The position numbers were made by a program, and so were the translations under genes. Below, piece after piece: positions 1-64,000 of a stretch of DNA of 64,000 nucleotides (its first letter is position 1; every line of letters begins with the position of its first letter). Source of the stretch: Robiginitomaculum sp. (GTDB lineage: Bacteria > Pseudomonadota > Alphaproteobacteria > Caulobacterales > Maricaulaceae); the NCBI GenBank assembly GCA_002733805.1, contig NVXG01000030.1, positions 1 through 64,000 on the forward strand. The letters run 5' to 3'. The notes beneath the pieces are model-generated. The model was not told where the DNA came from. It did not search any database and saw only the letters and a program-made list of their open reading frames with translations.

Positions 1-703
1 TCTGCAACTCAAAGCGCCCATAGTGTTCCAAGTGGCTGGGTGAAAACTCAAAACGCATTTCCGCTGCATCATTGGTGTGGGCCAGCTCCGCCCTCAAATT
101 GGTTTTCGGTAATTTGATGACATAGGTGCCCGCAATTAGGTCGCCAATCCGCTGATTACGCTTCTGAAAAAAGGGTGTGGCCAGCATGAGAAATAACCAG
201 AAAAGCATAATGCCCCAAGACGGCGCATCAGCCCCTCCAAATCCAAATAGGATCAAGATTGGAAGAAAGACTTCGAGTTCCTTCATCAAATTGCGCACAA
301 CAATCTGATGCGCACTCAACCGTTGTCCGTCAGCGCTAATCACCCGTAACCCGGTAAGCCGCTTACCAATGGTGCGCCCATTCCAAACCAACTCAGTCAA
401 AATATAGTACGGCGCACGTATCCCAAGCATCAACAGCACAAAGAGCGTACTGACCTGACTAATAGAAATTGTGAAGCTATAAATCACCAGAATAAAGATC
501 AGCGCCAGCCCCCCATGGGTAATGAGCAAATCGAGAAACTGGGCCGAGAAGCGCGCTCCCAATCCCGCGACATCAAAATGGAGAGGCACACCTTCTGGCG
601 GCAAAACATCAATACGGCCTTTGTTTTGCGCACCGTTAAACTTTTGATGAGCATTCACAGGCTGAACCGGGACACCTTTGCGCGCACTCGGGAAAAACTT
701 CAT
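1..703 (-). CDS. RDD family membrane protein (C-terminus cut by window edge)
   Basis: Manual minus-strand translation MKFFPSARKG...LVWNGRTIGKRLTGLRVISADGQRLS...QRIGDLIAGTYVIKLPK; typical RDD-family pattern. Missing from ORF track because its stop is outside the window. Confidence 0.85.
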   Translation of the reverse strand, partial: MKFFPSARKGVPVQPVNAHQKFNGAQNKGRIDVLPPEGVPLHFDVAGLGARFSAQFLDLLITHGGLALIFILVIYSFTISISQVSTLFVLLMLGIRAPYYILTELVWNGRTIGKRLTGLRVISADGQRLSAHQIVVRNLMKELEVFLPILILFGFGGADAPSWGIMLFWLFLMLATPFFQKRNQRIGDLIAGTYVIKLPKTNLRAELAHTNDAAEMRFEFSPSHLEHYGRFELQ

Positions 704-1021
704 CGAGTTTCTCCCTTAGGTGGCGTGCCCATGGAGCCCACCTCTTCCTTGCCGGTAAAGAAAAGCCAGTAAACCCAAAAGAACGGCCGTCCTGTCTGAA
801 CCGCTACGACCCTTTATAGCTATATCTATCTAGTCGTTTGCGATCGTGCGTCAGATGGGGACGACCGAAGAACTACTGTATAACACAAAAAGAAGAGATT
901 TGCACCCCCGGTGCCATTATGCCGCAAATGCCCCCTTGCCCAATTCATTTAGATGCGGTATCTGCCCGTCAAACTTGCGAACAATTCGCTTAATATCAAT
1001 AACAAATTCAGGACCACTCCA

Positions 1022-1204
1022 ATGGCCGTACCTAAGAGCAAAATCACCCGTTCACGCCGTGGAATGCGTCGCAGTCACGACCGGCTGGCTTCTGCAACTT
1101 ACATTGAAGATGCAAATTCAGGCGAATTGCGTCGCCCACATCATATTGATCTGAAAACTGGTATGTACCGGGGCAAACAAATCCTAGAACCAAAAGACGA
1201 CTAA
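1022..1204 (+). CDS. rpmF: 50S ribosomal protein L32
   Basis: [22 protein letters not shown], 60 aa; internal start of ORF 953..1204. Confidence 0.95.
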
Positions 1205-1230
1205 TCCAGAGGTTCGAATCATTTATTATG

Positions 1231-1264
1231 GCGCCGCTTCGATAGCTTCGAGGCGGCGTTTTTG
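1231..1264 (+). terminator. Rho-independent terminator after rpmF
   Basis: GCGCCGCTTCGATAGCTTCGAGGCGGCG hairpin followed by TTTTT. Confidence 0.75.
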
Positions 1265-1320
1265 CGTTTGAAACGTAAAGTGAGCCAATAGTGCTTTGCC
1301 TGTGGCCTTCGAGCCGTTAG

Positions 1321-2631
<1,311 letters not shown>

Positions 2632-2707
2632 CTATATACCTCCCGATTTGCATTTACCCGCATATTAGCGTTATCTTATATTGATGATGCAAAAAGGGAG
2701 GTACATC

Positions 2708-3583
2708 ATGACAAAAAAACGGATTCTGACAGGTGCAGTTTTGGCTTTTGCCCAAATTTCGACCGGCAGTGCATTTGCCGATGATGCTGGCTTGATGCCA
2801 TATCAACGAGGAACCGCTCCGGCGGCAGAGGTTCGCAGTTCATTGAACGCGGCAGGATTTGAAATCGTTGGCGAATACTCGCCTTATGCTAACGCACAAA
2901 TCATTGCCATTAGTAATGACGCACTTCGATCCGCTGCTGCGGAGTCAGATTTTGGTGGATACGGCGCTGCTTTGCGGGTTTCCATCACAACGGTCGATGG
3001 TGTTGACCAGATCGCTTATAATAACCCGGCCTATATTTCCAATATTTATCGGATGAACAGTGACCTTTCCGCAGTACAAACTGCACTTGAGGGCGCATTG
3101 GGCAATCAAGGTCAATTTGGTGCCAAAAAGGGCTTGTCCGCCGAAAGATTACGTAAGTACCGATATAAAATTGGCATGCCCGGCTTTATGGGCCACATGA
3201 AAATTGCTGCACATGGCTCTTATGCCGAAGCCGTTGCTGCGGTTGAAGCTGGACTAAACCAACACAAGCTAGGGGTTGGTAAAGTGTATCGGGTTGATGT
3301 GCCCGGCAAAGATGAAACCCTGTTTGGTGTATCGCTGTCAGAGGCCGCCGAAGATGCTGGTGACGCCCATGTGATGGCCACAGTGGACAAAGAACATATC
3401 CGCTCTACGCCGCACTTGAGCTACGAAATTCTGGTTTCTGGCGACACTGCCTACATGCTGGGCGGAAGGTTTCGGATTGCCCAAAGCTTCCCCTCTTTGA
3501 CCATGGGGACCTTTATGAAAATAAACAGCTCACCTGGCGCAATCAAAAAAGCTTTGAAAGAAGCTGCAAACGGAGCGGAATAA
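2708..3583 (+). CDS. secreted protein of unknown function, possibly DUF302-like
   Basis: Signal peptide MTKKRILTGAVLAFAQISTGSAFA; GGGAGG SD upstream; no firm family assignment. Confidence 0.7.
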   Translation: MTKKRILTGAVLAFAQISTGSAFADDAGLMPYQRGTAPAAEVRSSLNAAGFEIVGEYSPYANAQIIAISNDALRSAAAESDFGGYGAALRVSITTVDGVDQIAYNNPAYISNIYRMNSDLSAVQTALEGALGNQGQFGAKKGLSAERLRKYRYKIGMPGFMGHMKIAAHGSYAEAVAAVEAGLNQHKLGVGKVYRVDVPGKDETLFGVSLSEAAEDAGDAHVMATVDKEHIRSTPHLSYEILVSGDTAYMLGGRFRIAQSFPSLTMGTFMKINSSPGAIKKALKEAANGAE

Positions 3584-3612
3584 AACCAACTCCAAACTTA
3601 ACCTGATTACAC

Positions 3613-3646
3613 ACCCTCGCTGGAGAAATCCGGCGAGGGTGTTTTT
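3613..3646 (+). terminator. Rho-independent terminator
   Basis: CCCTCGCTGG-AGAAAT-CCGGCGAGGG stem-loop followed by TGTTTTT. Confidence 0.75.
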
Positions 3647-3706
3647 ATGTGGAACTCTGTACCAAATCAGTTGATATTGCGCGAATTGAACAAGTAGAGG
3701 TCCATT

Positions 3707-4666
3707 ATGTCATTACCCCCAATTTTAGCAGATCGTTTACGGCTCCCCCTGATCGGAGCGCCGATGTTTATTTTGTCCGGGCCTGAATTGGTGATCGCCC
3801 AATGCAAAGCCGGAATTGTCGGTTCATTTCCCTCACTAAACGCGCGGCCGATCGAGCAATTGGATGAATGGTTGATACAAATCAAGGCAGAGTTGGCCGA
3901 GTGGGACCAACAAAACCCGGATCAATTATCTGCACCCTTTGCCGTGAACCAGATTGTCCACCGATCCAATGTCCGATTGGAAGAAGATGTGGCTTTGTGC
4001 GTCAAACATGAAGTGCCGATTGTCATCACCTCTCTGGGCGCCCGGGTCGAGGTCTTTGAAGCCATCCACTCCTATGGCGGCATTGTCCTGCATGATGTGA
4101 TCAATGATCGCTTTGCACACAAGGCGATAGAAAAAGGCGCCGATGGCCTGATTGCAGTGGCTGCAGGGGCAGGGGGGCACGCCGGGCCGCTTTCTCCCTT
4201 TGCTTTGATCCAGGACATCAGGAAATGGTTTGACGGCCCCTTGCTGCTCTCTGGCTGCATCGCTACGGGGCAGGCTATTCTGGCCGCTCAAGCCATGGGG
4301 GCTGATCTGGCTTATGCGGGATCCATGTTCATCGCCACAGAAGAAGCAAGAGCCGTAGCCGACTACAAGCAAATGGTGGTGGATTGCGATGCATCCAGCA
4401 TTGTGAATTCCAATTTGTTTACCGGCATTCATGGCAATTATCTGGCACCATCCATTCGCAAAGCAGGACTGGACCCGGATCATTTGCCGGTCAGCGATCC
4501 CAGCGCCATGAATTTTGGTTCTGGCGGCAGTAGCGATGCCAAAGCATGGAAAGACATTTGGGGCTGCGGGCAGGGGATTGGTGCCGTGGAAGCCGTGTTA
4601 CCGGTTACTGAGTTGGTTGAAAAATTGCGCGCCCAATATGATGCAGCCAAAGATGCCCTCAAATAG
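3707..4666 (+). CDS. nitronate monooxygenase (2-nitropropane dioxygenase family)
   Basis: LRLPLIGAPMFILSGPELVIAQCKAGIVGSFPSLNAR...GADGLIAVAAGAGGHAG; NMO/NPD flavoprotein motifs. Confidence 0.9.
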   Translation: MSLPPILADRLRLPLIGAPMFILSGPELVIAQCKAGIVGSFPSLNARPIEQLDEWLIQIKAELAEWDQQNPDQLSAPFAVNQIVHRSNVRLEEDVALCVKHEVPIVITSLGARVEVFEAIHSYGGIVLHDVINDRFAHKAIEKGADGLIAVAAGAGGHAGPLSPFALIQDIRKWFDGPLLLSGCIATGQAILAAQAMGADLAYAGSMFIATEEARAVADYKQMVVDCDASSIVNSNLFTGIHGNYLAPSIRKAGLDPDHLPVSDPSAMNFGSGGSSDAKAWKDIWGCGQGIGAVEAVLPVTELVEKLRAQYDAAKDALK

Positions 4667-4681
4667 GCTCCTCACCTATGT

Positions 4682-5821
4682 CTAGTTTTCGGTAAGAACA
4701 GCTTTGGTTGTTTGACCCAAAGTAATCGTAAAATCGATTGGGTCGAAATCACCCCTTGGCTGCCACGCGACCAAGCGATAGCGCCCCGCAGCCAATGGTA
4801 GGTTTTGGCCCGGTTTGATTTTGATCTTGTCTGTTCCGGGTTTTCCGGAACCATCTAGACGATAGAGCCGTCCAACCCGACTTTTGGTTTTTGGTTCTGT
4901 TTTGAAAACATAATCCATTTCAAACCAGCCAACCGGCACTTCATAGCGCAAGGTCTGGGTTTGCTGGTTCGATATCTCGACGTTTTCAACCCGAAATGGT
5001 GTGAAACTGTTTCGAACCTCCAAGGTGTAAGTCCCCGATGGAATGGTGCCACCCCCGGCATATTGGATCATTCCAATGTCTTTGCCATTTTGCATCGCAA
5101 CAAATGGCAAGACCAATCGCGCATTGCTTCCCTTTGGAAACAATTGGGCAAAGACCCGAACTGGAAAAACCCGGCCCACGCCGAGCTCGGCACTGGTTGT
5201 TTTTTGTAAGTTGGCACTTAAATCACTGGCTGAACGACTATCATAAAACGAACCACCTGCAGTATCCGTAATGCACTGCATCGCTGTACGGCCCGGACGA
5301 TCCAACCCTAGACCCACCACGTGGATAACCAGTTCAATACCTGAAGACTTCCAGTTTTTCACCAAAGCGCAGGGGTCGCGACCACAACTTTCAACCCCAT
5401 CACTAATCAGTAAAACCTCACCAGTGCGGCCCTTCATATCTGCAAGCGCCAATTCCAACGACCGGGCAATTGGTGTTTTGCCAAGTGGCTGAACGCTGTC
5501 GATCAACGATCGCATTTTAGGCAATGTAGTGACAGGTGAACCAAACGGAACGACCAATTGGGTATCTTCGCAATCTGACTTGGTTCGGTGTCCATAAAGG
5601 CGCAAAGCCAACTCACGATTGGCCATCAATTTACCATCAATATTATGAAAGGCTTGGCGAGCTGCCTCAATTTTGCGAGTTCCGTCGGACAGCTCGCCCC
5701 ACATCGAATTCGAGACATCAAAGATCACGTAGAGGCTTTTTGTTTCAGTCGGATCAGGTTCTGCAAGCACTATATTGCTGCAACAAAAAATAATGCCCAA
5801 CGCCAGTAAAATGGATCGCAT
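4682..5821 (-). CDS. secreted von Willebrand factor type A domain protein
   Basis: Signal peptide, then YVIFDVSNSMWG (MIDAS DxSxS), GKTPIARSLELAL, VLLISDGVESC. Confidence 0.85.
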   Translation of the reverse strand: MRSILLALGIIFCCSNIVLAEPDPTETKSLYVIFDVSNSMWGELSDGTRKIEAARQAFHNIDGKLMANRELALRLYGHRTKSDCEDTQLVVPFGSPVTTLPKMRSLIDSVQPLGKTPIARSLELALADMKGRTGEVLLISDGVESCGRDPCALVKNWKSSGIELVIHVVGLGLDRPGRTAMQCITDTAGGSFYDSRSASDLSANLQKTTSAELGVGRVFPVRVFAQLFPKGSNARLVLPFVAMQNGKDIGMIQYAGGGTIPSGTYTLEVRNSFTPFRVENVEISNQQTQTLRYEVPVGWFEMDYVFKTEPKTKSRVGRLYRLDGSGKPGTDKIKIKPGQNLPLAAGRYRLVAWQPRGDFDPIDFTITLGQTTKAVLTEN

Positions 5822-6000
5822 ACTTGAATCCCCGATTTCTGTCCCACGTTAGCATTGTATAGATTTTCTCAATTCCAGACAATCACCAATACATCATGAT
5901 TTTGTATTGCGGGTCGTTATCCCGATCAGCGTTCAGCTTACTTTATTTTGAAATGCCGACGCATGGCGTAGATGAACTAGTCTGGGGTACTGAATCCCGG

Positions 6001-7218
6001 TTATGCGGGGGGCTTACAGCCAGATGTAATGCCGCCTGATATGGTCCAAGAAGTGGCGTCTTCAGAAACCATATGACAGGTTTTCATGTCCAGATAACGG
6101 CCGGATCCACTCCAATACCCACCACCAAAAACTGTCAGTCTCCGCGCCTGAATTTGCCGGGACGTTCCGGGCATAAAATTGCAACGAGATGTTCTGTCAT
6201 CTGGATTATATACGCATAAAATCTGCCCACTCGCATTGAACAAATTCAAAACTAACCGTTTGGGTTTGGCGATTTCTGTGATGGGAATTTGCACATTCAC
6301 TGCGGGAGCTGGGAGGGTGTCAATCTCATTTTTCAAACCTAATTTCTGGACTGGTTTAACCTTGGAAACTACGGCCGGAAAGACGGTTTCCACCACCAGC
6401 ATTTCACTGTGCTTTTGCTTAATTTCCGCCAATAATGTATCTCGAGATTTTTTATATTGATCCAGATTTACAGCACTCATTGTAATGCAACCGGCATCGT
6501 GCTTTTCAAGGGTTCCGCCAAACAGCGTCCGTAATATATCCGGATAACCGATAACACCCGGTAGGGCTTGATCACGTGCGATAACAAGGGATGTGCGCAA
6601 GTTTGGGTATTCTGCTGCTGTGAAGGATACACCATGGATTGCCTTTACCGCCTGATCATAGGATCGCAACAAGCCGTCATATTTGGCAGCCCATTCAAGG
6701 CCATTTTTATCAGCCAATTTTGCCTTTGTGTCTAATGCGGCGCACTGTTCTTGCTGATCGGTTTTGGCATACCTAGCCTGCCAGCTTTGCGGCACTTTAT
6801 ACAAAATGTTCAAATTGGTATCGAACCTTGCTTTAGCCGACTGGTATTCTGTTTCAATATCGGCCGGATTGGCCGCAAAGCATTTGGCCTTGGCAAATGT
6901 TTGATTAAAACCATTCATTTCCGCCAAGGCTCGTTTGGCTGCTTCACCGGCGATGATCAGTGAATTTCTGGTGGTCAAAACTTGCGGCCATTCGAAATTG
7001 GCTTCTGAACGCAAGGCAAATGCAGCGTCCGCCGCCTTTAGCTTTTGATTGTAAATTTCTGCTTTGGCATCATATGATGCGACGGTGGTTTCAACGGCAG
7101 CAGCCTTACCAACCCCGATCGTACGCAAGCTTAAACATTCATCTGCGATGGCCGATTGAATTGGTGCAAAGCAAAGGACTGCTGCCAACAAAATGCAATC
7201 GCGCAGTTTAGTTTTCAT
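6001..7218 (-). CDS. secreted hypothetical protein
   Basis: Start MKTKLRDCILLAAVLCFAPIQSAIA (signal peptide) at 7218; 405 aa; Cys-containing C-terminal segment; no recognised domain. Confidence 0.7.
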   Translation of the reverse strand: MKTKLRDCILLAAVLCFAPIQSAIADECLSLRTIGVGKAAAVETTVASYDAKAEIYNQKLKAADAAFALRSEANFEWPQVLTTRNSLIIAGEAAKRALAEMNGFNQTFAKAKCFAANPADIETEYQSAKARFDTNLNILYKVPQSWQARYAKTDQQEQCAALDTKAKLADKNGLEWAAKYDGLLRSYDQAVKAIHGVSFTAAEYPNLRTSLVIARDQALPGVIGYPDILRTLFGGTLEKHDAGCITMSAVNLDQYKKSRDTLLAEIKQKHSEMLVVETVFPAVVSKVKPVQKLGLKNEIDTLPAPAVNVQIPITEIAKPKRLVLNLFNASGQILCVYNPDDRTSRCNFMPGTSRQIQARRLTVFGGGYWSGSGRYLDMKTCHMVSEDATSWTISGGITSGCKPPA

Positions 7219-7801
7219 TTTTTGGCTCCGACATTCGCGCTGACCAATGAGGTCTGCATAATGAAATATATTTGTCGTTTCCACCAATTTCCACCTGCGC
7301 GCCTTGTTCTATCGCATTGCCATCTGCATCTAACCGCAACACCATGATTGCCTTGCTGCCACACCAGCATATGGTTCTGATTTCCCGCAAACTGTCCGCA
7401 ATCGCCAGCAATGCCGCACTACCTGGAAACAGTTTGCCCTGAAAATCAGTTCGCAAACCATAACACAACACCGGCACGCCTAACTCGTCAGTTGCTTTGG
7501 CCAGCGCCCAGACCTGTTGCTCAGATAGGAATTGCGCTTCATCCACCAATACGCAGTGCAAGGAGCCATCCTGAACCTGGGTGGCAATCAAATTAAACAA
7601 GTCTGTATCGCTTGAAAACACTTTTGCCTCGGCATTCAGTCCAATGCGAGATGTCACTGAGTTGACCTCACCGCGATCATCCAGCGCCGCCGTCAGAATC
7701 ATGGTCTGCATACCGCGTTCCTGATAATTATAGGAAGCCTGCAACAAGACTGTCGATTTCCCTGCGTTCATCGCTGCGTAGCTGAAATATAACTTTGCCA
7801 A
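7208..7801 (-). CDS. tdk: thymidine kinase
   Basis: MAKLYFSYAAMNAGKSTVLLQASYNYQERGM... VDEAQFL; type II thymidine kinase motifs. Confidence 0.95.
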   Translation of the reverse strand: MAKLYFSYAAMNAGKSTVLLQASYNYQERGMQTMILTAALDDRGEVNSVTSRIGLNAEAKVFSSDTDLFNLIATQVQDGSLHCVLVDEAQFLSEQQVWALAKATDELGVPVLCYGLRTDFQGKLFPGSAALLAIADSLREIRTICWCGSKAIMVLRLDADGNAIEQGAQVEIGGNDKYISLCRPHWSARMSEPKNEN

Positions 7802-7936
7802 TTGTTCGGCCCTTTTGATAAATTTGGTTCGGTGTAAACTGAACTATACAAACAGGCAATTGATCCCTTGCCCTGAAAGGGTTTCTGGGACCATAAACAG
7901 CGACATTTTTGCTTTTTGACAAGAAACGTATCTGTA

Positions 7937-9022
7937 ATGACGCAACCCCTCGAGAACATCCTGCATCGCTTGGAACAATTGGTGGCGATTGACACGCGAA
8001 ATCCACCAAGAGCGATGGACGCGAAACATCCGATTGTTGGCGCGTTAGCTGCCGGGTTTGAAGACAGTGCTTTGTCGCTCAATGATCTGGGTGAGGGCTG
8101 TGTGCAAATACTATTGCAACGCGGTTCTCCCTCTACCCTGATCAATATCCATGTGGATACCGTGCCTTGTGCTGATGGCTGGAGCCATTCTCCTTTTGCC
8201 CTGCACCGAGCCGAAGACCGGGTGTATGGCCTTGGGGCATGTGACATCAAAGGCGCTGCGGCCTGTGCGATAACCGCCGCTCAAGCCGGGAGCGATGACT
8301 TCGCCCTGTTGTTCACCACTGATGAAGAAAATGGACAGGGAAGGTGCGTAGAGGAATTTGCCAATAGTGATCACGGGTTTTCAAAGGTTATTGTCTGCGA
8401 ACCTACTGGCTCAAAAGCCATTTTTGCCCATCGAGGATTGGGTGCCTATGAATTGGAATTTGCAGGTACCAGCATGCATTCTTCCGAATGGGCCGCGCTG
8501 AAAAGCTCAGCCATCCATCGGGCTGCAAACTGGATTTCTGCCGCCTGTACCTATGCGGATAAAAAGCGGAAACAAGGTGGAGATTTACCCGGCATTTGTT
8601 TTAATTCCGGACATATCGAAGGCGGCATCAAACCCAACATTTGCGCGCCAAATTGCAGTTTGAATTTTGGCATGCGTCCGGGACCAGAATATAAGCTGGA
8701 GACCATTGCCGCCGAATTGCAAGCTCTGGTTCCAAGCGAACATTTCGTAAAATTTGAACAATCGTATGGCAGTCCGGCGCTTAGCTTAAGCGGCCAACAA
8801 TTGAATGATGCTCAATATCTGGCCAATCGACTGGGGATTGCAACGGGTGATCCGGTCAATTTTTGGACGGAGGCTGCGTTGTTCTCGGACGCGGGTCTGC
8901 CAGCATTCGTATTTGGACCGGGCGATATCGCCCAAGCCCATGCGGTCGATGAGTGGGTGAAATACGAGCAATTGCTCTATGTTCATTCAGTATTTGAGAA
9001 AGTATTTGCGTTCGATGACTGA
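7937..9022 (+). CDS. argE: M20 family deacetylase, acetylornithine/acetylcitrulline deacetylase-like
   Basis: LVAIDTRNPP, INIHVDTVP, GLGACDIKGAAA, TTDEENGQG; first gene of argE-argB-argC cluster. Confidence 0.85.
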   Translation: MTQPLENILHRLEQLVAIDTRNPPRAMDAKHPIVGALAAGFEDSALSLNDLGEGCVQILLQRGSPSTLINIHVDTVPCADGWSHSPFALHRAEDRVYGLGACDIKGAAACAITAAQAGSDDFALLFTTDEENGQGRCVEEFANSDHGFSKVIVCEPTGSKAIFAHRGLGAYELEFAGTSMHSSEWAALKSSAIHRAANWISAACTYADKKRKQGGDLPGICFNSGHIEGGIKPNICAPNCSLNFGMRPGPEYKLETIAAELQALVPSEHFVKFEQSYGSPALSLSGQQLNDAQYLANRLGIATGDPVNFWTEAALFSDAGLPAFVFGPGDIAQAHAVDEWVKYEQLLYVHSVFEKVFAFDD

Positions 9023-10352
9023 GCAAAAATCAGAAACCAGCGCCACCCGGCAATTGGTCCGCGAATTATTGGGCGCCATGACCGAAGGGCGCGAAGTCCG
9101 TGCGTGGTTAAAACAGTTCGGTCAATTGCAGCCAGAACGCTTTGCCATCGTCAAAATTGGTGGCGGCACCCTACGCGATGAACTGGATACAATTTGCTCG
9201 GCATTATCGTTTTTACAAAAACTGGGGCTGTCCCCGATAGTCGTACACGGCGGCGGCCCGCAGATTGATACTGCATTGGCCGACGCGGGCATCAAAACGC
9301 CGCGACTGGATGGGTTACGCGTCACATCCGAACAGGCCATGCCGATCATTTCGGCGGCTTTACGCGAAGTCAGTCTGAACTTTATTTCCGCCTTGAATGC
9401 ACAAGGCGTGCAAGCTCAATTCTGCCCGGCCGATACGGTACAGGCTAAGCTGGTTAATCCCCAAAAATACGGCCGGGTCGGCGCGCCAGATAGTATCAAT
9501 TATCAGGCCATTACCCGCTCGATCCAACAAGGTAACCTTCCAATCCTGACCAGTATTGCGATTGGACCAGATGGCAAGCAAGTCAATGTAAATGCCGATG
9601 CACTGGTGCGGGATCTAGCCATTGGTTTGAAGCCACAGAAAATTATTTTCCTGACACCCACTGGCGGTATTCTAGATGAAAATGGCCAGCGTATTTCAGT
9701 AGTTCAATTGGTCAGTGACTACGAAAATCTAGTTACTCAAGATTGGCTGAATGGCGGTATGCGTTTGAAATTACAGCAAATCCAGGAAACTCTGGATGAA
9801 CTTCCGTTGACCGCCTCGGCGGCCATTACCAGCCCCGATAAACTGATCAAAGAATTGTTCACCCATAGTGGCTCAGGCACATTGATTCGCAAGGGTGAAG
9901 CTATTCATGTCATTCGGGATTTTGATGACTTGGACCGAGCGGCAATTTCCGAGTTGATCGAAACGTCCTTTGGGCGAGACTTGCATTCGAATTTCTGGAA
10001 GAAAACCAATTTTGAATTTGCTGTTCTTTCGCAAAGCTGCCGGGCTGTGGCCATGGTCAGTCGCTTGGACGAAACGTTGTATCTAGACAAATTTGCCGTG
10101 TTGGAAGAAGCCAGAGGCGAGGGGTTGGGCGCTGCGGTCTGGACCCGATTGTTACAAGAAGCGCCGTGTCTTTTTTGGCGCTCACGAGTGGGAAATCCAA
10201 TCAATCCATTTTATTTTCAGGAAGCAGATGGCAATTGCAAAATTGGTCAATGGCAAGTTTTTTGGCGCGGTTCCATTGACTGGCCAAATGTCCATTCGCA
10301 CCTCAAGGAAATTGCAGACCTGCCGGACTCCTTTTTGAAGGAGTCGCAATAA
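9015..10352 (+). CDS. argB: bifunctional N-acetylglutamate synthase/kinase (NAGS/K)
   Basis: Amino-acid kinase domain (FAIVKIGGGTLRDELD, VVHGGGPQID, NVNADALVRDLA) followed by a GNAT-like C-terminus (DKFAVLEEARGEGLGAAVWTRLLQ...FYFQEADG); ATGACTGA overlap with argE stop. Confidence 0.9.
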   Translation: MTEQKSETSATRQLVRELLGAMTEGREVRAWLKQFGQLQPERFAIVKIGGGTLRDELDTICSALSFLQKLGLSPIVVHGGGPQIDTALADAGIKTPRLDGLRVTSEQAMPIISAALREVSLNFISALNAQGVQAQFCPADTVQAKLVNPQKYGRVGAPDSINYQAITRSIQQGNLPILTSIAIGPDGKQVNVNADALVRDLAIGLKPQKIIFLTPTGGILDENGQRISVVQLVSDYENLVTQDWLNGGMRLKLQQIQETLDELPLTASAAITSPDKLIKELFTHSGSGTLIRKGEAIHVIRDFDDLDRAAISELIETSFGRDLHSNFWKKTNFEFAVLSQSCRAVAMVSRLDETLYLDKFAVLEEARGEGLGAAVWTRLLQEAPCLFWRSRVGNPINPFYFQEADGNCKIGQWQVFWRGSIDWPNVHSHLKEIADLPDSFLKESQ

Positions 10353-11278
10353 TGCCTGTTAAAAAGATTGGCATCATTGGCGGGCGTGGTTTTGTCGGCG
10401 CCGAATTGATCGAAATTCTAAACGATCATCCAAATTTGGAATTGGAATTTGCCTCTTCATCTTCAAATGCTGGCAACGCCATTCCCGGCACTGATCTCAC
10501 GTTTATTGACGTGCAGCCTGAAGACATAAAACAATTCCCGCAGCTTGATGGGCTGATCCTAGCTTTACCGAATGGCCAAGCAGCTAAATGGGTGCAGGCA
10601 GTAGATCAAGCCGGTCTGGATCTTTGCATATTGGATATCAGCGCCGATTTTCGCTTTGATGCGGGTTGGGTTTATGGATTACCTGAGATCAATCGCCAGC
10701 TTTTGCACGGCGCACGACGTATTTCCAACCCCGGCTGCTATGCCACGGCGGCGCAACTTGCACTATTTCCCATCCGGGACATGTTGGCCGGCCCAGCTAA
10801 TATCTTCGGAGTTTCCGGGTTTTCCGGGGCGGGTGCTACGCCAAACCCAAAAAACGACCCTGAACACCTGAAGGACAATTTAATACCCTATTCGCTGATC
10901 GATCATATTCATGAGCGCGAAATCAGTCACCAATTGGGGCAGCCCGTACATTTTAGCCCGCATGTTGCATCTTTTTTTCGCGGCATCAGCCTGACGATCC
11001 ACCTGAATTTTAGCGCCCCGATCAACTCCGAAGCACTGCGGAACAAGTTCGAGGAATTCTATCAGGATCATCCTTTGATATCTGTCAGCGAAACCATTCC
11101 AGAAGTAAAACAGGTGGTCCATTCACCAACAGCCCGCATTGGCGGCTTTCACGTCGATGAGACAGGGCGCCATGGCGTGATCATTGTTGTGCTCGACAAC
11201 TTGTTAAAAGGCGCAGCATCACAAGCTATACAAAACTTGGAGCTGGCGCTGGGTACTGGTCAATCGAAGCGAAATTAG
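10352..11278 (+). CDS. argC: N-acetyl-gamma-glutamyl-phosphate reductase
   Basis: KKIGIIGGRGFVGAELIEIL, ISNPGCYATAAQLAL; 1-nt TAATG overlap with argB. Confidence 0.92.
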   Translation: MPVKKIGIIGGRGFVGAELIEILNDHPNLELEFASSSSNAGNAIPGTDLTFIDVQPEDIKQFPQLDGLILALPNGQAAKWVQAVDQAGLDLCILDISADFRFDAGWVYGLPEINRQLLHGARRISNPGCYATAAQLALFPIRDMLAGPANIFGVSGFSGAGATPNPKNDPEHLKDNLIPYSLIDHIHEREISHQLGQPVHFSPHVASFFRGISLTIHLNFSAPINSEALRNKFEEFYQDHPLISVSETIPEVKQVVHSPTARIGGFHVDETGRHGVIIVVLDNLLKGAASQAIQNLELALGTGQSKRN

Positions 11279-12150
11279 TCAACTTCCCCGACAAATTTGC
11301 GGATAGCCGCCCAGCTTTGTGGTTCGATTAAAGTTGGTGCGTGACCAACGTTCGGCACAATGCTTACGGCTAGATCGGGTTTTCGTGATTTCATTGTCTG
11401 GAGAGTTTCGGCCGACAGAATGTCACTGATTCCGCCTCGGATTACCAAGGTTGGTATTTCTTTTAAAGCCATAAACAAGGGCCATAAATCAGCCAAATCC
11501 TGATTGCCTGGCGTTACCGATTGACTGATTTTCGGATCGTAATTGACGATCAATTGACCATTCTCGTCGTTGCGAAAGGTTTTTTTAGCAAAATCCAGCC
11601 AGAATTCATGACCCGTTTCATTGGGATAGGCGGCTCCATTGATCTGTTTGATCCGGTTGGCCGCATCATCCCAAGAGGTCACAGGCGTACTTTTACCCAC
11701 ATATCCTTGAATACGGGCCAAGCCCTTTGGATCAATCTCTGGCCCAATATCATTGATGATGGCGCCGGTCATGCGCTCGGGCGCGGCTGACGCGGCGATC
11801 ATGGTCATCAATCCGCCCATGCTGGTTCCAATGAAAAGTGCTTTTTTGATGCTCAAATGGTCGAGTAATCCCAGCATATCTCCGGTATAGATCAGCGGGC
11901 TATAGCGCGCCGGGTCTGTCTCCGGGTCAGAATCTCCACGGCCACGTTGCGAGGCGGTGATTACTTTTCGTCCCATCATGGCAAGGCGAGGGGCCAGATC
12001 TTCAAAATCCAGTAGACTGCGGGTCAATCCATGCAGACACAGGATCGGCACGCCGGTTTCTTCACCGCCCATCGCTTCATAGACGCGGTAGGCAATCTGC
12101 GGCCCTTCTGCGGTTTGCATCTTGTGGTCGGAAAAGTCGGGCTTTTGCAT
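11275..12150 (-). CDS. alpha/beta hydrolase
   Basis: LCLHGLTRSLLDFEDLAPRLA, FIGTSMGGLMTM nucleophile elbow, C-terminal NVGHAPTL histidine. Confidence 0.88.
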   Translation of the reverse strand: MQKPDFSDHKMQTAEGPQIAYRVYEAMGGEETGVPILCLHGLTRSLLDFEDLAPRLAMMGRKVITASQRGRGDSDPETDPARYSPLIYTGDMLGLLDHLSIKKALFIGTSMGGLMTMIAASAAPERMTGAIINDIGPEIDPKGLARIQGYVGKSTPVTSWDDAANRIKQINGAAYPNETGHEFWLDFAKKTFRNDENGQLIVNYDPKISQSVTPGNQDLADLWPLFMALKEIPTLVIRGGISDILSAETLQTMKSRKPDLAVSIVPNVGHAPTLIEPQSWAAIRKFVGEVD

Positions 12151-12196
12151 TTGTCTACCTAAAATTGTGCCAAGTTCACCCTATGGATAGGCGATT

Positions 12197-13138
12197 TCAA
12201 TCCGATTTTCTAGCCGTCAAAAAGTCGCGGACAATCTGGGCGCTTTTCACTGGCTTTTCTTCCTGGCCCATATGGCCGACATCTTCCAGCAAGACAAATC
12301 TGGCGTCTTGTATGGCTTCGACAATTTGCTGACCTTGGGCGGGCGGGATCAATCGATCCTGCCCACCCCAAAGCACTAAAGTTGGGGCTGTTATCCAAGC
12401 CAGTTGCCGCAAAGGGTCAGGCATGGTGAACATGGCAATATGGGCAATCAATGCATCTGCATTGCCTTGGCGCAACATCATGTCCTGCATGCTCTGCAAC
12501 CGGGTATCCGTCAGCCGGGAAGGGTCGGCCCACAAAAACACTGCTGCCTGTTTTAGTCCGGACATCGGCGCAAAGCGCAAAAACGCCGCCATGGCAGCCG
12601 GTGCTTTGACGGGTTCATCGTGAACCGCGTTAAACGCAAAGGCCGGACCATCAACCAAAATCAATTTTTCAACACGATCCGGAAATTGCGCGGCAAACCG
12701 CCATGCAATGGTGCCACCTAATGAGTTTCCAGCTAGATTGACTGTCTTCAGTTCCAATGAATCGAGTAGTTTTTCCAAAAAAAATGCACGTTGTTGCGGC
12801 GTATATCTCTGTTTTGGATCAGGTCCAGTCAGGCCGTGCCCCAGCAGATCATAGCGCACAATGCGAAAATCGCGTTGTAATTCAGCAACCCAACCATCCC
12901 AGCTTTCCAACGAATAACTGAACCCATGCAACAGCACCAAAACCGGCGCTTGGTCCGGCCCCTCGATCCGCACCCGGACCCGAGCACCATCAATTTCAAT
13001 AAAACGATCGTCGGCAGTCAAATACCGGGCTTCAAGTTCTGCTGGCACATTGCCCTCGCTCTTTTGGGAGACCCAAACCCAACCGGCAATTACGGCGATC
13101 AGAATTACGGCCAACGCGATCCAAAAAAACTTCTTCAT
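12197..13138 (-). CDS. membrane-anchored alpha/beta hydrolase
   Basis: N-terminal TM MKKFFWIALAVILIAVIAGWVWV; LLHGFSYSLESWDGW, LAGNSLGGTIAW, DVGHMGQEE. Confidence 0.88.
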   Translation of the reverse strand: MKKFFWIALAVILIAVIAGWVWVSQKSEGNVPAELEARYLTADDRFIEIDGARVRVRIEGPDQAPVLVLLHGFSYSLESWDGWVAELQRDFRIVRYDLLGHGLTGPDPKQRYTPQQRAFFLEKLLDSLELKTVNLAGNSLGGTIAWRFAAQFPDRVEKLILVDGPAFAFNAVHDEPVKAPAAMAAFLRFAPMSGLKQAAVFLWADPSRLTDTRLQSMQDMMLRQGNADALIAHIAMFTMPDPLRQLAWITAPTLVLWGGQDRLIPPAQGQQIVEAIQDARFVLLEDVGHMGQEEKPVKSAQIVRDFLTARKSD

Positions 13139-13165
13139 TGTTTGCTCCAAGCAAATGTAAACTTC

Positions 13166-13201
13166 AAACCAAACAGGGGCACACCGATCGGTGCGCCCCT
13201 G
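13166..13201 (-). terminator. Terminator-like hairpin after the TonB-dependent receptor gene
   Basis: Minus strand CAGGGGCGCACCGATCGGTGTGCCCCTG (near-perfect 14-bp stem, one GU) followed by TTTGGTTT. Confidence 0.6.
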
Positions 13202-13225
13202 CTGTGTCAGCAATCATCATGTGGC

Positions 13226-15523
13226 CTAATGGCGCCAGACCAACGTCGCGGTAATGGTTCGGGGTGCACCAAAAAACGCGGTCAAATTGCCTTCCAGTCC
13301 CAGTGTGGTATTGGTGACAAAATCATATCCGGCAACTTTGTATTTCTCATCGGTAATGTTCTTGGCGTGAATGCCAAACTGCCAGCTTTTATCATCACTG
13401 TTCCAAATCAAAGATGAGTTCCACAGCGCAAAGGCGTCCTGATCAATTGGCGAAGCCAGCTCGAACTGTTGCGAGTCGCCCCGATACGAAATTGTATTTA
13501 AGAAGGTCAGGTTTCCGTTTTGAAACGGTGCGCTATAGTTCAAAGTAGCCGATGCGGTTAGATCCGGGGTATTTTGCACCTTCGCTATATTTGAAATATC
13601 CACACCAAACGCGTTGATAAATACCTTGTAGTCAGCGTCCAATACACCCAAAGCCCATTGCACGGACCATGCATCGCCCGGTGTGAAGGCATCATTCGCT
13701 AATTGCAAATTCCCCTCAAACTCCAACCCTTTGATTTCGATAGAGCCGGCATTGGAGGTCACACCGGTAAAGGTGTCATTTATCCCATCGCCATCGGTAT
13801 CCAACCCAACGGAACCCGGCACCTGCACATCCTTATAATCGGCATAGAAGGCTGAAATGGAATGGCTATATGCGCCCATTTGAGTTTTCCAGCCAATTTC
13901 ATAACTGTCCACTTCTTCCGGTTCAAAAGCCATGAACTGAAAGATTTCAGCCTGACTTACATTGCCATCGCTATTCAAATCAGGCGCGCCGGTCGATTGT
14001 GCCCGCGGATCAAAGCCGCCGCCTTTGAAGCCCTGACTAAAGCTGACATAGAAATTATTGTTTGCATCCGGCTTCCAAGCCAGTGAAATATGCGGACTAA
14101 AATCGGTCCAGGAATTAGTGCCGTTGAAGTCAGAAGTAACAGCAATCGGGAAGCCGGTTCCACCAAATGTAGGTGAAAACCCACCTAAGAACGTGGTCCG
14201 CAGCACTTGTGCAGTGCGCTGATCATCTGTGTACCGTCCGCCCAGTGTAAGGCTGAATTTATCAGTCAAATCATAGGTGAAATCGCCAAATACCGACCAG
14301 GTTTCAGTGCCTACATCACCAAGGGTTTGCGCTTGCAAGCCGGGTAATCCGATAAGCCCGCCCAGATCAGCCAACAACACGTCAAATACATTGAAGGTTT
14401 GCGCGTCGAGATAATAGAACCCCGCGACACCGGAAAGTTTGTCGCTCTGATACAACACTTGAAATTCTTCAGAGAATTGCTCGTTATTTACTTGAAAGGG
14501 TGCTTCCAGATCAGAGTTGGGCAGACTGTCAAAATCGATCGGGGAAATCGTGTCATCATCGCGATAGGCCAGAATGTTGCGGAACGTCCAATTTGGATTG
14601 GCTTGCCATTCGGCTAGGAAGTTGATGCCTTTTGATTTGACCTCCTGATCAACAATGGTCAGCCCGGCCCGGGTATCAAACACATTATCCAGAACCGGCG
14701 CGCCGGTAAACCCGCCAACCAACAGGCGGTGCCCGTTTTTGGCATTGGAATCATCGTCCATAATATCGCCACTTACGCGCAAAAATAGGCCATTGCCCGG
14801 CTCAAACTCGGCTGATAATCGACCGGCCCAAACCGATTTGTTGTAATTGTCCTGACCGGTGGTCAAGTTGTCGCCATACCCGCTATGGGACAAGCGAGCC
14901 ACTGATCCGCCAACGCGAAATGTATCGCTTAACGGCGCGCTAGCCATCACAATGCCGTCCAACTGGTTGTAGGAGCCTGCGTTTAACTTGACCGACATTG
15001 TTGGTTTTTCTGGATTGATCCGTTTAGTCACATACTTGACTGCGCCACCAATGGTATTTCGGCCATACAGAGTGCCTTGTGGTCCGCGTAATATCTCAAT
15101 GCGTTCAACTTCATAAATATCCAAAACAGCGGCTTGCGGGCGATTGAGGTAGACATCATCCAGATAAATACCAACGCCCGGCTCAAACCCGGCAACCGGA
15201 TCTTGTTGTCCAACACCACGAATAAAGGCGGTCAATGTGGAGTTGGTCGCACGAGAGTATTCCAGCGTCACATTTGGAGTGGTTTCATTCAATGCGGTGA
15301 TATCTGCCGCACCACTTAATTCCAATGCTTCGCCAGAATACGCTGTAATCGACATGGGAACATCAAGAATTGATTCTTCTCGTCTTCGAGCCGTAACCGT
15401 AATGGTATCAGGTCGAACCGCCGCTGCGTCTTGCGAGAACGAAGGGCTAGCGGCCAGAACGGGCAATACAAAAACACTTGCCAGTAAGGCGCGGCCATAA
15501 ATGCTGGTTTTTAATTTGGTCAT
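13226..15523 (-). CDS. TonB-dependent receptor
   Basis: Signal peptide, ITVTARRREESILDVPMSITAYS, plug RILRGPQGTLYGRNTIGGAV, C-terminal GAPRTITATLVWRH beta-strand. Confidence 0.95.
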   Translation of the reverse strand: MTKLKTSIYGRALLASVFVLPVLAASPSFSQDAAAVRPDTITVTARRREESILDVPMSITAYSGEALELSGAADITALNETTPNVTLEYSRATNSTLTAFIRGVGQQDPVAGFEPGVGIYLDDVYLNRPQAAVLDIYEVERIEILRGPQGTLYGRNTIGGAVKYVTKRINPEKPTMSVKLNAGSYNQLDGIVMASAPLSDTFRVGGSVARLSHSGYGDNLTTGQDNYNKSVWAGRLSAEFEPGNGLFLRVSGDIMDDDSNAKNGHRLLVGGFTGAPVLDNVFDTRAGLTIVDQEVKSKGINFLAEWQANPNWTFRNILAYRDDDTISPIDFDSLPNSDLEAPFQVNNEQFSEEFQVLYQSDKLSGVAGFYYLDAQTFNVFDVLLADLGGLIGLPGLQAQTLGDVGTETWSVFGDFTYDLTDKFSLTLGGRYTDDQRTAQVLRTTFLGGFSPTFGGTGFPIAVTSDFNGTNSWTDFSPHISLAWKPDANNNFYVSFSQGFKGGGFDPRAQSTGAPDLNSDGNVSQAEIFQFMAFEPEEVDSYEIGWKTQMGAYSHSISAFYADYKDVQVPGSVGLDTDGDGINDTFTGVTSNAGSIEIKGLEFEGNLQLANDAFTPGDAWSVQWALGVLDADYKVFINAFGVDISNIAKVQNTPDLTASATLNYSAPFQNGNLTFLNTISYRGDSQQFELASPIDQDAFALWNSSLIWNSDDKSWQFGIHAKNITDEKYKVAGYDFVTNTTLGLEGNLTAFFGAPRTITATLVWRH

Positions 15524-15599
15524 GTGGTTCTCCCCAACCTGCAAGATTCAAGTGCTGATATATCGCACGATGTGCAGCTCTGTTTCAGTTGGTTAGATA

Positions 15600-15619
15600 A
15601 TTTCAACGTTGTATGAAAT
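15600..15619. promoter_or_regulatory. Candidate TetR operator, site 1 (upstream of TonB receptor gene)
   Basis: ATTTCAACGTTGTATGAAAT: perfect 6-bp inverted arms ATTTCA/TGAAAT; abuts a minus-strand TTGACA; near-identical copy at 16461..16480. Confidence 0.55.
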
Positions 15620-15745
15620 GTCAAGTTATTTTCTACACTTGTTTAATTTTGGTTTTTAGTGTTGCATTCAACAAACAGCAGCGGCTTGCGAATTGGACCA
15701 AAATTCCGTAGTGATTTGCCAAAGACATAATAGAAGAACGATTTT

Positions 15746-16402
15746 ATGGCCAAAAGAGGCGACGTAACACGAAACAAAATCCAGGATGCAGCAGAAGAAC
15801 TGTTTGCAGCTAGAGGTTTTTATGGCGTGACTGTGCGAGAAATCACCCGACTGGCCGGTGTGGATACGGCGCTGGCAAACTACTATTTTGGTTCCAAGAA
15901 AAACCTGTTTGACAGTGTCTTGCTCCGCAGGGCGGAAGGGCTGAACGAAGCCCGGCTAAAAGCGCTAGAAGACGTTGAGCGCGAAGCAGGGGACAACCCA
16001 CCCGACCTTGAAAAAGTTATTGATGCCTTCACCCACCCCTTGCTGGATCGTTCAGAACGCGGCGGGCCAGAGTGGAAATCCTATTTTGCTCTGATTGCAC
16101 AGGTAAACAATTCGCCAGAATGGGGAGGGCGGATGATGACGGAGTATTTCGACCCCTTGGTTCGCCGGTTTATTGCCGCGATCAAACGGGCGCTACCCAA
16201 CACGCCTGATGAGGATATATATTGGGCTTATCATTTCTTATCTGGTGCTTTGGTGCTGACCTTTGCCGAGACCGGCCGGATTGATAATTTGTCGGATGGG
16301 CTGTGCCGTTCCAGTGATCTGGAAAGTGTGCACCGCCGGTTACCGCCATTTATTGCGGCTGGGTTTCGGGCATTAAAAGAACGAGACAGCGAAAAATCAT
16401 AA
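15746..16402 (+). CDS. TetR/AcrR family transcriptional regulator
   Basis: TRNKIQDAAEELFAARGFYGVTVREITRLAGVDTALANYYFGSKKNLFDSVL N-terminal HTH. Confidence 0.95.
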   Translation: MAKRGDVTRNKIQDAAEELFAARGFYGVTVREITRLAGVDTALANYYFGSKKNLFDSVLLRRAEGLNEARLKALEDVEREAGDNPPDLEKVIDAFTHPLLDRSERGGPEWKSYFALIAQVNNSPEWGGRMMTEYFDPLVRRFIAAIKRALPNTPDEDIYWAYHFLSGALVLTFAETGRIDNLSDGLCRSSDLESVHRRLPPFIAAGFRALKERDSEKS

Positions 16403-16460
16403 TCTTTGGCTACGCTTTGGATATTGTTCGCTAAAAATTACATCATCCAATAGAAAACTT

Positions 16461-16480
16461 ATTTCAACGTAGTATGAATT
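16461..16480. promoter_or_regulatory. Candidate TetR operator, site 2 (upstream of AMP-ligase)
   Basis: ATTTCAACGTAGTATGAATT; matches site 1 at 17 of the first 18 positions; TTGACA starts at 16484. Confidence 0.55.
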
Positions 16481-16604
16481 TCCTTGACATTCGCTCCAAG
16501 TTTGAATTTGCTTTCCGTACAACCAATCGGAGCAGAACCATCTACATCATCGTCTTTTTTACACTAGAAGTGAACAAAATGCTTTCTGTCAGGCGGGGTT
16601 TTGC

Positions 16605-18206
16605 ATGACAAATGCCAATCCATCCGACTTGGTTCACTCCACAATACACCGAACGGACACTGGCCTGACCGGACGCGCACCCATGTTTTCAGATATTCTT
16701 GCCCTGCATGGCAAATGGCGCGCCAACAAACCCGCTTTGGTCGATAATGGTCAACCAATCAGTTGGGCTGAACTCGATGCTAGCGCTAATCAGGTTGCGA
16801 ATGCTCTATTGGCATCTGGGCGAACAAAAGGCGATGTGATCGCACTTTTGATGCAAAATGGCCGTGAAATGGTTGAAGGTCTGCTCGGCATTGCCAAAGC
16901 CGGAATGGTTTCGGCTCCCTTGAACCTGTCGGTCACGGACGAAGCCATAGAGGCGATGATCAAGGACGCGGATGCCAAGGGCATTTTGACCAGTTCTGAT
17001 CAGGCCATTCGGCTTTGCTCCAACAAAACCATTATGGAACTGCCCCTTAAAGTTACCTGCGAGTCCAATAGAGAAATCGAAAATTGGATGAATTGGGGCG
17101 ACTGGCTCAAGGAACAATCCCAACAGGCACCAGATTGCCGATTGGAACCAGGTGATCCGTTTAATATCATCTATTCTTCCGGAACCACCGGACAACCCAA
17201 AGGAATTGTACACACCCAGCAAACAAGGCTGGACTGGGCTTATGATCTATCGATTGCACTGCGATACCACGGAAATTCGCGCACCTTATGCACCTTAAAT
17301 TTGTACTCCAACATTGCCTGGGTGCAAATGATGTGTACTTGGCTGGCCGGGGGAACCTTGTATTTGCTGCGTAATTTTGATGCCGGGGACGTGCTAACTC
17401 AAATTGAAACCCATAAAATCAGCCACACCGCCATGGTTCCTGTACAGTTTCAACGCCTGCTGGATCACAAGTCTGCGGCACAAACTGATCTAAGCTCCAT
17501 GCAAGCCATGATGTCTTGCGGTTCTCCATTGCATGAAGAATTAAAAGCCAGGATTTTTGATCGATTTTCCTGCGGCATCATTGAGTTATACGGATTGACC
17601 GAGGGCGTGATCACCACATTGGAGCCAGAAGAAATAGAGGGGCGGTTGGCCTCAGTAGGCCGCCCGTTGATCGGTACTGATCTTTGCTTGCTGGACGATA
17701 ACGATCAATTGTGTCCCATTGGGCAGGCTGGGGAGATCCTAAGCCGGGGGCGTATTGTCATGCCGGGCTATCACAATCGATCCGATGCCAACCAGCAATG
17801 CACATGGATCGACCCGCAGGGCAGGGCGTGGCTCCGTACCGGCGATATTGGAAAACTGGATGCCGAAGGCTATCTCTATATTGTGGATCGCAAGAAAGAC
17901 ATGATCCTATCCGGTGGGCAAAATATCTATCCAGCCGATATCGAAGCCGTTTTGGTTGAACACGCGCAAGTGCGTGACGCAGCAATTATAGGCATTCCAT
18001 CCAAAGACTGGGGAGAAACGCCAATCGCATGGGTCGAGCCCAAAGCAGATACGAAACCGGACACCGATGAAATTATGGAATGGCTCAATCAACGAGTGGG
18101 CAAACGACAGAGAATTCGGGCGGTTTATCTGATTGACACCTTACCTCGCAATCCAAATGGCAAGGTCTTGAAGCGAGAGTTGCGTGATATTTCAACTGCC
18201 GGGTAA
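16605..18206 (+). CDS. AMP-dependent acyl-CoA synthetase/ligase
   Basis: IIYSSGTTGQPKGIVHT, ELYGLTEG, WLRTGDIGKLDAEGYLYIVDRKKDMILSGGQNIYPADIE, LPRNPNGKVLKREL. Confidence 0.95.
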   Translation: MTNANPSDLVHSTIHRTDTGLTGRAPMFSDILALHGKWRANKPALVDNGQPISWAELDASANQVANALLASGRTKGDVIALLMQNGREMVEGLLGIAKAGMVSAPLNLSVTDEAIEAMIKDADAKGILTSSDQAIRLCSNKTIMELPLKVTCESNREIENWMNWGDWLKEQSQQAPDCRLEPGDPFNIIYSSGTTGQPKGIVHTQQTRLDWAYDLSIALRYHGNSRTLCTLNLYSNIAWVQMMCTWLAGGTLYLLRNFDAGDVLTQIETHKISHTAMVPVQFQRLLDHKSAAQTDLSSMQAMMSCGSPLHEELKARIFDRFSCGIIELYGLTEGVITTLEPEEIEGRLASVGRPLIGTDLCLLDDNDQLCPIGQAGEILSRGRIVMPGYHNRSDANQQCTWIDPQGRAWLRTGDIGKLDAEGYLYIVDRKKDMILSGGQNIYPADIEAVLVEHAQVRDAAIIGIPSKDWGETPIAWVEPKADTKPDTDEIMEWLNQRVGKRQRIRAVYLIDTLPRNPNGKVLKRELRDISTAG

Positions 18207-18264
18207 CGAGACCGGACCCCATCATCAAAAGTTAAACATCAGCTTCGTGACAAGACTAGAAATA

Positions 18265-18354
18265 TGGCGGATGGGGAGGGATTCGAACCCCCGAGACGCT
18301 TCCACGCCCGCTGGTTTTCAAGACCAGTGCATTCAACCACTCTGCCACCCATCC
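18265..18354 (-). tRNA. tRNA-Ser (anticodon UGA), CCA encoded
   Basis: GGATGGGTGGCAGAGTGGTTGAATGCACTGGTCTTGAAAACCAG...GGTTCGAATCCCTCCCCATCCGCCA; acceptor GGATGGG/CCCATCC, discriminator G, long variable arm. Confidence 0.95.
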
Positions 18355-18641
18355 GCAAGTTGAGCGCAGGGAGTAGCAAGCCCCGGCGTATCGGGCAAGC
18401 CCGGATTAGCATGTCAGAACTGACTTTAATAAAAACAATAAAGTTACATCCTGATTTGTCCCAATCCGGGAAATAAATGCCACAATTTGGTTCAATGTTT
18501 CATCGCATTCAATTCAAGTTTTTTGCTGGCTGGTCATTATTGGGTAACCATCTCGTTTAAGCGAAGATTCAAGTTCTTGGCTTAAGGTTTGATATATCCA
18601 GAAAACCCGGGCCAACCGGGTGAGGCGATGCTTCGCGAAAA

Positions 18642-19670
18642 GTGGGGCCAATAAAAGGAAGACCAAGAATGGTTCTCGCAAGTGAAGTAATCAACTTTTT
18701 TCCGACTCGAATTCTTAGAAACATCATGATTGTTGGTGCAGCCAGTCTGGCCACCGCTTGTGCGTCAGGTGGCGGCTATCAAACCAACAATGGTGGCAGT
18801 TGGGGCGCGCCAGATTACCACAAATCTGGTAAGAACTCGAAATATGCAAAAGCCAGCAGAGGCAGGCAACTCCCATCGACTCGCGGATCAAGTGGCGGCC
18901 ACCAAAAAATTGGTCGCCCCTATACGGTTTCCGGTAAAACCTACGTTCCAGCCCGTGATGATAATTATAACCGGGTTGGCATCGGCTCTTGGTATGGCCC
19001 TAACTTCCATGGCAAAAAAACCGCCAACGGCGAAACATTTGACCAAAACGCCATGACCGCAGCGCATCCGACCTTACCTTTGCCATCGGTGGTTCGCGTG
19101 ACCAATCTGGGAAATGGCAAGCAAATCCTGGTGCGGGTTAATGACCGGGGGCCGTTCGTTGACAACCGGATGATTGATTTGTCCAAACGTGCCGCAACCG
19201 AGCTTGGTTACAAATCAAAAGGTATCGCGAAATTACGTGTCGAGTATATTGGCCCGGCTCGTTTGAACGGTGCCCGTCTGCCCATTCGGCAAACGTCTGC
19301 CAGTACCAGACCTGAAAGCCGCGCAAACATTTATCAAGCAGTGGTGAAACAAAAACCAGTGCAAAAGGCTGCAAATATCTGGCCAGAAGATCCTGCAAAG
19401 AAATATAGTATTGCCCTATCGCGTCCCAGAACCTCCGCCAGTGGTTGGTTTGTGCAGGCTGGTGCCTATTCCAACAAAGGGCGCGCCAAGCAAATTGCCA
19501 GCAATATGCACCTTGCCACTCAGCCAATTGTACAAACTGCTTATGTAAATAACCGATATATCTACCGCGTATTGGTTGGACCATTCGCCCAAAAATCCCA
19601 AGCTGTCAGCCAGCACGCGGAAGTAGTTGCTGCCGGTTTTGTCAAAGCAAGGGTTACCGAACAAAACTGA
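18642..19670 (+). CDS. rlpA: RlpA-like septal ring lytic transglycosylase with SPOR domain
   Basis: GIGSWYGPNFHGKKTANGETFDQNAMTAAHPTLPLPSVVRVTNL...VNDRGPF; C-terminal GWFVQAGAYSNKGRAKQIA SPOR; lipobox-like LATAC. Start may be 18642 or 18669. Confidence 0.92.
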   Translation: MGPIKGRPRMVLASEVINFFPTRILRNIMIVGAASLATACASGGGYQTNNGGSWGAPDYHKSGKNSKYAKASRGRQLPSTRGSSGGHQKIGRPYTVSGKTYVPARDDNYNRVGIGSWYGPNFHGKKTANGETFDQNAMTAAHPTLPLPSVVRVTNLGNGKQILVRVNDRGPFVDNRMIDLSKRAATELGYKSKGIAKLRVEYIGPARLNGARLPIRQTSASTRPESRANIYQAVVKQKPVQKAANIWPEDPAKKYSIALSRPRTSASGWFVQAGAYSNKGRAKQIASNMHLATQPIVQTAYVNNRYIYRVLVGPFAQKSQAVSQHAEVVAAGFVKARVTEQN

Positions 19671-19711
19671 GCGCAGTCTTTGCTCATTAAATTGAATCGT
19701 GTCATGAAGAG

Positions 19712-19736
19712 GGGCGGCCAATAGGCCGCCCTTTTT
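19712..19736 (+). terminator. Rho-independent terminator-like hairpin
   Basis: GGGCGGCC-AATA-GGCCGCCC-TTTTT, perfect 8-bp stem plus U-tract. Confidence 0.85.
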
Positions 19737-19743
19737 ATTGATC

Positions 19744-20913
19744 ATGGGTTCCAATCTGATGCGTTCGCTAATTTGTACACTATGCCTGCTTTTTCCAGCC
19801 GCCGCCGCAATCGGCCAAGGATTTGAAACCACTGCACCAGTTGCCGTTTTGATGGACGCACAAAGCGGTACGATATTGTTTGAAAAAAATGCGCGCGAAC
19901 CAATTCCACCCGCCTCCATGACCAAGATCATGACGCTTTATATGGTGTTTGAACGCTTGAAATCTGGCGCGTTGACGCTGGATGACGAGTTCACCGTTTC
20001 AGATGATGCTTGGCGGCGCGGCGGGTTTCGCTCCGGCTCGTCAACCATGTGTTTGAACCCGAATGAGCGGGTTCGCGTCGAAGACTTGATCCGGGGTGTG
20101 ATCGTGTTGTCGGGTAATGACGCGGCCATTACACTGGCTGAAAACATCAGCGGCAGCGAGGCCGCCTTTGCCCAAGCCATGACCAAGCGGGCCCACGAAT
20201 TGGGATTGGCATCAGTAAATTTCCTGAACTCGACAGGTTGGCCGGCCGAAGGGCATGTAATCAGCGGACTTGATCTGGCTCGATTGGCCCGAATGAGCGC
20301 ACAGGATTTTCCGGAATACTATGCCTATTACGGTGAAAAAGAATTTGGCTGGTGCAAAGCCGCACCTTCGAACCGGTTTAACCGAAATCCACTTTTGTCT
20401 TTGGTTGCCGGAGCCGATGGCCTAAAAACCGGCCACACAAATGAGGCTGGTTACGGATTGGTTGGTTCAGCGGTTCGTGACGGAAAACGTCGCATTGTCG
20501 TAATCTCTGGCCTACGCAGCAACCGAGATCGCTCGAGGCAGTCCGAACGTTTATTGCGTGCCGCATTTCGGGAATTTGATGTTAAAGAATTATTTGTGCC
20601 GGATGCACCCATTGGGAAAATTGATGTATTTTTGGGTACACAAAAAACAGTATCCGTTGGGGTGAAACAAACCGTTCAGTTCGGTGTTTTCAAACCACAA
20701 ATTAGAGACGTCAAAGCCGAAATTATCTATCAAGGGCCGGTTTCTGCACCGATTGAGCAGGGACAGAAAATTGCGATTTTACGCCTTACTTCGCCAGATA
20801 GACCTCCGGTCGAAATTGATTTATTCGCGTTGGAAAGCGTTGCCAAAAAGGGATTTTTCTCTCGTGTCATCACTGGGTTGGTGCGGTTTATTCAAGGCTC
20901 AGGCAAGGAGTAA
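19744..20913 (+). CDS. D-alanyl-D-alanine carboxypeptidase (penicillin-binding protein 5/6 family)
   Basis: REPIPPASMTKIMTLYMVFE (SxxK), VLSGNDAAITLAE (SGN), DGLKTGHTNEAGY (KTG). Start could be 19744 or 19759. Confidence 0.93.
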   Translation: MGSNLMRSLICTLCLLFPAAAAIGQGFETTAPVAVLMDAQSGTILFEKNAREPIPPASMTKIMTLYMVFERLKSGALTLDDEFTVSDDAWRRGGFRSGSSTMCLNPNERVRVEDLIRGVIVLSGNDAAITLAENISGSEAAFAQAMTKRAHELGLASVNFLNSTGWPAEGHVISGLDLARLARMSAQDFPEYYAYYGEKEFGWCKAAPSNRFNRNPLLSLVAGADGLKTGHTNEAGYGLVGSAVRDGKRRIVVISGLRSNRDRSRQSERLLRAAFREFDVKELFVPDAPIGKIDVFLGTQKTVSVGVKQTVQFGVFKPQIRDVKAEIIYQGPVSAPIEQGQKIAILRLTSPDRPPVEIDLFALESVAKKGFFSRVITGLVRFIQGSGKE

Positions 20914-20919
20914 AGCTCG

Positions 20920-21558
20920 ATGTCGGGCCATTTTATTACCTTTGAAGGCGGAGAGGGGGCCGGCAAGTCAACGCAGATCGCCGCCTTGCACGATTTTTTA
21001 ACTTCGCGCGGAATATCGGTGGTTTGCACCCGCGAGCCGGGCGGTACGCCAAATGCCGAATTATTACGCGATCTGGTGGTGTTGGGCGAAACGGGACGCT
21101 GGTCAGCACTGGAAGAAATGCTGATCATGTATACGGCCCGTTCCGAGCTGGTTCGAACCCTGATCAAACCTGCCTTAAAAGAGGGCCGTTGGGTTTTATC
21201 AGATCGCTTTTTTGATTCAACGACTGTTTATCAAGGATATGCCGGCGGCGTCCCCTTATCTCGGATCCGCAAATTAAACGAAATTGTATTGGGCAATTTT
21301 GGCCCGGACCTGACGTTAATTCTGGATGTCCCAACCAATACTGGCCTGCACAGAGTTGCCAGCCGGGCCGAAACCATATCTCGCTTCGAGAAACAAAAAG
21401 TGACGTTTTACGAACAAGTACGAGACGGGTATTTGCAAATCGCCAAAGAAAATCCAAAGAGGTGCCAAGTCATTGATGGCACGCAATCCCAAATGGACGT
21501 CAGCCAGCAGATCGAACAAATTGTCGTTAAGCATTTTGATGCCGAGTTGGCTCCATGA
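20920..21558 (+). CDS. tmk: thymidylate kinase
   Basis: GHFITFEGGEGAGKSTQIAALHDFL, TREPGGTPNAE, DRFFDSTTVYQG. Confidence 0.96.
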   Translation: MSGHFITFEGGEGAGKSTQIAALHDFLTSRGISVVCTREPGGTPNAELLRDLVVLGETGRWSALEEMLIMYTARSELVRTLIKPALKEGRWVLSDRFFDSTTVYQGYAGGVPLSRIRKLNEIVLGNFGPDLTLILDVPTNTGLHRVASRAETISRFEKQKVTFYEQVRDGYLQIAKENPKRCQVIDGTQSQMDVSQQIEQIVVKHFDAELAP

Positions 21559-22616
21559 CGCAACCGTTCGAAGACTGCCCACCAGACAAGATTGAAAACT
21601 GCCCACACCCCAGAGCTGTCCATCAATTGTTTGGCCACGAAACCGCCGAGCGAGCTTTTTTGAGCGCCATGAATAGAAACCAATTACACCACGCTTGGAT
21701 AATCACCGGGCCAAAGGGGTGCGGCAAAGCCAGTCTGGCTTATCGGGTGGCAAGGCGGTTGTTGGGTGCAGCCTCTGATCCGGATAACGGCGTACTTGGC
21801 GTGCGTGAAGATGATCCGGCTAGCCGCCAGATTGCAGCGGGGAGCAACCCTGATCTGATGGCCATCACCAATGGTTGGAATCAAAAGACAAAAAAATGGC
21901 GCTCTGAAATCAGCATTGAGCAAATACGAAAAATCAGCCATTTTTTTGCCAATCGAGCTGCTGGAAATGGTTGGCGAATTTGTATCATAGATTGCGCCGA
22001 CGACTTGAATCACAACGCGGCAAATGCCCTGTTAAAAACGCTGGAAGAACCGCCAGAACAGGGCCTGTTAATGCTAGTATGTCACCGTCCGGGACGTTTA
22101 CTGCCGACCATCACTTCTCGTTGTCGACACTTGGCACTACGCAATCCAGACACTTCGATTGCCAAAAATGTGGCGATGGATTGCGGCGCCAATGAAGCTG
22201 ATTCCATTTTGGCCGCCAAATTGGCCTATGGCAGTCCAGGGCGCGCGGCCGAAATTGCCAACGGGCAGGGGTTGGAATTGTGGGCTGAAATTACGCAAAC
22301 CTTTGATGGTTTGCCCATATTGGATCAATCAAAAACCCACGGCTTGGCTAACCGGCTGGCCATCAAATCCGCAGAGCAATCTCGAAATCTGTTTCTGGAT
22401 CTGCTGCAATTGCGGTTGGAGCAAGAAATCAAAGCATATGCAAAAAAACAACAAATGTACGGGTTAGATGCATGGTTACAGGTTCAAACCGAAAACCAGA
22501 ATTTACAAAATAGCCTGACCCGGCTAAATCTCGACCCGGCCATGGTCATTGTTCAAATGCTTGGCAATATCCGCAAAGCGGCGGTTTCGATGCAAATTGA
22601 AATGGCATCAAGCTAA
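21555..22616 (+). CDS. holB: DNA polymerase III delta' subunit
   Basis: FGHETAERAFLSAMNRNQLHHAWIITGPKGCGKASLAYRVAR, LKTLEEPPEQ; between tmk and tatD. Confidence 0.92.
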   Translation: MTQPFEDCPPDKIENCPHPRAVHQLFGHETAERAFLSAMNRNQLHHAWIITGPKGCGKASLAYRVARRLLGAASDPDNGVLGVREDDPASRQIAAGSNPDLMAITNGWNQKTKKWRSEISIEQIRKISHFFANRAAGNGWRICIIDCADDLNHNAANALLKTLEEPPEQGLLMLVCHRPGRLLPTITSRCRHLALRNPDTSIAKNVAMDCGANEADSILAAKLAYGSPGRAAEIANGQGLELWAEITQTFDGLPILDQSKTHGLANRLAIKSAEQSRNLFLDLLQLRLEQEIKAYAKKQQMYGLDAWLQVQTENQNLQNSLTRLNLDPAMVIVQMLGNIRKAAVSMQIEMASS

Positions 22617-23398
22617 TGTTGGTTGAAACGCACGCCAATTTGCATCATGCGGATTTTGATGACGATATCACCGAGGTTATCAACCGGGCGCGGTTGGCCA
22701 AAATCACCACGATCGTGACTATTTGTTGCCATATGGATGAATTTGCACCGGCATTATCCATCGCCCAATCCGATCCAGATATCTGGTGTACAATTGGGGT
22801 GCATCCGCATCACGCAGCAAAACATCCAGATTTGAGCGTTGCGGAATTGGTTGCAAGCGCGGCACACGACAAAGTCATCGGAATTGGTGAAACCGGGCTG
22901 GATTATCATTACAATTACAGCCCCCGCGCCGATCAAATCAAAAACCTGATGACCCATATTGAAGCGGCGCGCCAAACCAAATTGCCATTGGTATTGCACA
23001 CCCGAGAAGCAGATCAGGACATGGGCGATATCTTGCAACGGGAGTTGGCGCTCCAGCCCTTTCGCTTTGTGTTGCACTCTTATACCTCTGGCGCGGAATT
23101 GGCGCGGATTGGAGCTGAAGCAGGTGGGTATTTCAGCGTAAACGGGATATCGACCTTCAAAAACGCAGCTCCAGTCCGAGATATTATTCGCGATATCATG
23201 CCAGATGACCGCATTATGCTGGAAACTGATTGCCCGTATTTAGCCCCAATTCCACACCGAGGGCGCCGTAATGAACCAGCGTATTTGCCGCTCATCCGCG
23301 ATCATCTGGCCGACATTAAAGGCTGGAGCGCGAACGATACCGATCAACGCACCAATGACGCCTTCTTTCAACTTTTCACCAAAGCGAAACGTCCATGA
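22616..23398 (+). CDS. TatD family metal-dependent hydrolase
   Basis: VETHANLHHADFDDD, IGIGETGLDYHYNYSP, LVLHTREAD, LETDCPYLAPIPHRGRRNEPA. Confidence 0.94.
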   Translation: MLVETHANLHHADFDDDITEVINRARLAKITTIVTICCHMDEFAPALSIAQSDPDIWCTIGVHPHHAAKHPDLSVAELVASAAHDKVIGIGETGLDYHYNYSPRADQIKNLMTHIEAARQTKLPLVLHTREADQDMGDILQRELALQPFRFVLHSYTSGAELARIGAEAGGYFSVNGISTFKNAAPVRDIIRDIMPDDRIMLETDCPYLAPIPHRGRRNEPAYLPLIRDHLADIKGWSANDTDQRTNDAFFQLFTKAKRP

Positions 23399-24225
23399 CA
23401 TCAGCCAGAACCATTGTTCGAATTTTGGGTTGCGGTTCATCAGGCGGTGTGCCTCGCCTTGGAAACCGCTGGGGAAGCTGTGATCCGTCGGAACCCAAAA
23501 ACCGCCGATCCCGGTGCTCAATTTTGGTGGTCAACCAAAATGAACAGGGCGAACAGACCAGCCTGTTAGTTGATACCAGCCCCGATATGCGTGAACAGTT
23601 ACTGGCGGCCGAATGTCGGCATCTGGACGCCGTGCTCTATACCCACGATCACGCTGACCAAACCCACGGCATCGATGATTTGCGGCAAATTTGTTATATG
23701 ATGCGTAAGCGCATCCCGGTTTATTTTGATGATGTTACCCGACACTCGCTGGTCTCGCGGTTTTCTTATGTTTTTGAACAAAGTCCTGAATCAGCCTATC
23801 CGGCGATTTTGGACGCAAGGGAAATGCCGCCGCTGGGTGAAGCATTTGCAGTTTCAGGGGCCGGCGACCCAATCTCAGTCATCCCGTTCTTGCTGGAGCA
23901 TGGACCAACCGTTCAAGCATTGGGGTTTCGCTTTGGCAGTATCGCCTACACGCCGGACGTATCGGATATACCGGCACCGGCCGTTGCTGCGTTGCAGGGG
24001 ATAGATACTTGGATTATTGATGCTTTACGTCCGGACCCACACCCAACCCATTTCCATCTCGATTTAACTCTGGAATGGATTGCAAAAATAAAACCCAGAC
24101 GCGCAATTCTGACTAATATGCACATCAGCATGGATTATAAGACGTTGCGAAACAGCCTGCCGGATCACGTGATCCCGGCCTATGACGGCATGGAAATCAT
24201 CATGGAAACCACGAGCAAAGCCTAA
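23395..24225 (+). CDS. MBL-fold metallohydrolase (PhnP-like)
   Basis: ILGCGSSGGVPRLGNRWGSCDPSEPKNRRSRCSILV, YTHDHADQTHGIDDLR. Confidence 0.92.
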   Translation: MTSARTIVRILGCGSSGGVPRLGNRWGSCDPSEPKNRRSRCSILVVNQNEQGEQTSLLVDTSPDMREQLLAAECRHLDAVLYTHDHADQTHGIDDLRQICYMMRKRIPVYFDDVTRHSLVSRFSYVFEQSPESAYPAILDAREMPPLGEAFAVSGAGDPISVIPFLLEHGPTVQALGFRFGSIAYTPDVSDIPAPAVAALQGIDTWIIDALRPDPHPTHFHLDLTLEWIAKIKPRRAILTNMHISMDYKTLRNSLPDHVIPAYDGMEIIMETTSKA

Positions 24226-25358
24226 CGATACTGGCGAATATGTAGCCTTTCAAAGACCCGCTTGGCCAAGTGCGCGATCCGCATAGGTGGCAACATGAGT
24301 GATCTTTCACCTTTTCGGTAGACGAGAGCACCTTTGTTTTCACTATCAATGATACAAATCAACTCGGTTTCAAACTCCTCACCCGGTTGACGGCCATCCA
24401 GTTCTGCCAACAAGTTGGTGGCCGCAGCTTTTGCCTGTAATTCGGCCATATGGGCCTGTTTTGGCATCCAACCGGGACCCGGAAACGACCCGGCATCTCC
24501 AGCCACATAGGTCATGGGCCAATTTGTGCCATCTACTTGGCAATTGGCACCAGCTTTGATCATGCCACCATCCGAAAGAGGCAATCCGGATTTTGGAAAC
24601 CAGCTATTGCCGGTCATACCCGGCATGAACAAAATCATATCGGCATCAAACTTCTTGGTTTCTGTTTCAACACCCTTAGTTGAAAATTTGACAATTTTCT
24701 CTCCAATAAAAGATATAATATCTTGTTTTTTCATGCGGTTAAGTAGTTTTTCTACAGCAAGTTCACCTAAGCGAATTCCGGGTTTTGGGGCTGGAGAAAA
24801 GAAGGTCAGTTTGAATTTGTCGCGCCGACCTTGGCTACGCAATAACTGATCTGTCCCGAATAAAAACTCGAATACCGGACCACCACGCATTGCAGCAGGT
24901 TCTTTTGGATTTCCCGAAAAACCAAAGGCGAGGGTGCCGCCGTCCATATTTTTCAACCTATCCCGAAATTCCTCACCACATTTAATACCCTCACAGGGCG
25001 TGATTACATTTTCAATTCCCGGAATTTTTTTGATAAACCGACCGCCACAGGCAATAATAAGCCCGTCATTGGAGAATGAACCAGCGTCCGTTTCAACCAT
25101 GCGGCCATTTTGCGAAACATTCAGAACTTTGGCCTGAATATATGAGATATTGGTCCGGGCAAAAAACCTATCCAGCGGAATGACCAGATCAGATGCTTTG
25201 CGCTTTCCAGATGCCATCCAGATCAAACTGGGCAGATACACAAATTCTGGTTTTGGCGCGATCAGACTGATCCGAACCGACTTATCCAGCTTTCGAAGTT
25301 GTCGAGCCGCAGCCAGACCGGCAAATCCGGAACCCAAAATTGTGATGTGTTTACTCAT
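24222..25358 (-). CDS. FAD/NAD(P)-dependent oxidoreductase, sulfide:quinone oxidoreductase-like
   Basis: ITILGSGFAGLAAARQLRKL Rossmann motif; YVAGDAGSFPGPGWMPKQAHMAE; start MSKH at 25358. Confidence 0.82.
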   Translation of the reverse strand: MSKHITILGSGFAGLAAARQLRKLDKSVRISLIAPKPEFVYLPSLIWMASGKRKASDLVIPLDRFFARTNISYIQAKVLNVSQNGRMVETDAGSFSNDGLIIACGGRFIKKIPGIENVITPCEGIKCGEEFRDRLKNMDGGTLAFGFSGNPKEPAAMRGGPVFEFLFGTDQLLRSQGRRDKFKLTFFSPAPKPGIRLGELAVEKLLNRMKKQDIISFIGEKIVKFSTKGVETETKKFDADMILFMPGMTGNSWFPKSGLPLSDGGMIKAGANCQVDGTNWPMTYVAGDAGSFPGPGWMPKQAHMAELQAKAAATNLLAELDGRQPGEEFETELICIIDSENKGALVYRKGERSLMLPPMRIAHLAKRVFERLHIRQYR

Positions 25359-25576
25359 AATTGCAGCCTGTGTATTCGAACCAGAATGTGGTTTATGTCT
25401 GGTGCAGAGCTTTGCAACCGTCAAGAGCACCAGAATCAAATTTTCCGTGTAGTCAAGGTTGACATAGGACAGGATTTTGTAATTTACATCAATTATCGGT
25501 TATAAACTTTTATTATATAACGAAATAACTATTAGAAATTCTATAGTAAGACTTCAATACAACCGATATAACAACA

Positions 25577-25592
25577 CATAATATATATTATG
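25577..25592. repeat. Perfect 16-bp AT-rich palindrome
   Basis: CATAATATATATTATG in the AT-rich gap between divergent genes. Confidence 0.7.
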
Positions 25593-25692
25593 CGCGTTAT
25601 TATTGACGTGACAAAATGCTTCACCCCAATTGCACCACGGCTCTGTGCCCTTTATCAAAATTGGCTAGTTTTATTTTTGACAGGAAAATCTC

Positions 25693-26124
25693 ATGGTAAA
25701 ATGGGATGAAAAATCGATCGCGCATGTGTACCAAGGCATGCGAGACCATTCCCTGCCCTATGCCGAATGGTCCCATCAAGCCCACATCTCAACTGGGTTG
25801 GCATTTTTGGATGAATTTGGCCTGGAACAAGCCGAGATTCTGATGCCTAAGGCTATTTGGACGTATAATGCATCACTCGGAAACGAAAACAGCGATACGG
25901 AGGGCTATCACCACACGATTACCCTGCTTTATTTGCGGGTGCTCGATACGTTGCGAAACAAGTGCGGCTCAACAGACCTGCAAAGCTTGGTCCGCGCCGC
26001 CCTGCAGAGTGAAATTGCTGATAAATCATGGCCTCTGACCCACTATTCCAAAGAATTGCTTTTTAGCGTGAAGGCACGCAAAAACTGGGTGGAGCCTGAC
26101 TTGAAGCCATTGCCCACATCATAA
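25693..26124 (+). CDS. conserved hypothetical protein (143 aa)
   Basis: Complete ORF MVKWDEKSIAHVYQGMRDHSLPYAEWSHQAHISTGLAFL...; no overlapping better ORF. Confidence 0.7.
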   Translation: MVKWDEKSIAHVYQGMRDHSLPYAEWSHQAHISTGLAFLDEFGLEQAEILMPKAIWTYNASLGNENSDTEGYHHTITLLYLRVLDTLRNKCGSTDLQSLVRAALQSEIADKSWPLTHYSKELLFSVKARKNWVEPDLKPLPTS

Positions 26125-26143
26125 ACATTTTGGAATAACCTTA

Positions 26144-27364
26144 TTATTTCAACAGCAAAATGGCTCGAAAATCATTGACGTTTGTACCCGTTGGGCCGGT
26201 GTGAATGCTGGTGCCCAATTTCTTGAAGAATCCACCAGAATCGCATGCGCTCACGGCGCGCGCCAAGTCTTGCGATCTGTTACGGGTTTTCTCGCTGGCG
26301 AACCAGGCACCAGCCTCTCCATCCGATCCGTCACAGCCATCGGTATCTATTGCCAAGGCAGCGATTTGCATCTTATTGGGTGCCGACCTAGCCAAATGAG
26401 CCAGAAAATGCCGGTTGGGGCCGCCTTGCCCAGCGCCGCTCACTTCTACATTGGCCTCCCCGCCAGACAGCAACAATATGGGTGATTGGCCATTTAACAG
26501 AGTGACCCTCTGCAAATGAACGCGCGCCAATGCCTCAGCATTTCCCTCCAATGCATCGCCCAAGTTAAGCACGCGCAGACCTTGCGCTTTTGCCCAGCCC
26601 TCTGCTGCTTGTAACGCAGTTGCGCCGCTACCAATCAAACGGGTATCCACCTGCGGATGAATATTGTTCTGTATTGAAACAGACAAAATACCCTTTCGGA
26701 TATGCTTTGATATTTTAATCCCAGCCCGATCCAATATCGCCAGACATCCCTTTGCATCAGGTCGGTTGGGTGCAAATGGCCCTGATGCCACTAGGTTCGG
26801 ATCGTTCCCGGGTACATCCGAGAGAACCAATGCCTGGATTGGCTGTTTAGCAACAAACCGGGCCAAACTACCGCCCTTTACGCTAGAGAGCACTGCCCGG
26901 ACCTGATTTAACCGGCCAATTGATGTGCCCTTGGCCAGCAATTGCGAAATGATCGATTGTTTTTCGGACAATGAGATGAATGATGCCGGCCCACAACATA
27001 CGCTGGAACCACCGCCGGAAATCAATGCCAAAACTGGGTTATTGCTGCTCTTCAGCATTTCAATGATTTCATTTGTTGCGTCAATCCCATTTTGGTCCGG
27101 CAGCGGATGGGCGGCTGATCGCACCTTGATCCATTGGCAATTGGCTTCATAACCATACGGTACAACCACTATTCCTTGCGCCGCCGACCCTAAAGTTTTT
27201 TCTATCCCCAGCGCCATGTGGGCAGCCGCTTTTCCCATTCCAACAACGGTTAAGGCCTGGCCTTTTAAATCAACAATATGAGGTTGCACCAAGCGTTCAG
27301 GCTTGACGGCTGCCAGTGCCTTTTGCATGAGGGACAACAGGAATTTTTCTGGTTCAATGTTCAT
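26144..27364 (-). CDS. glycerate 2-kinase (MOFRL family)
   Basis: VVGMGKAAAHMALGIEK, LISGGGSSVCCGP, LLSGGEANVEVSGAGQGGPNRHFLAHLA, DTDGCDGSDGEAGAW; start 27364. Confidence 0.9.
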   Translation of the reverse strand: MNIEPEKFLLSLMQKALAAVKPERLVQPHIVDLKGQALTVVGMGKAAAHMALGIEKTLGSAAQGIVVVPYGYEANCQWIKVRSAAHPLPDQNGIDATNEIIEMLKSSNNPVLALISGGGSSVCCGPASFISLSEKQSIISQLLAKGTSIGRLNQVRAVLSSVKGGSLARFVAKQPIQALVLSDVPGNDPNLVASGPFAPNRPDAKGCLAILDRAGIKISKHIRKGILSVSIQNNIHPQVDTRLIGSGATALQAAEGWAKAQGLRVLNLGDALEGNAEALARVHLQRVTLLNGQSPILLLSGGEANVEVSGAGQGGPNRHFLAHLARSAPNKMQIAALAIDTDGCDGSDGEAGAWFASEKTRNRSQDLARAVSACDSGGFFKKLGTSIHTGPTGTNVNDFRAILLLK

Positions 27365-27376
27365 TTGGAGAGTCAA

Positions 27377-28177
27377 ATGCAAACCTCGTCGCAAATCAAC
27401 CAATTGCTGGAGATCATGCACAGCTTGCGAACCCCAAAAACCGGCTGCCCGTGGGATTTGGAGCAGAACTTTGCCAGCATCGCCCCCTACACCATCGAAG
27501 AAGCTTACGAGGTAGCAGACGCAATCGACCGCAAAGATATGGGCGATCTGCGCGATGAACTGGGCGATTTATTATTTCAAGTAGTTTTCCAGGCGCAAAT
27601 TGCCAAGGAAGCCGGGCTTTTTGATTTTGACGATATCGTTCAAGCCATAAGCGACAAGATGATCCGACGACATCCTCATGTCTTTGGAACCCAAAAAATC
27701 GCCGATGCTGATGCCCAGACTGAGGCATGGGAGCAACAAAAGGCCAAGGAGCGTGCCACAAAAGGTGAAAAAAGTCGACTGGATGATATTCCGATCGGGT
27801 TACCCGCTACGTTGCGCGCCTTGAAAATTCAATCCCGGGCAGCCCGATCCGGGTTTGATTGGCCCGACTTGTCACCGGTTTTTGCCAAATTGCAGGAAGA
27901 AGTCTCTGAGCTGCAAGACGCAATCAACACCGAACCTCAAAACATGGATGATATTGAATCGGAATTAGGTGATTTATTGTTTGTTTGCATAAACTTGTCC
28001 ATGAAATTTAAATTGAACCCAGAGCGTGCTTTAAACCAGACCAACCTTAAATTCATTCGACGGTTTCAATATATTGAAACGGCCTTGGCTGCTGATGGCA
28101 AAACCCCTGAAGACGTAACTTTGGATGAAATGGATCGGTTGTGGGATGAAGCCAAATCGAAAGAAACCGTTGATTAA
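27377..28177 (+). CDS. mazG: nucleoside triphosphate pyrophosphohydrolase MazG
   Basis: MHSLRTPKTGCPWDLEQNFASIAPYTIEEAYEVADAI, LRDELGDLLFQVVFQAQ, ESELGDLLFVCINLS. Confidence 0.95.
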   Translation: MQTSSQINQLLEIMHSLRTPKTGCPWDLEQNFASIAPYTIEEAYEVADAIDRKDMGDLRDELGDLLFQVVFQAQIAKEAGLFDFDDIVQAISDKMIRRHPHVFGTQKIADADAQTEAWEQQKAKERATKGEKSRLDDIPIGLPATLRALKIQSRAARSGFDWPDLSPVFAKLQEEVSELQDAINTEPQNMDDIESELGDLLFVCINLSMKFKLNPERALNQTNLKFIRRFQYIETALAADGKTPEDVTLDEMDRLWDEAKSKETVD

Positions 28178-28184
28178 GTCGAGC

Positions 28185-29507
28185 TTACCAGCGGCTATTG
28201 TTCGGTGCGGGCAGCAATTTCGGAAACGCCGATTGAAACCGCCCGACCGCAATCTGGTTTAGTTTCACCACGCAGGCCAGATCGCCAAACTCATCAGGTT
28301 CGCAGCTAAGCACCTGCCCATTTGTATGTAACCAACTCAGGGCCGCGCCTGAATTCGAAGGAACAACCAGTTCTATGGTTTGCTCACGCGTCTGCAAAAT
28401 TCCGGAAACCCGTTCCAATAAAGCATCCAGCCCGACACCGGTCTCGGCTGAAATTAAAACAGGCGGCATGTCCATTTTTTTGGCTTTACCGCGCAAGTAA
28501 TCTAGATCTTCTTCCGATAACAAATCGATTTTGTTCCAGACCTCGAGCATTTTTGGTTCAGAACCGCCCTCTTCTTTTAATTTTTTAAGCACGCTTTCAA
28601 CGTCTTGTTTTTGCTCCAAGGTCTGCGCGCTGGCAATATCTCGAACGTGAAGGATCAAATCGGCTTGGGTTACCTCTTCCAGTGTCGCACGAAAAGCGGC
28701 GATCAATTCCGTCGGCAAATTGGATATAAATCCAACGGTGTCCGATAAGACTGCTTCCTTGTTGTTCTCCAGTATGATCTCGCGAATGGTGGGATCCAGC
28801 GTGGCAAACAACATGTCTTCGACTAGGACATTGGCCTCAGTCAGCTGATTAAACAAAGTTGACTTACCCGCATTGGTATAGCCAACCAGCGCGATCATCG
28901 GGCAATCACGTTTTACTCTGGCCTGACGGTGCAATTGCCGTGTACGGCGCACTTTTTCAAGCAATCGCCCTAAAGAAATTGCCTTCTCGGACAGCGCCCG
29001 ACGATCAGATTCGATTTGCCGCTCGCCCGGCCCGGCCAAAAAACCCTTACCGCCTCGTTGTCGTTCCAAATGGGTCCAAGTTCGAACCAACCTGGATCGT
29101 TCATAAGAGATTCGGGCCAGCTCAACCTGCAAACGCCCTTCTTTGGTTCTAGCTCGTTTGGAAAAAATTTCTAGAATCAGCCCCGTGCGATCTAATACTT
29201 TTACATGCAGCCGTTCCTCAAGGTTTCTCTGCTGCACCGGGGTCAACTGGCCATTAAAAATAAGCAGGTCAGCTTGTTCTGCTTGCAAATTATCCTTGAG
29301 TTGCTCGATAGCACCGCCGCCCAAAAACGTTGCTGGGATAATTTTCTTTATTTTCAAGGTTTGCGCGTGGCTAACAACCAAGTCCAGAGCCAAGGTAAGT
29401 CCCACGGCCTCATTCAGGCCATTTTCAGGGTCAAGCTCACGATTTTCAGAGCGGACAACTGGATGGATAACAATTGCACTTTGAGGTGCTTCATCAACCG
29501 GTATCAA
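28185..29507 (-). CDS. hflX: GTPase HflX
   Basis: [61 protein letters not shown]. Confidence 0.96.
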
Positions 29508-29758
29508 TCTTCGCCTTCTTCTTCTTCAGATGACTCAAACAACGAAACCGGTGCCGAAGGCATAATCGTTGAAATGGCGTGTTTATATACCAATTGAGAA
29601 TGTCCATCGCGGCGAAGTAACATGCAAAAATTATCGAACCAAGTCACAATGCCCTGCAGCTTTACGCCATTTACCAGAAAAATTGTGAGCGGTGTTTTTG
29701 TTTTTCGGACGGTGTTCAAAAAAGTGTCTTGCAAGTTTTGCTTCTTGTCTGCGGGCAT
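29504..29758 (-). CDS. hfq: RNA chaperone Hfq
   Basis: [60 protein letters not shown]; start MPADKKQ at 29758. Confidence 0.97.
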
Positions 29759-29853
29759 GAGTTTGCTCCATTTTTGTTTTTTTGAGCGATTCGGTAAATT
29801 CAAGTTTACGCTATTGTTTGACCGTTGGGAACAAATATACGGTCATTTATCAG

Positions 29854-30720
29854 CTATTCTCGATCAGCCTGCTTGGCACCATGATCCAGATAGGCCTGCC
29901 GCAAGCTGGTTGTCAAAGCGCCGGGGCGGCCATCACCGACCTGAACTCCATCAATAGCAATCACTGGCATGGCCAAAGTTGTTGCTGCCGAGATAAATGC
30001 CTCCGTAGCATTTTGGGCTTCGGCAACGGTGAAGCTACGCTCCTCGATTTTTAGTTGGTGTTGCTCGGCAATGCCCAACAAGGTCAATCGCGTTACGCCG
30101 CCCAGAATATCTGAACCAAGCGCCCGGGTGACCAGAACCTTGTCCTTGGTCACGATCCAAGCATTGGTCGATGATCCTTCGGTGACAAAGCCCTTGTCAT
30201 CCACAAACCACGCTTCATACGCGCCTTGCTCTCTTGCTTTTTGTTTGGCCAGTACATTAGGCAATAGCGAGATGGATTTGATATCGCACCTCTGCCAGCG
30301 AATGTCGGTAATGGTTCGAATTTCGACACCGAGTTTTGCCTTTTTATGTCCAATCGCCGGATCGACAGACTTGGCAGTTACGACGATGGACGGTTCGATA
30401 TCAACATCCCAAGCATGGTCGCGCGGCGCGACACCCCGGGTTATTTGCAAATATACCATGCCCTCTTGCACACGATTGCGCCGCACGACTTCATCCAAGA
30501 TCACATCCAGAGCGCGCTCGGTGAGCCTCATTGGAATATCAAGTTCACGAAGAGAGCGCCGCAACCGTTTCATATGCAATGCATGGTCCTGCAATGCGCC
30601 AGCGCGCACCGCCCAGACTTCATAGACACCATCGGCAAATTGAAAGCCGCGATCTTCAATATGAACGGCCGCCAGATTATGAGCGCCATAGCTTCCGTTG
30701 ACATAAGCAATTCTTGACAT
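29854..30720 (-). CDS. D-amino-acid aminotransferase (PLP class IV)
   Basis: VHIEDRGFQFADGVYEV, VTEGSSTNAWIV; conserved position next to hfq/trk. Confidence 0.9.
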   Translation of the reverse strand: MSRIAYVNGSYGAHNLAAVHIEDRGFQFADGVYEVWAVRAGALQDHALHMKRLRRSLRELDIPMRLTERALDVILDEVVRRNRVQEGMVYLQITRGVAPRDHAWDVDIEPSIVVTAKSVDPAIGHKKAKLGVEIRTITDIRWQRCDIKSISLLPNVLAKQKAREQGAYEAWFVDDKGFVTEGSSTNAWIVTKDKVLVTRALGSDILGGVTRLTLLGIAEQHQLKIEERSFTVAEAQNATEAFISAATTLAMPVIAIDGVQVGDGRPGALTTSLRQAYLDHGAKQADRE

Positions 30721-30724
30721 TGAA

Positions 30725-32122
30725 TTATTCTCTCCAGAATTCTGGCGAAAGAATGGCCACGGCAGCCAAAATTTCTATTCGGCCCAACGACATGGCCAAA
30801 GCGATCCCGACCAAAAATGGGTCTGATATGCTCGATAGGTCCCCCGCAATGCCTGATGGGCCGATATAGGACGGTCCTGCATTGGATATCGCAGCAATTG
30901 CAATCTGGGAAGCTTGCCCAAAATCAATGTTTGCTAAGCCTAAAAAGATAACCAGAAACGCGATAATCATCGCATAGCCCAAGACATAAGCCCATAATCC
31001 AACCAGCTCATGCGGCCCGATAGTCATTTGTCGAAAATGGATCGGCCGGGTGCTGGATGGATGCGACAGTTTGGATAAATCCACTCCAGTCTGGCGAAAC
31101 AGGATCAGAAACCGGATGATTTTAACACCTCCTGCGGTCGATACCGCAGCCCCGCCAACCAGAACCAAGGCCATCAATACTGGCTTTGGTATCTCGGAAA
31201 ACCCTTGCTGACCCATCGGGATTGCAGTGGTGGAAATCAGCGAGACCGCGTTTTGTACTGCATTTGCGAACGGTTGGCCCAAGGTCACGAACAAGATTGC
31301 GGTCAGAGCCAGAATGACCAGTAATCCCCTTGATTCCAAATCATTCCAATAGTGCGTGCGTCGCTGTAGGACATCCCAATGTAAGGCAAAACCAAGCGCG
31401 CCGAATAACATCCCAAATGTACCAAACCAGGCACCAAACACGCTGGCGCTGGTATAGTAATCTTGGCCCGCTGGCACAAATCCCCCGGTGGAAATGGAGC
31501 CCATTGTCAACAACACGGCTTCGAACCGTGGCGTACCAGACGCCAGCATGCTGAGCAAAAGCAAGAGTGACGCCCCCGTATAGACCAACAACATTGAGCG
31601 CGAAATCGGCCCTATCCTAGCGGCTATATTGCCTTTTTCTATGGTCAGAAATGGGGATCGATGTACGCCCGGCGCAGTCATATTTAAAGGCGCAAGCACC
31701 AGCAATGCCAAAACGATTGACGCATAGCCACCCATCCATTGCAGGCCAGCCTGCCAAAGAAAAAACGATTGAGGGAAACTCTCGCGATCAACGATAATGG
31801 CGCCGGTTGTGGTGATCTGTGAACTGGCATCAGCATAGGCGCGTATCCAGCCTGCAGAGCCATCTAATTCCATCGTGGGAATGGCGGCCATAATGGGCAA
31901 TAAAACCCAAAATAACACCAATAATACGATTGAGCGGCGCAAAGACAATCGGATATCCCCGCCTTTGGCAATCAGCGTAAAAACCAACCCGACAACCACA
32001 TTGGCAAAGGCTGTAAAACCAAACGCGGTAACCGCATCGGATTCCTCCCATGCAAAAGCCAAAGCGAAACAGAACAAGGCCAATAACGCCAATCCGAAAC
32101 AGGCAAATGCCAAAAATTTCAA
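30725..32122 (-). CDS. trkH: Trk potassium uptake protein TrkH
   Basis: Polytopic; ALLVLAPLNMTAPGVHRS, GAAVSTAGGVKIIRFLILFRQ, ISNAGPSYIGPSG. Confidence 0.93.
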   Translation of the reverse strand: MKFLAFACFGLALLALFCFALAFAWEESDAVTAFGFTAFANVVVGLVFTLIAKGGDIRLSLRRSIVLLVLFWVLLPIMAAIPTMELDGSAGWIRAYADASSQITTTGAIIVDRESFPQSFFLWQAGLQWMGGYASIVLALLVLAPLNMTAPGVHRSPFLTIEKGNIAARIGPISRSMLLVYTGASLLLLLSMLASGTPRFEAVLLTMGSISTGGFVPAGQDYYTSASVFGAWFGTFGMLFGALGFALHWDVLQRRTHYWNDLESRGLLVILALTAILFVTLGQPFANAVQNAVSLISTTAIPMGQQGFSEIPKPVLMALVLVGGAAVSTAGGVKIIRFLILFRQTGVDLSKLSHPSSTRPIHFRQMTIGPHELVGLWAYVLGYAMIIAFLVIFLGLANIDFGQASQIAIAAISNAGPSYIGPSGIAGDLSSISDPFLVGIALAMSLGRIEILAAVAILSPEFWRE

Positions 32123-32158
32123 AATACCAATAATTGCCGTACTCCAGATCAGGTTGGG

Positions 32159-33532
32159 TTAGAAATAATCGGCACTGACGCGAAACATTTTCTCGACCAC
32201 AGGAACTTTGTCTCGTTCAACAAACAAGATGACATGATCATCCGGCTTAACCACGAAGGACCCGCTGGGAAACAGAACTTCATCATTTCTGGTCACCGCG
32301 CCGACACGAATACCATCCGGAATATCCAATTCTAGCAAAGGTTTACCAACTAAAGGTGATGTAGATAATGCAATGGCTTCGATCACTTCTGCCTGACCGT
32401 CCTCAACCGTTTGGACTGCCAAAATACGTCCGCGCCTAACGTGTTGCAAAATGGTTGAAATCGTGGTCTCGCGCGGATCCACAAAGATATCCACCTTTAA
32501 GGGTTCTTTGAGTGAGTTCAAAGTCCGGTCGTTAACTAGGCATAAAGTACGTCGCACCCCAAACTCTTTGGCCAGTCCGGCCGATAACACATTTACCCGA
32601 TCATCATCAGTCAGGCTGATGGCGATATCAGTGCTATCCATCCCGGCTTCAATCAACGTATCCCGATCCAGACCATCACCGTGCAACACAACGGTTTTTT
32701 TCAAAGAGATCGAGGCCTGTTGGGCTGTTTTCTTATCAATTTCGATCATGCGAACCCGGACACCGGCCATTGTTTCCAGCTCACGCGCTACATGTACGCC
32801 GATATTACCGCCGCCAATCATGACGATTTTTCGCCCGCGATCTTCAGTTCGACCCAATATGTCCAAGGTTCGGGCAATTTGGTTTTTATGGGCGATAACA
32901 TACACCTCATCACCGGCCAAAATTTGATCCTCGCCTTTTGGAACGAATAATTTCCCGGCCCGCTTCACCCCGACAACCATCGAATGCAAATCCGGGAACA
33001 ATTCGGTGAGTTGGGTCAAAACCGTGTTGGCGATCGGGCAATTGTCGAGCAATCGCACCCCAAGCAAACTGACCCGACCATTTGAAAATGGTGTGTTCAT
33101 AAAGGCACCCGGTGTCGTAACCCGTTGCAAAACGGCCCGCGCCACCTCCAATTCCGGGGAAATGATGACATCAATCGGCATGTTATTACGAGAGAATAGA
33201 TCCTGCCACGCCGGGTCCAGATAGCTTTGCGCCCGCACTCGGGCAATCTTGGTCTGCACATCAAATAAGGAATGAGCCAACTGACAGGCAACCATGTTCA
33301 CTTCGTCGAGATAGGTAACAGCGATAATCATATCGGCGGTTTCAATACCGGCCCGAACCAACACCTCCGGATGCGCGCCATGACCGACTACGCCTCTGAC
33401 ATCCAGATTTGTACTGATTTTCTGAATTAGCGAGTTGGATAAATCTATGACTGTCACTTCGTTATTTTCGGCGCACAGTTTCTCGGCAATACCATACCCG
33501 ACCCGACCGGCGCCGCAGATGATAACTTTCAT
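32159..33532 (-). CDS. trkA: Trk system potassium transporter TrkA
   Basis: MKVIICGAGRVGYGIAEKLCAENNEVTVIDLS and second Rossmann IGGGNIGVHVARELE. Confidence 0.96.
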   Translation of the reverse strand: MKVIICGAGRVGYGIAEKLCAENNEVTVIDLSNSLIQKISTNLDVRGVVGHGAHPEVLVRAGIETADMIIAVTYLDEVNMVACQLAHSLFDVQTKIARVRAQSYLDPAWQDLFSRNNMPIDVIISPELEVARAVLQRVTTPGAFMNTPFSNGRVSLLGVRLLDNCPIANTVLTQLTELFPDLHSMVVGVKRAGKLFVPKGEDQILAGDEVYVIAHKNQIARTLDILGRTEDRGRKIVMIGGGNIGVHVARELETMAGVRVRMIEIDKKTAQQASISLKKTVVLHGDGLDRDTLIEAGMDSTDIAISLTDDDRVNVLSAGLAKEFGVRRTLCLVNDRTLNSLKEPLKVDIFVDPRETTISTILQHVRRGRILAVQTVEDGQAEVIEAIALSTSPLVGKPLLELDIPDGIRVGAVTRNDEVLFPSGSFVVKPDDHVILFVERDKVPVVEKMFRVSADYF

Positions 33533-34923
33533 TATTCGGCTCCCAGATCACCGCGTTTGGATGAATGTATGCCAAGGGTTTTTAATTTTCGGTGTAAAGC
33601 GGAACGTTCCATTCCAATATAATTGGCAGTTCTCGAAATGTTACCACCAAATCGACTGATTTGCACTTCAAGGTATTCGCGCTCAAATTCCACTCTGGCA
33701 TCGCGCAGGGTCAAAGACACCAAGCGATCGACACTGATCCCGCCCTTTTCATTAGAAGGTTCACTGTTTTCTGGTATATCATCCAGCGTGATGGCCGTTT
33801 CATTGGAACCTTTGGCCAAGATCATCAAGCGTTCTACGTAATTCCGTAATTGGCGGACATTCCCCGGCCATTCGGCCGCTTGCATCCAACCCATGACGTC
33901 TTCGCCGATTTCGCGAACAACCATTCCGGAAGACTGACTGATTTTATCGGCAAAATATCGCACAAGGTCCGGTATATCCTCGCGGCGCTCGTTTAGCGAG
34001 GGCACGGAAACCGGCACTACATTTAGCCGGTGATACAAATCCTCCCGAAAACGACCATTAGTGATTTCCGCATTCAGATCCCGTGACGTGGAACTGATCA
34101 CCCGGACGTCTACACTTACCGGGTGTTGCCCCCCTACTCGCCGGAACCGTTGCCCCACAAGAATTCGCAACAATTTACCTTGGGTTTGCATCGGCATATC
34201 AGAAACTTCATCGATATAAAGTGTGCCCATATGGGCCTGCTCAAACAGGCCGGTTTTTGTGGTCCTGCCCCGTTGATCTTCAATGCCAAATAATTCCTGC
34301 TCAACCGTTTCCGGGCTCAACGCAGCGGCGTTGATCACCACGAACTCACCAGCATGTCGGTGCGATTGCTGGTGGATTTTTCGTGCCACAGTTTCTTTGC
34401 CAGCCCCAAGCCCGCCATAGACCAATATCCGGGAATTGGCTTGTGCAACTTTTTGGACAATTTGACGAATGGCATTGATGTTTGAGGAGTTTCCAATCAA
34501 ATCTAGGTTGGCCACATCCTTGGCGCGCAATGCGATATTTTCACGCTTCAATTTTGAAAGTTCCAAAGCTCGACGCACCAGAAGTAGCAACCGCTCGCTC
34601 TTGAACGGCTTTTCAACAAAGTCGTATGCACCTTTGCGAATGGCGGCCACTGCCGTCTCAATCGTACCATGACCCGAAATCAAGATAACCGGTAAGTCCG
34701 CGTCAAGCCGCTTGACCTCTTCTAATACGCCCAACCCGTCCAGATCGCTGCCATGCAACCAGACGTCCAGCACGACAAGAGCTGGCTTTCGTTCTTGCAC
34801 AGCGTTTAACGCTTGCGTTGCATCCGCCGCAGTACGGGTTTGGTAGCCCTCATCCTCAAGGATGCCCGCAACCAATTCACGAATATCTTCTTCATCATCA
34901 ACGATCAATATATCTGCTGACAT
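33532..34923 (-). CDS. ntrX: NtrX-type response regulator
   Basis: ILIVDDEEDIRELVAGILEDEGY receiver; GTLYIDEVSDMPMQTQGKLLRIL; Fis-type HTH NISRTANYIGMERSALHRKLK; follows ntrY. Confidence 0.93.
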   Translation of the reverse strand: MSADILIVDDEEDIRELVAGILEDEGYQTRTAADATQALNAVQERKPALVVLDVWLHGSDLDGLGVLEEVKRLDADLPVILISGHGTIETAVAAIRKGAYDFVEKPFKSERLLLLVRRALELSKLKRENIALRAKDVANLDLIGNSSNINAIRQIVQKVAQANSRILVYGGLGAGKETVARKIHQQSHRHAGEFVVINAAALSPETVEQELFGIEDQRGRTTKTGLFEQAHMGTLYIDEVSDMPMQTQGKLLRILVGQRFRRVGGQHPVSVDVRVISSTSRDLNAEITNGRFREDLYHRLNVVPVSVPSLNERREDIPDLVRYFADKISQSSGMVVREIGEDVMGWMQAAEWPGNVRQLRNYVERLMILAKGSNETAITLDDIPENSEPSNEKGGISVDRLVSLTLRDARVEFEREYLEVQISRFGGNISRTANYIGMERSALHRKLKTLGIHSSKRGDLGAE

Positions 34924-37148
34924 CAGGTTTTCCCCTGTTTATTTTCTAGTTTTGATATTGGAAAGCTAAGGCGAACCACCGCGCCTTGTTGTTCGTCTTT
35001 TCGGTCGCGTAATTCCAGCTTCCCGTGGTGATCTTCCATAATCCGCTTTACGATGGCCAGTCCAAGACCGGTACCCTTTTGCCTCGTTGTAAAATAAGGT
35101 TCAACCAAGCGTTGTCGGTTGCTGACCGGCCAGCCCGGACCGTTATCGATAACGTCCAAAATGGCAAAACCATCTATTTGGCTTATTTCTAGCTCGATCA
35201 GCGGATCACTTCCCTTTGCAGCACCTGTTTCGGTAGCTTCGGCTGCATTTTTCAGCACATTCAAAATGGCTTGCGCCGACAAGCGAGCATCGCAATCAAC
35301 CTGAAATTTTGGTTCAGTTTGTCCAAATTCAAATTTAACAGACGGAAATGAAACCTGCTGACCAAACATGGTTTCACGGACCAACTCGTTCAGGTCCACC
35401 GATTCGATTTTTGGCTCTGGCATTCGGGCAAACGAAGAAAACTCGTCGACCATTCGGCCGATATCCCCGACTTGGCGGGTGATCGTATCCAGACACCGGT
35501 CAAAAATGGCTGGGCTGGTCTTAATTTCATCACGGTATTTACGACGAATACGCTCGGCAGAGAGTTGAATGGGGGTCAAAGGATTACGAATTTCATGGGC
35601 AATACGTCGGGCCACTTCACGCCATGCCGCACTACGCTGATCGGAAATCAGTTGGCTCATATCATCAAATGTAATGACAAAGCCCTCATCATTACTTTTG
35701 CCTTCCGGGGTGATGTTCACATTCAGTATCATGTGTTGGTGTTGGTTTTCGCTTTCAAACTCAACAACCCCCTGCACGACTTGACCGGAGGACTCGGAAG
35801 TTTGATCCAGTAGGTTTTTCAAAAATGGGGCAATATCCAAAACCGATTTGCCGATCAACTGATCTGCATCCAACGATAACAAGGAGCCAGCAGAGGAATT
35901 AGCCAAGGTAATTTTTAGCTGGTGATCTACACCCAAAACACCGGCGCTTACCCCAGACAATACGGCCTCGGTAAATCGTCTTCGGTGTTCGGACACATCA
36001 TGTGCAGCAATCAATTCGGCGCGCTGTGTCCCCAGAATTGCGGTCATTTCATTAAAGTCCCGTGCCAAGCTGGCCACTTCGTCATTTTGATTGCCGGGAT
36101 CGACCCGAACGTCCAGGTCACCATCTCGGACCCGGTGCGCTGCCAAGGCCAGACGGCCAATGGGAAACACCACTTGGTTGGCGGCTGCTAATCCAACCCA
36201 GATCGCACCGATCAGCACCAACAATGCGGCTTCGACATAGACCAACGCAAAGGAGCGGGTCAGCCGCCCTCTTTGTGAATTAGCTTCGCGATACGCGTTG
36301 CGCGCCCCTTGGGCTTCAACCAGATTGAGCAAGCTGCCACCAGTGGCATAACGCGCAACGTACAAATATGCGTCCGTATAGGCTTGCAGACGGAAAAGCC
36401 CCCGGATCAGGTTTTTTTCATTTTCAAAATGCAAGTTGATGCTGCCACTATCTGCGGCCAATAAGGCTTCGGCCGTGGGTACGGCAAAAGGCGGAGAAGA
36501 ATCAAATTCAGCCAATGACAAAATTGCCCCTGAACTGTCGATAATATACGCAGCCTGAAAGAAACGCAGTTCGGCCTGTCTCCGTAGATAGCTGGTGTAT
36601 AATATGGGGCCATCCTTGAACTGCGAAACCGCTTGCTGCTGGTTCAAGTCAATCGCCATCGGTCTGATTTCGCTGACCACTTGATCCCGTTCGGCATTAA
36701 AGGCCGCTTCGGCAACTGTCGCGGCCCGATCCACCGCCGTTTCCACCACCGGTGAAAACCAACTCTCAATCCCTTGAGAATACACGACCGCAAAAAATAT
36801 ACCGACCACAACAGCTGGCAAAACCGCTGCGCCACTGAACAACATGGCAAACCGTACGTGTAAGCGAGGTGCAAATTCATCGCCCGGCAGAGGTTGTCTG
36901 AGCCGGATCAACCGCCAGCCTAAATAAAAAGCCAGCCCCAGGATCAAACCGAGATTGCCGACCAAAATCATAAACAAGGATTGGCTGGCTGGCCCCAACT
37001 TGCCCGCACCAGACAGGGCAAAATAGGCACATAAAATGGTGGCCGTGATGGTCAGGGCATACAGCGCACCAAAAATGGCTGAAGACAGCAAATTGAGCGG
37101 TCTGGAAAACCGTGCAGCAACTGGACTGGATGAAACGGAAAGGCTCAT
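34923..37148 (-). CDS. ntrY: NtrY-type sensor histidine kinase
   Basis: N-terminal TMs, HAMP, PAS, HEIRNPLTPIQLSAERIRRKY, DNGPGWP, GTGLGLAIVKRIMEDH. Confidence 0.95.
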   Translation of the reverse strand: MSLSVSSSPVAARFSRPLNLLSSAIFGALYALTITATILCAYFALSGAGKLGPASQSLFMILVGNLGLILGLAFYLGWRLIRLRQPLPGDEFAPRLHVRFAMLFSGAAVLPAVVVGIFFAVVYSQGIESWFSPVVETAVDRAATVAEAAFNAERDQVVSEIRPMAIDLNQQQAVSQFKDGPILYTSYLRRQAELRFFQAAYIIDSSGAILSLAEFDSSPPFAVPTAEALLAADSGSINLHFENEKNLIRGLFRLQAYTDAYLYVARYATGGSLLNLVEAQGARNAYREANSQRGRLTRSFALVYVEAALLVLIGAIWVGLAAANQVVFPIGRLALAAHRVRDGDLDVRVDPGNQNDEVASLARDFNEMTAILGTQRAELIAAHDVSEHRRRFTEAVLSGVSAGVLGVDHQLKITLANSSAGSLLSLDADQLIGKSVLDIAPFLKNLLDQTSESSGQVVQGVVEFESENQHQHMILNVNITPEGKSNDEGFVITFDDMSQLISDQRSAAWREVARRIAHEIRNPLTPIQLSAERIRRKYRDEIKTSPAIFDRCLDTITRQVGDIGRMVDEFSSFARMPEPKIESVDLNELVRETMFGQQVSFPSVKFEFGQTEPKFQVDCDARLSAQAILNVLKNAAEATETGAAKGSDPLIELEISQIDGFAILDVIDNGPGWPVSNRQRLVEPYFTTRQKGTGLGLAIVKRIMEDHHGKLELRDRKDEQQGAVVRLSFPISKLENKQGKT

Positions 37149-37238
37149 AAAGCTTAAAAATCGATACTTTGACCAAGAAACAGCCTGTACCTTGCGCTAT
37201 GTGTGACTAATTTTCAACACTTTGTTGCGTGATTATCA

Positions 37239-38582
37239 CTATTTTTGATCAGGGTCGAGAGTAGACAGTTTTTTGCGTAAGGTGTTTCGGTTGATGCCCA
37301 ACACCTTTGCTGCCTTGACCTGATTACCGTCCAATTGCTCTAGAACCAGTTGTAACAACGGTCGTTCAACCGCCTCGATCACCTGTCGATAGAGCAGTCC
37401 ATCACCAGTTTTTATATTTTGCAATTCCGATGCTCGTTGCAAGAGAGCTTCCATCTGGCCCTCCAAACCGGCACTTGGCGGGAATGACCCCGGTTGAGAT
37501 GCACGCAATTCGTCCAGCTGTACGCTATCCAAGATGCTTCCGGAATAGATCGTGGCCGCCCGGATCATCAGATTTTTCAATTGCCGAACATTTCCTGGCC
37601 AATGCGCGGCTCGCAATTTTTGTAGGCTTTCTTCACTCAATCGCATTTGTCCGGCGGATGCTTCATCCAAAAAAGTTTCAGCTAAACCTCCAATGTCGTC
37701 TTTTCGTTTGGATAGTTTGGGCATGAAGATTTGCAAAACATTCAGACGATCAGCCAACTCGCCAACAATCGGAGCCTCTTCTGAGGCCTGCAACTCTGTG
37801 GGCAATGCCGTGGCAATCAACCGTAATTGCTGGTCTGTGCTGCTTTGCCGATCCAGCCAGTCGCATATCCATAATTGCCGGGCCGGTTCGAACCGGTCCA
37901 GTCGTTGTAACACCAACGTCCCGGTTGGTCTTGCCTCGGAAGACGAAAGCCATTCCTTCATTTGGTCATCTGGAGTGGTTGCCTGCAAGCGGATCAATGG
38001 CGCGCTTTCATCGTCACCATATTTATGAATGGTTTCGGCCACCCGAAATTTACCGGTTCCCGGCTCGCCAATAATCAGTACAGGGTGAACCGATCTAGCC
38101 GCTTTGGTTATGGTCCGCATCACGTGATGCATCGAGGCAGATTTTCCCGAAACAGGCTCTTCAACACGTGGTTTGGCTTGAGTATTTCCGGTTTCTTTTT
38201 CCAGTAACGCGTTGGCAATTGCTGAAGCCAATTGCGAAAAACTATAGGGTTTGGCAAAGAAATCCACGGCACCAAAACGAGCCGACAATAACGAGGAAAG
38301 CACTGTGTTTTCACCGCCCATCGCAATAATGGGGCAATCCGGGTTTACTTTTCTGATTTCCTGCATGACATCAAATCCGTTGCGGTGTGCATCGAACAAA
38401 TCAACATCGAGCAAGACAATTGCTGATTTTGCATTGGCTGCCCAACCCAGAATTGTTGACAAATCATCGGTAGCGCGCACGCCATAGCCCAGAGAGGCCA
38501 AGTCTCGGGCCAATGAAGAACGCCCCTTTTTATCGCCATTGGCAATCAGGACTTTTGGTTTTGAATTTGCGGAACGTTTCAT
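37239..38582 (-). CDS. ntrC: Divergent NtrC-family protein (receiver - degenerate AAA+ - Fis HTH)
   Basis: Walker A GEPGTGK, AHWPGNVRQLKNLM, HTH NQVKAAKVLGINRNTLRKKL; adjacent to dusB. GAFTGA absent; Walker B reads GTLVLQRLDRF. Confidence 0.85.
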   Translation of the reverse strand: MKRSANSKPKVLIANGDKKGRSSLARDLASLGYGVRATDDLSTILGWAANAKSAIVLLDVDLFDAHRNGFDVMQEIRKVNPDCPIIAMGGENTVLSSLLSARFGAVDFFAKPYSFSQLASAIANALLEKETGNTQAKPRVEEPVSGKSASMHHVMRTITKAARSVHPVLIIGEPGTGKFRVAETIHKYGDDESAPLIRLQATTPDDQMKEWLSSSEARPTGTLVLQRLDRFEPARQLWICDWLDRQSSTDQQLRLIATALPTELQASEEAPIVGELADRLNVLQIFMPKLSKRKDDIGGLAETFLDEASAGQMRLSEESLQKLRAAHWPGNVRQLKNLMIRAATIYSGSILDSVQLDELRASQPGSFPPSAGLEGQMEALLQRASELQNIKTGDGLLYRQVIEAVERPLLQLVLEQLDGNQVKAAKVLGINRNTLRKKLSTLDPDQK

Positions 38583-39592
38583 GCGACCTGCTTAACCGAG
38601 GTTTGGGCCAGATCGTTTTGTAATGCGGTCAGCTTGCTGTGAATTTCAACCGCATCAGCACTGCGGCACAATTGTTGTCGCGTCTTGCTGATCTCCAACT
38701 GATCTTGGCTATGGGAACAAACCGCATCCAACGTCCAAGCAATATGTTTGCGAAACATTTTTATGCCAATGGTCGGTCCATATAATTGCAAACTGCCTTG
38801 AAATTGTTCCAACAAAAATCCAACCTGCTGTGCTGGATCAGGTATGGATGATGATCTACCGGCCATTTGATTGGCAATGTATCCGGGCAACCACGGACGA
38901 CCATAGGACGCCCGGCCTACCATCACACCATCGGCACCAGATAGGTCCATGGCTCTTTTGGCATCCTCGGCCGAAGCGATATCGCCATTGACCAATAATG
39001 GAATTTTGAGCACATCGCGAACCGGGCGCACCGCCGCCCAATCGGCATCTCCCTTGTAAAACTGGCACCGAGTACGACCGTGCACACTGACCATGGCAAT
39101 CCCGGCTTGCTCGGCCCGCTGGGCTAATTCTGGTGCATTCAGCGAGGCATGATCCCAACCCAGACGCATTTTCAAGGTTACCGGCACATCGACCGCATCA
39201 ATCACTGCCTCGATCAGCCCCATGGCATGATCTAAATCACGCATCAGCGCGGAGCCAGAGGCTCCCTTGGTCACATGGCGTGATGGACACCCCATGTTGA
39301 TATCAATGATTTGCGCCCCAGCATCGACAGCCATCTTTGCCCCTTCGGCCATCCAGATGGCTTCGCGCCCGGCCAATTGCACGACAAACGGTCCCGGCGA
39401 TGCGTCCCTGGCAATTTTTCGGAGCATGTCCCGCCGACCACCAACCAATTGTTCGCTGGCGGTCATTTCACTAATGACCAGACCCGCCCCCAGCTTTTTG
39501 ACCAATTTGCGAAATGGCAAATCCGTTACGCCCGACATCGGGGCCAGAACTACTGGATTTTCTAGCTGAATGTTTTGTATATATAAGGTCAT
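38579..39592 (-). CDS. dusB: tRNA-dihydrouridine synthase (DusB/NifR3)
   Basis: VVLAPMSGVTDLPFRKLVKKLGAGLVISEM, IDINMGCPSRHVTKGASGSALMRD, GVMVGRASYGRPWL. Confidence 0.95.
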   Translation of the reverse strand: MTLYIQNIQLENPVVLAPMSGVTDLPFRKLVKKLGAGLVISEMTASEQLVGGRRDMLRKIARDASPGPFVVQLAGREAIWMAEGAKMAVDAGAQIIDINMGCPSRHVTKGASGSALMRDLDHAMGLIEAVIDAVDVPVTLKMRLGWDHASLNAPELAQRAEQAGIAMVSVHGRTRCQFYKGDADWAAVRPVRDVLKIPLLVNGDIASAEDAKRAMDLSGADGVMVGRASYGRPWLPGYIANQMAGRSSSIPDPAQQVGFLLEQFQGSLQLYGPTIGIKMFRKHIAWTLDAVCSHSQDQLEISKTRQQLCRSADAVEIHSKLTALQNDLAQTSVKQVA

Positions 39593-39671
39593 AAGCCGGT
39601 GATCATTTATTGGTGCCAAATTTTAAGCACCATTGAGGGCAGTGGTGCAACTTTTTAAGCAGGGTCTGGTC

Positions 39672-40841
39672 ATGAAAACAGCAGTGGTAATTGTCGCCGC
39701 CGGATCTGGCACCCGGTTTGGTGGTGAATTGCCCAAGCAATATTGCGATCTGGCCGGCCAAAGCGTGCTGCGCCGTACGGCTCGGGCATTTTCCGGTCAC
39801 CCTGAAATTGATCATGTTTTGATTGTCATCGCAAAAGATGCCCAACAACAGTTTGAAAATACCATGGGCACGCCCTGCCCGGCCTTTGTCTTCGGTGGCG
39901 CCAGCCGCACCCAATCGGTTCAGGCTGGCTTGATCGCGCTGGAACGAACCCAGCCCGACCGTGTATTGATCCACGATGGAGCGCGCCCTCTAATCTCGTC
40001 CGAAGATATCAGTGCCGTATTGGCCGAGCTAAGCCATTTCGATGGATGCGCTCCGGCCGTGCCCATTATTGACGCGATCAAGCAAGTTAATCAAAAAACC
40101 GGAAAGATCATTGGGGATGCAGATCGCAATGAGTTTCAGCGCGTACAAACCCCGCAAGGGTTTCATTATACCCGGCTGGTCTCAGCCTATGCCAATTTGC
40201 CACCAGATGAAGAGCATGTTGATGACCTTGCTGTGGCGATGGCAGCGGGAATGACTTGCAAGTTGGTATCAGGCAATCCAAATAATCTAAAAATCACCAC
40301 GCAAGCTGACTTGGCAAAGGCAAACCGGCTCATGAACGCCAAACAGAAAATTCAAATTACCGGGTTGGGGTTTGATGTGCATCAGACTTGTGCGGTCAGC
40401 AAGACCAATGGGCCAATGATACTGTGCGGGGTCAAGGTCGATACTGAACTGGCCCTCAAAGGCCATTCAGATGCGGATGTTGGGCTACACGCCCTCACCG
40501 ATGCCATTTTGGGCGCAATGGCACTTGGCGATATTGGCGACCATTTTCCGCCAAGTGACGAGCAGTGGAAAAATGCAAATTCCGGCTTGTTCCTGACCCA
40601 TGCCAAACAATTGGCCGAACAACAAGGCGGGCAGATTTGCCACGTGGATATCACCTTGATTTGTGAAGCGCCGAAAATTGCACCTTTTCGCCTGCAAATG
40701 AGAGAGTATATCGCTGATTTGTTGGGATTGCCCCTGACGCGGGTCAGTGTAAAAGCAACCACTACGGAAAAACTGGGGTTCACCGGCCGTGGCGAAGGTA
40801 TCGCTGCGCAAGCCTGTGTTACGATGGAGATCGAAGTTTGA
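39672..40841 (+). CDS. ispDF: bifunctional IspD/IspF (MEP pathway)
   Basis: VVIVAAGSGTRFGGELPKQY (IspD) fused to TGLGFDVHQT...LKGHSDADVGLHALTDAILGAMALGDIGDHFPPSD (IspF). Confidence 0.96.
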   Translation: MKTAVVIVAAGSGTRFGGELPKQYCDLAGQSVLRRTARAFSGHPEIDHVLIVIAKDAQQQFENTMGTPCPAFVFGGASRTQSVQAGLIALERTQPDRVLIHDGARPLISSEDISAVLAELSHFDGCAPAVPIIDAIKQVNQKTGKIIGDADRNEFQRVQTPQGFHYTRLVSAYANLPPDEEHVDDLAVAMAAGMTCKLVSGNPNNLKITTQADLAKANRLMNAKQKIQITGLGFDVHQTCAVSKTNGPMILCGVKVDTELALKGHSDADVGLHALTDAILGAMALGDIGDHFPPSDEQWKNANSGLFLTHAKQLAEQQGGQICHVDITLICEAPKIAPFRLQMREYIADLLGLPLTRVSVKATTTEKLGFTGRGEGIAAQACVTMEIEV

Positions 40842-41296
40842 GCAAAATAGTATCCAAATGGATTTCGACATTTTTTGGTGTTGGATTATTGCGCCCAGCC
40901 CCCGGAACCTGGGGCTCACTGGCTGCCATGCCGATCGGATTATGGATGTTGGTAACGGGTGGTTGGTCAATCTTGCTGGCAGCCAGTATTACGGCCTTTT
41001 TGATTGGCTTATGGGCCTCCGATCAATACGCCAAAAACACCGGCAATAAAGACCCATCGGAAGTGGTGATTGATGAAGTGGCGGGTCAATGGTTGGCTTT
41101 AGCCTTCGTACAACCGGTTTTGTGGCAGGTGGTTGCTGCCTTTGTTTTGTTCCGAATATTTGACATTTCCAAGCCTTGGCTAATCCGTCGTCTGGAAAAA
41201 CTGCCGGGCGGACTTGGCATCATGGCCGATGATATGTTGGCCGGGTTGGTTGCTGGTCTGTTGATTTTCTTGTGCCGGATTGTTCTGGGCCTATAG
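40838..41296 (+). CDS. pgpA: phosphatidylglycerophosphatase A
   Basis: FGVGLLRPAPGTWGSLAAMP, DPSEVVIDEVAGQWLAL, FRIFDISKPW; TTG start overlapping the ispDF stop. Confidence 0.93.
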   Translation: MSKIVSKWISTFFGVGLLRPAPGTWGSLAAMPIGLWMLVTGGWSILLAASITAFLIGLWASDQYAKNTGNKDPSEVVIDEVAGQWLALAFVQPVLWQVVAAFVLFRIFDISKPWLIRRLEKLPGGLGIMADDMLAGLVAGLLIFLCRIVLGL

Positions 41297-41317
41297 TGCG
41301 CCAAAAGAGGTTGATTG

Positions 41318-41806
41318 ATGTACCCTGACGATATTATGGCACTGGCCACCAATGTGTTAAAAAAAGCCCGCGATGGCAAACATCTCATTGCGGTTGCAGA
41401 AAGTTGCACCGGAGGACTGGTGAGCGGCGCTTTGACCGCCATTGATGGCTCGTCTGCGGTATTTGACTGCGGATTTACCACCTATTCTTACAAGGCAAAA
41501 TCATCGCTACTGGGCGTGCCGCAAGGCATGTTGGTTGAACATGGTGCGGTGAGTGAACAAGTCGCCTTGCTGATGGCCGAGGGGGCATTGTCGGCTTCCA
41601 ACGCCGATATTGCCGTGGCCATCACCGGCATTGCCGGACCGGGCGGTGGCACCGATGAGAAGCCAGTTGGTCTGGTTTGCTTTGCAGTGGCCCGGATCGG
41701 GTTCAAGACCAAAACTAAAGAGTGCTTATTTGAAAATACTGGCCGCGATTCCATCCGTATGGAAAGCGTAAAACAGGCATTATCAATGCTTGAAAGTAGC
41801 CTTTAA
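41318..41806 (+). CDS. CinA C-terminal/PncC nicotinamide-nucleotide amidohydrolase
   Basis: IAVAESCTGGLVSGALTAIDGSSAVF, AVAITGIAGPGGGTDEKPVGLV. Confidence 0.94.
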   Translation: MYPDDIMALATNVLKKARDGKHLIAVAESCTGGLVSGALTAIDGSSAVFDCGFTTYSYKAKSSLLGVPQGMLVEHGAVSEQVALLMAEGALSASNADIAVAITGIAGPGGGTDEKPVGLVCFAVARIGFKTKTKECLFENTGRDSIRMESVKQALSMLESSL

Positions 41807-42292
41807 CTCGGCAATTTCGGATCGCACCTGATGCTCAAATTCGTGTGGTGTTTTGATTTCGGTGAACCGACTGGCGGCGCGGTTTTCAAAGGCGCGTAAA
41901 ACCTTGTGTTCAGCCCGACTTTGTTTGGAACCAAATAACTTGCCCAACCATGAAATTGAAAACCTGTAGCTGACCATGAACTCCACCAAGGTCGATCCAT
42001 CAGCCAATGGATGGAACTGCCATCGATTGTTCAAATCCTTAAAAGGACCACTGACCAGCGAAACCAATATCTCACCATCGTCTGGTTCGCGGGTGATATT
42101 GGTCACAAATGACTCGCGCAACATTTTGTATTGCACCCGCACCTCGGCCCGCATCTCATTCTTGGCTGATTTCAGCAAGCGGATTGCCGAGATAAACTTG
42201 ATGAAATTCGGGTAGTCTTCCACATCCCAAGCTAAATCGTGCAAATCGTGCGGCGAAAATGGCATGTGGCGAAAAATGTGATGGCGGCTCAT
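41783..42292 (-). CDS. START/COQ10-RatA family protein
   Basis: [50 protein letters not shown]. Confidence 0.9.
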
Positions 42293-43254
42293 GCCGGATT
42301 GGTGCCCAGTTTTGCCAGTCTGGCAGCGCGCAATCTGGCAAAATCATCCCCGGCATGATGGCTGGAGCGGGTGAGCGGACTGCTCGATACCATCAAAAAC
42401 CCTTTGGAACGGGCGATAACTTCCAGCGCCTTGAACTCGTCCGGTTCCCAAAACCGACTGATCGGCGCGTGTTTTCTGGTGGGTTGCAGATATTGGCCAA
42501 TCGTAATGAAATCAATATCGGCAGATCGCATGTCATCCATGACCTGCATGATTTCTGCCTTGGTCTCCCCCAACCCGACCATGATGCCGGATTTGGTAAA
42601 TTGCGTATGGTCTCGCTCTTTGACTTTTTGCAACAACCGCAAGGAATGAAAATACCGGGCGCCGGGTCGGATCGAATGATACAATGACGGCACGGTTTCC
42701 AGATTGTGATTGAACACATCCGGTTTGGCATCAATTACCGTTTCGGCAGCCCCCTCTTTACGCAAGAAATCCGGGGTCAGTATTTCGATGGTGGTCGAGG
42801 GTGTAGTTTTGCGAATTGCCGCAATGGTTTTTGCAAAATGTACTGCACCGCCGTCCTCAAGGTCATCACGATCAACCGAAGTAATGACCACATGGTTTAA
42901 GCCCATTTCAAACACGGCTTTGGCTACGTTTTCCGGCTCACTTTCGTCCAGCGGTCCCGGCAATCCGGTCCGAATGTTACAAAACGCACAAGCCCGCGTG
43001 CAGGTATCACCCATAATCATCAAGGTGGCGTGCTTCTTGTCCCAACACTCGCCCATATTCGGACAGGCTGCTTCTTCGCAAACCGTGACCAAACCCTTAT
43101 CCCGCACAATTTTTCGGGTTGCTGCATATCCCTTGCCAACCGGCGCTTTAACCCGAATCCAAGCCGGTTTACGCAAAATCTTGCTGTCGGGACGCTTTTG
43201 TTTCTCCGGGTGGCGGAGGGGTGTTTTTTGATTGGTATCGATCAATGTCGTCAT
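42289..43254 (-). CDS. lipA: lipoyl synthase
   Basis: [39 protein letters not shown] radical SAM. Confidence 0.97.
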
Positions 43255-43296
43255 GGGATTTGCTCAAGGTAAATCGGGTTGTCGATTATATCTAGG

Positions 43297-43806
43297 TTAC
43301 CCATCTCCCAACGCAAGGGTTTTTGTGGTTTGTCCGGCGCTTGTTGTGGCGCTGATCGTGCCCGAACCCAGCCGAATATTGGTTAAATTGATCTGTTCGG
43401 GGAACTGATCCATCAGCAAAGCGTTCAGGACAATCAATTGCTTTGGCGCCTGATCTATTTGAAGCGTAAAATAGACAAAAATGTATTCTGCCTCCGCCTC
43501 GCTACCGACAAATTCCAACTCCATCACCTTGCCGTCCAACGCAATGACAAAGCGTTTTTGACAATATGTTTTGATCAGCTCCAACGTTTCGGCCTGATCA
43601 TCCCAGCCATGGTCAAAACTCTCATAAATAATTTTCTCAAAATCATGGGCATACAGACGGTGGGTTATCTGTATTTCAGACGGGTCTTGGCCATATTCAA
43701 TAACACTCAACCCGGCATGCAGACGGTGCGCTTGGGCGGCCTGATTGGCGGCAAACAAAACGATTGCCGCCAATATGGCTAACCTGCTGATTTTTGGCGC
43801 AATCAC
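43297..43806 (-). CDS. secreted DUF6702-like protein
   Basis: Signal peptide then AHRLHAGLSVIEYGQDPSEIQITHRLYAHDFEKII; coupled to M1 peptidase. Confidence 0.75.
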   Translation of the reverse strand: MIAPKISRLAILAAIVLFAANQAAQAHRLHAGLSVIEYGQDPSEIQITHRLYAHDFEKIIYESFDHGWDDQAETLELIKTYCQKRFVIALDGKVMELEFVGSEAEAEYIFVYFTLQIDQAPKQLIVLNALLMDQFPEQINLTNIRLGSGTISATTSAGQTTKTLALGDG

Positions 43807-46196
43807 TTCTTCGGTGCTTTTTTCTCTGCTTTGGTGATCAGACTACCTTCAGAAACCACCAGCTTGTCCTCGGCCATTCTGTTGCGCGGTGGTTTTTTGC
43901 CCCGAAACGCTTCAAGCCGGGTTGGGGTAATTTGGCGTGGAAAGGTATTGTTGTGTACGTCCACATCAGCCGTTTCCCAACGCGGATCGACTGTTGCCGA
44001 GACAATCTCACGATCAGTTACGATCATCTTGGTCACCTTTTTAGGATTGGCGCGCCAAATTTCGGCTGGTAAGCGGAATTCTTCCTTGCGGCCGTTTTTA
44101 TATTCCACCTCTAGAATAATCGGCATGACCAACCCACCCAAATTGGAAAACTCGAAGAAATAGTAATTTTCATCACTTTTCAGGACTTCGCGTTCCCAAG
44201 GTTTCAAGTTTTTCAATAATTCTTGATAATCAGATTTTTGAAATTTGGTGGTCTCAAATTTATCATGCGAATTATAGTAATCCAACAAAGCGCGATCCCT
44301 ATCAACTTCCATGGGCATGGATTTGTTGCGCTCGATGGTCAATGACAACGGTTCCTCACCGGCTTCTTTGCGCGCCAATTTGTTTTCAATTTCCGGATCA
44401 GCAGTATTGAGGGTTCCAATACTGATATTGTCCAACGAAATATCAACATGATCGGTTGAATAAAACCAGCCGCGCCAGAACCAATCCAGATCTGTGCCCG
44501 ATACTTCTTCCATGGTTCGGAAGAAATCATAGGGTGTTGGGCGCTTCATTTTCCAGTCTTCTGAATACTGAGTAAATGCCCGGTCGAACGCCTCGCGGCC
44601 CAAAATAGTTTCGCGCAAAATGTTCAACGCAGTGGCTGGCTTGGCATAGGCATTATTGCCGAATTGTAAAATGGATTCAGAATTGGTCATGATCGGCACT
44701 TGGTTTTGCGACACCATGTATTCGGCCATTTTTTTCGGCTCGCCACGGCGCGATGGGTAATTTTCTTCCCATTCACGTTCCGCCAAGAATTGCATAAAGG
44801 TGTTTAGACCTTCATCCATCCAAGTCCATTGGCGCTCATCAGAGTTGACCCACATCGGAAAGAAATTATGGCCAACTTCATGAATAATAACCGAGATCAA
44901 CCCGTATTTATCTCGATCCGTATAACTTAAATTCCCCCGCATATCCTTTTTGGGACGAGGCCCATTAAAGCAAATCATCGGGTATTCCATGCCAAATTTC
45001 GGGCCATTTACTGATATGGCGACCGGCCATGGATACGGCGTTGAATACTTGGAATAGACTCGAAGTGTGTGCATCACTGATTTGGTGGAATAGGCCGACC
45101 AAAGCGGCTCTGCTTCCTTGGGGTAGAACGACATGGCCATCACATGATCAGGGCCGCCGGGGATTTCTTGGTTCATGCCCTGAGCATCCCAGATAAACTT
45201 TCGAGATGCCGCAAATGCAAAATCACGAACATCTTCGGCCATGAACCGCCATGTTTTCGTGCCTTTGGCGACACTGCGTTCATTGGCCTTGGCTTCGCTG
45301 GGCGTCACAATAAACACCGGCTCGTCAGCGGTTCTGGCCTCTCTTAATCTGGAGGCCTGCGCCGCACTTAATACTTCATCCGGGTTTTGTAATTCACCGG
45401 TGGCGGCAACGATCAAATCGGCCGGCACCGTGATTGAAACCTCATATTTTCCAAATTCCAGCGTAAATTCACCGCGACCCATAAACTGCTTGTTGTGCCA
45501 GCCTTCATAATCGGAAAATACTGCCATTCGCGGATAGAATTGGGCAATTTCGAAAATACAATTCCCGTCTTCGTTTTTTGCTTCAAAACACTCATAGCCG
45601 CCACGACCGCCAATAACTCTTTCCTCAATGATGTTATAGCCATAGGTAATCGCAAAGCTCATTTGAGCACCGGCCTTTAACGGTGTTGGCAAGTCAATAC
45701 GCATAACCGTATCCACCACTTGATACGGCAAATTACGGCCTGTTGCGTCGGTAACCGAGCTCAACCGATAACCGCCATCAAACTTACGCATGGCCAAGGC
45801 CCGCCTTGCTGCGTTGTAGGATACTTCTTTGGAAGAAGTTACCGCCCGGCCCAACTCGCCGATGGAGCCGTTTTGAAACCGATTTTGGTCCAGTTGCACC
45901 CAGAGATAGGGTAAATCCTGCCTAGATTTATTGGTGTAGGTAACCCGAACAATGCCATCCAGTCGGCGTTTGGCTTCATTTAAAGTTACGTCAATCTTGT
46001 AGTCTGCTTGTTGCTGCCAATAATCTGGACCGGGCGAGCCGCTAGCGGTCCGCATGGAATTGACATCCGGCCATTCTTCGCCCTCCAGCTGCCTGAACTT
46101 GTCTTCAAAGCTGCCTTTGGTTTGTTGAATAGGGTTGGCAATTGCCACATTGGCAAAAACCGATGCCAAAAACCCGAGCGCTACAATTCGAAACAT
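43803..46196 (-). CDS. M1 family metallopeptidase
   Basis: Signal peptide; IIHEVGHNFFPMWVNSDERQWTWMDEGLNTFMQ (HExxH plus downstream E). Confidence 0.93.
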   Translation of the reverse strand: MFRIVALGFLASVFANVAIANPIQQTKGSFEDKFRQLEGEEWPDVNSMRTASGSPGPDYWQQQADYKIDVTLNEAKRRLDGIVRVTYTNKSRQDLPYLWVQLDQNRFQNGSIGELGRAVTSSKEVSYNAARRALAMRKFDGGYRLSSVTDATGRNLPYQVVDTVMRIDLPTPLKAGAQMSFAITYGYNIIEERVIGGRGGYECFEAKNEDGNCIFEIAQFYPRMAVFSDYEGWHNKQFMGRGEFTLEFGKYEVSITVPADLIVAATGELQNPDEVLSAAQASRLREARTADEPVFIVTPSEAKANERSVAKGTKTWRFMAEDVRDFAFAASRKFIWDAQGMNQEIPGGPDHVMAMSFYPKEAEPLWSAYSTKSVMHTLRVYSKYSTPYPWPVAISVNGPKFGMEYPMICFNGPRPKKDMRGNLSYTDRDKYGLISVIIHEVGHNFFPMWVNSDERQWTWMDEGLNTFMQFLAEREWEENYPSRRGEPKKMAEYMVSQNQVPIMTNSESILQFGNNAYAKPATALNILRETILGREAFDRAFTQYSEDWKMKRPTPYDFFRTMEEVSGTDLDWFWRGWFYSTDHVDISLDNISIGTLNTADPEIENKLARKEAGEEPLSLTIERNKSMPMEVDRDRALLDYYNSHDKFETTKFQKSDYQELLKNLKPWEREVLKSDENYYFFEFSNLGGLVMPIILEVEYKNGRKEEFRLPAEIWRANPKKVTKMIVTDREIVSATVDPRWETADVDVHNNTFPRQITPTRLEAFRGKKPPRNRMAEDKLVVSEGSLITKAEKKAPKK

Positions 46197-46291
46197 AACA
46201 ACCTCCAAAACCCAGATCGAGACAACTAACCCCTACGTGACACGTGTGTCGACATTAAATACTTGTAATCTTTTGACTGTTCGAGAAACGC

Positions 46292-47044
46292 CTAGCCAGC
46301 CGCATCAACGATCGGGCAAAACTTGTCGGCGGTAAGACTGGCACCACCGACCAAGCCACCATCAACATCCGGCAAACCAAATATTTCTGTGGCATTGCCC
46401 GGATTAACTGACCCGCCGTACAAAATACGCGCTTGTGCCAGATCGTCCCCGCCGCAAGATTTCAGCACGCCGCGAATTGCCCCATGCATTTCATTGATAT
46501 CGTCCAGCGTCGCGGTTTTGCCTGTGCCAATGGCCCAAATCGGCTCATAGGCAATGACGCAATTGTCTGCATCAGCCCCACTGGGGAGCGAGTTTGTGAC
46601 CTGTAACGAAACCAATGAAATAGCTTCACCAGATTCACGTTGATCTAAGGTTTCACCCACGCAAACGATGGCAATCAGGCCGGCACGGAGCGCCGCTTCG
46701 GCCTTGGATTTGATCAGGGCGTTACTCTCGTGATAGCCCTCACGGCGTTCTGAATGCCCGACGATGCAATAGCTGGCTCCGACATCAGCCAACATTTCGG
46801 CTGAAATATCACCAGTATGCGCGCCGGAGCTTTCAGGATGACAATCCTCGCCGCCCAGCAAAAGGCCAGAATTTTTCGCTTGGTTATACAGACTGGCTAA
46901 AATGGTCGCGGGTGGGCAGATCAACACATCATGACGCTCGAATTGTTCAGCCGATATCCGGTCAATCATCAGACCCAACTCGGACTGGTTAGTCAGCAAC
47001 CCGTTCATCTTCCAATTCCCGGCGATCAGCATTTTTCGAGGCAT
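46292..47044 (-). CDS. tpiA: triosephosphate isomerase
   Basis: MLIAGNWKMNG, YCIVGHSERRE, VIAYEPIWAIGTGKTAT, ILYGGSVNPGN. Confidence 0.97.
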   Translation of the reverse strand: MPRKMLIAGNWKMNGLLTNQSELGLMIDRISAEQFERHDVLICPPATILASLYNQAKNSGLLLGGEDCHPESSGAHTGDISAEMLADVGASYCIVGHSERREGYHESNALIKSKAEAALRAGLIAIVCVGETLDQRESGEAISLVSLQVTNSLPSGADADNCVIAYEPIWAIGTGKTATLDDINEMHGAIRGVLKSCGGDDLAQARILYGGSVNPGNATEIFGLPDVDGGLVGGASLTADKFCPIVDAAG

Positions 47045-47190
47045 TTCATTCTCCAGCGTGCAGCAATTTTATGACTGTCCCTAGCAGGCGATTTACCCCT
47101 GTGCAATAAACACCGCAATCGGTGCTTGCGAGTGCAAATGACACCGCATACATTCCGCCTTCCTGTTCAACTCCAAAACCGGAGACTTCC

Positions 47191-49077
47191 ATGCTTGAAG
47201 CCATGCGTAAATCACTACGCTCCCCCATTTCGGTGGCGTTCCTTCTGCTCATTGTTTTGAGTTTTGTCGTCTGGGGCACTGGTGATATTTTCCAAGGCGG
47301 CACAGGTGATGCTGTGGTGATTGTTGGACCAGAGAAAATTACTGTGGATGAATACGCCTCCACTTGGCGCCGCGAGGTGAATTCGCGCATTCGAGCCAGC
47401 AATGGTAAATTTTCAGAAATTGAGGCCAAGGAACGGGGCATGGACGATCAATTGCTCGAGCGGATGATTTCCGAAACTGCACTGGACGCAAAGCTCAACG
47501 AGCTTGGAGTCAGCGTTTCGCGTCGGATGATGCTAGAATACGCCAAAGGGTATGAAGCATTCAAAGACCCGCTAACCGGCGAGTTCACGGACGATCAGTA
47601 TTTGCTGGCCTTAACCCAGGCACAACTGACCCCCAAAATGTTTGAATCGGAAGCCAAAGCCGATCTGGGCCGCCGTCAGGTAATGTCGGTGATCGTCGAT
47701 GGAGTGAGCGCACCCATTTCCTACACCCGTAACTTGATGGCGTTTCAACAGGAAATGCGACAGGTTGAATCTGTTTTTCTACCAAGCTCCTCCCTGCCCA
47801 GCCCGTCGGAGCCAACCCGCGAACAACTCCAAAAAATGATTGATCAAAACCCGGCACAGTTCGCTATTCCTGAACGGCGCGCTGCTACTTTGGTTTTGAT
47901 CTCGGCCAGAGATCTGGAACTCGACATCCAGCCAACCGAAGAAGAATTACGCGCCACTTTTGATTTTCGCAAAGCTGAGTTTACCAAACTAGAAACCCGC
48001 TCCTGGGTACAAGTGCCAACTCAAGATCAAGTCACTGCTGATCTGGTTTCAAAACGGCTACAAGCCGGTGAAGAAGCCGCAGACATCATGTTGGATATGA
48101 AGCTTGATGGCACACCGATTGTTCTGAGCGATGCAGACGTCAGCAATTCCCCGGATGACCAAATTGCCGAAGCGGTGTTTGCTGCTGTAACTGGTGACAC
48201 TGGAGCGACAGAGGGCCGGTTTGCTTGGGCAGCTTGGAAACTTCAATCCATTACCGCCGGTGAGGAACAAACCTTTGAAGAAGTGCAAGACCAATTGCGC
48301 GAAGACTTTACCCGCGAAGAAGCCCGCAACCGCCTGTTTGAAATTATGGGTGATTTTGAAGGCTCCCGAGGCGATGGCATGACCATGGATGAAGCAGCCG
48401 AAGCCCAAAATCTAGTGGCGATCAGCTTGCCACCGGTTGACCGCTCCGGGTTGGATGAAACCAGCGAAGCCGTCGAATTTTTTACAAAGTCGCCCGAAAT
48501 GCTGGAAACTCTATTCCTGTTGGATGAACTGGTGGAGAGCGATATTGAAGAAACCGAACAAGGCGACTTTTATGCCTTGAGCGTTGACGAGATTGTCAGT
48601 GCTCGCAACCCGGAGCTGGATGAAGTATTTGAACAGGTCAAATCCGCTTGGACCTTACAACAAACTTCGAATGCCCTACGGGCGCTGGCCGATAGTGCCA
48701 AAGCGGCATTCGATGCGGGCGAAGCCGCATCTGACATTGCGGCAAAACACCCACAAGCGCGCGTGGAAATCGCCATACTGAACCGGTATCAACCAGAACC
48801 CACCATTCCGCCAAGTCTGGCCCGGCAATTGTTTGCAATGGAACCAGGGCAATCTACCTACGTTTTCTCGGGAGCAACCGAGGAAATCATCGTTTCCAGA
48901 TTGCAAACGATCATCCCAGCTCCCCTGGCATCAGATGCCAGTTTGTTATTATCCCGCGCCCAACTTGATCAGGAGTTGAGCCGGGACATTGAGAGTCAAT
49001 TCATCAACGGCTTGCGCTCCAGTTATACCATTCGCCGCGATAACAGATTAAAAGATCTGGCTCTCGGCGATGGCTAA
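47191..49077 (+). CDS. PpiD-like SurA_N domain periplasmic folding factor
   Basis: MLEAMRKSLRSPISVAFLLLIVLSFVVWGTGDIF TM anchor; conserved position before trp genes. Confidence 0.85.
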   Translation: MLEAMRKSLRSPISVAFLLLIVLSFVVWGTGDIFQGGTGDAVVIVGPEKITVDEYASTWRREVNSRIRASNGKFSEIEAKERGMDDQLLERMISETALDAKLNELGVSVSRRMMLEYAKGYEAFKDPLTGEFTDDQYLLALTQAQLTPKMFESEAKADLGRRQVMSVIVDGVSAPISYTRNLMAFQQEMRQVESVFLPSSSLPSPSEPTREQLQKMIDQNPAQFAIPERRAATLVLISARDLELDIQPTEEELRATFDFRKAEFTKLETRSWVQVPTQDQVTADLVSKRLQAGEEAADIMLDMKLDGTPIVLSDADVSNSPDDQIAEAVFAAVTGDTGATEGRFAWAAWKLQSITAGEEQTFEEVQDQLREDFTREEARNRLFEIMGDFEGSRGDGMTMDEAAEAQNLVAISLPPVDRSGLDETSEAVEFFTKSPEMLETLFLLDELVESDIEETEQGDFYALSVDEIVSARNPELDEVFEQVKSAWTLQQTSNALRALADSAKAAFDAGEAASDIAAKHPQARVEIAILNRYQPEPTIPPSLARQLFAMEPGQSTYVFSGATEEIIVSRLQTIIPAPLASDASLLLSRAQLDQELSRDIESQFINGLRSSYTIRRDNRLKDLALGDG

Positions 49078-50581
49078 ACATGCGAACAAGCCATCGGATG
49101 ATCAAAATGACTTTGAGAACTTTTGCCGCGCATCCCTGAGCGGCCAGCCCCATCTGGTCATTCGCAGATTGATTGACGATCTGGTCACGCCGGTGGCGGC
49201 TGTACTCAAACTGGGCGCAGATCGCTCTGATATATTCTTACTGGAATCGGTCAAAGGCGGTGAAACTCGGGGCCGGTACTCGGTCATTGGGTTAAAACCG
49301 GATCAGCGTTTCAAAATTCTAGATGGACAACCTTCGATGGCTGATGGCCAAGGTACGTACCAACCATTGCCCAGCAACCCCATTGCCGCGTTACGGGAGT
49401 TCGTTGAGGCGGCAGAGGTGGATGTCCCACCACAAATGCCGCCCATGCTAAGCGGTGTCTTTGGCTATGTCGGCTATGATGCAATCACTTGGATTGATGA
49501 TGTGCCGTTGGCGGTTGGACAAGGCTTGGGAACGCCAGAAGCATTATTGCTGCGGCCTACGCAAATGGTGGTATTTGATTCGGTAAATCAGGAAATTATC
49601 CTGTCCCGGCGAATTGAACCGGTTGCGGAAAAGGATTTGCAATCAACTTGGCAGGCGCTCAAAGCTGAGCTGGATTCTTTACAAGAAACTATATTGGGAC
49701 CGTTGCAAGCCAAACCGGTTTTACAGGCACCCAAGCGTCAAGAAACCACAAAACGAGACAGCAATACAAGCATTGCCCAATTCCACCAAATGGTCGGCAA
49801 GGCCAAGCAATACATCGTGGATGGTGACGTTTTTCAGGTGGTTTTGAGCCAGCGGTTTTCAATGCCATTTACTCTGCCACCCTTTGCGCTTTATCGGTCG
49901 TTACGTAAAAGCAACCCGTCCCCGTTTCTGTTTTTCCTAGCTATGGACGAGTTTTCAATTGTTGGCTCCAGCCCAGAAATTCTGGTTCGGGTTCGCAATA
50001 AAAAAATCACCATCAGACCCATTGCCGGCACCCGGCCCCGGGGCAAGGATGAAGCGGAAGACTTGGCCTTGGAAGTGGACTTGCTGTCCGATCAGAAAGA
50101 ACGGGCTGAACATTTGATGCTGCTCGATCTGGGCCGCAATGATGCGGGCCGCGTTGCCAAGCCCGGGACGGTCAAAGTCACCAAATCATTTGTCATTGAA
50201 CGTTATAGCAAAGTGTTGCACATCGTATCTAACGTCGAAGCGGAACTGGCCGATGACAAAAATGCATTGGACGCCCTGTTTGCCGGGTTTCCGCACGGGA
50301 CAGTTTCGGGCGCGCCCAAAATCCGGGCCATGCAAATCATTGCCGAATTAGAACAAGACCGCCGGGGTATCTATGCCGGTGCGGTTGGGTATTTTTCGGC
50401 GCATGGTGATCTGGACACCTGCATTGCACTTCGTACTGCGGTAATCAAAGATGGAAAAATGTACGTTCAGGCGGGCGGCGGAAATGTGCTGGATAGCGAT
50501 GAAGAAATGGAGCGGCAGGAAACATTGCACAAATCCAGCGCCGTATTTGACGCCGCAACAGATGCTTGGCGATTTGTCTAA
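49070..50581 (+). CDS. trpE: anthranilate synthase component I
   Basis: FLLESVKGGETRGRYSVIGL, PIAGTRPRGKDEAED, FPHGTVSGAPKIRAMQIIAELE. Confidence 0.97.
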   Translation: MAKHANKPSDDQNDFENFCRASLSGQPHLVIRRLIDDLVTPVAAVLKLGADRSDIFLLESVKGGETRGRYSVIGLKPDQRFKILDGQPSMADGQGTYQPLPSNPIAALREFVEAAEVDVPPQMPPMLSGVFGYVGYDAITWIDDVPLAVGQGLGTPEALLLRPTQMVVFDSVNQEIILSRRIEPVAEKDLQSTWQALKAELDSLQETILGPLQAKPVLQAPKRQETTKRDSNTSIAQFHQMVGKAKQYIVDGDVFQVVLSQRFSMPFTLPPFALYRSLRKSNPSPFLFFLAMDEFSIVGSSPEILVRVRNKKITIRPIAGTRPRGKDEAEDLALEVDLLSDQKERAEHLMLLDLGRNDAGRVAKPGTVKVTKSFVIERYSKVLHIVSNVEAELADDKNALDALFAGFPHGTVSGAPKIRAMQIIAELEQDRRGIYAGAVGYFSAHGDLDTCIALRTAVIKDGKMYVQAGGGNVLDSDEEMERQETLHKSSAVFDAATDAWRFV

Positions 50582-50640
50582 AAGGACCAGAACGCCCGGT
50601 TCGGGCTTTCACCCATTTGCGTACCAACAAGGAAAAGTCC

Positions 50641-51228
50641 ATGATCCTGGTGATCGATAATTACGACAGCTTTACGTTTAATTTGGTGCACTATCTGCAA
50701 GAGCTAGGTGCCGAGATACAAGTCGAGCGCAATGATGCCCGTACCGCATCCGAATTTTTGGTCCTAGAGCCAACGGGCATTTTATTATCGCCCGGCCCCT
50801 GCACACCCGATGATGCCGGGGTGTGTCTGGAACTCATTCAAAAGCTACCAGAGCATTTGCCATTGTTAGGGGTATGCTTGGGCCATCAGGCTATCGGACA
50901 GGCATTTGGCGGCACTGTCATTGGAGCCAAAACCATTATGCATGGTAAAACCAGCCGCATCCGCCACGATGGGTCTGGCTTGTTCGCAGATATTCCCGAT
51001 AATTTTGTGGCAACCCGGTATCATTCGCTTTCGGTTGAGGCAAAGACATTGCCCGAATGTCTACGGGCCAATGCGTGGACAGCGGATGACGAGATCATGG
51101 CACTGCAACACCAAAAACGACCGATTTTTGGCGTTCAATTTCATCCAGAATCTATTGCCTCGGAACACGGCCATCAATTGCTGGAAAATTTCCTGCAATT
51201 CTGCAAGCTGCGAGGTGATCCGTCATGA
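50641..51228 (+). CDS. trpG: anthranilate synthase component II (glutamine amidotransferase)
   Basis: MILVIDNYDSFTFNLVHYL, LSPGPCTPDDAG, LLGVCLGHQAIGQAFGG, FGVQFHPES. Confidence 0.97.
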   Translation: MILVIDNYDSFTFNLVHYLQELGAEIQVERNDARTASEFLVLEPTGILLSPGPCTPDDAGVCLELIQKLPEHLPLLGVCLGHQAIGQAFGGTVIGAKTIMHGKTSRIRHDGSGLFADIPDNFVATRYHSLSVEAKTLPECLRANAWTADDEIMALQHQKRPIFGVQFHPESIASEHGHQLLENFLQFCKLRGDPS

Positions 51229-52247
51229 ATGAATTTTCCACCCTGCTGGAGAGCCTCTGTACCGATCGCCAATTGTCGTCGACGGATGCGCAAACCGCTT
51301 TTGAGTTGATTATGTCCGGACAGGTCGATGATATCCTGATCGGCAGCTTTCTGGTCGCCTTACGCACAATTGGCGAAACGTCCGAAATCATTACGGCCGG
51401 TGCCAAAGTATTACGATCCCGCCTGATCCCGGTTCTCTCGCCAGCCGGAGCCATTGATACTTGTGGCACCGGCGGAGACAGCAAAGGCTCGTTTAATATC
51501 TCAACCGCAACCGCGATTGTTGCCGCCGGGGCAGGTGCCATCGTTGCCAAGCATGGGAACAAGGCATTGTCTTCCAAATCAGGATCTTCGGAAGTGCTCG
51601 AAAAGCTGGGCGTGAAATTACAACAACCCGAAGGCGGAGTTGCCGCCTGTATGCAGGAGGCCAATATCGGCTTTATGTTCGCACCGGCCCACCATGCCGC
51701 CATGAAATACGCGGCTCCGGCCCGAACGGCATTGGGCATGAGAACAATTTTCAACCTGCTCGGTCCCCTATCCAACCCGGCGGGAACCAAGCGTCAGTTA
51801 TTGGGCGTGTTCGATCGCAAGTGGACCGAACCCATGGCACACACCCTGCGCAATCTGGGCGCACAGCGGGCCTGGGTGGTGTGTGGTGATGATGGGATGG
51901 ATGAATTGACCACAACGACAACATCGCAAGTCACTGAGCTAAAGGACGGTCAGATCAAGACCTTTTCACTGGATCCGCAGCAATATGGTTTACACTTGGT
52001 CAATCCTAACGAATTGGCTGGTGGTGGACCGCAAGAAAATGCCGCAGCCATCACCGCATTGCTGGCTGGTCAGAGCGGAGCCTTTCGCGACATTGTCTTG
52101 CTGAACACCGGGGCCGCCTTGTTGGTGGCCGATCTTGCTTCTGATTTGCATGACGGAATTACCCAAGCCAGACAATCCATTGATCAAGGGCGCGCGGCAT
52201 CTGCCTTGGCCAAGCTGGTCAATGTCTCCAATCGAGAGGCATCATGA
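51225..52247 (+). CDS. trpD: anthranilate phosphoribosyltransferase
   Basis: IDTCGTGGDSKGSFNISTATAIVAAGAGAIVAKHGNKALSSKSGSSEVLEKLG. Confidence 0.97.
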   Translation: MNEFSTLLESLCTDRQLSSTDAQTAFELIMSGQVDDILIGSFLVALRTIGETSEIITAGAKVLRSRLIPVLSPAGAIDTCGTGGDSKGSFNISTATAIVAAGAGAIVAKHGNKALSSKSGSSEVLEKLGVKLQQPEGGVAACMQEANIGFMFAPAHHAAMKYAAPARTALGMRTIFNLLGPLSNPAGTKRQLLGVFDRKWTEPMAHTLRNLGAQRAWVVCGDDGMDELTTTTTSQVTELKDGQIKTFSLDPQQYGLHLVNPNELAGGGPQENAAAITALLAGQSGAFRDIVLLNTGAALLVADLASDLHDGITQARQSIDQGRAASALAKLVNVSNREAS

Positions 52248-53032
52248 GTGTGTTGGACGACATTGTAGCGGCAAAAAGGCTGGAACTTGTGCAAGCCAAA
52301 GCACAAATATCGATCGTAACACTCCAAACAGAAGTAAAGCACTGTCCGCCGACCAGAGGCTTTGCACAAGCCATCCACGATGCTGCTTTGCGCCAAGAAG
52401 TAGCCTTGATTGCCGAAATCAAAAAGGCAAGCCCGTCCAAGGGACTGATCCGCGCCAATTTTTGTCCTGCCACCCACGCAAAAGAATACCAACTTGGCGG
52501 CGCAACCTGTCTCTCTGTGCTGACAGATATTCACTTTATGGGAACAGATGCACACTTTACCGAAGCCAGAAATGCCAACCAATTGCCTATGCTTCGGAAG
52601 GATTTCATGATTGATCCTTGGCAAATTCTGCAATCCCGCCAACTGGGTGCCGACTGTGTTTTGCTTATTATGGCCATCCTGTCAGATGCACAGGCCGCAG
52701 AATTGCAGGCCATTGCTCAATCATGCCAATTGGATGTGTTGGTCGAGACCCATGATCTGGCTGAACTGGACCGGGCCTTGCAATTGCCAGCAACTTGCCT
52801 GATCGGCGTAAACAACAGAAATCTGCACAACTTCAACACAGATTTGCAAACAACGGACCATTTGCTGCAAAGCGCACCCAAATCCAGAACGTACGTATCG
52901 GAAAGCGGGATCCATAGTCCGGCAGATGTCAAAGCCGTAACCCGCGCTGGTGCCGTCGCCATTTTGGTCGGAGAAAGCCTGATGCGGCAAGAAAACCTGG
53001 CAGATGCCACAAGGCATCTTTTGGCAAAATGA
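52244..53032 (+). CDS. trpC: indole-3-glycerol phosphate synthase
   Basis: ALIAEIKKASPSKGLIRANF, LPMLRKDFMIDPWQI, GVNNRNLHNFNTDL, VGESLMRQEN. Confidence 0.97.
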   Translation: MSVLDDIVAAKRLELVQAKAQISIVTLQTEVKHCPPTRGFAQAIHDAALRQEVALIAEIKKASPSKGLIRANFCPATHAKEYQLGGATCLSVLTDIHFMGTDAHFTEARNANQLPMLRKDFMIDPWQILQSRQLGADCVLLIMAILSDAQAAELQAIAQSCQLDVLVETHDLAELDRALQLPATCLIGVNNRNLHNFNTDLQTTDHLLQSAPKSRTYVSESGIHSPADVKAVTRAGAVAILVGESLMRQENLADATRHLLAK

Positions 53033-53052
53033 CCACCCTTGACGAATAAATA

Positions 53053-53067
53053 GAACACATGTAGAAC
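53053..53067. promoter_or_regulatory. Alphaproteobacterial SOS box (GAAC-N7-GAAC) upstream of lexA
   Basis: GAACACATGTAGAAC, 50 bp upstream of lexA start. Confidence 0.85.
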
Positions 53068-53116
53068 ATCGATACTTGTTGTCGATTTGTTCTCTTATTT
53101 CACTCGAGGAGGTTTT

Positions 53117-53800
53117 ATGCTTACCAAAAAACAACACGCATTGCTGGTTTTCATCAACCAACGATTGACCGATACCGGTGTTTCGCCCTCCTTTGACGAA
53201 ATGAAGGACGCGCTTGGGCTGGCTTCAAAATCCGGTATTCACAGATTGATTACTGCGTTGGAGGAACGAGGCTTTATCCGCCGTTTGCCCCATCGGGCTA
53301 GAGCGCTGGAAGTCATCAAACTCCCTGAGGCAAATGTACCCAAACAACCGATTGGCGGGTTCAAGCCTAATGTGGTCTCAAACAATCCTGATCTGGATCG
53401 GCCTGCAGCAGCCAATACGGTAGACATCCCGGTTTTGGGACGGATCGCGGCGGGAACGCCCATTGAGGCCATCCAACACGAAACCGACCGCTTTTCAGCA
53501 CCGGCAGACATGATTGGTCGCGGTGAACATTTTGCTCTGACCATTCAAGGTGATTCCATGGTTGACGCCGGTATTCATGACGGCGACACGGTGGTTATTC
53601 GTCGTTCAAGCACCGCCCAGAATGGCGATATTGTTGTTGCTCTGGTTGATGATCAGGAAGCCACTTTGAAACGGTTTCGTCGCAAAGGCAGCACCATTGC
53701 GCTGGAAGCAGCCAATCCGGAATATGAAACTAGGATTTTCGGACCTGACCGGATAAAAGTACAAGGTACATTGGTTGGTTTAATGCGAACCTACCAATAA
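53117..53800 (+). CDS. lexA: LexA repressor
   Basis: [45 protein letters not shown] cleavage region; [27 protein letters not shown]. Confidence 0.97.
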
Positions 53801-53842
53801 GTATTTTTGGTGCGGTTAAAACAAGACCGTAGCAAAGCCAAC

Positions 53843-56029
53843 TCATCGAGGTTTTCGTGCGGCCCGATCCCAGATTCTGTCACTTTTCGGATACTTAGTG
53901 ACCCATTGGTTTTCTTGAAGATAAACCATTGCGCCCGTATCTTTTGACAATGTCATAATTTGTACATTCTCGCAGGCAACCAGTTGGCGCATTGAGAGTG
54001 AACCCGGCACAACAATTAGGTCTGCAAATTGGCAATCCGTCTCCACATCTTCGCCAAACGATCGAATTGAAATCAACTTGCTCCCTAAATTGTATGTGCA
54101 ACCATTTGCATCGCACTGGGCATTTTCGGACTTTTGAATTTTGATATTTGCTGCATCTGGCATCCCGACCGCTTCAAAAAATAACCGCAAGGCAAATTTG
54201 TTTGGTTTTCCAAACACAATCGGCATTGCACCCTGCCCGGTTTGCGGCAGGATGACACCGCCTTTTTGATCCAGCCATACATTCGGTTGCACATGACTGG
54301 TCCGTACCATCATGGAAACCAAAACGAGTACCAAACCAACATATTTTAGTCGCTCCCAAGCAATGCAGACCATGATGAGAGCCATGGATTCGAGCAACAG
54401 GCTAAGGGACGATACCGACCCAATTGCCCAAATCGCGCCGGGCAAATCCGCTGTATATTTGGAAGTTTGTAGAATGGAATGCAGCCCGATGGATGTTACG
54501 TCAAAGAAAACGCCCTCAAGCCCCAACGGCATCAGGCACACTCCGATAAACAAAAACGGCATCACCAAAATGGTAAAAACTGGCATCGCCAACAAATTCC
54601 CCAGCAGTGAATAAACGGCAATTTTATGAAAGTGCCAGCTGGCAAATGGCGCGGTTGCAATCCCGGCAATCAGGCTGGTCAACAAAACCCCAAGCAGAAA
54701 AGCCGTTCCCTTACGCAAACCACTAAATATCACAGAACTATTTGCCGCTTTTTGCGTATTGATCAAAAGCATTGGTCTGGCTCGTTGATAAAATGCGATC
54801 AAGGCCAAACTAGCGGCAAAAGACATTTGAAAGCCGGGGCTGACCACATATTCGGGCGAAAGAATTGCGACCAACAATGCGGCCATCGAAATAGTCCGAA
54901 TCGATAAGGCTCGCCGCCCGAGTAATACGGCTAGAAAGATCAGGCCCAGCATAATAAATGCGCGCTGGGTTGGCGCGGTCGCACCCGAGATCATCAAATA
55001 GGAAAAGGACACAATAAGCCCGATAATTGCCGCAGGTTTTCGCGCATCCATTCGTGCTCCGATCGCCGGGATCATCGAAAAAAGCAAAGATGCAATAAAG
55101 AAAGCCAGCCCGCCAACCAGCGACATATGAAGGCCCGAAATGGCTAGCAAATGTCCCAACCCGGCCTCTCGAAATGCCACAGAAGTTTCTTCCTTAATTG
55201 CGCTACGATCCCCGGTGATCAGAGCGGCAGCCAATGCGCCTGACTGCCCCGGCATTCGGTTGCGAATTGCTGCTGAGAGGTCGTATCGGAGCTTGAACAA
55301 GCGCAATGCATTCGAGTTAATTTTGGGTTCAACCAAAACTTCTAGATGCCCCAAAGTGAACCCGGTTCCTCCAATTTGTTGAAACCAGGCATTTCTGGAA
55401 AATGAAAATCCGCCGGGAACCACCGCTTGACGCGGCGGCTCTAGTCTAGCGAGAAACCGGACAACGGATCCGATCTTTGCGTCACCAGAAAAACCACCTA
55501 CCCGAACGTATTTTGGGAGTTGTTCAGGGTTTATCCCCTCAATTTTCTGCACACGGATCAGATATCTAGCTCGATGTCCGATTTCACGGTCGATTTTGTT
55601 TAATTTTCCGGTGACGACCCATGACCTTGCGCCTGACGGCATAACTTGCGCTGCCTTATTGTATCCGCGCCACTCGGCCCGGCCCATGCCCAAAAACATG
55701 GCGCAAATCATAGCCAAACAAAAAAACAGTTTTGCGCTGGAACGCCTTTGAAACCCGACCCAAAGCACTGCGATACTACTGAGCGCCAGTGCGAAAGGGA
55801 CCAACCAGATGGCCGGTTCAGAGTGTGGAGCAAACCAAAAGGCAATGCCAAAACAAAAGGCCCATGGGCCCCACAAGGCAATGCTGCCGGCAGATGGCTC
55901 TGGAAACACCCCGGCCAGCACTTTGGAAATTTGTACATTGCCCCAATCGAGGCGGATTAACCTCGATGCTATTTTGCTGGATTCACGCAAATTCGTTTTC
56001 CTTGCCTTACCGCACCCCCATGCTATCAC
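53843..56029 (-). CDS. comEC: ComEC/Rec2 family competence-type membrane protein
   Basis: ALITGDRSAIKEETSVAFREAGLGHLLAISGLHMSLVGG; polytopic; GTG start 42 nt from divergent gltX. Confidence 0.92.
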   Translation of the reverse strand: MIAWGCGKARKTNLRESSKIASRLIRLDWGNVQISKVLAGVFPEPSAGSIALWGPWAFCFGIAFWFAPHSEPAIWLVPFALALSSIAVLWVGFQRRSSAKLFFCLAMICAMFLGMGRAEWRGYNKAAQVMPSGARSWVVTGKLNKIDREIGHRARYLIRVQKIEGINPEQLPKYVRVGGFSGDAKIGSVVRFLARLEPPRQAVVPGGFSFSRNAWFQQIGGTGFTLGHLEVLVEPKINSNALRLFKLRYDLSAAIRNRMPGQSGALAAALITGDRSAIKEETSVAFREAGLGHLLAISGLHMSLVGGLAFFIASLLFSMIPAIGARMDARKPAAIIGLIVSFSYLMISGATAPTQRAFIMLGLIFLAVLLGRRALSIRTISMAALLVAILSPEYVVSPGFQMSFAASLALIAFYQRARPMLLINTQKAANSSVIFSGLRKGTAFLLGVLLTSLIAGIATAPFASWHFHKIAVYSLLGNLLAMPVFTILVMPFLFIGVCLMPLGLEGVFFDVTSIGLHSILQTSKYTADLPGAIWAIGSVSSLSLLLESMALIMVCIAWERLKYVGLVLVLVSMMVRTSHVQPNVWLDQKGGVILPQTGQGAMPIVFGKPNKFALRLFFEAVGMPDAANIKIQKSENAQCDANGCTYNLGSKLISIRSFGEDVETDCQFADLIVVPGSLSMRQLVACENVQIMTLSKDTGAMVYLQENQWVTKYPKSDRIWDRAARKPR

Positions 56030-56071
56030 GCGACATCATGGCTTGCATGGTTCTTCTTCAAAGGCAGATTG

Positions 56072-57481
56072 ATGTCAAAAATCGTAACACGTTTTGCACC
56101 CTCACCGACCGGATACTTGCATATCGGCGGCGCACGAACAGCATTGTTTAATTGGCTTTTTGCTCGCCACTTTGGTGGGAAATTTTTACTACGTATTGAG
56201 GACACGGACCGAACCCGTTCGTCGAATGATGCCATAGAGGCCATTTTATCCGGACTGGAATGGCTCGGACTAAGCCCGGATGAACCAGCAATGTTTCAAA
56301 GCGATGCAGCTTCTCATCATGGTGTCGTCGTCCAGCAAATGCTGGCCAAGGGAACCGCCTATCATTGCTATATGTCGCCCGAAGATATGGATGCAGAAAA
56401 GCAAAGCGCCCGCCAGGAAAATCGCCGATTTGTCTCGCCATGGCGCGAAAGGGAGGCCGCAGAGTATCCAGCCGATGCCCCCTTTGCTGTTCGGTTAAAG
56501 GCACCACTCAGCGGCGAAACTGTAATTGAAGATGCCGTACAGGGGCGCGTCACATTCCAAAATCAACAATTGGATGATTTGGTATTGTTGCGCGCTGACC
56601 AATCTCCGACCTATATGTTGGCGGTTGTAGTGGACGATCACGACATGGAGGTTTCGCATGTCATTCGCGGCGATGATCATCTGGTAAATGCGGCGCGACA
56701 GAAATTGATATATCAGGCGATGGAATGGTCCATCCCGGTATTTGCCCACATCCCTTTGATCCACGGCCCTGATGGTAAGAAGTTATCCAAACGACACGGT
56801 GCGCTGGGCATCGATGCCTATCAAGCCATGGGATACTTACCAGAAGCCATTCGTAGCTATCTACTTCGGTTGGGTTGGTCGCATGGCGATCAGGAAATTT
56901 TTTCCGATGAAGAAGCCATTTCAGCTTTTTCGTTATCCGGGATCAACAAGGGATCATCGCGACTTGATTTTGAAAAAATGGCCAACATCAATAGCCATTT
57001 TCTTAAACTGGCTGACCCGGAGATGTTGTGTACAGAGGTTTGTAACTTCATGGCCAGTGACAATGGTATTGCCCCGGATACAGATGAGCGAGAGCGCATT
57101 TTGTCCAGCATTCCTCATCTGGTTTCACGGGCAAAATTAATACCTGACCTAGTCAAAGAAGTGGCATTCCTGATTCAAAAACGCCCTCTTACTTTGAACA
57201 AAAATGCACGAAAATCGATCAACGAAGAACGAACCAAATATTTGGAGAAATTGATCGCATCCCTGTCTGAATTGGAAAACTGGGATGTACAAAACATCCA
57301 TAAAATAATGCAAGATTTTGCTAATCAACATCAGATTGGATTTGGAAAATTTGGGCCAATATTGCGCGCTGCAATCAGTGGAGGCCTTCCTGCGCCGGAT
57401 CTTGCTCTGGCTTGTGCATTATTAGGTAAGAAAGAAACCCTAGGCCGTGTAGACGATTTGCTGGCGAACCGTTTATCATAG
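56072..57481 (+). CDS. gltX: glutamyl-tRNA synthetase
   Basis: TRFAPSPTGYLHIGGARTALFNWL (HIGH), KKLSKRHGALG (KMSKS). Confidence 0.97.
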   Translation: MSKIVTRFAPSPTGYLHIGGARTALFNWLFARHFGGKFLLRIEDTDRTRSSNDAIEAILSGLEWLGLSPDEPAMFQSDAASHHGVVVQQMLAKGTAYHCYMSPEDMDAEKQSARQENRRFVSPWREREAAEYPADAPFAVRLKAPLSGETVIEDAVQGRVTFQNQQLDDLVLLRADQSPTYMLAVVVDDHDMEVSHVIRGDDHLVNAARQKLIYQAMEWSIPVFAHIPLIHGPDGKKLSKRHGALGIDAYQAMGYLPEAIRSYLLRLGWSHGDQEIFSDEEAISAFSLSGINKGSSRLDFEKMANINSHFLKLADPEMLCTEVCNFMASDNGIAPDTDERERILSSIPHLVSRAKLIPDLVKEVAFLIQKRPLTLNKNARKSINEERTKYLEKLIASLSELENWDVQNIHKIMQDFANQHQIGFGKFGPILRAAISGGLPAPDLALACALLGKKETLGRVDDLLANRLS

Positions 57482-57526
57482 AGACAAGCGAATCATAAAA
57501 TAAACCGGTCAGATGAGGGATTTTCC

Positions 57527-58834
57527 ATGGAAATCAAAATAAACAAAACGAGCGAAGCAAAAATTAAATTACCAAGCGGAAATGATCTGACTTTGCCGGT
57601 TTACTCTGGATCGGTCGGACCAGATGTAATCGACATCCGCACCCTGTACCGCGATACCGGATTGTTTACTTTTGACCCTGGCTTTACCTCTACTGCCAGT
57701 TGTGAATCACAAATCACCTATATTGATGGTGATCTGGGTACGCTGCTCTATCGCGGGTATCCGATTGAACAACTGGCTGAAAAGTCCAGCTTTTTGGAAG
57801 TCAGCTATCTGTTGCTCAATGGTGAATTACCGACCAAAGAGCAAATGGAAAACTTTAAACATTCAGTGACCTACCACACCATGCTGCATGCACAATTCGA
57901 CGCATTTTTTAACGGGTTTCGTCGCGATGCTCACCCGATGGCGATCGTTTGCGGAGCGGTTGGTGCATTGTCGGCATTTTATCATGATTCAACCGACATC
58001 AATGATCCAAAGCAACGAGAAATTGCTAGTTTACGCATGATTGCTAAAATACCGACCATCGCGGCGCGTGCGTATAAATTCTCAATCGGCCAGCCGTTTG
58101 TCGAACCTCGCAACGAGCTTTCTTATTCCGAAAATTTCCTGCGGATGTGCTTTGCTGTTCCTTGCGAGGATTACAAGGTTGAAAAAGTTCTGGCCCAGGC
58201 CATGGATCGTATCTTCATTCTACATGCCGATCACGAGCAGAATGCCTCGACATCTACAGTGCGGCTTGCTGGCTCATCAGGGGCCAACCCTTTTGCCTGT
58301 ATTGCGGCTGGTGTTGCCTGTTTGTGGGGACCGGCGCATGGCGGTGCCAATGAAGCAGCTTTGAATATGCTCAATGAAATTGGCTCTGTAGATCGGATCC
58401 CCGAATATATTGCCCGCGCCAAAGATAAGAGTGATCCGTTCCGGCTTATGGGTTTTGGACACCGAGTTTACAAAAATTATGATCCACGAGCCAAGGTCAT
58501 GCAGAAAACCTGTCATGAGGTTCTTGAGATCACCGGCAAGAAAAATGATCCAATTTTGCAAGTTGCACTCGAGTTGGAACGCATTGCATTAAGTGATGAA
58601 TATTTCATCGAGAAAAAACTGTATCCAAATATTGATTTTTATTCTGGCATCACCTTAAAAGCCATGGGCTTTCCGACCACCATGTTTACCGTTTTGTTTG
58701 CCTTAGCCAGAACCGTCGGTTGGATCGCGCAATGGTCAGAAATGTTAAGTGATCCCAGTCAGAAAATTGGCCGACCACGGCAGGTTTACACCGGCGAACC
58801 AACCAGAGATTACCAACCCATTGATGGTCGTTAA
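57527..58834 (+). CDS. gltA: citrate synthase
   Basis: [72 protein letters not shown]. Confidence 0.97.
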
Positions 58835-59997
58835 TCCATAAGTTCCAGCACCTTTTTTGCTGCAACTTGGCTGACATTACCTTTGGTTGATTGCATTTTG
58901 ATAAGTGTCTTTTGCGCCGCCTTTTGTTGATGGCCCCGTAACTTCGGATCATTCAGTAACAGACCCAGCGCCTTAGCAAGTGCTGGGCCGGTACATTTGG
59001 ACGACAAAAATTCAGGGATAATTTCCTGATTTGCAGCCAAATTAATCAAATTAGCGAATTGCGCCTTGAATACGAATTTCTCCATCAAATAACCAGAAAC
59101 CGGGCTTAACCGATACCCGATCACCATTGGAACACCGGCATTGGCCAGCTCCAACGTCACGGTACCCGAACAAGCAAGCGCCAAGGTCGAAGCAGTAAAA
59201 ACAACAGATTTTTCTGCCTCGTCCAACAAAATTATATCTTGCAATCTAGGCTCATGCGCCACCAAAGAGCGGACCATTATCGCAATATTGTCCGACAATG
59301 GTGCCACGACGACCAGATCAGGATGATTGCTTTTGATTTGTTCGATGGCACGTAAAAACGGTTCCATCAGAAATTTGATCTCGCCGGGTCTTGACCCAAA
59401 AAACGCCGACAAAACTGGCTGACCCGCAGGATTATATTTTTGCTGAAATGCCTGATCATCCACCTTCTGAACCGCAGAAATGGCCGGGTTACCAACAAAT
59501 GTGGTATCTAACCCTTCTGATTTAAAATACTTGCCGTCGAATGAATGGATGGTCAAAAGATGATCGTAGGTCTCGGCCGTAACTTTTGCCCGTCCGGGAC
59601 GAGTCGCAAACACCTGTGGCCCCACATATTTTACCAGAATTGTGTCTGGTAGAATTTTTCGAATTTGGTGCGCCACACGTAAAGTAAAACCCCACGAGTC
59701 AATCAGCACCACCAAATCGGGTTTGAAGAGAACCACTTGCGCCACGGTCGCAGCCACCAGCTTACGAACATTCGGGTAGGCCAGTAGGCCATCGACCAAG
59801 CCCAAGACAGAAAGAGGGCGTATATCAATCGGCGACTTTACACCCAGTTTGGCCATTTTTGGACCGCCAACACCACCGATTTCTACGGTTTCGGACTGCA
59901 CATTGCGTATTGCATCGATAAATCGTGCACCTAACTGATCACCACTGGGCTCACCGGCAATGACAAACAGTCGTGATGATGCTTCCCGTCGCATCAT
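58831..59997 (-). CDS. lpxB: lipid-A-disaccharide synthase
   Basis: [47 protein letters not shown]. Confidence 0.96.
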
Positions 59998-60854
59998 TCA
60001 ATTTCCTGCAAATTCAACCCGAACAAGAACAACCCGAGGCGATCAGCCTGTGCGAGCATTGCCTTGCGCTCCAACAAAAAAGTCTGTCCGGTCACAAACC
60101 CGATACCAGCCAGACCTGCCTCGGATGCTCGCTGAACAGTTTCGACACCGATGGTTGGCAAATCAATTCGCATTTCCTGACCCGGCTTGGGCGTTTTGAC
60201 CAGCACCCCGGCAGGTTCTTTTCGGGTGCCGCGCATGCTTTTGGGCAATGAGGCACATCTGCGTAACATTGCATCGGTTCCTTCTTGTGCCTCAACGGCC
60301 AAAACTACCCCCCTGCAAACTATGGCCCCTTGCCCGATATCAAGCTGACCAACCGCCTTGGCAATTTGCGCCGCTTTATTCATATCTGCTATTTGTTGCT
60401 GGTTTGGCTCAATCGTTCCTAATTGCCCAGCCGGAGCCAAAAGAGAGGCGGCGATTTCATCTGGACCAATAATGTCAAACCCGGCATTTTCAAAAACACT
60501 GAGAACAGCGCGCATCAATGCGTCATCGCCTTGTTGTGCGGCGGTCGAAATCCTTGGCATCTCTTGTCGGCCAATTTCATCAAGCTGCAAAGTCGAAAAG
60601 TTGGGTCGATCAACAATGCCGGCAAAACAAATTTGCGACACGTCGGCATCCTTCAAATCTTCAAGTATTCCGCCGATCTGGCCGATAGAACGCCATGGGC
60701 CATTGGATAGTTCCGATTTGGTTTTGGCAAAGCCACTTAAGTTTACTGGATAAACCATCATACCCGCTTGGCGGGCTAGTTTTGCCACTTGTTGCGGCAA
60801 TTCTCCGCCACCAACAATCAGTCCCAAATGTTTGGGTTTGGTCTGCTTTTTCAT
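59994..60854 (-). CDS. lpxI: UDP-2,3-diacylglucosamine diphosphatase LpxI
   Basis: HLGLIVGGGELPQQVAKLARQAGMMVYPVNLSGF; lies between lpxA and lpxB. Start may be 60854 or 60866. Confidence 0.93.
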   Translation of the reverse strand: MKKQTKPKHLGLIVGGGELPQQVAKLARQAGMMVYPVNLSGFAKTKSELSNGPWRSIGQIGGILEDLKDADVSQICFAGIVDRPNFSTLQLDEIGRQEMPRISTAAQQGDDALMRAVLSVFENAGFDIIGPDEIAASLLAPAGQLGTIEPNQQQIADMNKAAQIAKAVGQLDIGQGAIVCRGVVLAVEAQEGTDAMLRRCASLPKSMRGTRKEPAGVLVKTPKPGQEMRIDLPTIGVETVQRASEAGLAGIGFVTGQTFLLERKAMLAQADRLGLFLFGLNLQEIE

Positions 60855-60855
60855 G

Positions 60856-61653
60856 TCACCTGACATGCGGCATACACAATGAACGAGCGCTTTCTTCCCG
60901 GATAAAATCCACAATTTCCATGACTTCGGTACTGGAGGCAAATGTCGCGCTTACATCCACCAAACGCTCTTCAAACGTGCCCTCATCGGCAAATAACAAT
61001 CGATAGGCCGACCGAAGATTGTGAATTGTCTTGCGCGGCATATTTCGCCGCTTCAATCCCACAATATTCAACCCGGCCAAATGCGCGTGATTGCCCAATA
61101 CGGAACCATACGGAATGACATCGCGGGTCACCATGGCCATGCTCCCGACAAAGGCAAAATTACCAATTCGGGTATTTTGATGCACGGCGCTTAGGCCACC
61201 CAAAATACAATTATTGCCAACGGTAACCAGCCCGGCCAAGGCAGCGTTATTGGCGAAAACTACGTTGTCGCCAACCACACAATCATGTGCCACGTGCGAA
61301 CCAACCATGAAATACCCACCCTGCCCGACCCGGGTAATTCGCTTACCCGATGTCGTGCCGGGGTGCATGGTTACATGCTCGCGGATAATGGTATCTGCGC
61401 CGATTTCGAGACGGGTTTTTTCTCCATTGTGCTTAAAGTCTTGCGGGCGCAAACCAAGCACTGCAAACGGGAATACTTCACACCGCGGCCCCAGTGTAGT
61501 GGCACCACCAATATGGGTTTGCGAATATAATTTTGCCCCTTGGCCCAAAATTGCACCAGATTCGACGATACTATACGCACCAATCGAAACACCTTCGCCG
61601 ACCTCGGCCTTCGGCGAGACAATTGCCGTGGGATGAATATCAATGCGTTCCAC
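60856..61653 (-). CDS. lpxA: acyl-ACP-UDP-N-acetylglucosamine O-acyltransferase
   Basis: IHPTAIVSPKAEVGEGVSIGAYSIVES left-handed beta-helix hexapeptides. Confidence 0.96.
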   Translation of the reverse strand: MERIDIHPTAIVSPKAEVGEGVSIGAYSIVESGAILGQGAKLYSQTHIGGATTLGPRCEVFPFAVLGLRPQDFKHNGEKTRLEIGADTIIREHVTMHPGTTSGKRITRVGQGGYFMVGSHVAHDCVVGDNVVFANNAALAGLVTVGNNCILGGLSAVHQNTRIGNFAFVGSMAMVTRDVIPYGSVLGNHAHLAGLNIVGLKRRNMPRKTIHNLRSAYRLLFADEGTFEERLVDVSATFASSTEVMEIVDFIREESARSLCMPHVR

Positions 61654-62112
61654 TTATGGGTTCTCCACAGTCATGGCCATGAATGTGCAGCTAGCCACTA
61701 CTTTTCCCGAGACCAGAGCTTGCCCCTCAAAACGAACAAAATTTCTTTTCCGAGCAAGAATTGATACCGGTATCTCAAGGCAGTCACCGGGGGATACTCG
61801 GTTACGAAACTTGGCCTTTTCAACGGAAGAAAATAAGATCGTCTCTTTTTCGGGGCGAATATTCCATGATTTTGCGGCCAGCAAGGCACCGGTTTGAGCC
61901 ATGCTTTCGATCAGCATGACACCAGGCATTACAGGGTTTCCTGGAAAGTGTCCGGAAAACCATGGATCGTCTGCAGCAAGTTGTTTGTGGCCAATCAGGC
62001 TTTCGCCTTCGACAAAATGAGAGGCATGATCCAGCAACAAAAACGGCGGACGATGCAATAACCATTGCAATATCTCTTCATAAGAGATGGTATTGGCTTC
62101 GGTGTTCATCAA
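61654..62112 (-). CDS. fabZ: 3-hydroxyacyl-ACP dehydratase FabZ
   Basis: LLHRPPFLLLDHASHFVEGE, FSGHFPGNPVMPGVMLIESMAQTGALL. Confidence 0.96.
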   Translation of the reverse strand: MMNTEANTISYEEILQWLLHRPPFLLLDHASHFVEGESLIGHKQLAADDPWFSGHFPGNPVMPGVMLIESMAQTGALLAAKSWNIRPEKETILFSSVEKAKFRNRVSPGDCLEIPVSILARKRNFVRFEGQALVSGKVVASCTFMAMTVENP

Positions 62113-63131
62113 TTTCCCGGCTTTTTTTTGGTTTGCTGTGACAATTTACTCAAAGTTGCGACCTCGCGCAAATACCGCCTGTTTGGTTTGGCGGGGTATC
62201 CACTCCACGTCTGGCCATCTGGTATGTCATGCAATACGGCGGAGCCGGCTGTAATTACCACATCATTGCCAATGGTGCGGTGATCAGTCACTCCAACACG
62301 CCCTCCCATCAGCACACGATTGGCGATCCGCACACTTCCCGAAATGCCTACGTGTGCCGCAAAAATGCAATCTTCTCCAATTTCAACATTGTGGGCAATT
62401 TGCACAAGATTATCTATTTTGGATCGCGCACCAATACTGGTGGTGTCAAATACCCCGCGATCAATTGTGGTATTTGCACCAATAGTTACCCCATCGGCAA
62501 TTTGGACCACTCCAAAATGAGGCATATCGATCAAACCTTCTTGACCCTTTGCAACGCCTAAGCCCTGCCCGCCGATCACTACGCCTGGCATCAGGCGGAC
62601 ATCATTGCCTATTTGCGTAAAAGCAATATGTGCACCGGAACCAATATCGCAGTTCCGACCGATCTCAACTCCGCATTCAATTACGGCGTTCGCACCAATC
62701 CGAGAACCGCTTCCGATATGAACATCATCACCAATTACCGCGCCGGGGTTAATTTCCACTCCAGAATCCAACACCGCACTTTTAGAAACCAAATCACTAC
62801 GGCTTTTGGACTTTCTGCTGGATATCAGGGAGTTGGCAATTCCCGCAAAAACGGATTGTGAGCTCTGCGCTTGCAGAGCCGCTACCGGCCATTGCGAGAT
62901 CACGTCCAGTGTCGCCCGATCTGCAATGATAACACCACCCGTCGGAATGTGATCTGTCAGGTGTTTTTTATTTCGGGCAAAAGCGATATTGCCCGCAGTC
63001 AGATCGCGTAATGAAGAAACAAAATGGACCAGAATTTGCGGATCCCCGCGCACAATTTGTGCGCCGGATTGCTTCGCCAGATCAACCAAGGCAATCGGAG
63101 AGAGTTGCGTATAAAACCTTTGATCAATCAT
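62109..63131 (-). CDS. lpxD: UDP-3-O-(3-hydroxyacyl)glucosamine N-acyltransferase
   Basis: Hexapeptide repeats VLDSGVEINPGAVIGDDVHIGSGSRIGANAVIE; IAHNVEIGEDCIFAAHVGISGSVRI. Confidence 0.96.
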   Translation of the reverse strand: MIDQRFYTQLSPIALVDLAKQSGAQIVRGDPQILVHFVSSLRDLTAGNIAFARNKKHLTDHIPTGGVIIADRATLDVISQWPVAALQAQSSQSVFAGIANSLISSRKSKSRSDLVSKSAVLDSGVEINPGAVIGDDVHIGSGSRIGANAVIECGVEIGRNCDIGSGAHIAFTQIGNDVRLMPGVVIGGQGLGVAKGQEGLIDMPHFGVVQIADGVTIGANTTIDRGVFDTTSIGARSKIDNLVQIAHNVEIGEDCIFAAHVGISGSVRIANRVLMGGRVGVTDHRTIGNDVVITAGSAVLHDIPDGQTWSGYPAKPNRRYLREVATLSKLSQQTKKKPGN

Positions 63132-63153
63132 GCATCGACCTAGACGGCTTTCA

Positions 63154-63735
63154 CTATCGCCGCGCGCCTTGTGCCGGAGCCGCAGGTGGCACCCGAGGAA
63201 CCCGCACCCGTGCTACAGATGTTGTGGTGAGCGCCGCATCCATTTTTATCACAACGGCCTCAGTAATGTCCGACTGTTTATTCCGAAACAAAATGTCTGC
63301 TCCATCAAATAAAATATCAATTTTCTTATCGGCGATAACCCCGTTTACTGCCGCTTGATAGGCTTCGAGTACGGGTTTTAACGCCTGATTTCTGGAAGCC
63401 GCCATTTGGCGTTGTTTCCAATTGGCCAATTCACCCAATTTCAATCGCAGATCTTGCTCACGCCGCATCAGGTCATTGCGCGTTCTCAAAACTTCTGGCG
63501 CTAACGCGGACGCCTCAGCGTTTAACTGCTGGGCCTGTGCCCGCAAAGGCACCAGTTCAGGCTCGAACTCTGCATCGATTTGATTATCAATCACCTGTAA
63601 TTGTTGCCCCACATAGATACCAACCTTCGAAGTGGTCAGTGCCATTTCCTGACTGATTACAGCAACGTTTTGCGCCATTGCAGGTGCGGAAAATGTCAGC
63701 GCTGCCAATAGCAGAATAGAGCGAATAAAAGTCAT
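63154..63735 (-). CDS. skp: OmpH/Skp family periplasmic chaperone
   Basis: Signal peptide; AVISQEMALTTSKVGIYVGQQLQVID; between bamA and lpxD. Confidence 0.88.
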   Translation of the reverse strand: MTFIRSILLLAALTFSAPAMAQNVAVISQEMALTTSKVGIYVGQQLQVIDNQIDAEFEPELVPLRAQAQQLNAEASALAPEVLRTRNDLMRREQDLRLKLGELANWKQRQMAASRNQALKPVLEAYQAAVNGVIADKKIDILFDGADILFRNKQSDITEAVVIKMDAALTTTSVARVRVPRVPPAAPAQGARR

Positions 63736-63737
63736 AA

Positions 63738-64000
63738 TTAGAACCTTGTTGTTTGCGAGAAGCGGAATGTTTTCACGTCATCATAAGTTTCACTTCTCAA
63801 GACGCGAGAGAAGTCGAAGCGAACCGGACCAAATGGCGAATCCCAGAAGATACTAAGACCAACCGATGCACGAAAAGCCAATTCATCTTTGACAGCGAAA
63901 CGGGTTGGATCACTGACCACTTTATCACTTGCATCCAATACGCCCAGCGTTCCGAATTCAGAAAATAATGCAGCCTTGATCCCGTATTCATCGGGCAATC
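63738..64000 (-). CDS. bamA: Outer membrane assembly factor BamA (C-terminal fragment, truncated by window)
   Basis: AFRASVGLSIFWDSPFGPVRFDFSRVLRSETYDDVKTFRFSQTTRF* beta-barrel C-terminus. Confidence 0.93.
   Translation of the reverse strand, partial: LPDEYGIKAALFSEFGTLGVLDASDKVVSDPTRFAVKDELAFRASVGLSIFWDSPFGPVRFDFSRVLRSETYDDVKTFRFSQTTRF

Follow-up and report, generated by a model that had tools for sequence, protein, structure and literature searches.

NtrB and NtrC form a textbook two-component system, and the locus described here raises the question of what an NtrC protein may still do when its kinase, the acid pair of its receiver and the catalytic residues of its ATPase have disappeared. 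The locus lies in a 64,000-nucleotide stretch of DNA from Robiginitomaculum sp. (contig NVXG01000030.1, positions 1 to 64,000), which is referred to as the window. From these letters, the original prediction had described a 447-aa NtrC-like protein as a non-hydrolysing, sigma-54-independent DNA-binding regulator. We come to a related but wider answer: NtrC has probably been reduced to a DNA-binding regulator that works without kinase, ATP hydrolysis and sigma-54 and that has kept its nitrogen regulon.

An NtrC orthologue without ntrB

The open reading frame at positions 37239-38582 of the reverse strand is intact and encodes 447 aa with the complete NtrC domain set, i.e. a receiver (REC), an AAA+ sigma-54 interaction domain and a Fis-type helix-turn-helix (HTH), as detected with Pfam (Response_reg, Sigma54_activ_2, AAA_lid_14 and HTH_8). 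The top NCBIfam match is TIGR01818 (ntrC) with 206.9 bits, which is under the cut-off of 558.6. The gene order dusB-ntrC-ntrY-ntrX-trkA, with ispDF divergent and upstream of dusB, preserves the position of ntrC in the dusB-ntrB-ntrC-ntrY-ntrX synteny, from which ntrB is absent. The protein represents the NtrC orthologue of this Robiginitomaculum-like alphaproteobacterium. Related genera have ntrB (about 350 aa) between dusB and ntrC; in the window, dusB (38579-39592, reverse strand; TIGR00737, 322.8 bits; likely ATG at 39592) overlaps the start of ntrC by 4 bp, and no ntrB lies between the two. The same strand carries ntrY, encoding a sensor kinase (34923-37148; NtrY_N, HAMP, PAS, HisKA and HATPase_c), and ntrX (33532-34923; NF051870, 709.6 bits). 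NtrX of the window is also devoid of GAFTGA (IEDQRGRTT) and keeps the REC acid pair, Walker A, Walker B and both arginine fingers. The loss of GAFTGA from Caulobacter NtrX has already been published (PMC10274813). An Rfam scan of the window gave a single match, a tRNA.

Among the named species genomes, the sole close match to the protein, with 83% identity and the same substitutions, comes from a MAG labelled Robiginitomaculum sp. An assembly error or contamination is ruled out by this independent MAG and by 16 more congeners with the ntrB-less locus.

Residues kept and lost

The residues were assigned by aligning the protein to L043, a canonical NtrC-family protein with GAFTGA, and to relatives from the Caulobacterales. 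The individual observations of the original prediction are borne out by this alignment. The Walker A motif GEPGTGK is intact (38049-38069, reverse strand, as for all following residues; K178 at 38049-38051), and so is the Fis-type HTH with NQVKAAKVLGINRNTLRKKL (residues 401-441; 37260-37382; Pfam HTH_8). The Walker B DE is replaced by Q226-R227 (37902-37907), the segment that should carry GAFTGA is shortened by a 16-residue deletion (approximately at 37908-37950), where SSEARP is followed by the gap and then by TGTLVLQRLDRF, and N15-G16 (38535-38540) occupy the place of the acidic D-D pair of the receiver. Neither GAFTGA nor the Walker B DE was found anywhere else in the protein. Further features had been passed over, namely V273 (37764-37766) in place of the first arginine finger, G89 at the T/S switch position of the receiver, the absence of ntrB and the retention of the phospho-acceptor D59 (38406-38408), of K111, of the second arginine finger R279 and of the sensor-II residue R333. 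The receiver set of acid pair and phospho-Asp is thus incomplete, and of the features of a sigma-54-activating bEBP the protein lacks GAFTGA, Walker B and the first arginine finger and has the second finger. The deletion of GAFTGA combined with the retention of Walker A is a trait of the R. capsulatus-like, sigma-70-type NtrC.

Every residue test hence agrees with the predicted non-hydrolysing and sigma-54-independent regulator. However, the loss of GAFTGA is not peculiar to this protein: the motif is missing in all Caulobacterales NtrC proteins that were aligned, and its loss from Caulobacter NtrC has already been published (PMC10274813).

A loss of sigma-54 as the cause is ruled out, as the window genome contains rpoN and several strong sigma-54-activation domains. 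Since rpoN is still present, it is NtrC itself that appears to be uncoupled from sigma-54. A search for sigma-54 promoters upstream of glnB, amt and dusB yielded nothing above shuffles. A weak GG-N10-GC element, located at about -76 of glnB and common to the two closest genomes (L111 and L101), does not exceed shuffles either; it could still be a sigma-54 promoter and to that extent speaks against the reading favoured here.

Joint loss of NtrB and the acid pair in the genus

The genus was represented by 18 genomes, the window genome and 17 congeners from a whole-genome collection. In a tree of NtrX and NtrY, the genus and a sub-clade without Walker B each have a support of 100%. Common to the whole genus is the loss of NtrB, of the acid pair in the receiver and of the first arginine finger. 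The acid pair is gone in all genus proteins that cover it and acidic in all NtrB-bearing relatives aligned, and in the residue table its loss coincides exactly with that of NtrB. An NtrB profile detects genes with 318-523 bits at the ntrBC locus of relatives with NtrC; in the 18 genus genomes, it found nothing above approximately 110 bits, and many of the residual matches are NtrY. Thus, a relocation of NtrB to another place in the genome is ruled out as well. Phosphorylation by NtrB, another trait of the R. capsulatus-like, sigma-70-type NtrC, is accordingly missing here.

We also surveyed 200 Caulobacterales genomes with profiles for NtrC (E <= 1e-90) and NtrB (E <= 1e-60), which detected the two proteins in 139 and 135 genomes, respectively. 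Of the four genomes that have NtrC and lack NtrB, three are the sampled members of the genus and the fourth is G197, whose NtrC score is weak and within the range of paralogues. Outside the genus, NtrB and NtrC are either both present or both absent. Within the 200-genome sample, the retention of NtrC without NtrB is therefore peculiar to the genus. As far as alignments and profiles can tell, the peculiar trait of this NtrC is the genus-wide joint loss of NtrB and the acid pair, which the original prediction had overlooked.

Within the genus, Walker B is lost in one sub-clade of seven (the window genome, G012, G016, G015, G006, G014 and G009), in which the T/S switch is G; the D/E of Walker B is mostly retained in the sister sub-clade of ten. 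Outside the window's sub-clade, L058, L060 and L027 (from G008, G010 and G001) have EE, DN and EG at this position, which resembles an incipient loss. Outside the genus, Walker B or its catalytic Glu has been lost with the acid pair kept in G021/G025/G030, G059, G027 and G039/G051/G043, and NtrB is present in all Walker-B-altered lineages that were checked. The NtrC proteins of G030, G021 and G025 (L067, L071 and L064) have lost AAA+ catalytic residues independently while NtrB and the acid pair were kept, and in G030 and G021 the Walker A lysine is replaced by arginine. Judging from these substitutions, the ATPase seems to have become dispensable more than once. We infer that GAFTGA probably went first, no later than in the ancestor of the order. 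The genus would then have lost NtrB as well as the acid pair and the first arginine finger, and Walker B would have come last.

A palindrome upstream of nitrogen genes

A comparison of glnB leaders first revealed a 17-bp palindrome, TGCYTAWWWWWTARGCA, with the TGC-N11-GCA register known from enteric NtrC sites. The 18 genus genomes contain 22 exact matches (0 to 2 each) and not a single match to the reversed pattern, which was used as a control. By our own assignment, all 22 sites are located upstream of the ammonium-assimilation genes glnBA, the ammonium transporter gene amt or dusB-ntrC. The genomes are related, so neither this count nor those of the tandem spacing below represent independent events. 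On the evidence of the sequence, sites in the NtrC register are hence present at nitrogen genes. In Caulobacter, glnBA and glnK-amt are direct targets of NtrC, and the ChIP motif of this protein reportedly resembles both Fis and NtrC motifs (PMC10274813).

The glnB sites are located 105-155 bp upstream of the start codon, a distance that fits upstream activation. In 13 of 15 glnB leaders, a second TGC-N11-GCA (at least five of six positions) lies exactly 22 bp upstream, and any other tandem offset tested was found in at most four leaders; with this spacing, two putative dimers would bind the same face of the DNA helix. The window genome (3.72 Mb) has one exact match only. It precedes amt (L129), at a distance of 41 bp to the start of the open reading frame and of approximately 110 bp to the likely signal-peptide ATG. 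In the window, a putative NtrC site, TGCTTAAAATTTGGCA (39614-39629, reverse strand), precedes dusB-ntrC at 21 bp from the dusB ATG and is one base short of the genus consensus. The position of this site, adjoining the start codon, suggests autorepression. A second, weaker element of the TGC-N10-GCA type, TGCTTAAAAAGTTGCA (39647-39662, reverse strand), was noticed in the divergent ispDF/dusB region; in the closest relative, G012, it is a full 17-bp TGC-N11-GCA. The glnB site of the window genome, TGTATATAAACTATGCA, is alone no better than shuffles, and no clear -35 and -10 elements could be placed beside the palindrome. The sites are thus partly degraded in the window's sub-clade, and regulation may be decaying there.

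The palindrome could also belong to another Fis-type factor, above all to NtrX, and NtrC would then regulate something else. Indeed, NtrX is widely present and has a similar Fis-type HTH, and the motif was assigned by position and comparison. However, the TGC-N11-GCA register matches NtrC. Moreover, full six-of-six sites also precede glnB in some genomes that carry NtrC and lie outside the genus (G022, G047, G039 and G046), and six genomes without NtrC have none, a sample that is small and not significant alone. We consider it quite unlikely that the palindrome is the site of another factor.

Purifying selection on ntrC

The frame of ntrC is open and free of internal stops in all 18 genomes, one copy being ended by a contig edge. 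Pairwise dN/dS values of NtrC range from 0.08 to 0.14 (six pairs), which is above those of NtrX and NtrY and far below 1. For NtrC as a whole, dN/dS is 0.103; by domain, between the window and G012, it is 0.040 for the REC, 0.146 for the AAA+ and 0.099 for the HTH domain. Conservation within the genus is highest in the HTH and the receiver, and the AAA+ domain and the linker diverge fast. The ntrC gene is not decaying, and purifying selection maintains NtrC.

These data bear on the idea that ntrC is being lost and owes its present survival solely to chance or to its place in the operon. The rapid divergence of the AAA+ domain and the linker, the disappearance of several catalytic features and the degraded dusB and glnB sites of the window's sub-clade would be in line with such a decay. 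However, the low dN/dS, above all in the receiver, the conserved HTH and the absence of frame breaks argue against it, and so do the presumed binding sites, which are conserved in sub-clade B and, in the window genome, at amt. Moreover, NtrB and NtrC are jointly absent elsewhere in the order, which shows that ntrC can be lost. A decaying gene is thus very improbable.

Possible mode of action

With NtrB gone and the Mg-binding acids of the receiver lost, NtrC of the window would be either constitutive or controlled in another way, and the usual phosphorylation would be impossible. With Walker A kept, the catalytic Walker B lost and the first arginine finger replaced, the protein is predicted to bind ATP and not to hydrolyse it. 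Likewise, the residue losses should make the activation of sigma-54 polymerase impossible. Comparative genomics suggests that NtrC binds TGC-N11-GCA in front of glnBA and amt as well as its own operon, dusB-ntrC, at glnBA presumably as two adjacent dimers 22 bp apart, and that it would control these genes through the housekeeping polymerase. Candidate inputs are a ligand such as ATP, bound by the intact Walker A pocket or by the conserved pseudo-receiver, a protein partner and the level of NtrC itself.

Alternatively, NtrC could act like that of R. capsulatus as an ATP-bound oligomer that contacts sigma-70 polymerase from the tandem sites, with phosphorylation coming from NtrY or acetyl phosphate. 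Such an activator would make sense of the strongly conserved REC domain, of the retained Walker A, D59 and K111 and of the location of the tandem upstream of glnB. However, both Mg-binding acids are gone in every member of the genus that covers them, the T/S switch is G in the window's sub-clade, and phosphotransfer without Mg is not expected. We therefore regard a phosphorylated activator as unlikely and favour the kinase-free and hydrolysis-free regulator.

Relation to known systems

NtrC proteins without GAFTGA that work with sigma-70 are already known, and so are relatives that are independent of phosphorylation and ATP, such as VpsR. For instance, NtrC of Caulobacter crescentus, which belongs to the same order and gene family and has also lost the GAFTGA loop, acts at sigma-70 promoters and binds the glnBA and glnK-amt promoters (PMC10274813, PMC12421884). 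In that organism, NtrB is present and K178, D235 of Walker B and D56 are needed (PMC10274813, PMC12421884), whereas the window has lost NtrB, the acid pair and Walker B and has kept the Walker A lysine and the phospho-Asp. For growth on ammonium, Caulobacter depends on the phospho-Asp of its NtrC and on the residues of both Walker motifs (PMC10274813); an NtrC that functions without them would thus require a changed mechanism. According to the account given in PMC10274813, Rhodobacter capsulatus NtrC, which shares the lack of GAFTGA, works with sigma-70 and requires the binding of ATP and not its hydrolysis (Bowman and Kranz 1998). As described there, it also requires aspartyl phosphorylation, whereas NtrB and the Mg site have been lost in the window. 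The same account presents Vibrio cholerae VpsR as an NtrC-like protein without GAFTGA that is active at sigma-70 promoters and needs neither phosphorylation nor ATP (PMC10274813). However, unlike the NtrC of the window, VpsR is neither an NtrC orthologue nor a nitrogen regulator, and it has a different regulon. Atypical or aspartate-less receivers keep the REC fold with an altered acidic triad and signal independently of phosphorylation (PMC4395418). In that published survey, acidic triad-1 is usually retained, whereas the window protein has kept the phospho-Asp and lost both other acids. Our literature search, which covered few subscription journals, found no NtrC orthologue without NtrB, the Mg site and a catalytic Walker B that still has its presumed regulon sites, and it returned nothing relevant on NtrC of Robiginitomaculum or the Hyphomonadaceae.

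It is conceivable, and we put this forward tentatively, that NtrC controls the classical nitrogen regulon and needs neither phosphorylation nor ATP hydrolysis nor sigma-54, that the nitrogen status reaches it by another route, either via a ligand such as ATP, bound by the Walker A pocket or the pseudo-receiver, or via a protein such as PII, and that the lineages of the genus preserve the steps from an enhancer-binding ATPase to a simple DNA-binding regulator. The genus offers a natural deletion series: the order in which the kinase, the receiver chemistry and the ATPase were lost can be read off, and the gene and its presumed regulon sites are still there. This bears on the question of how the GAFTGA-less NtrC of Caulobacter works at sigma-70 promoters and why its ATPase residues are needed, when related proteins appear to have dispensed with them independently in several lineages.
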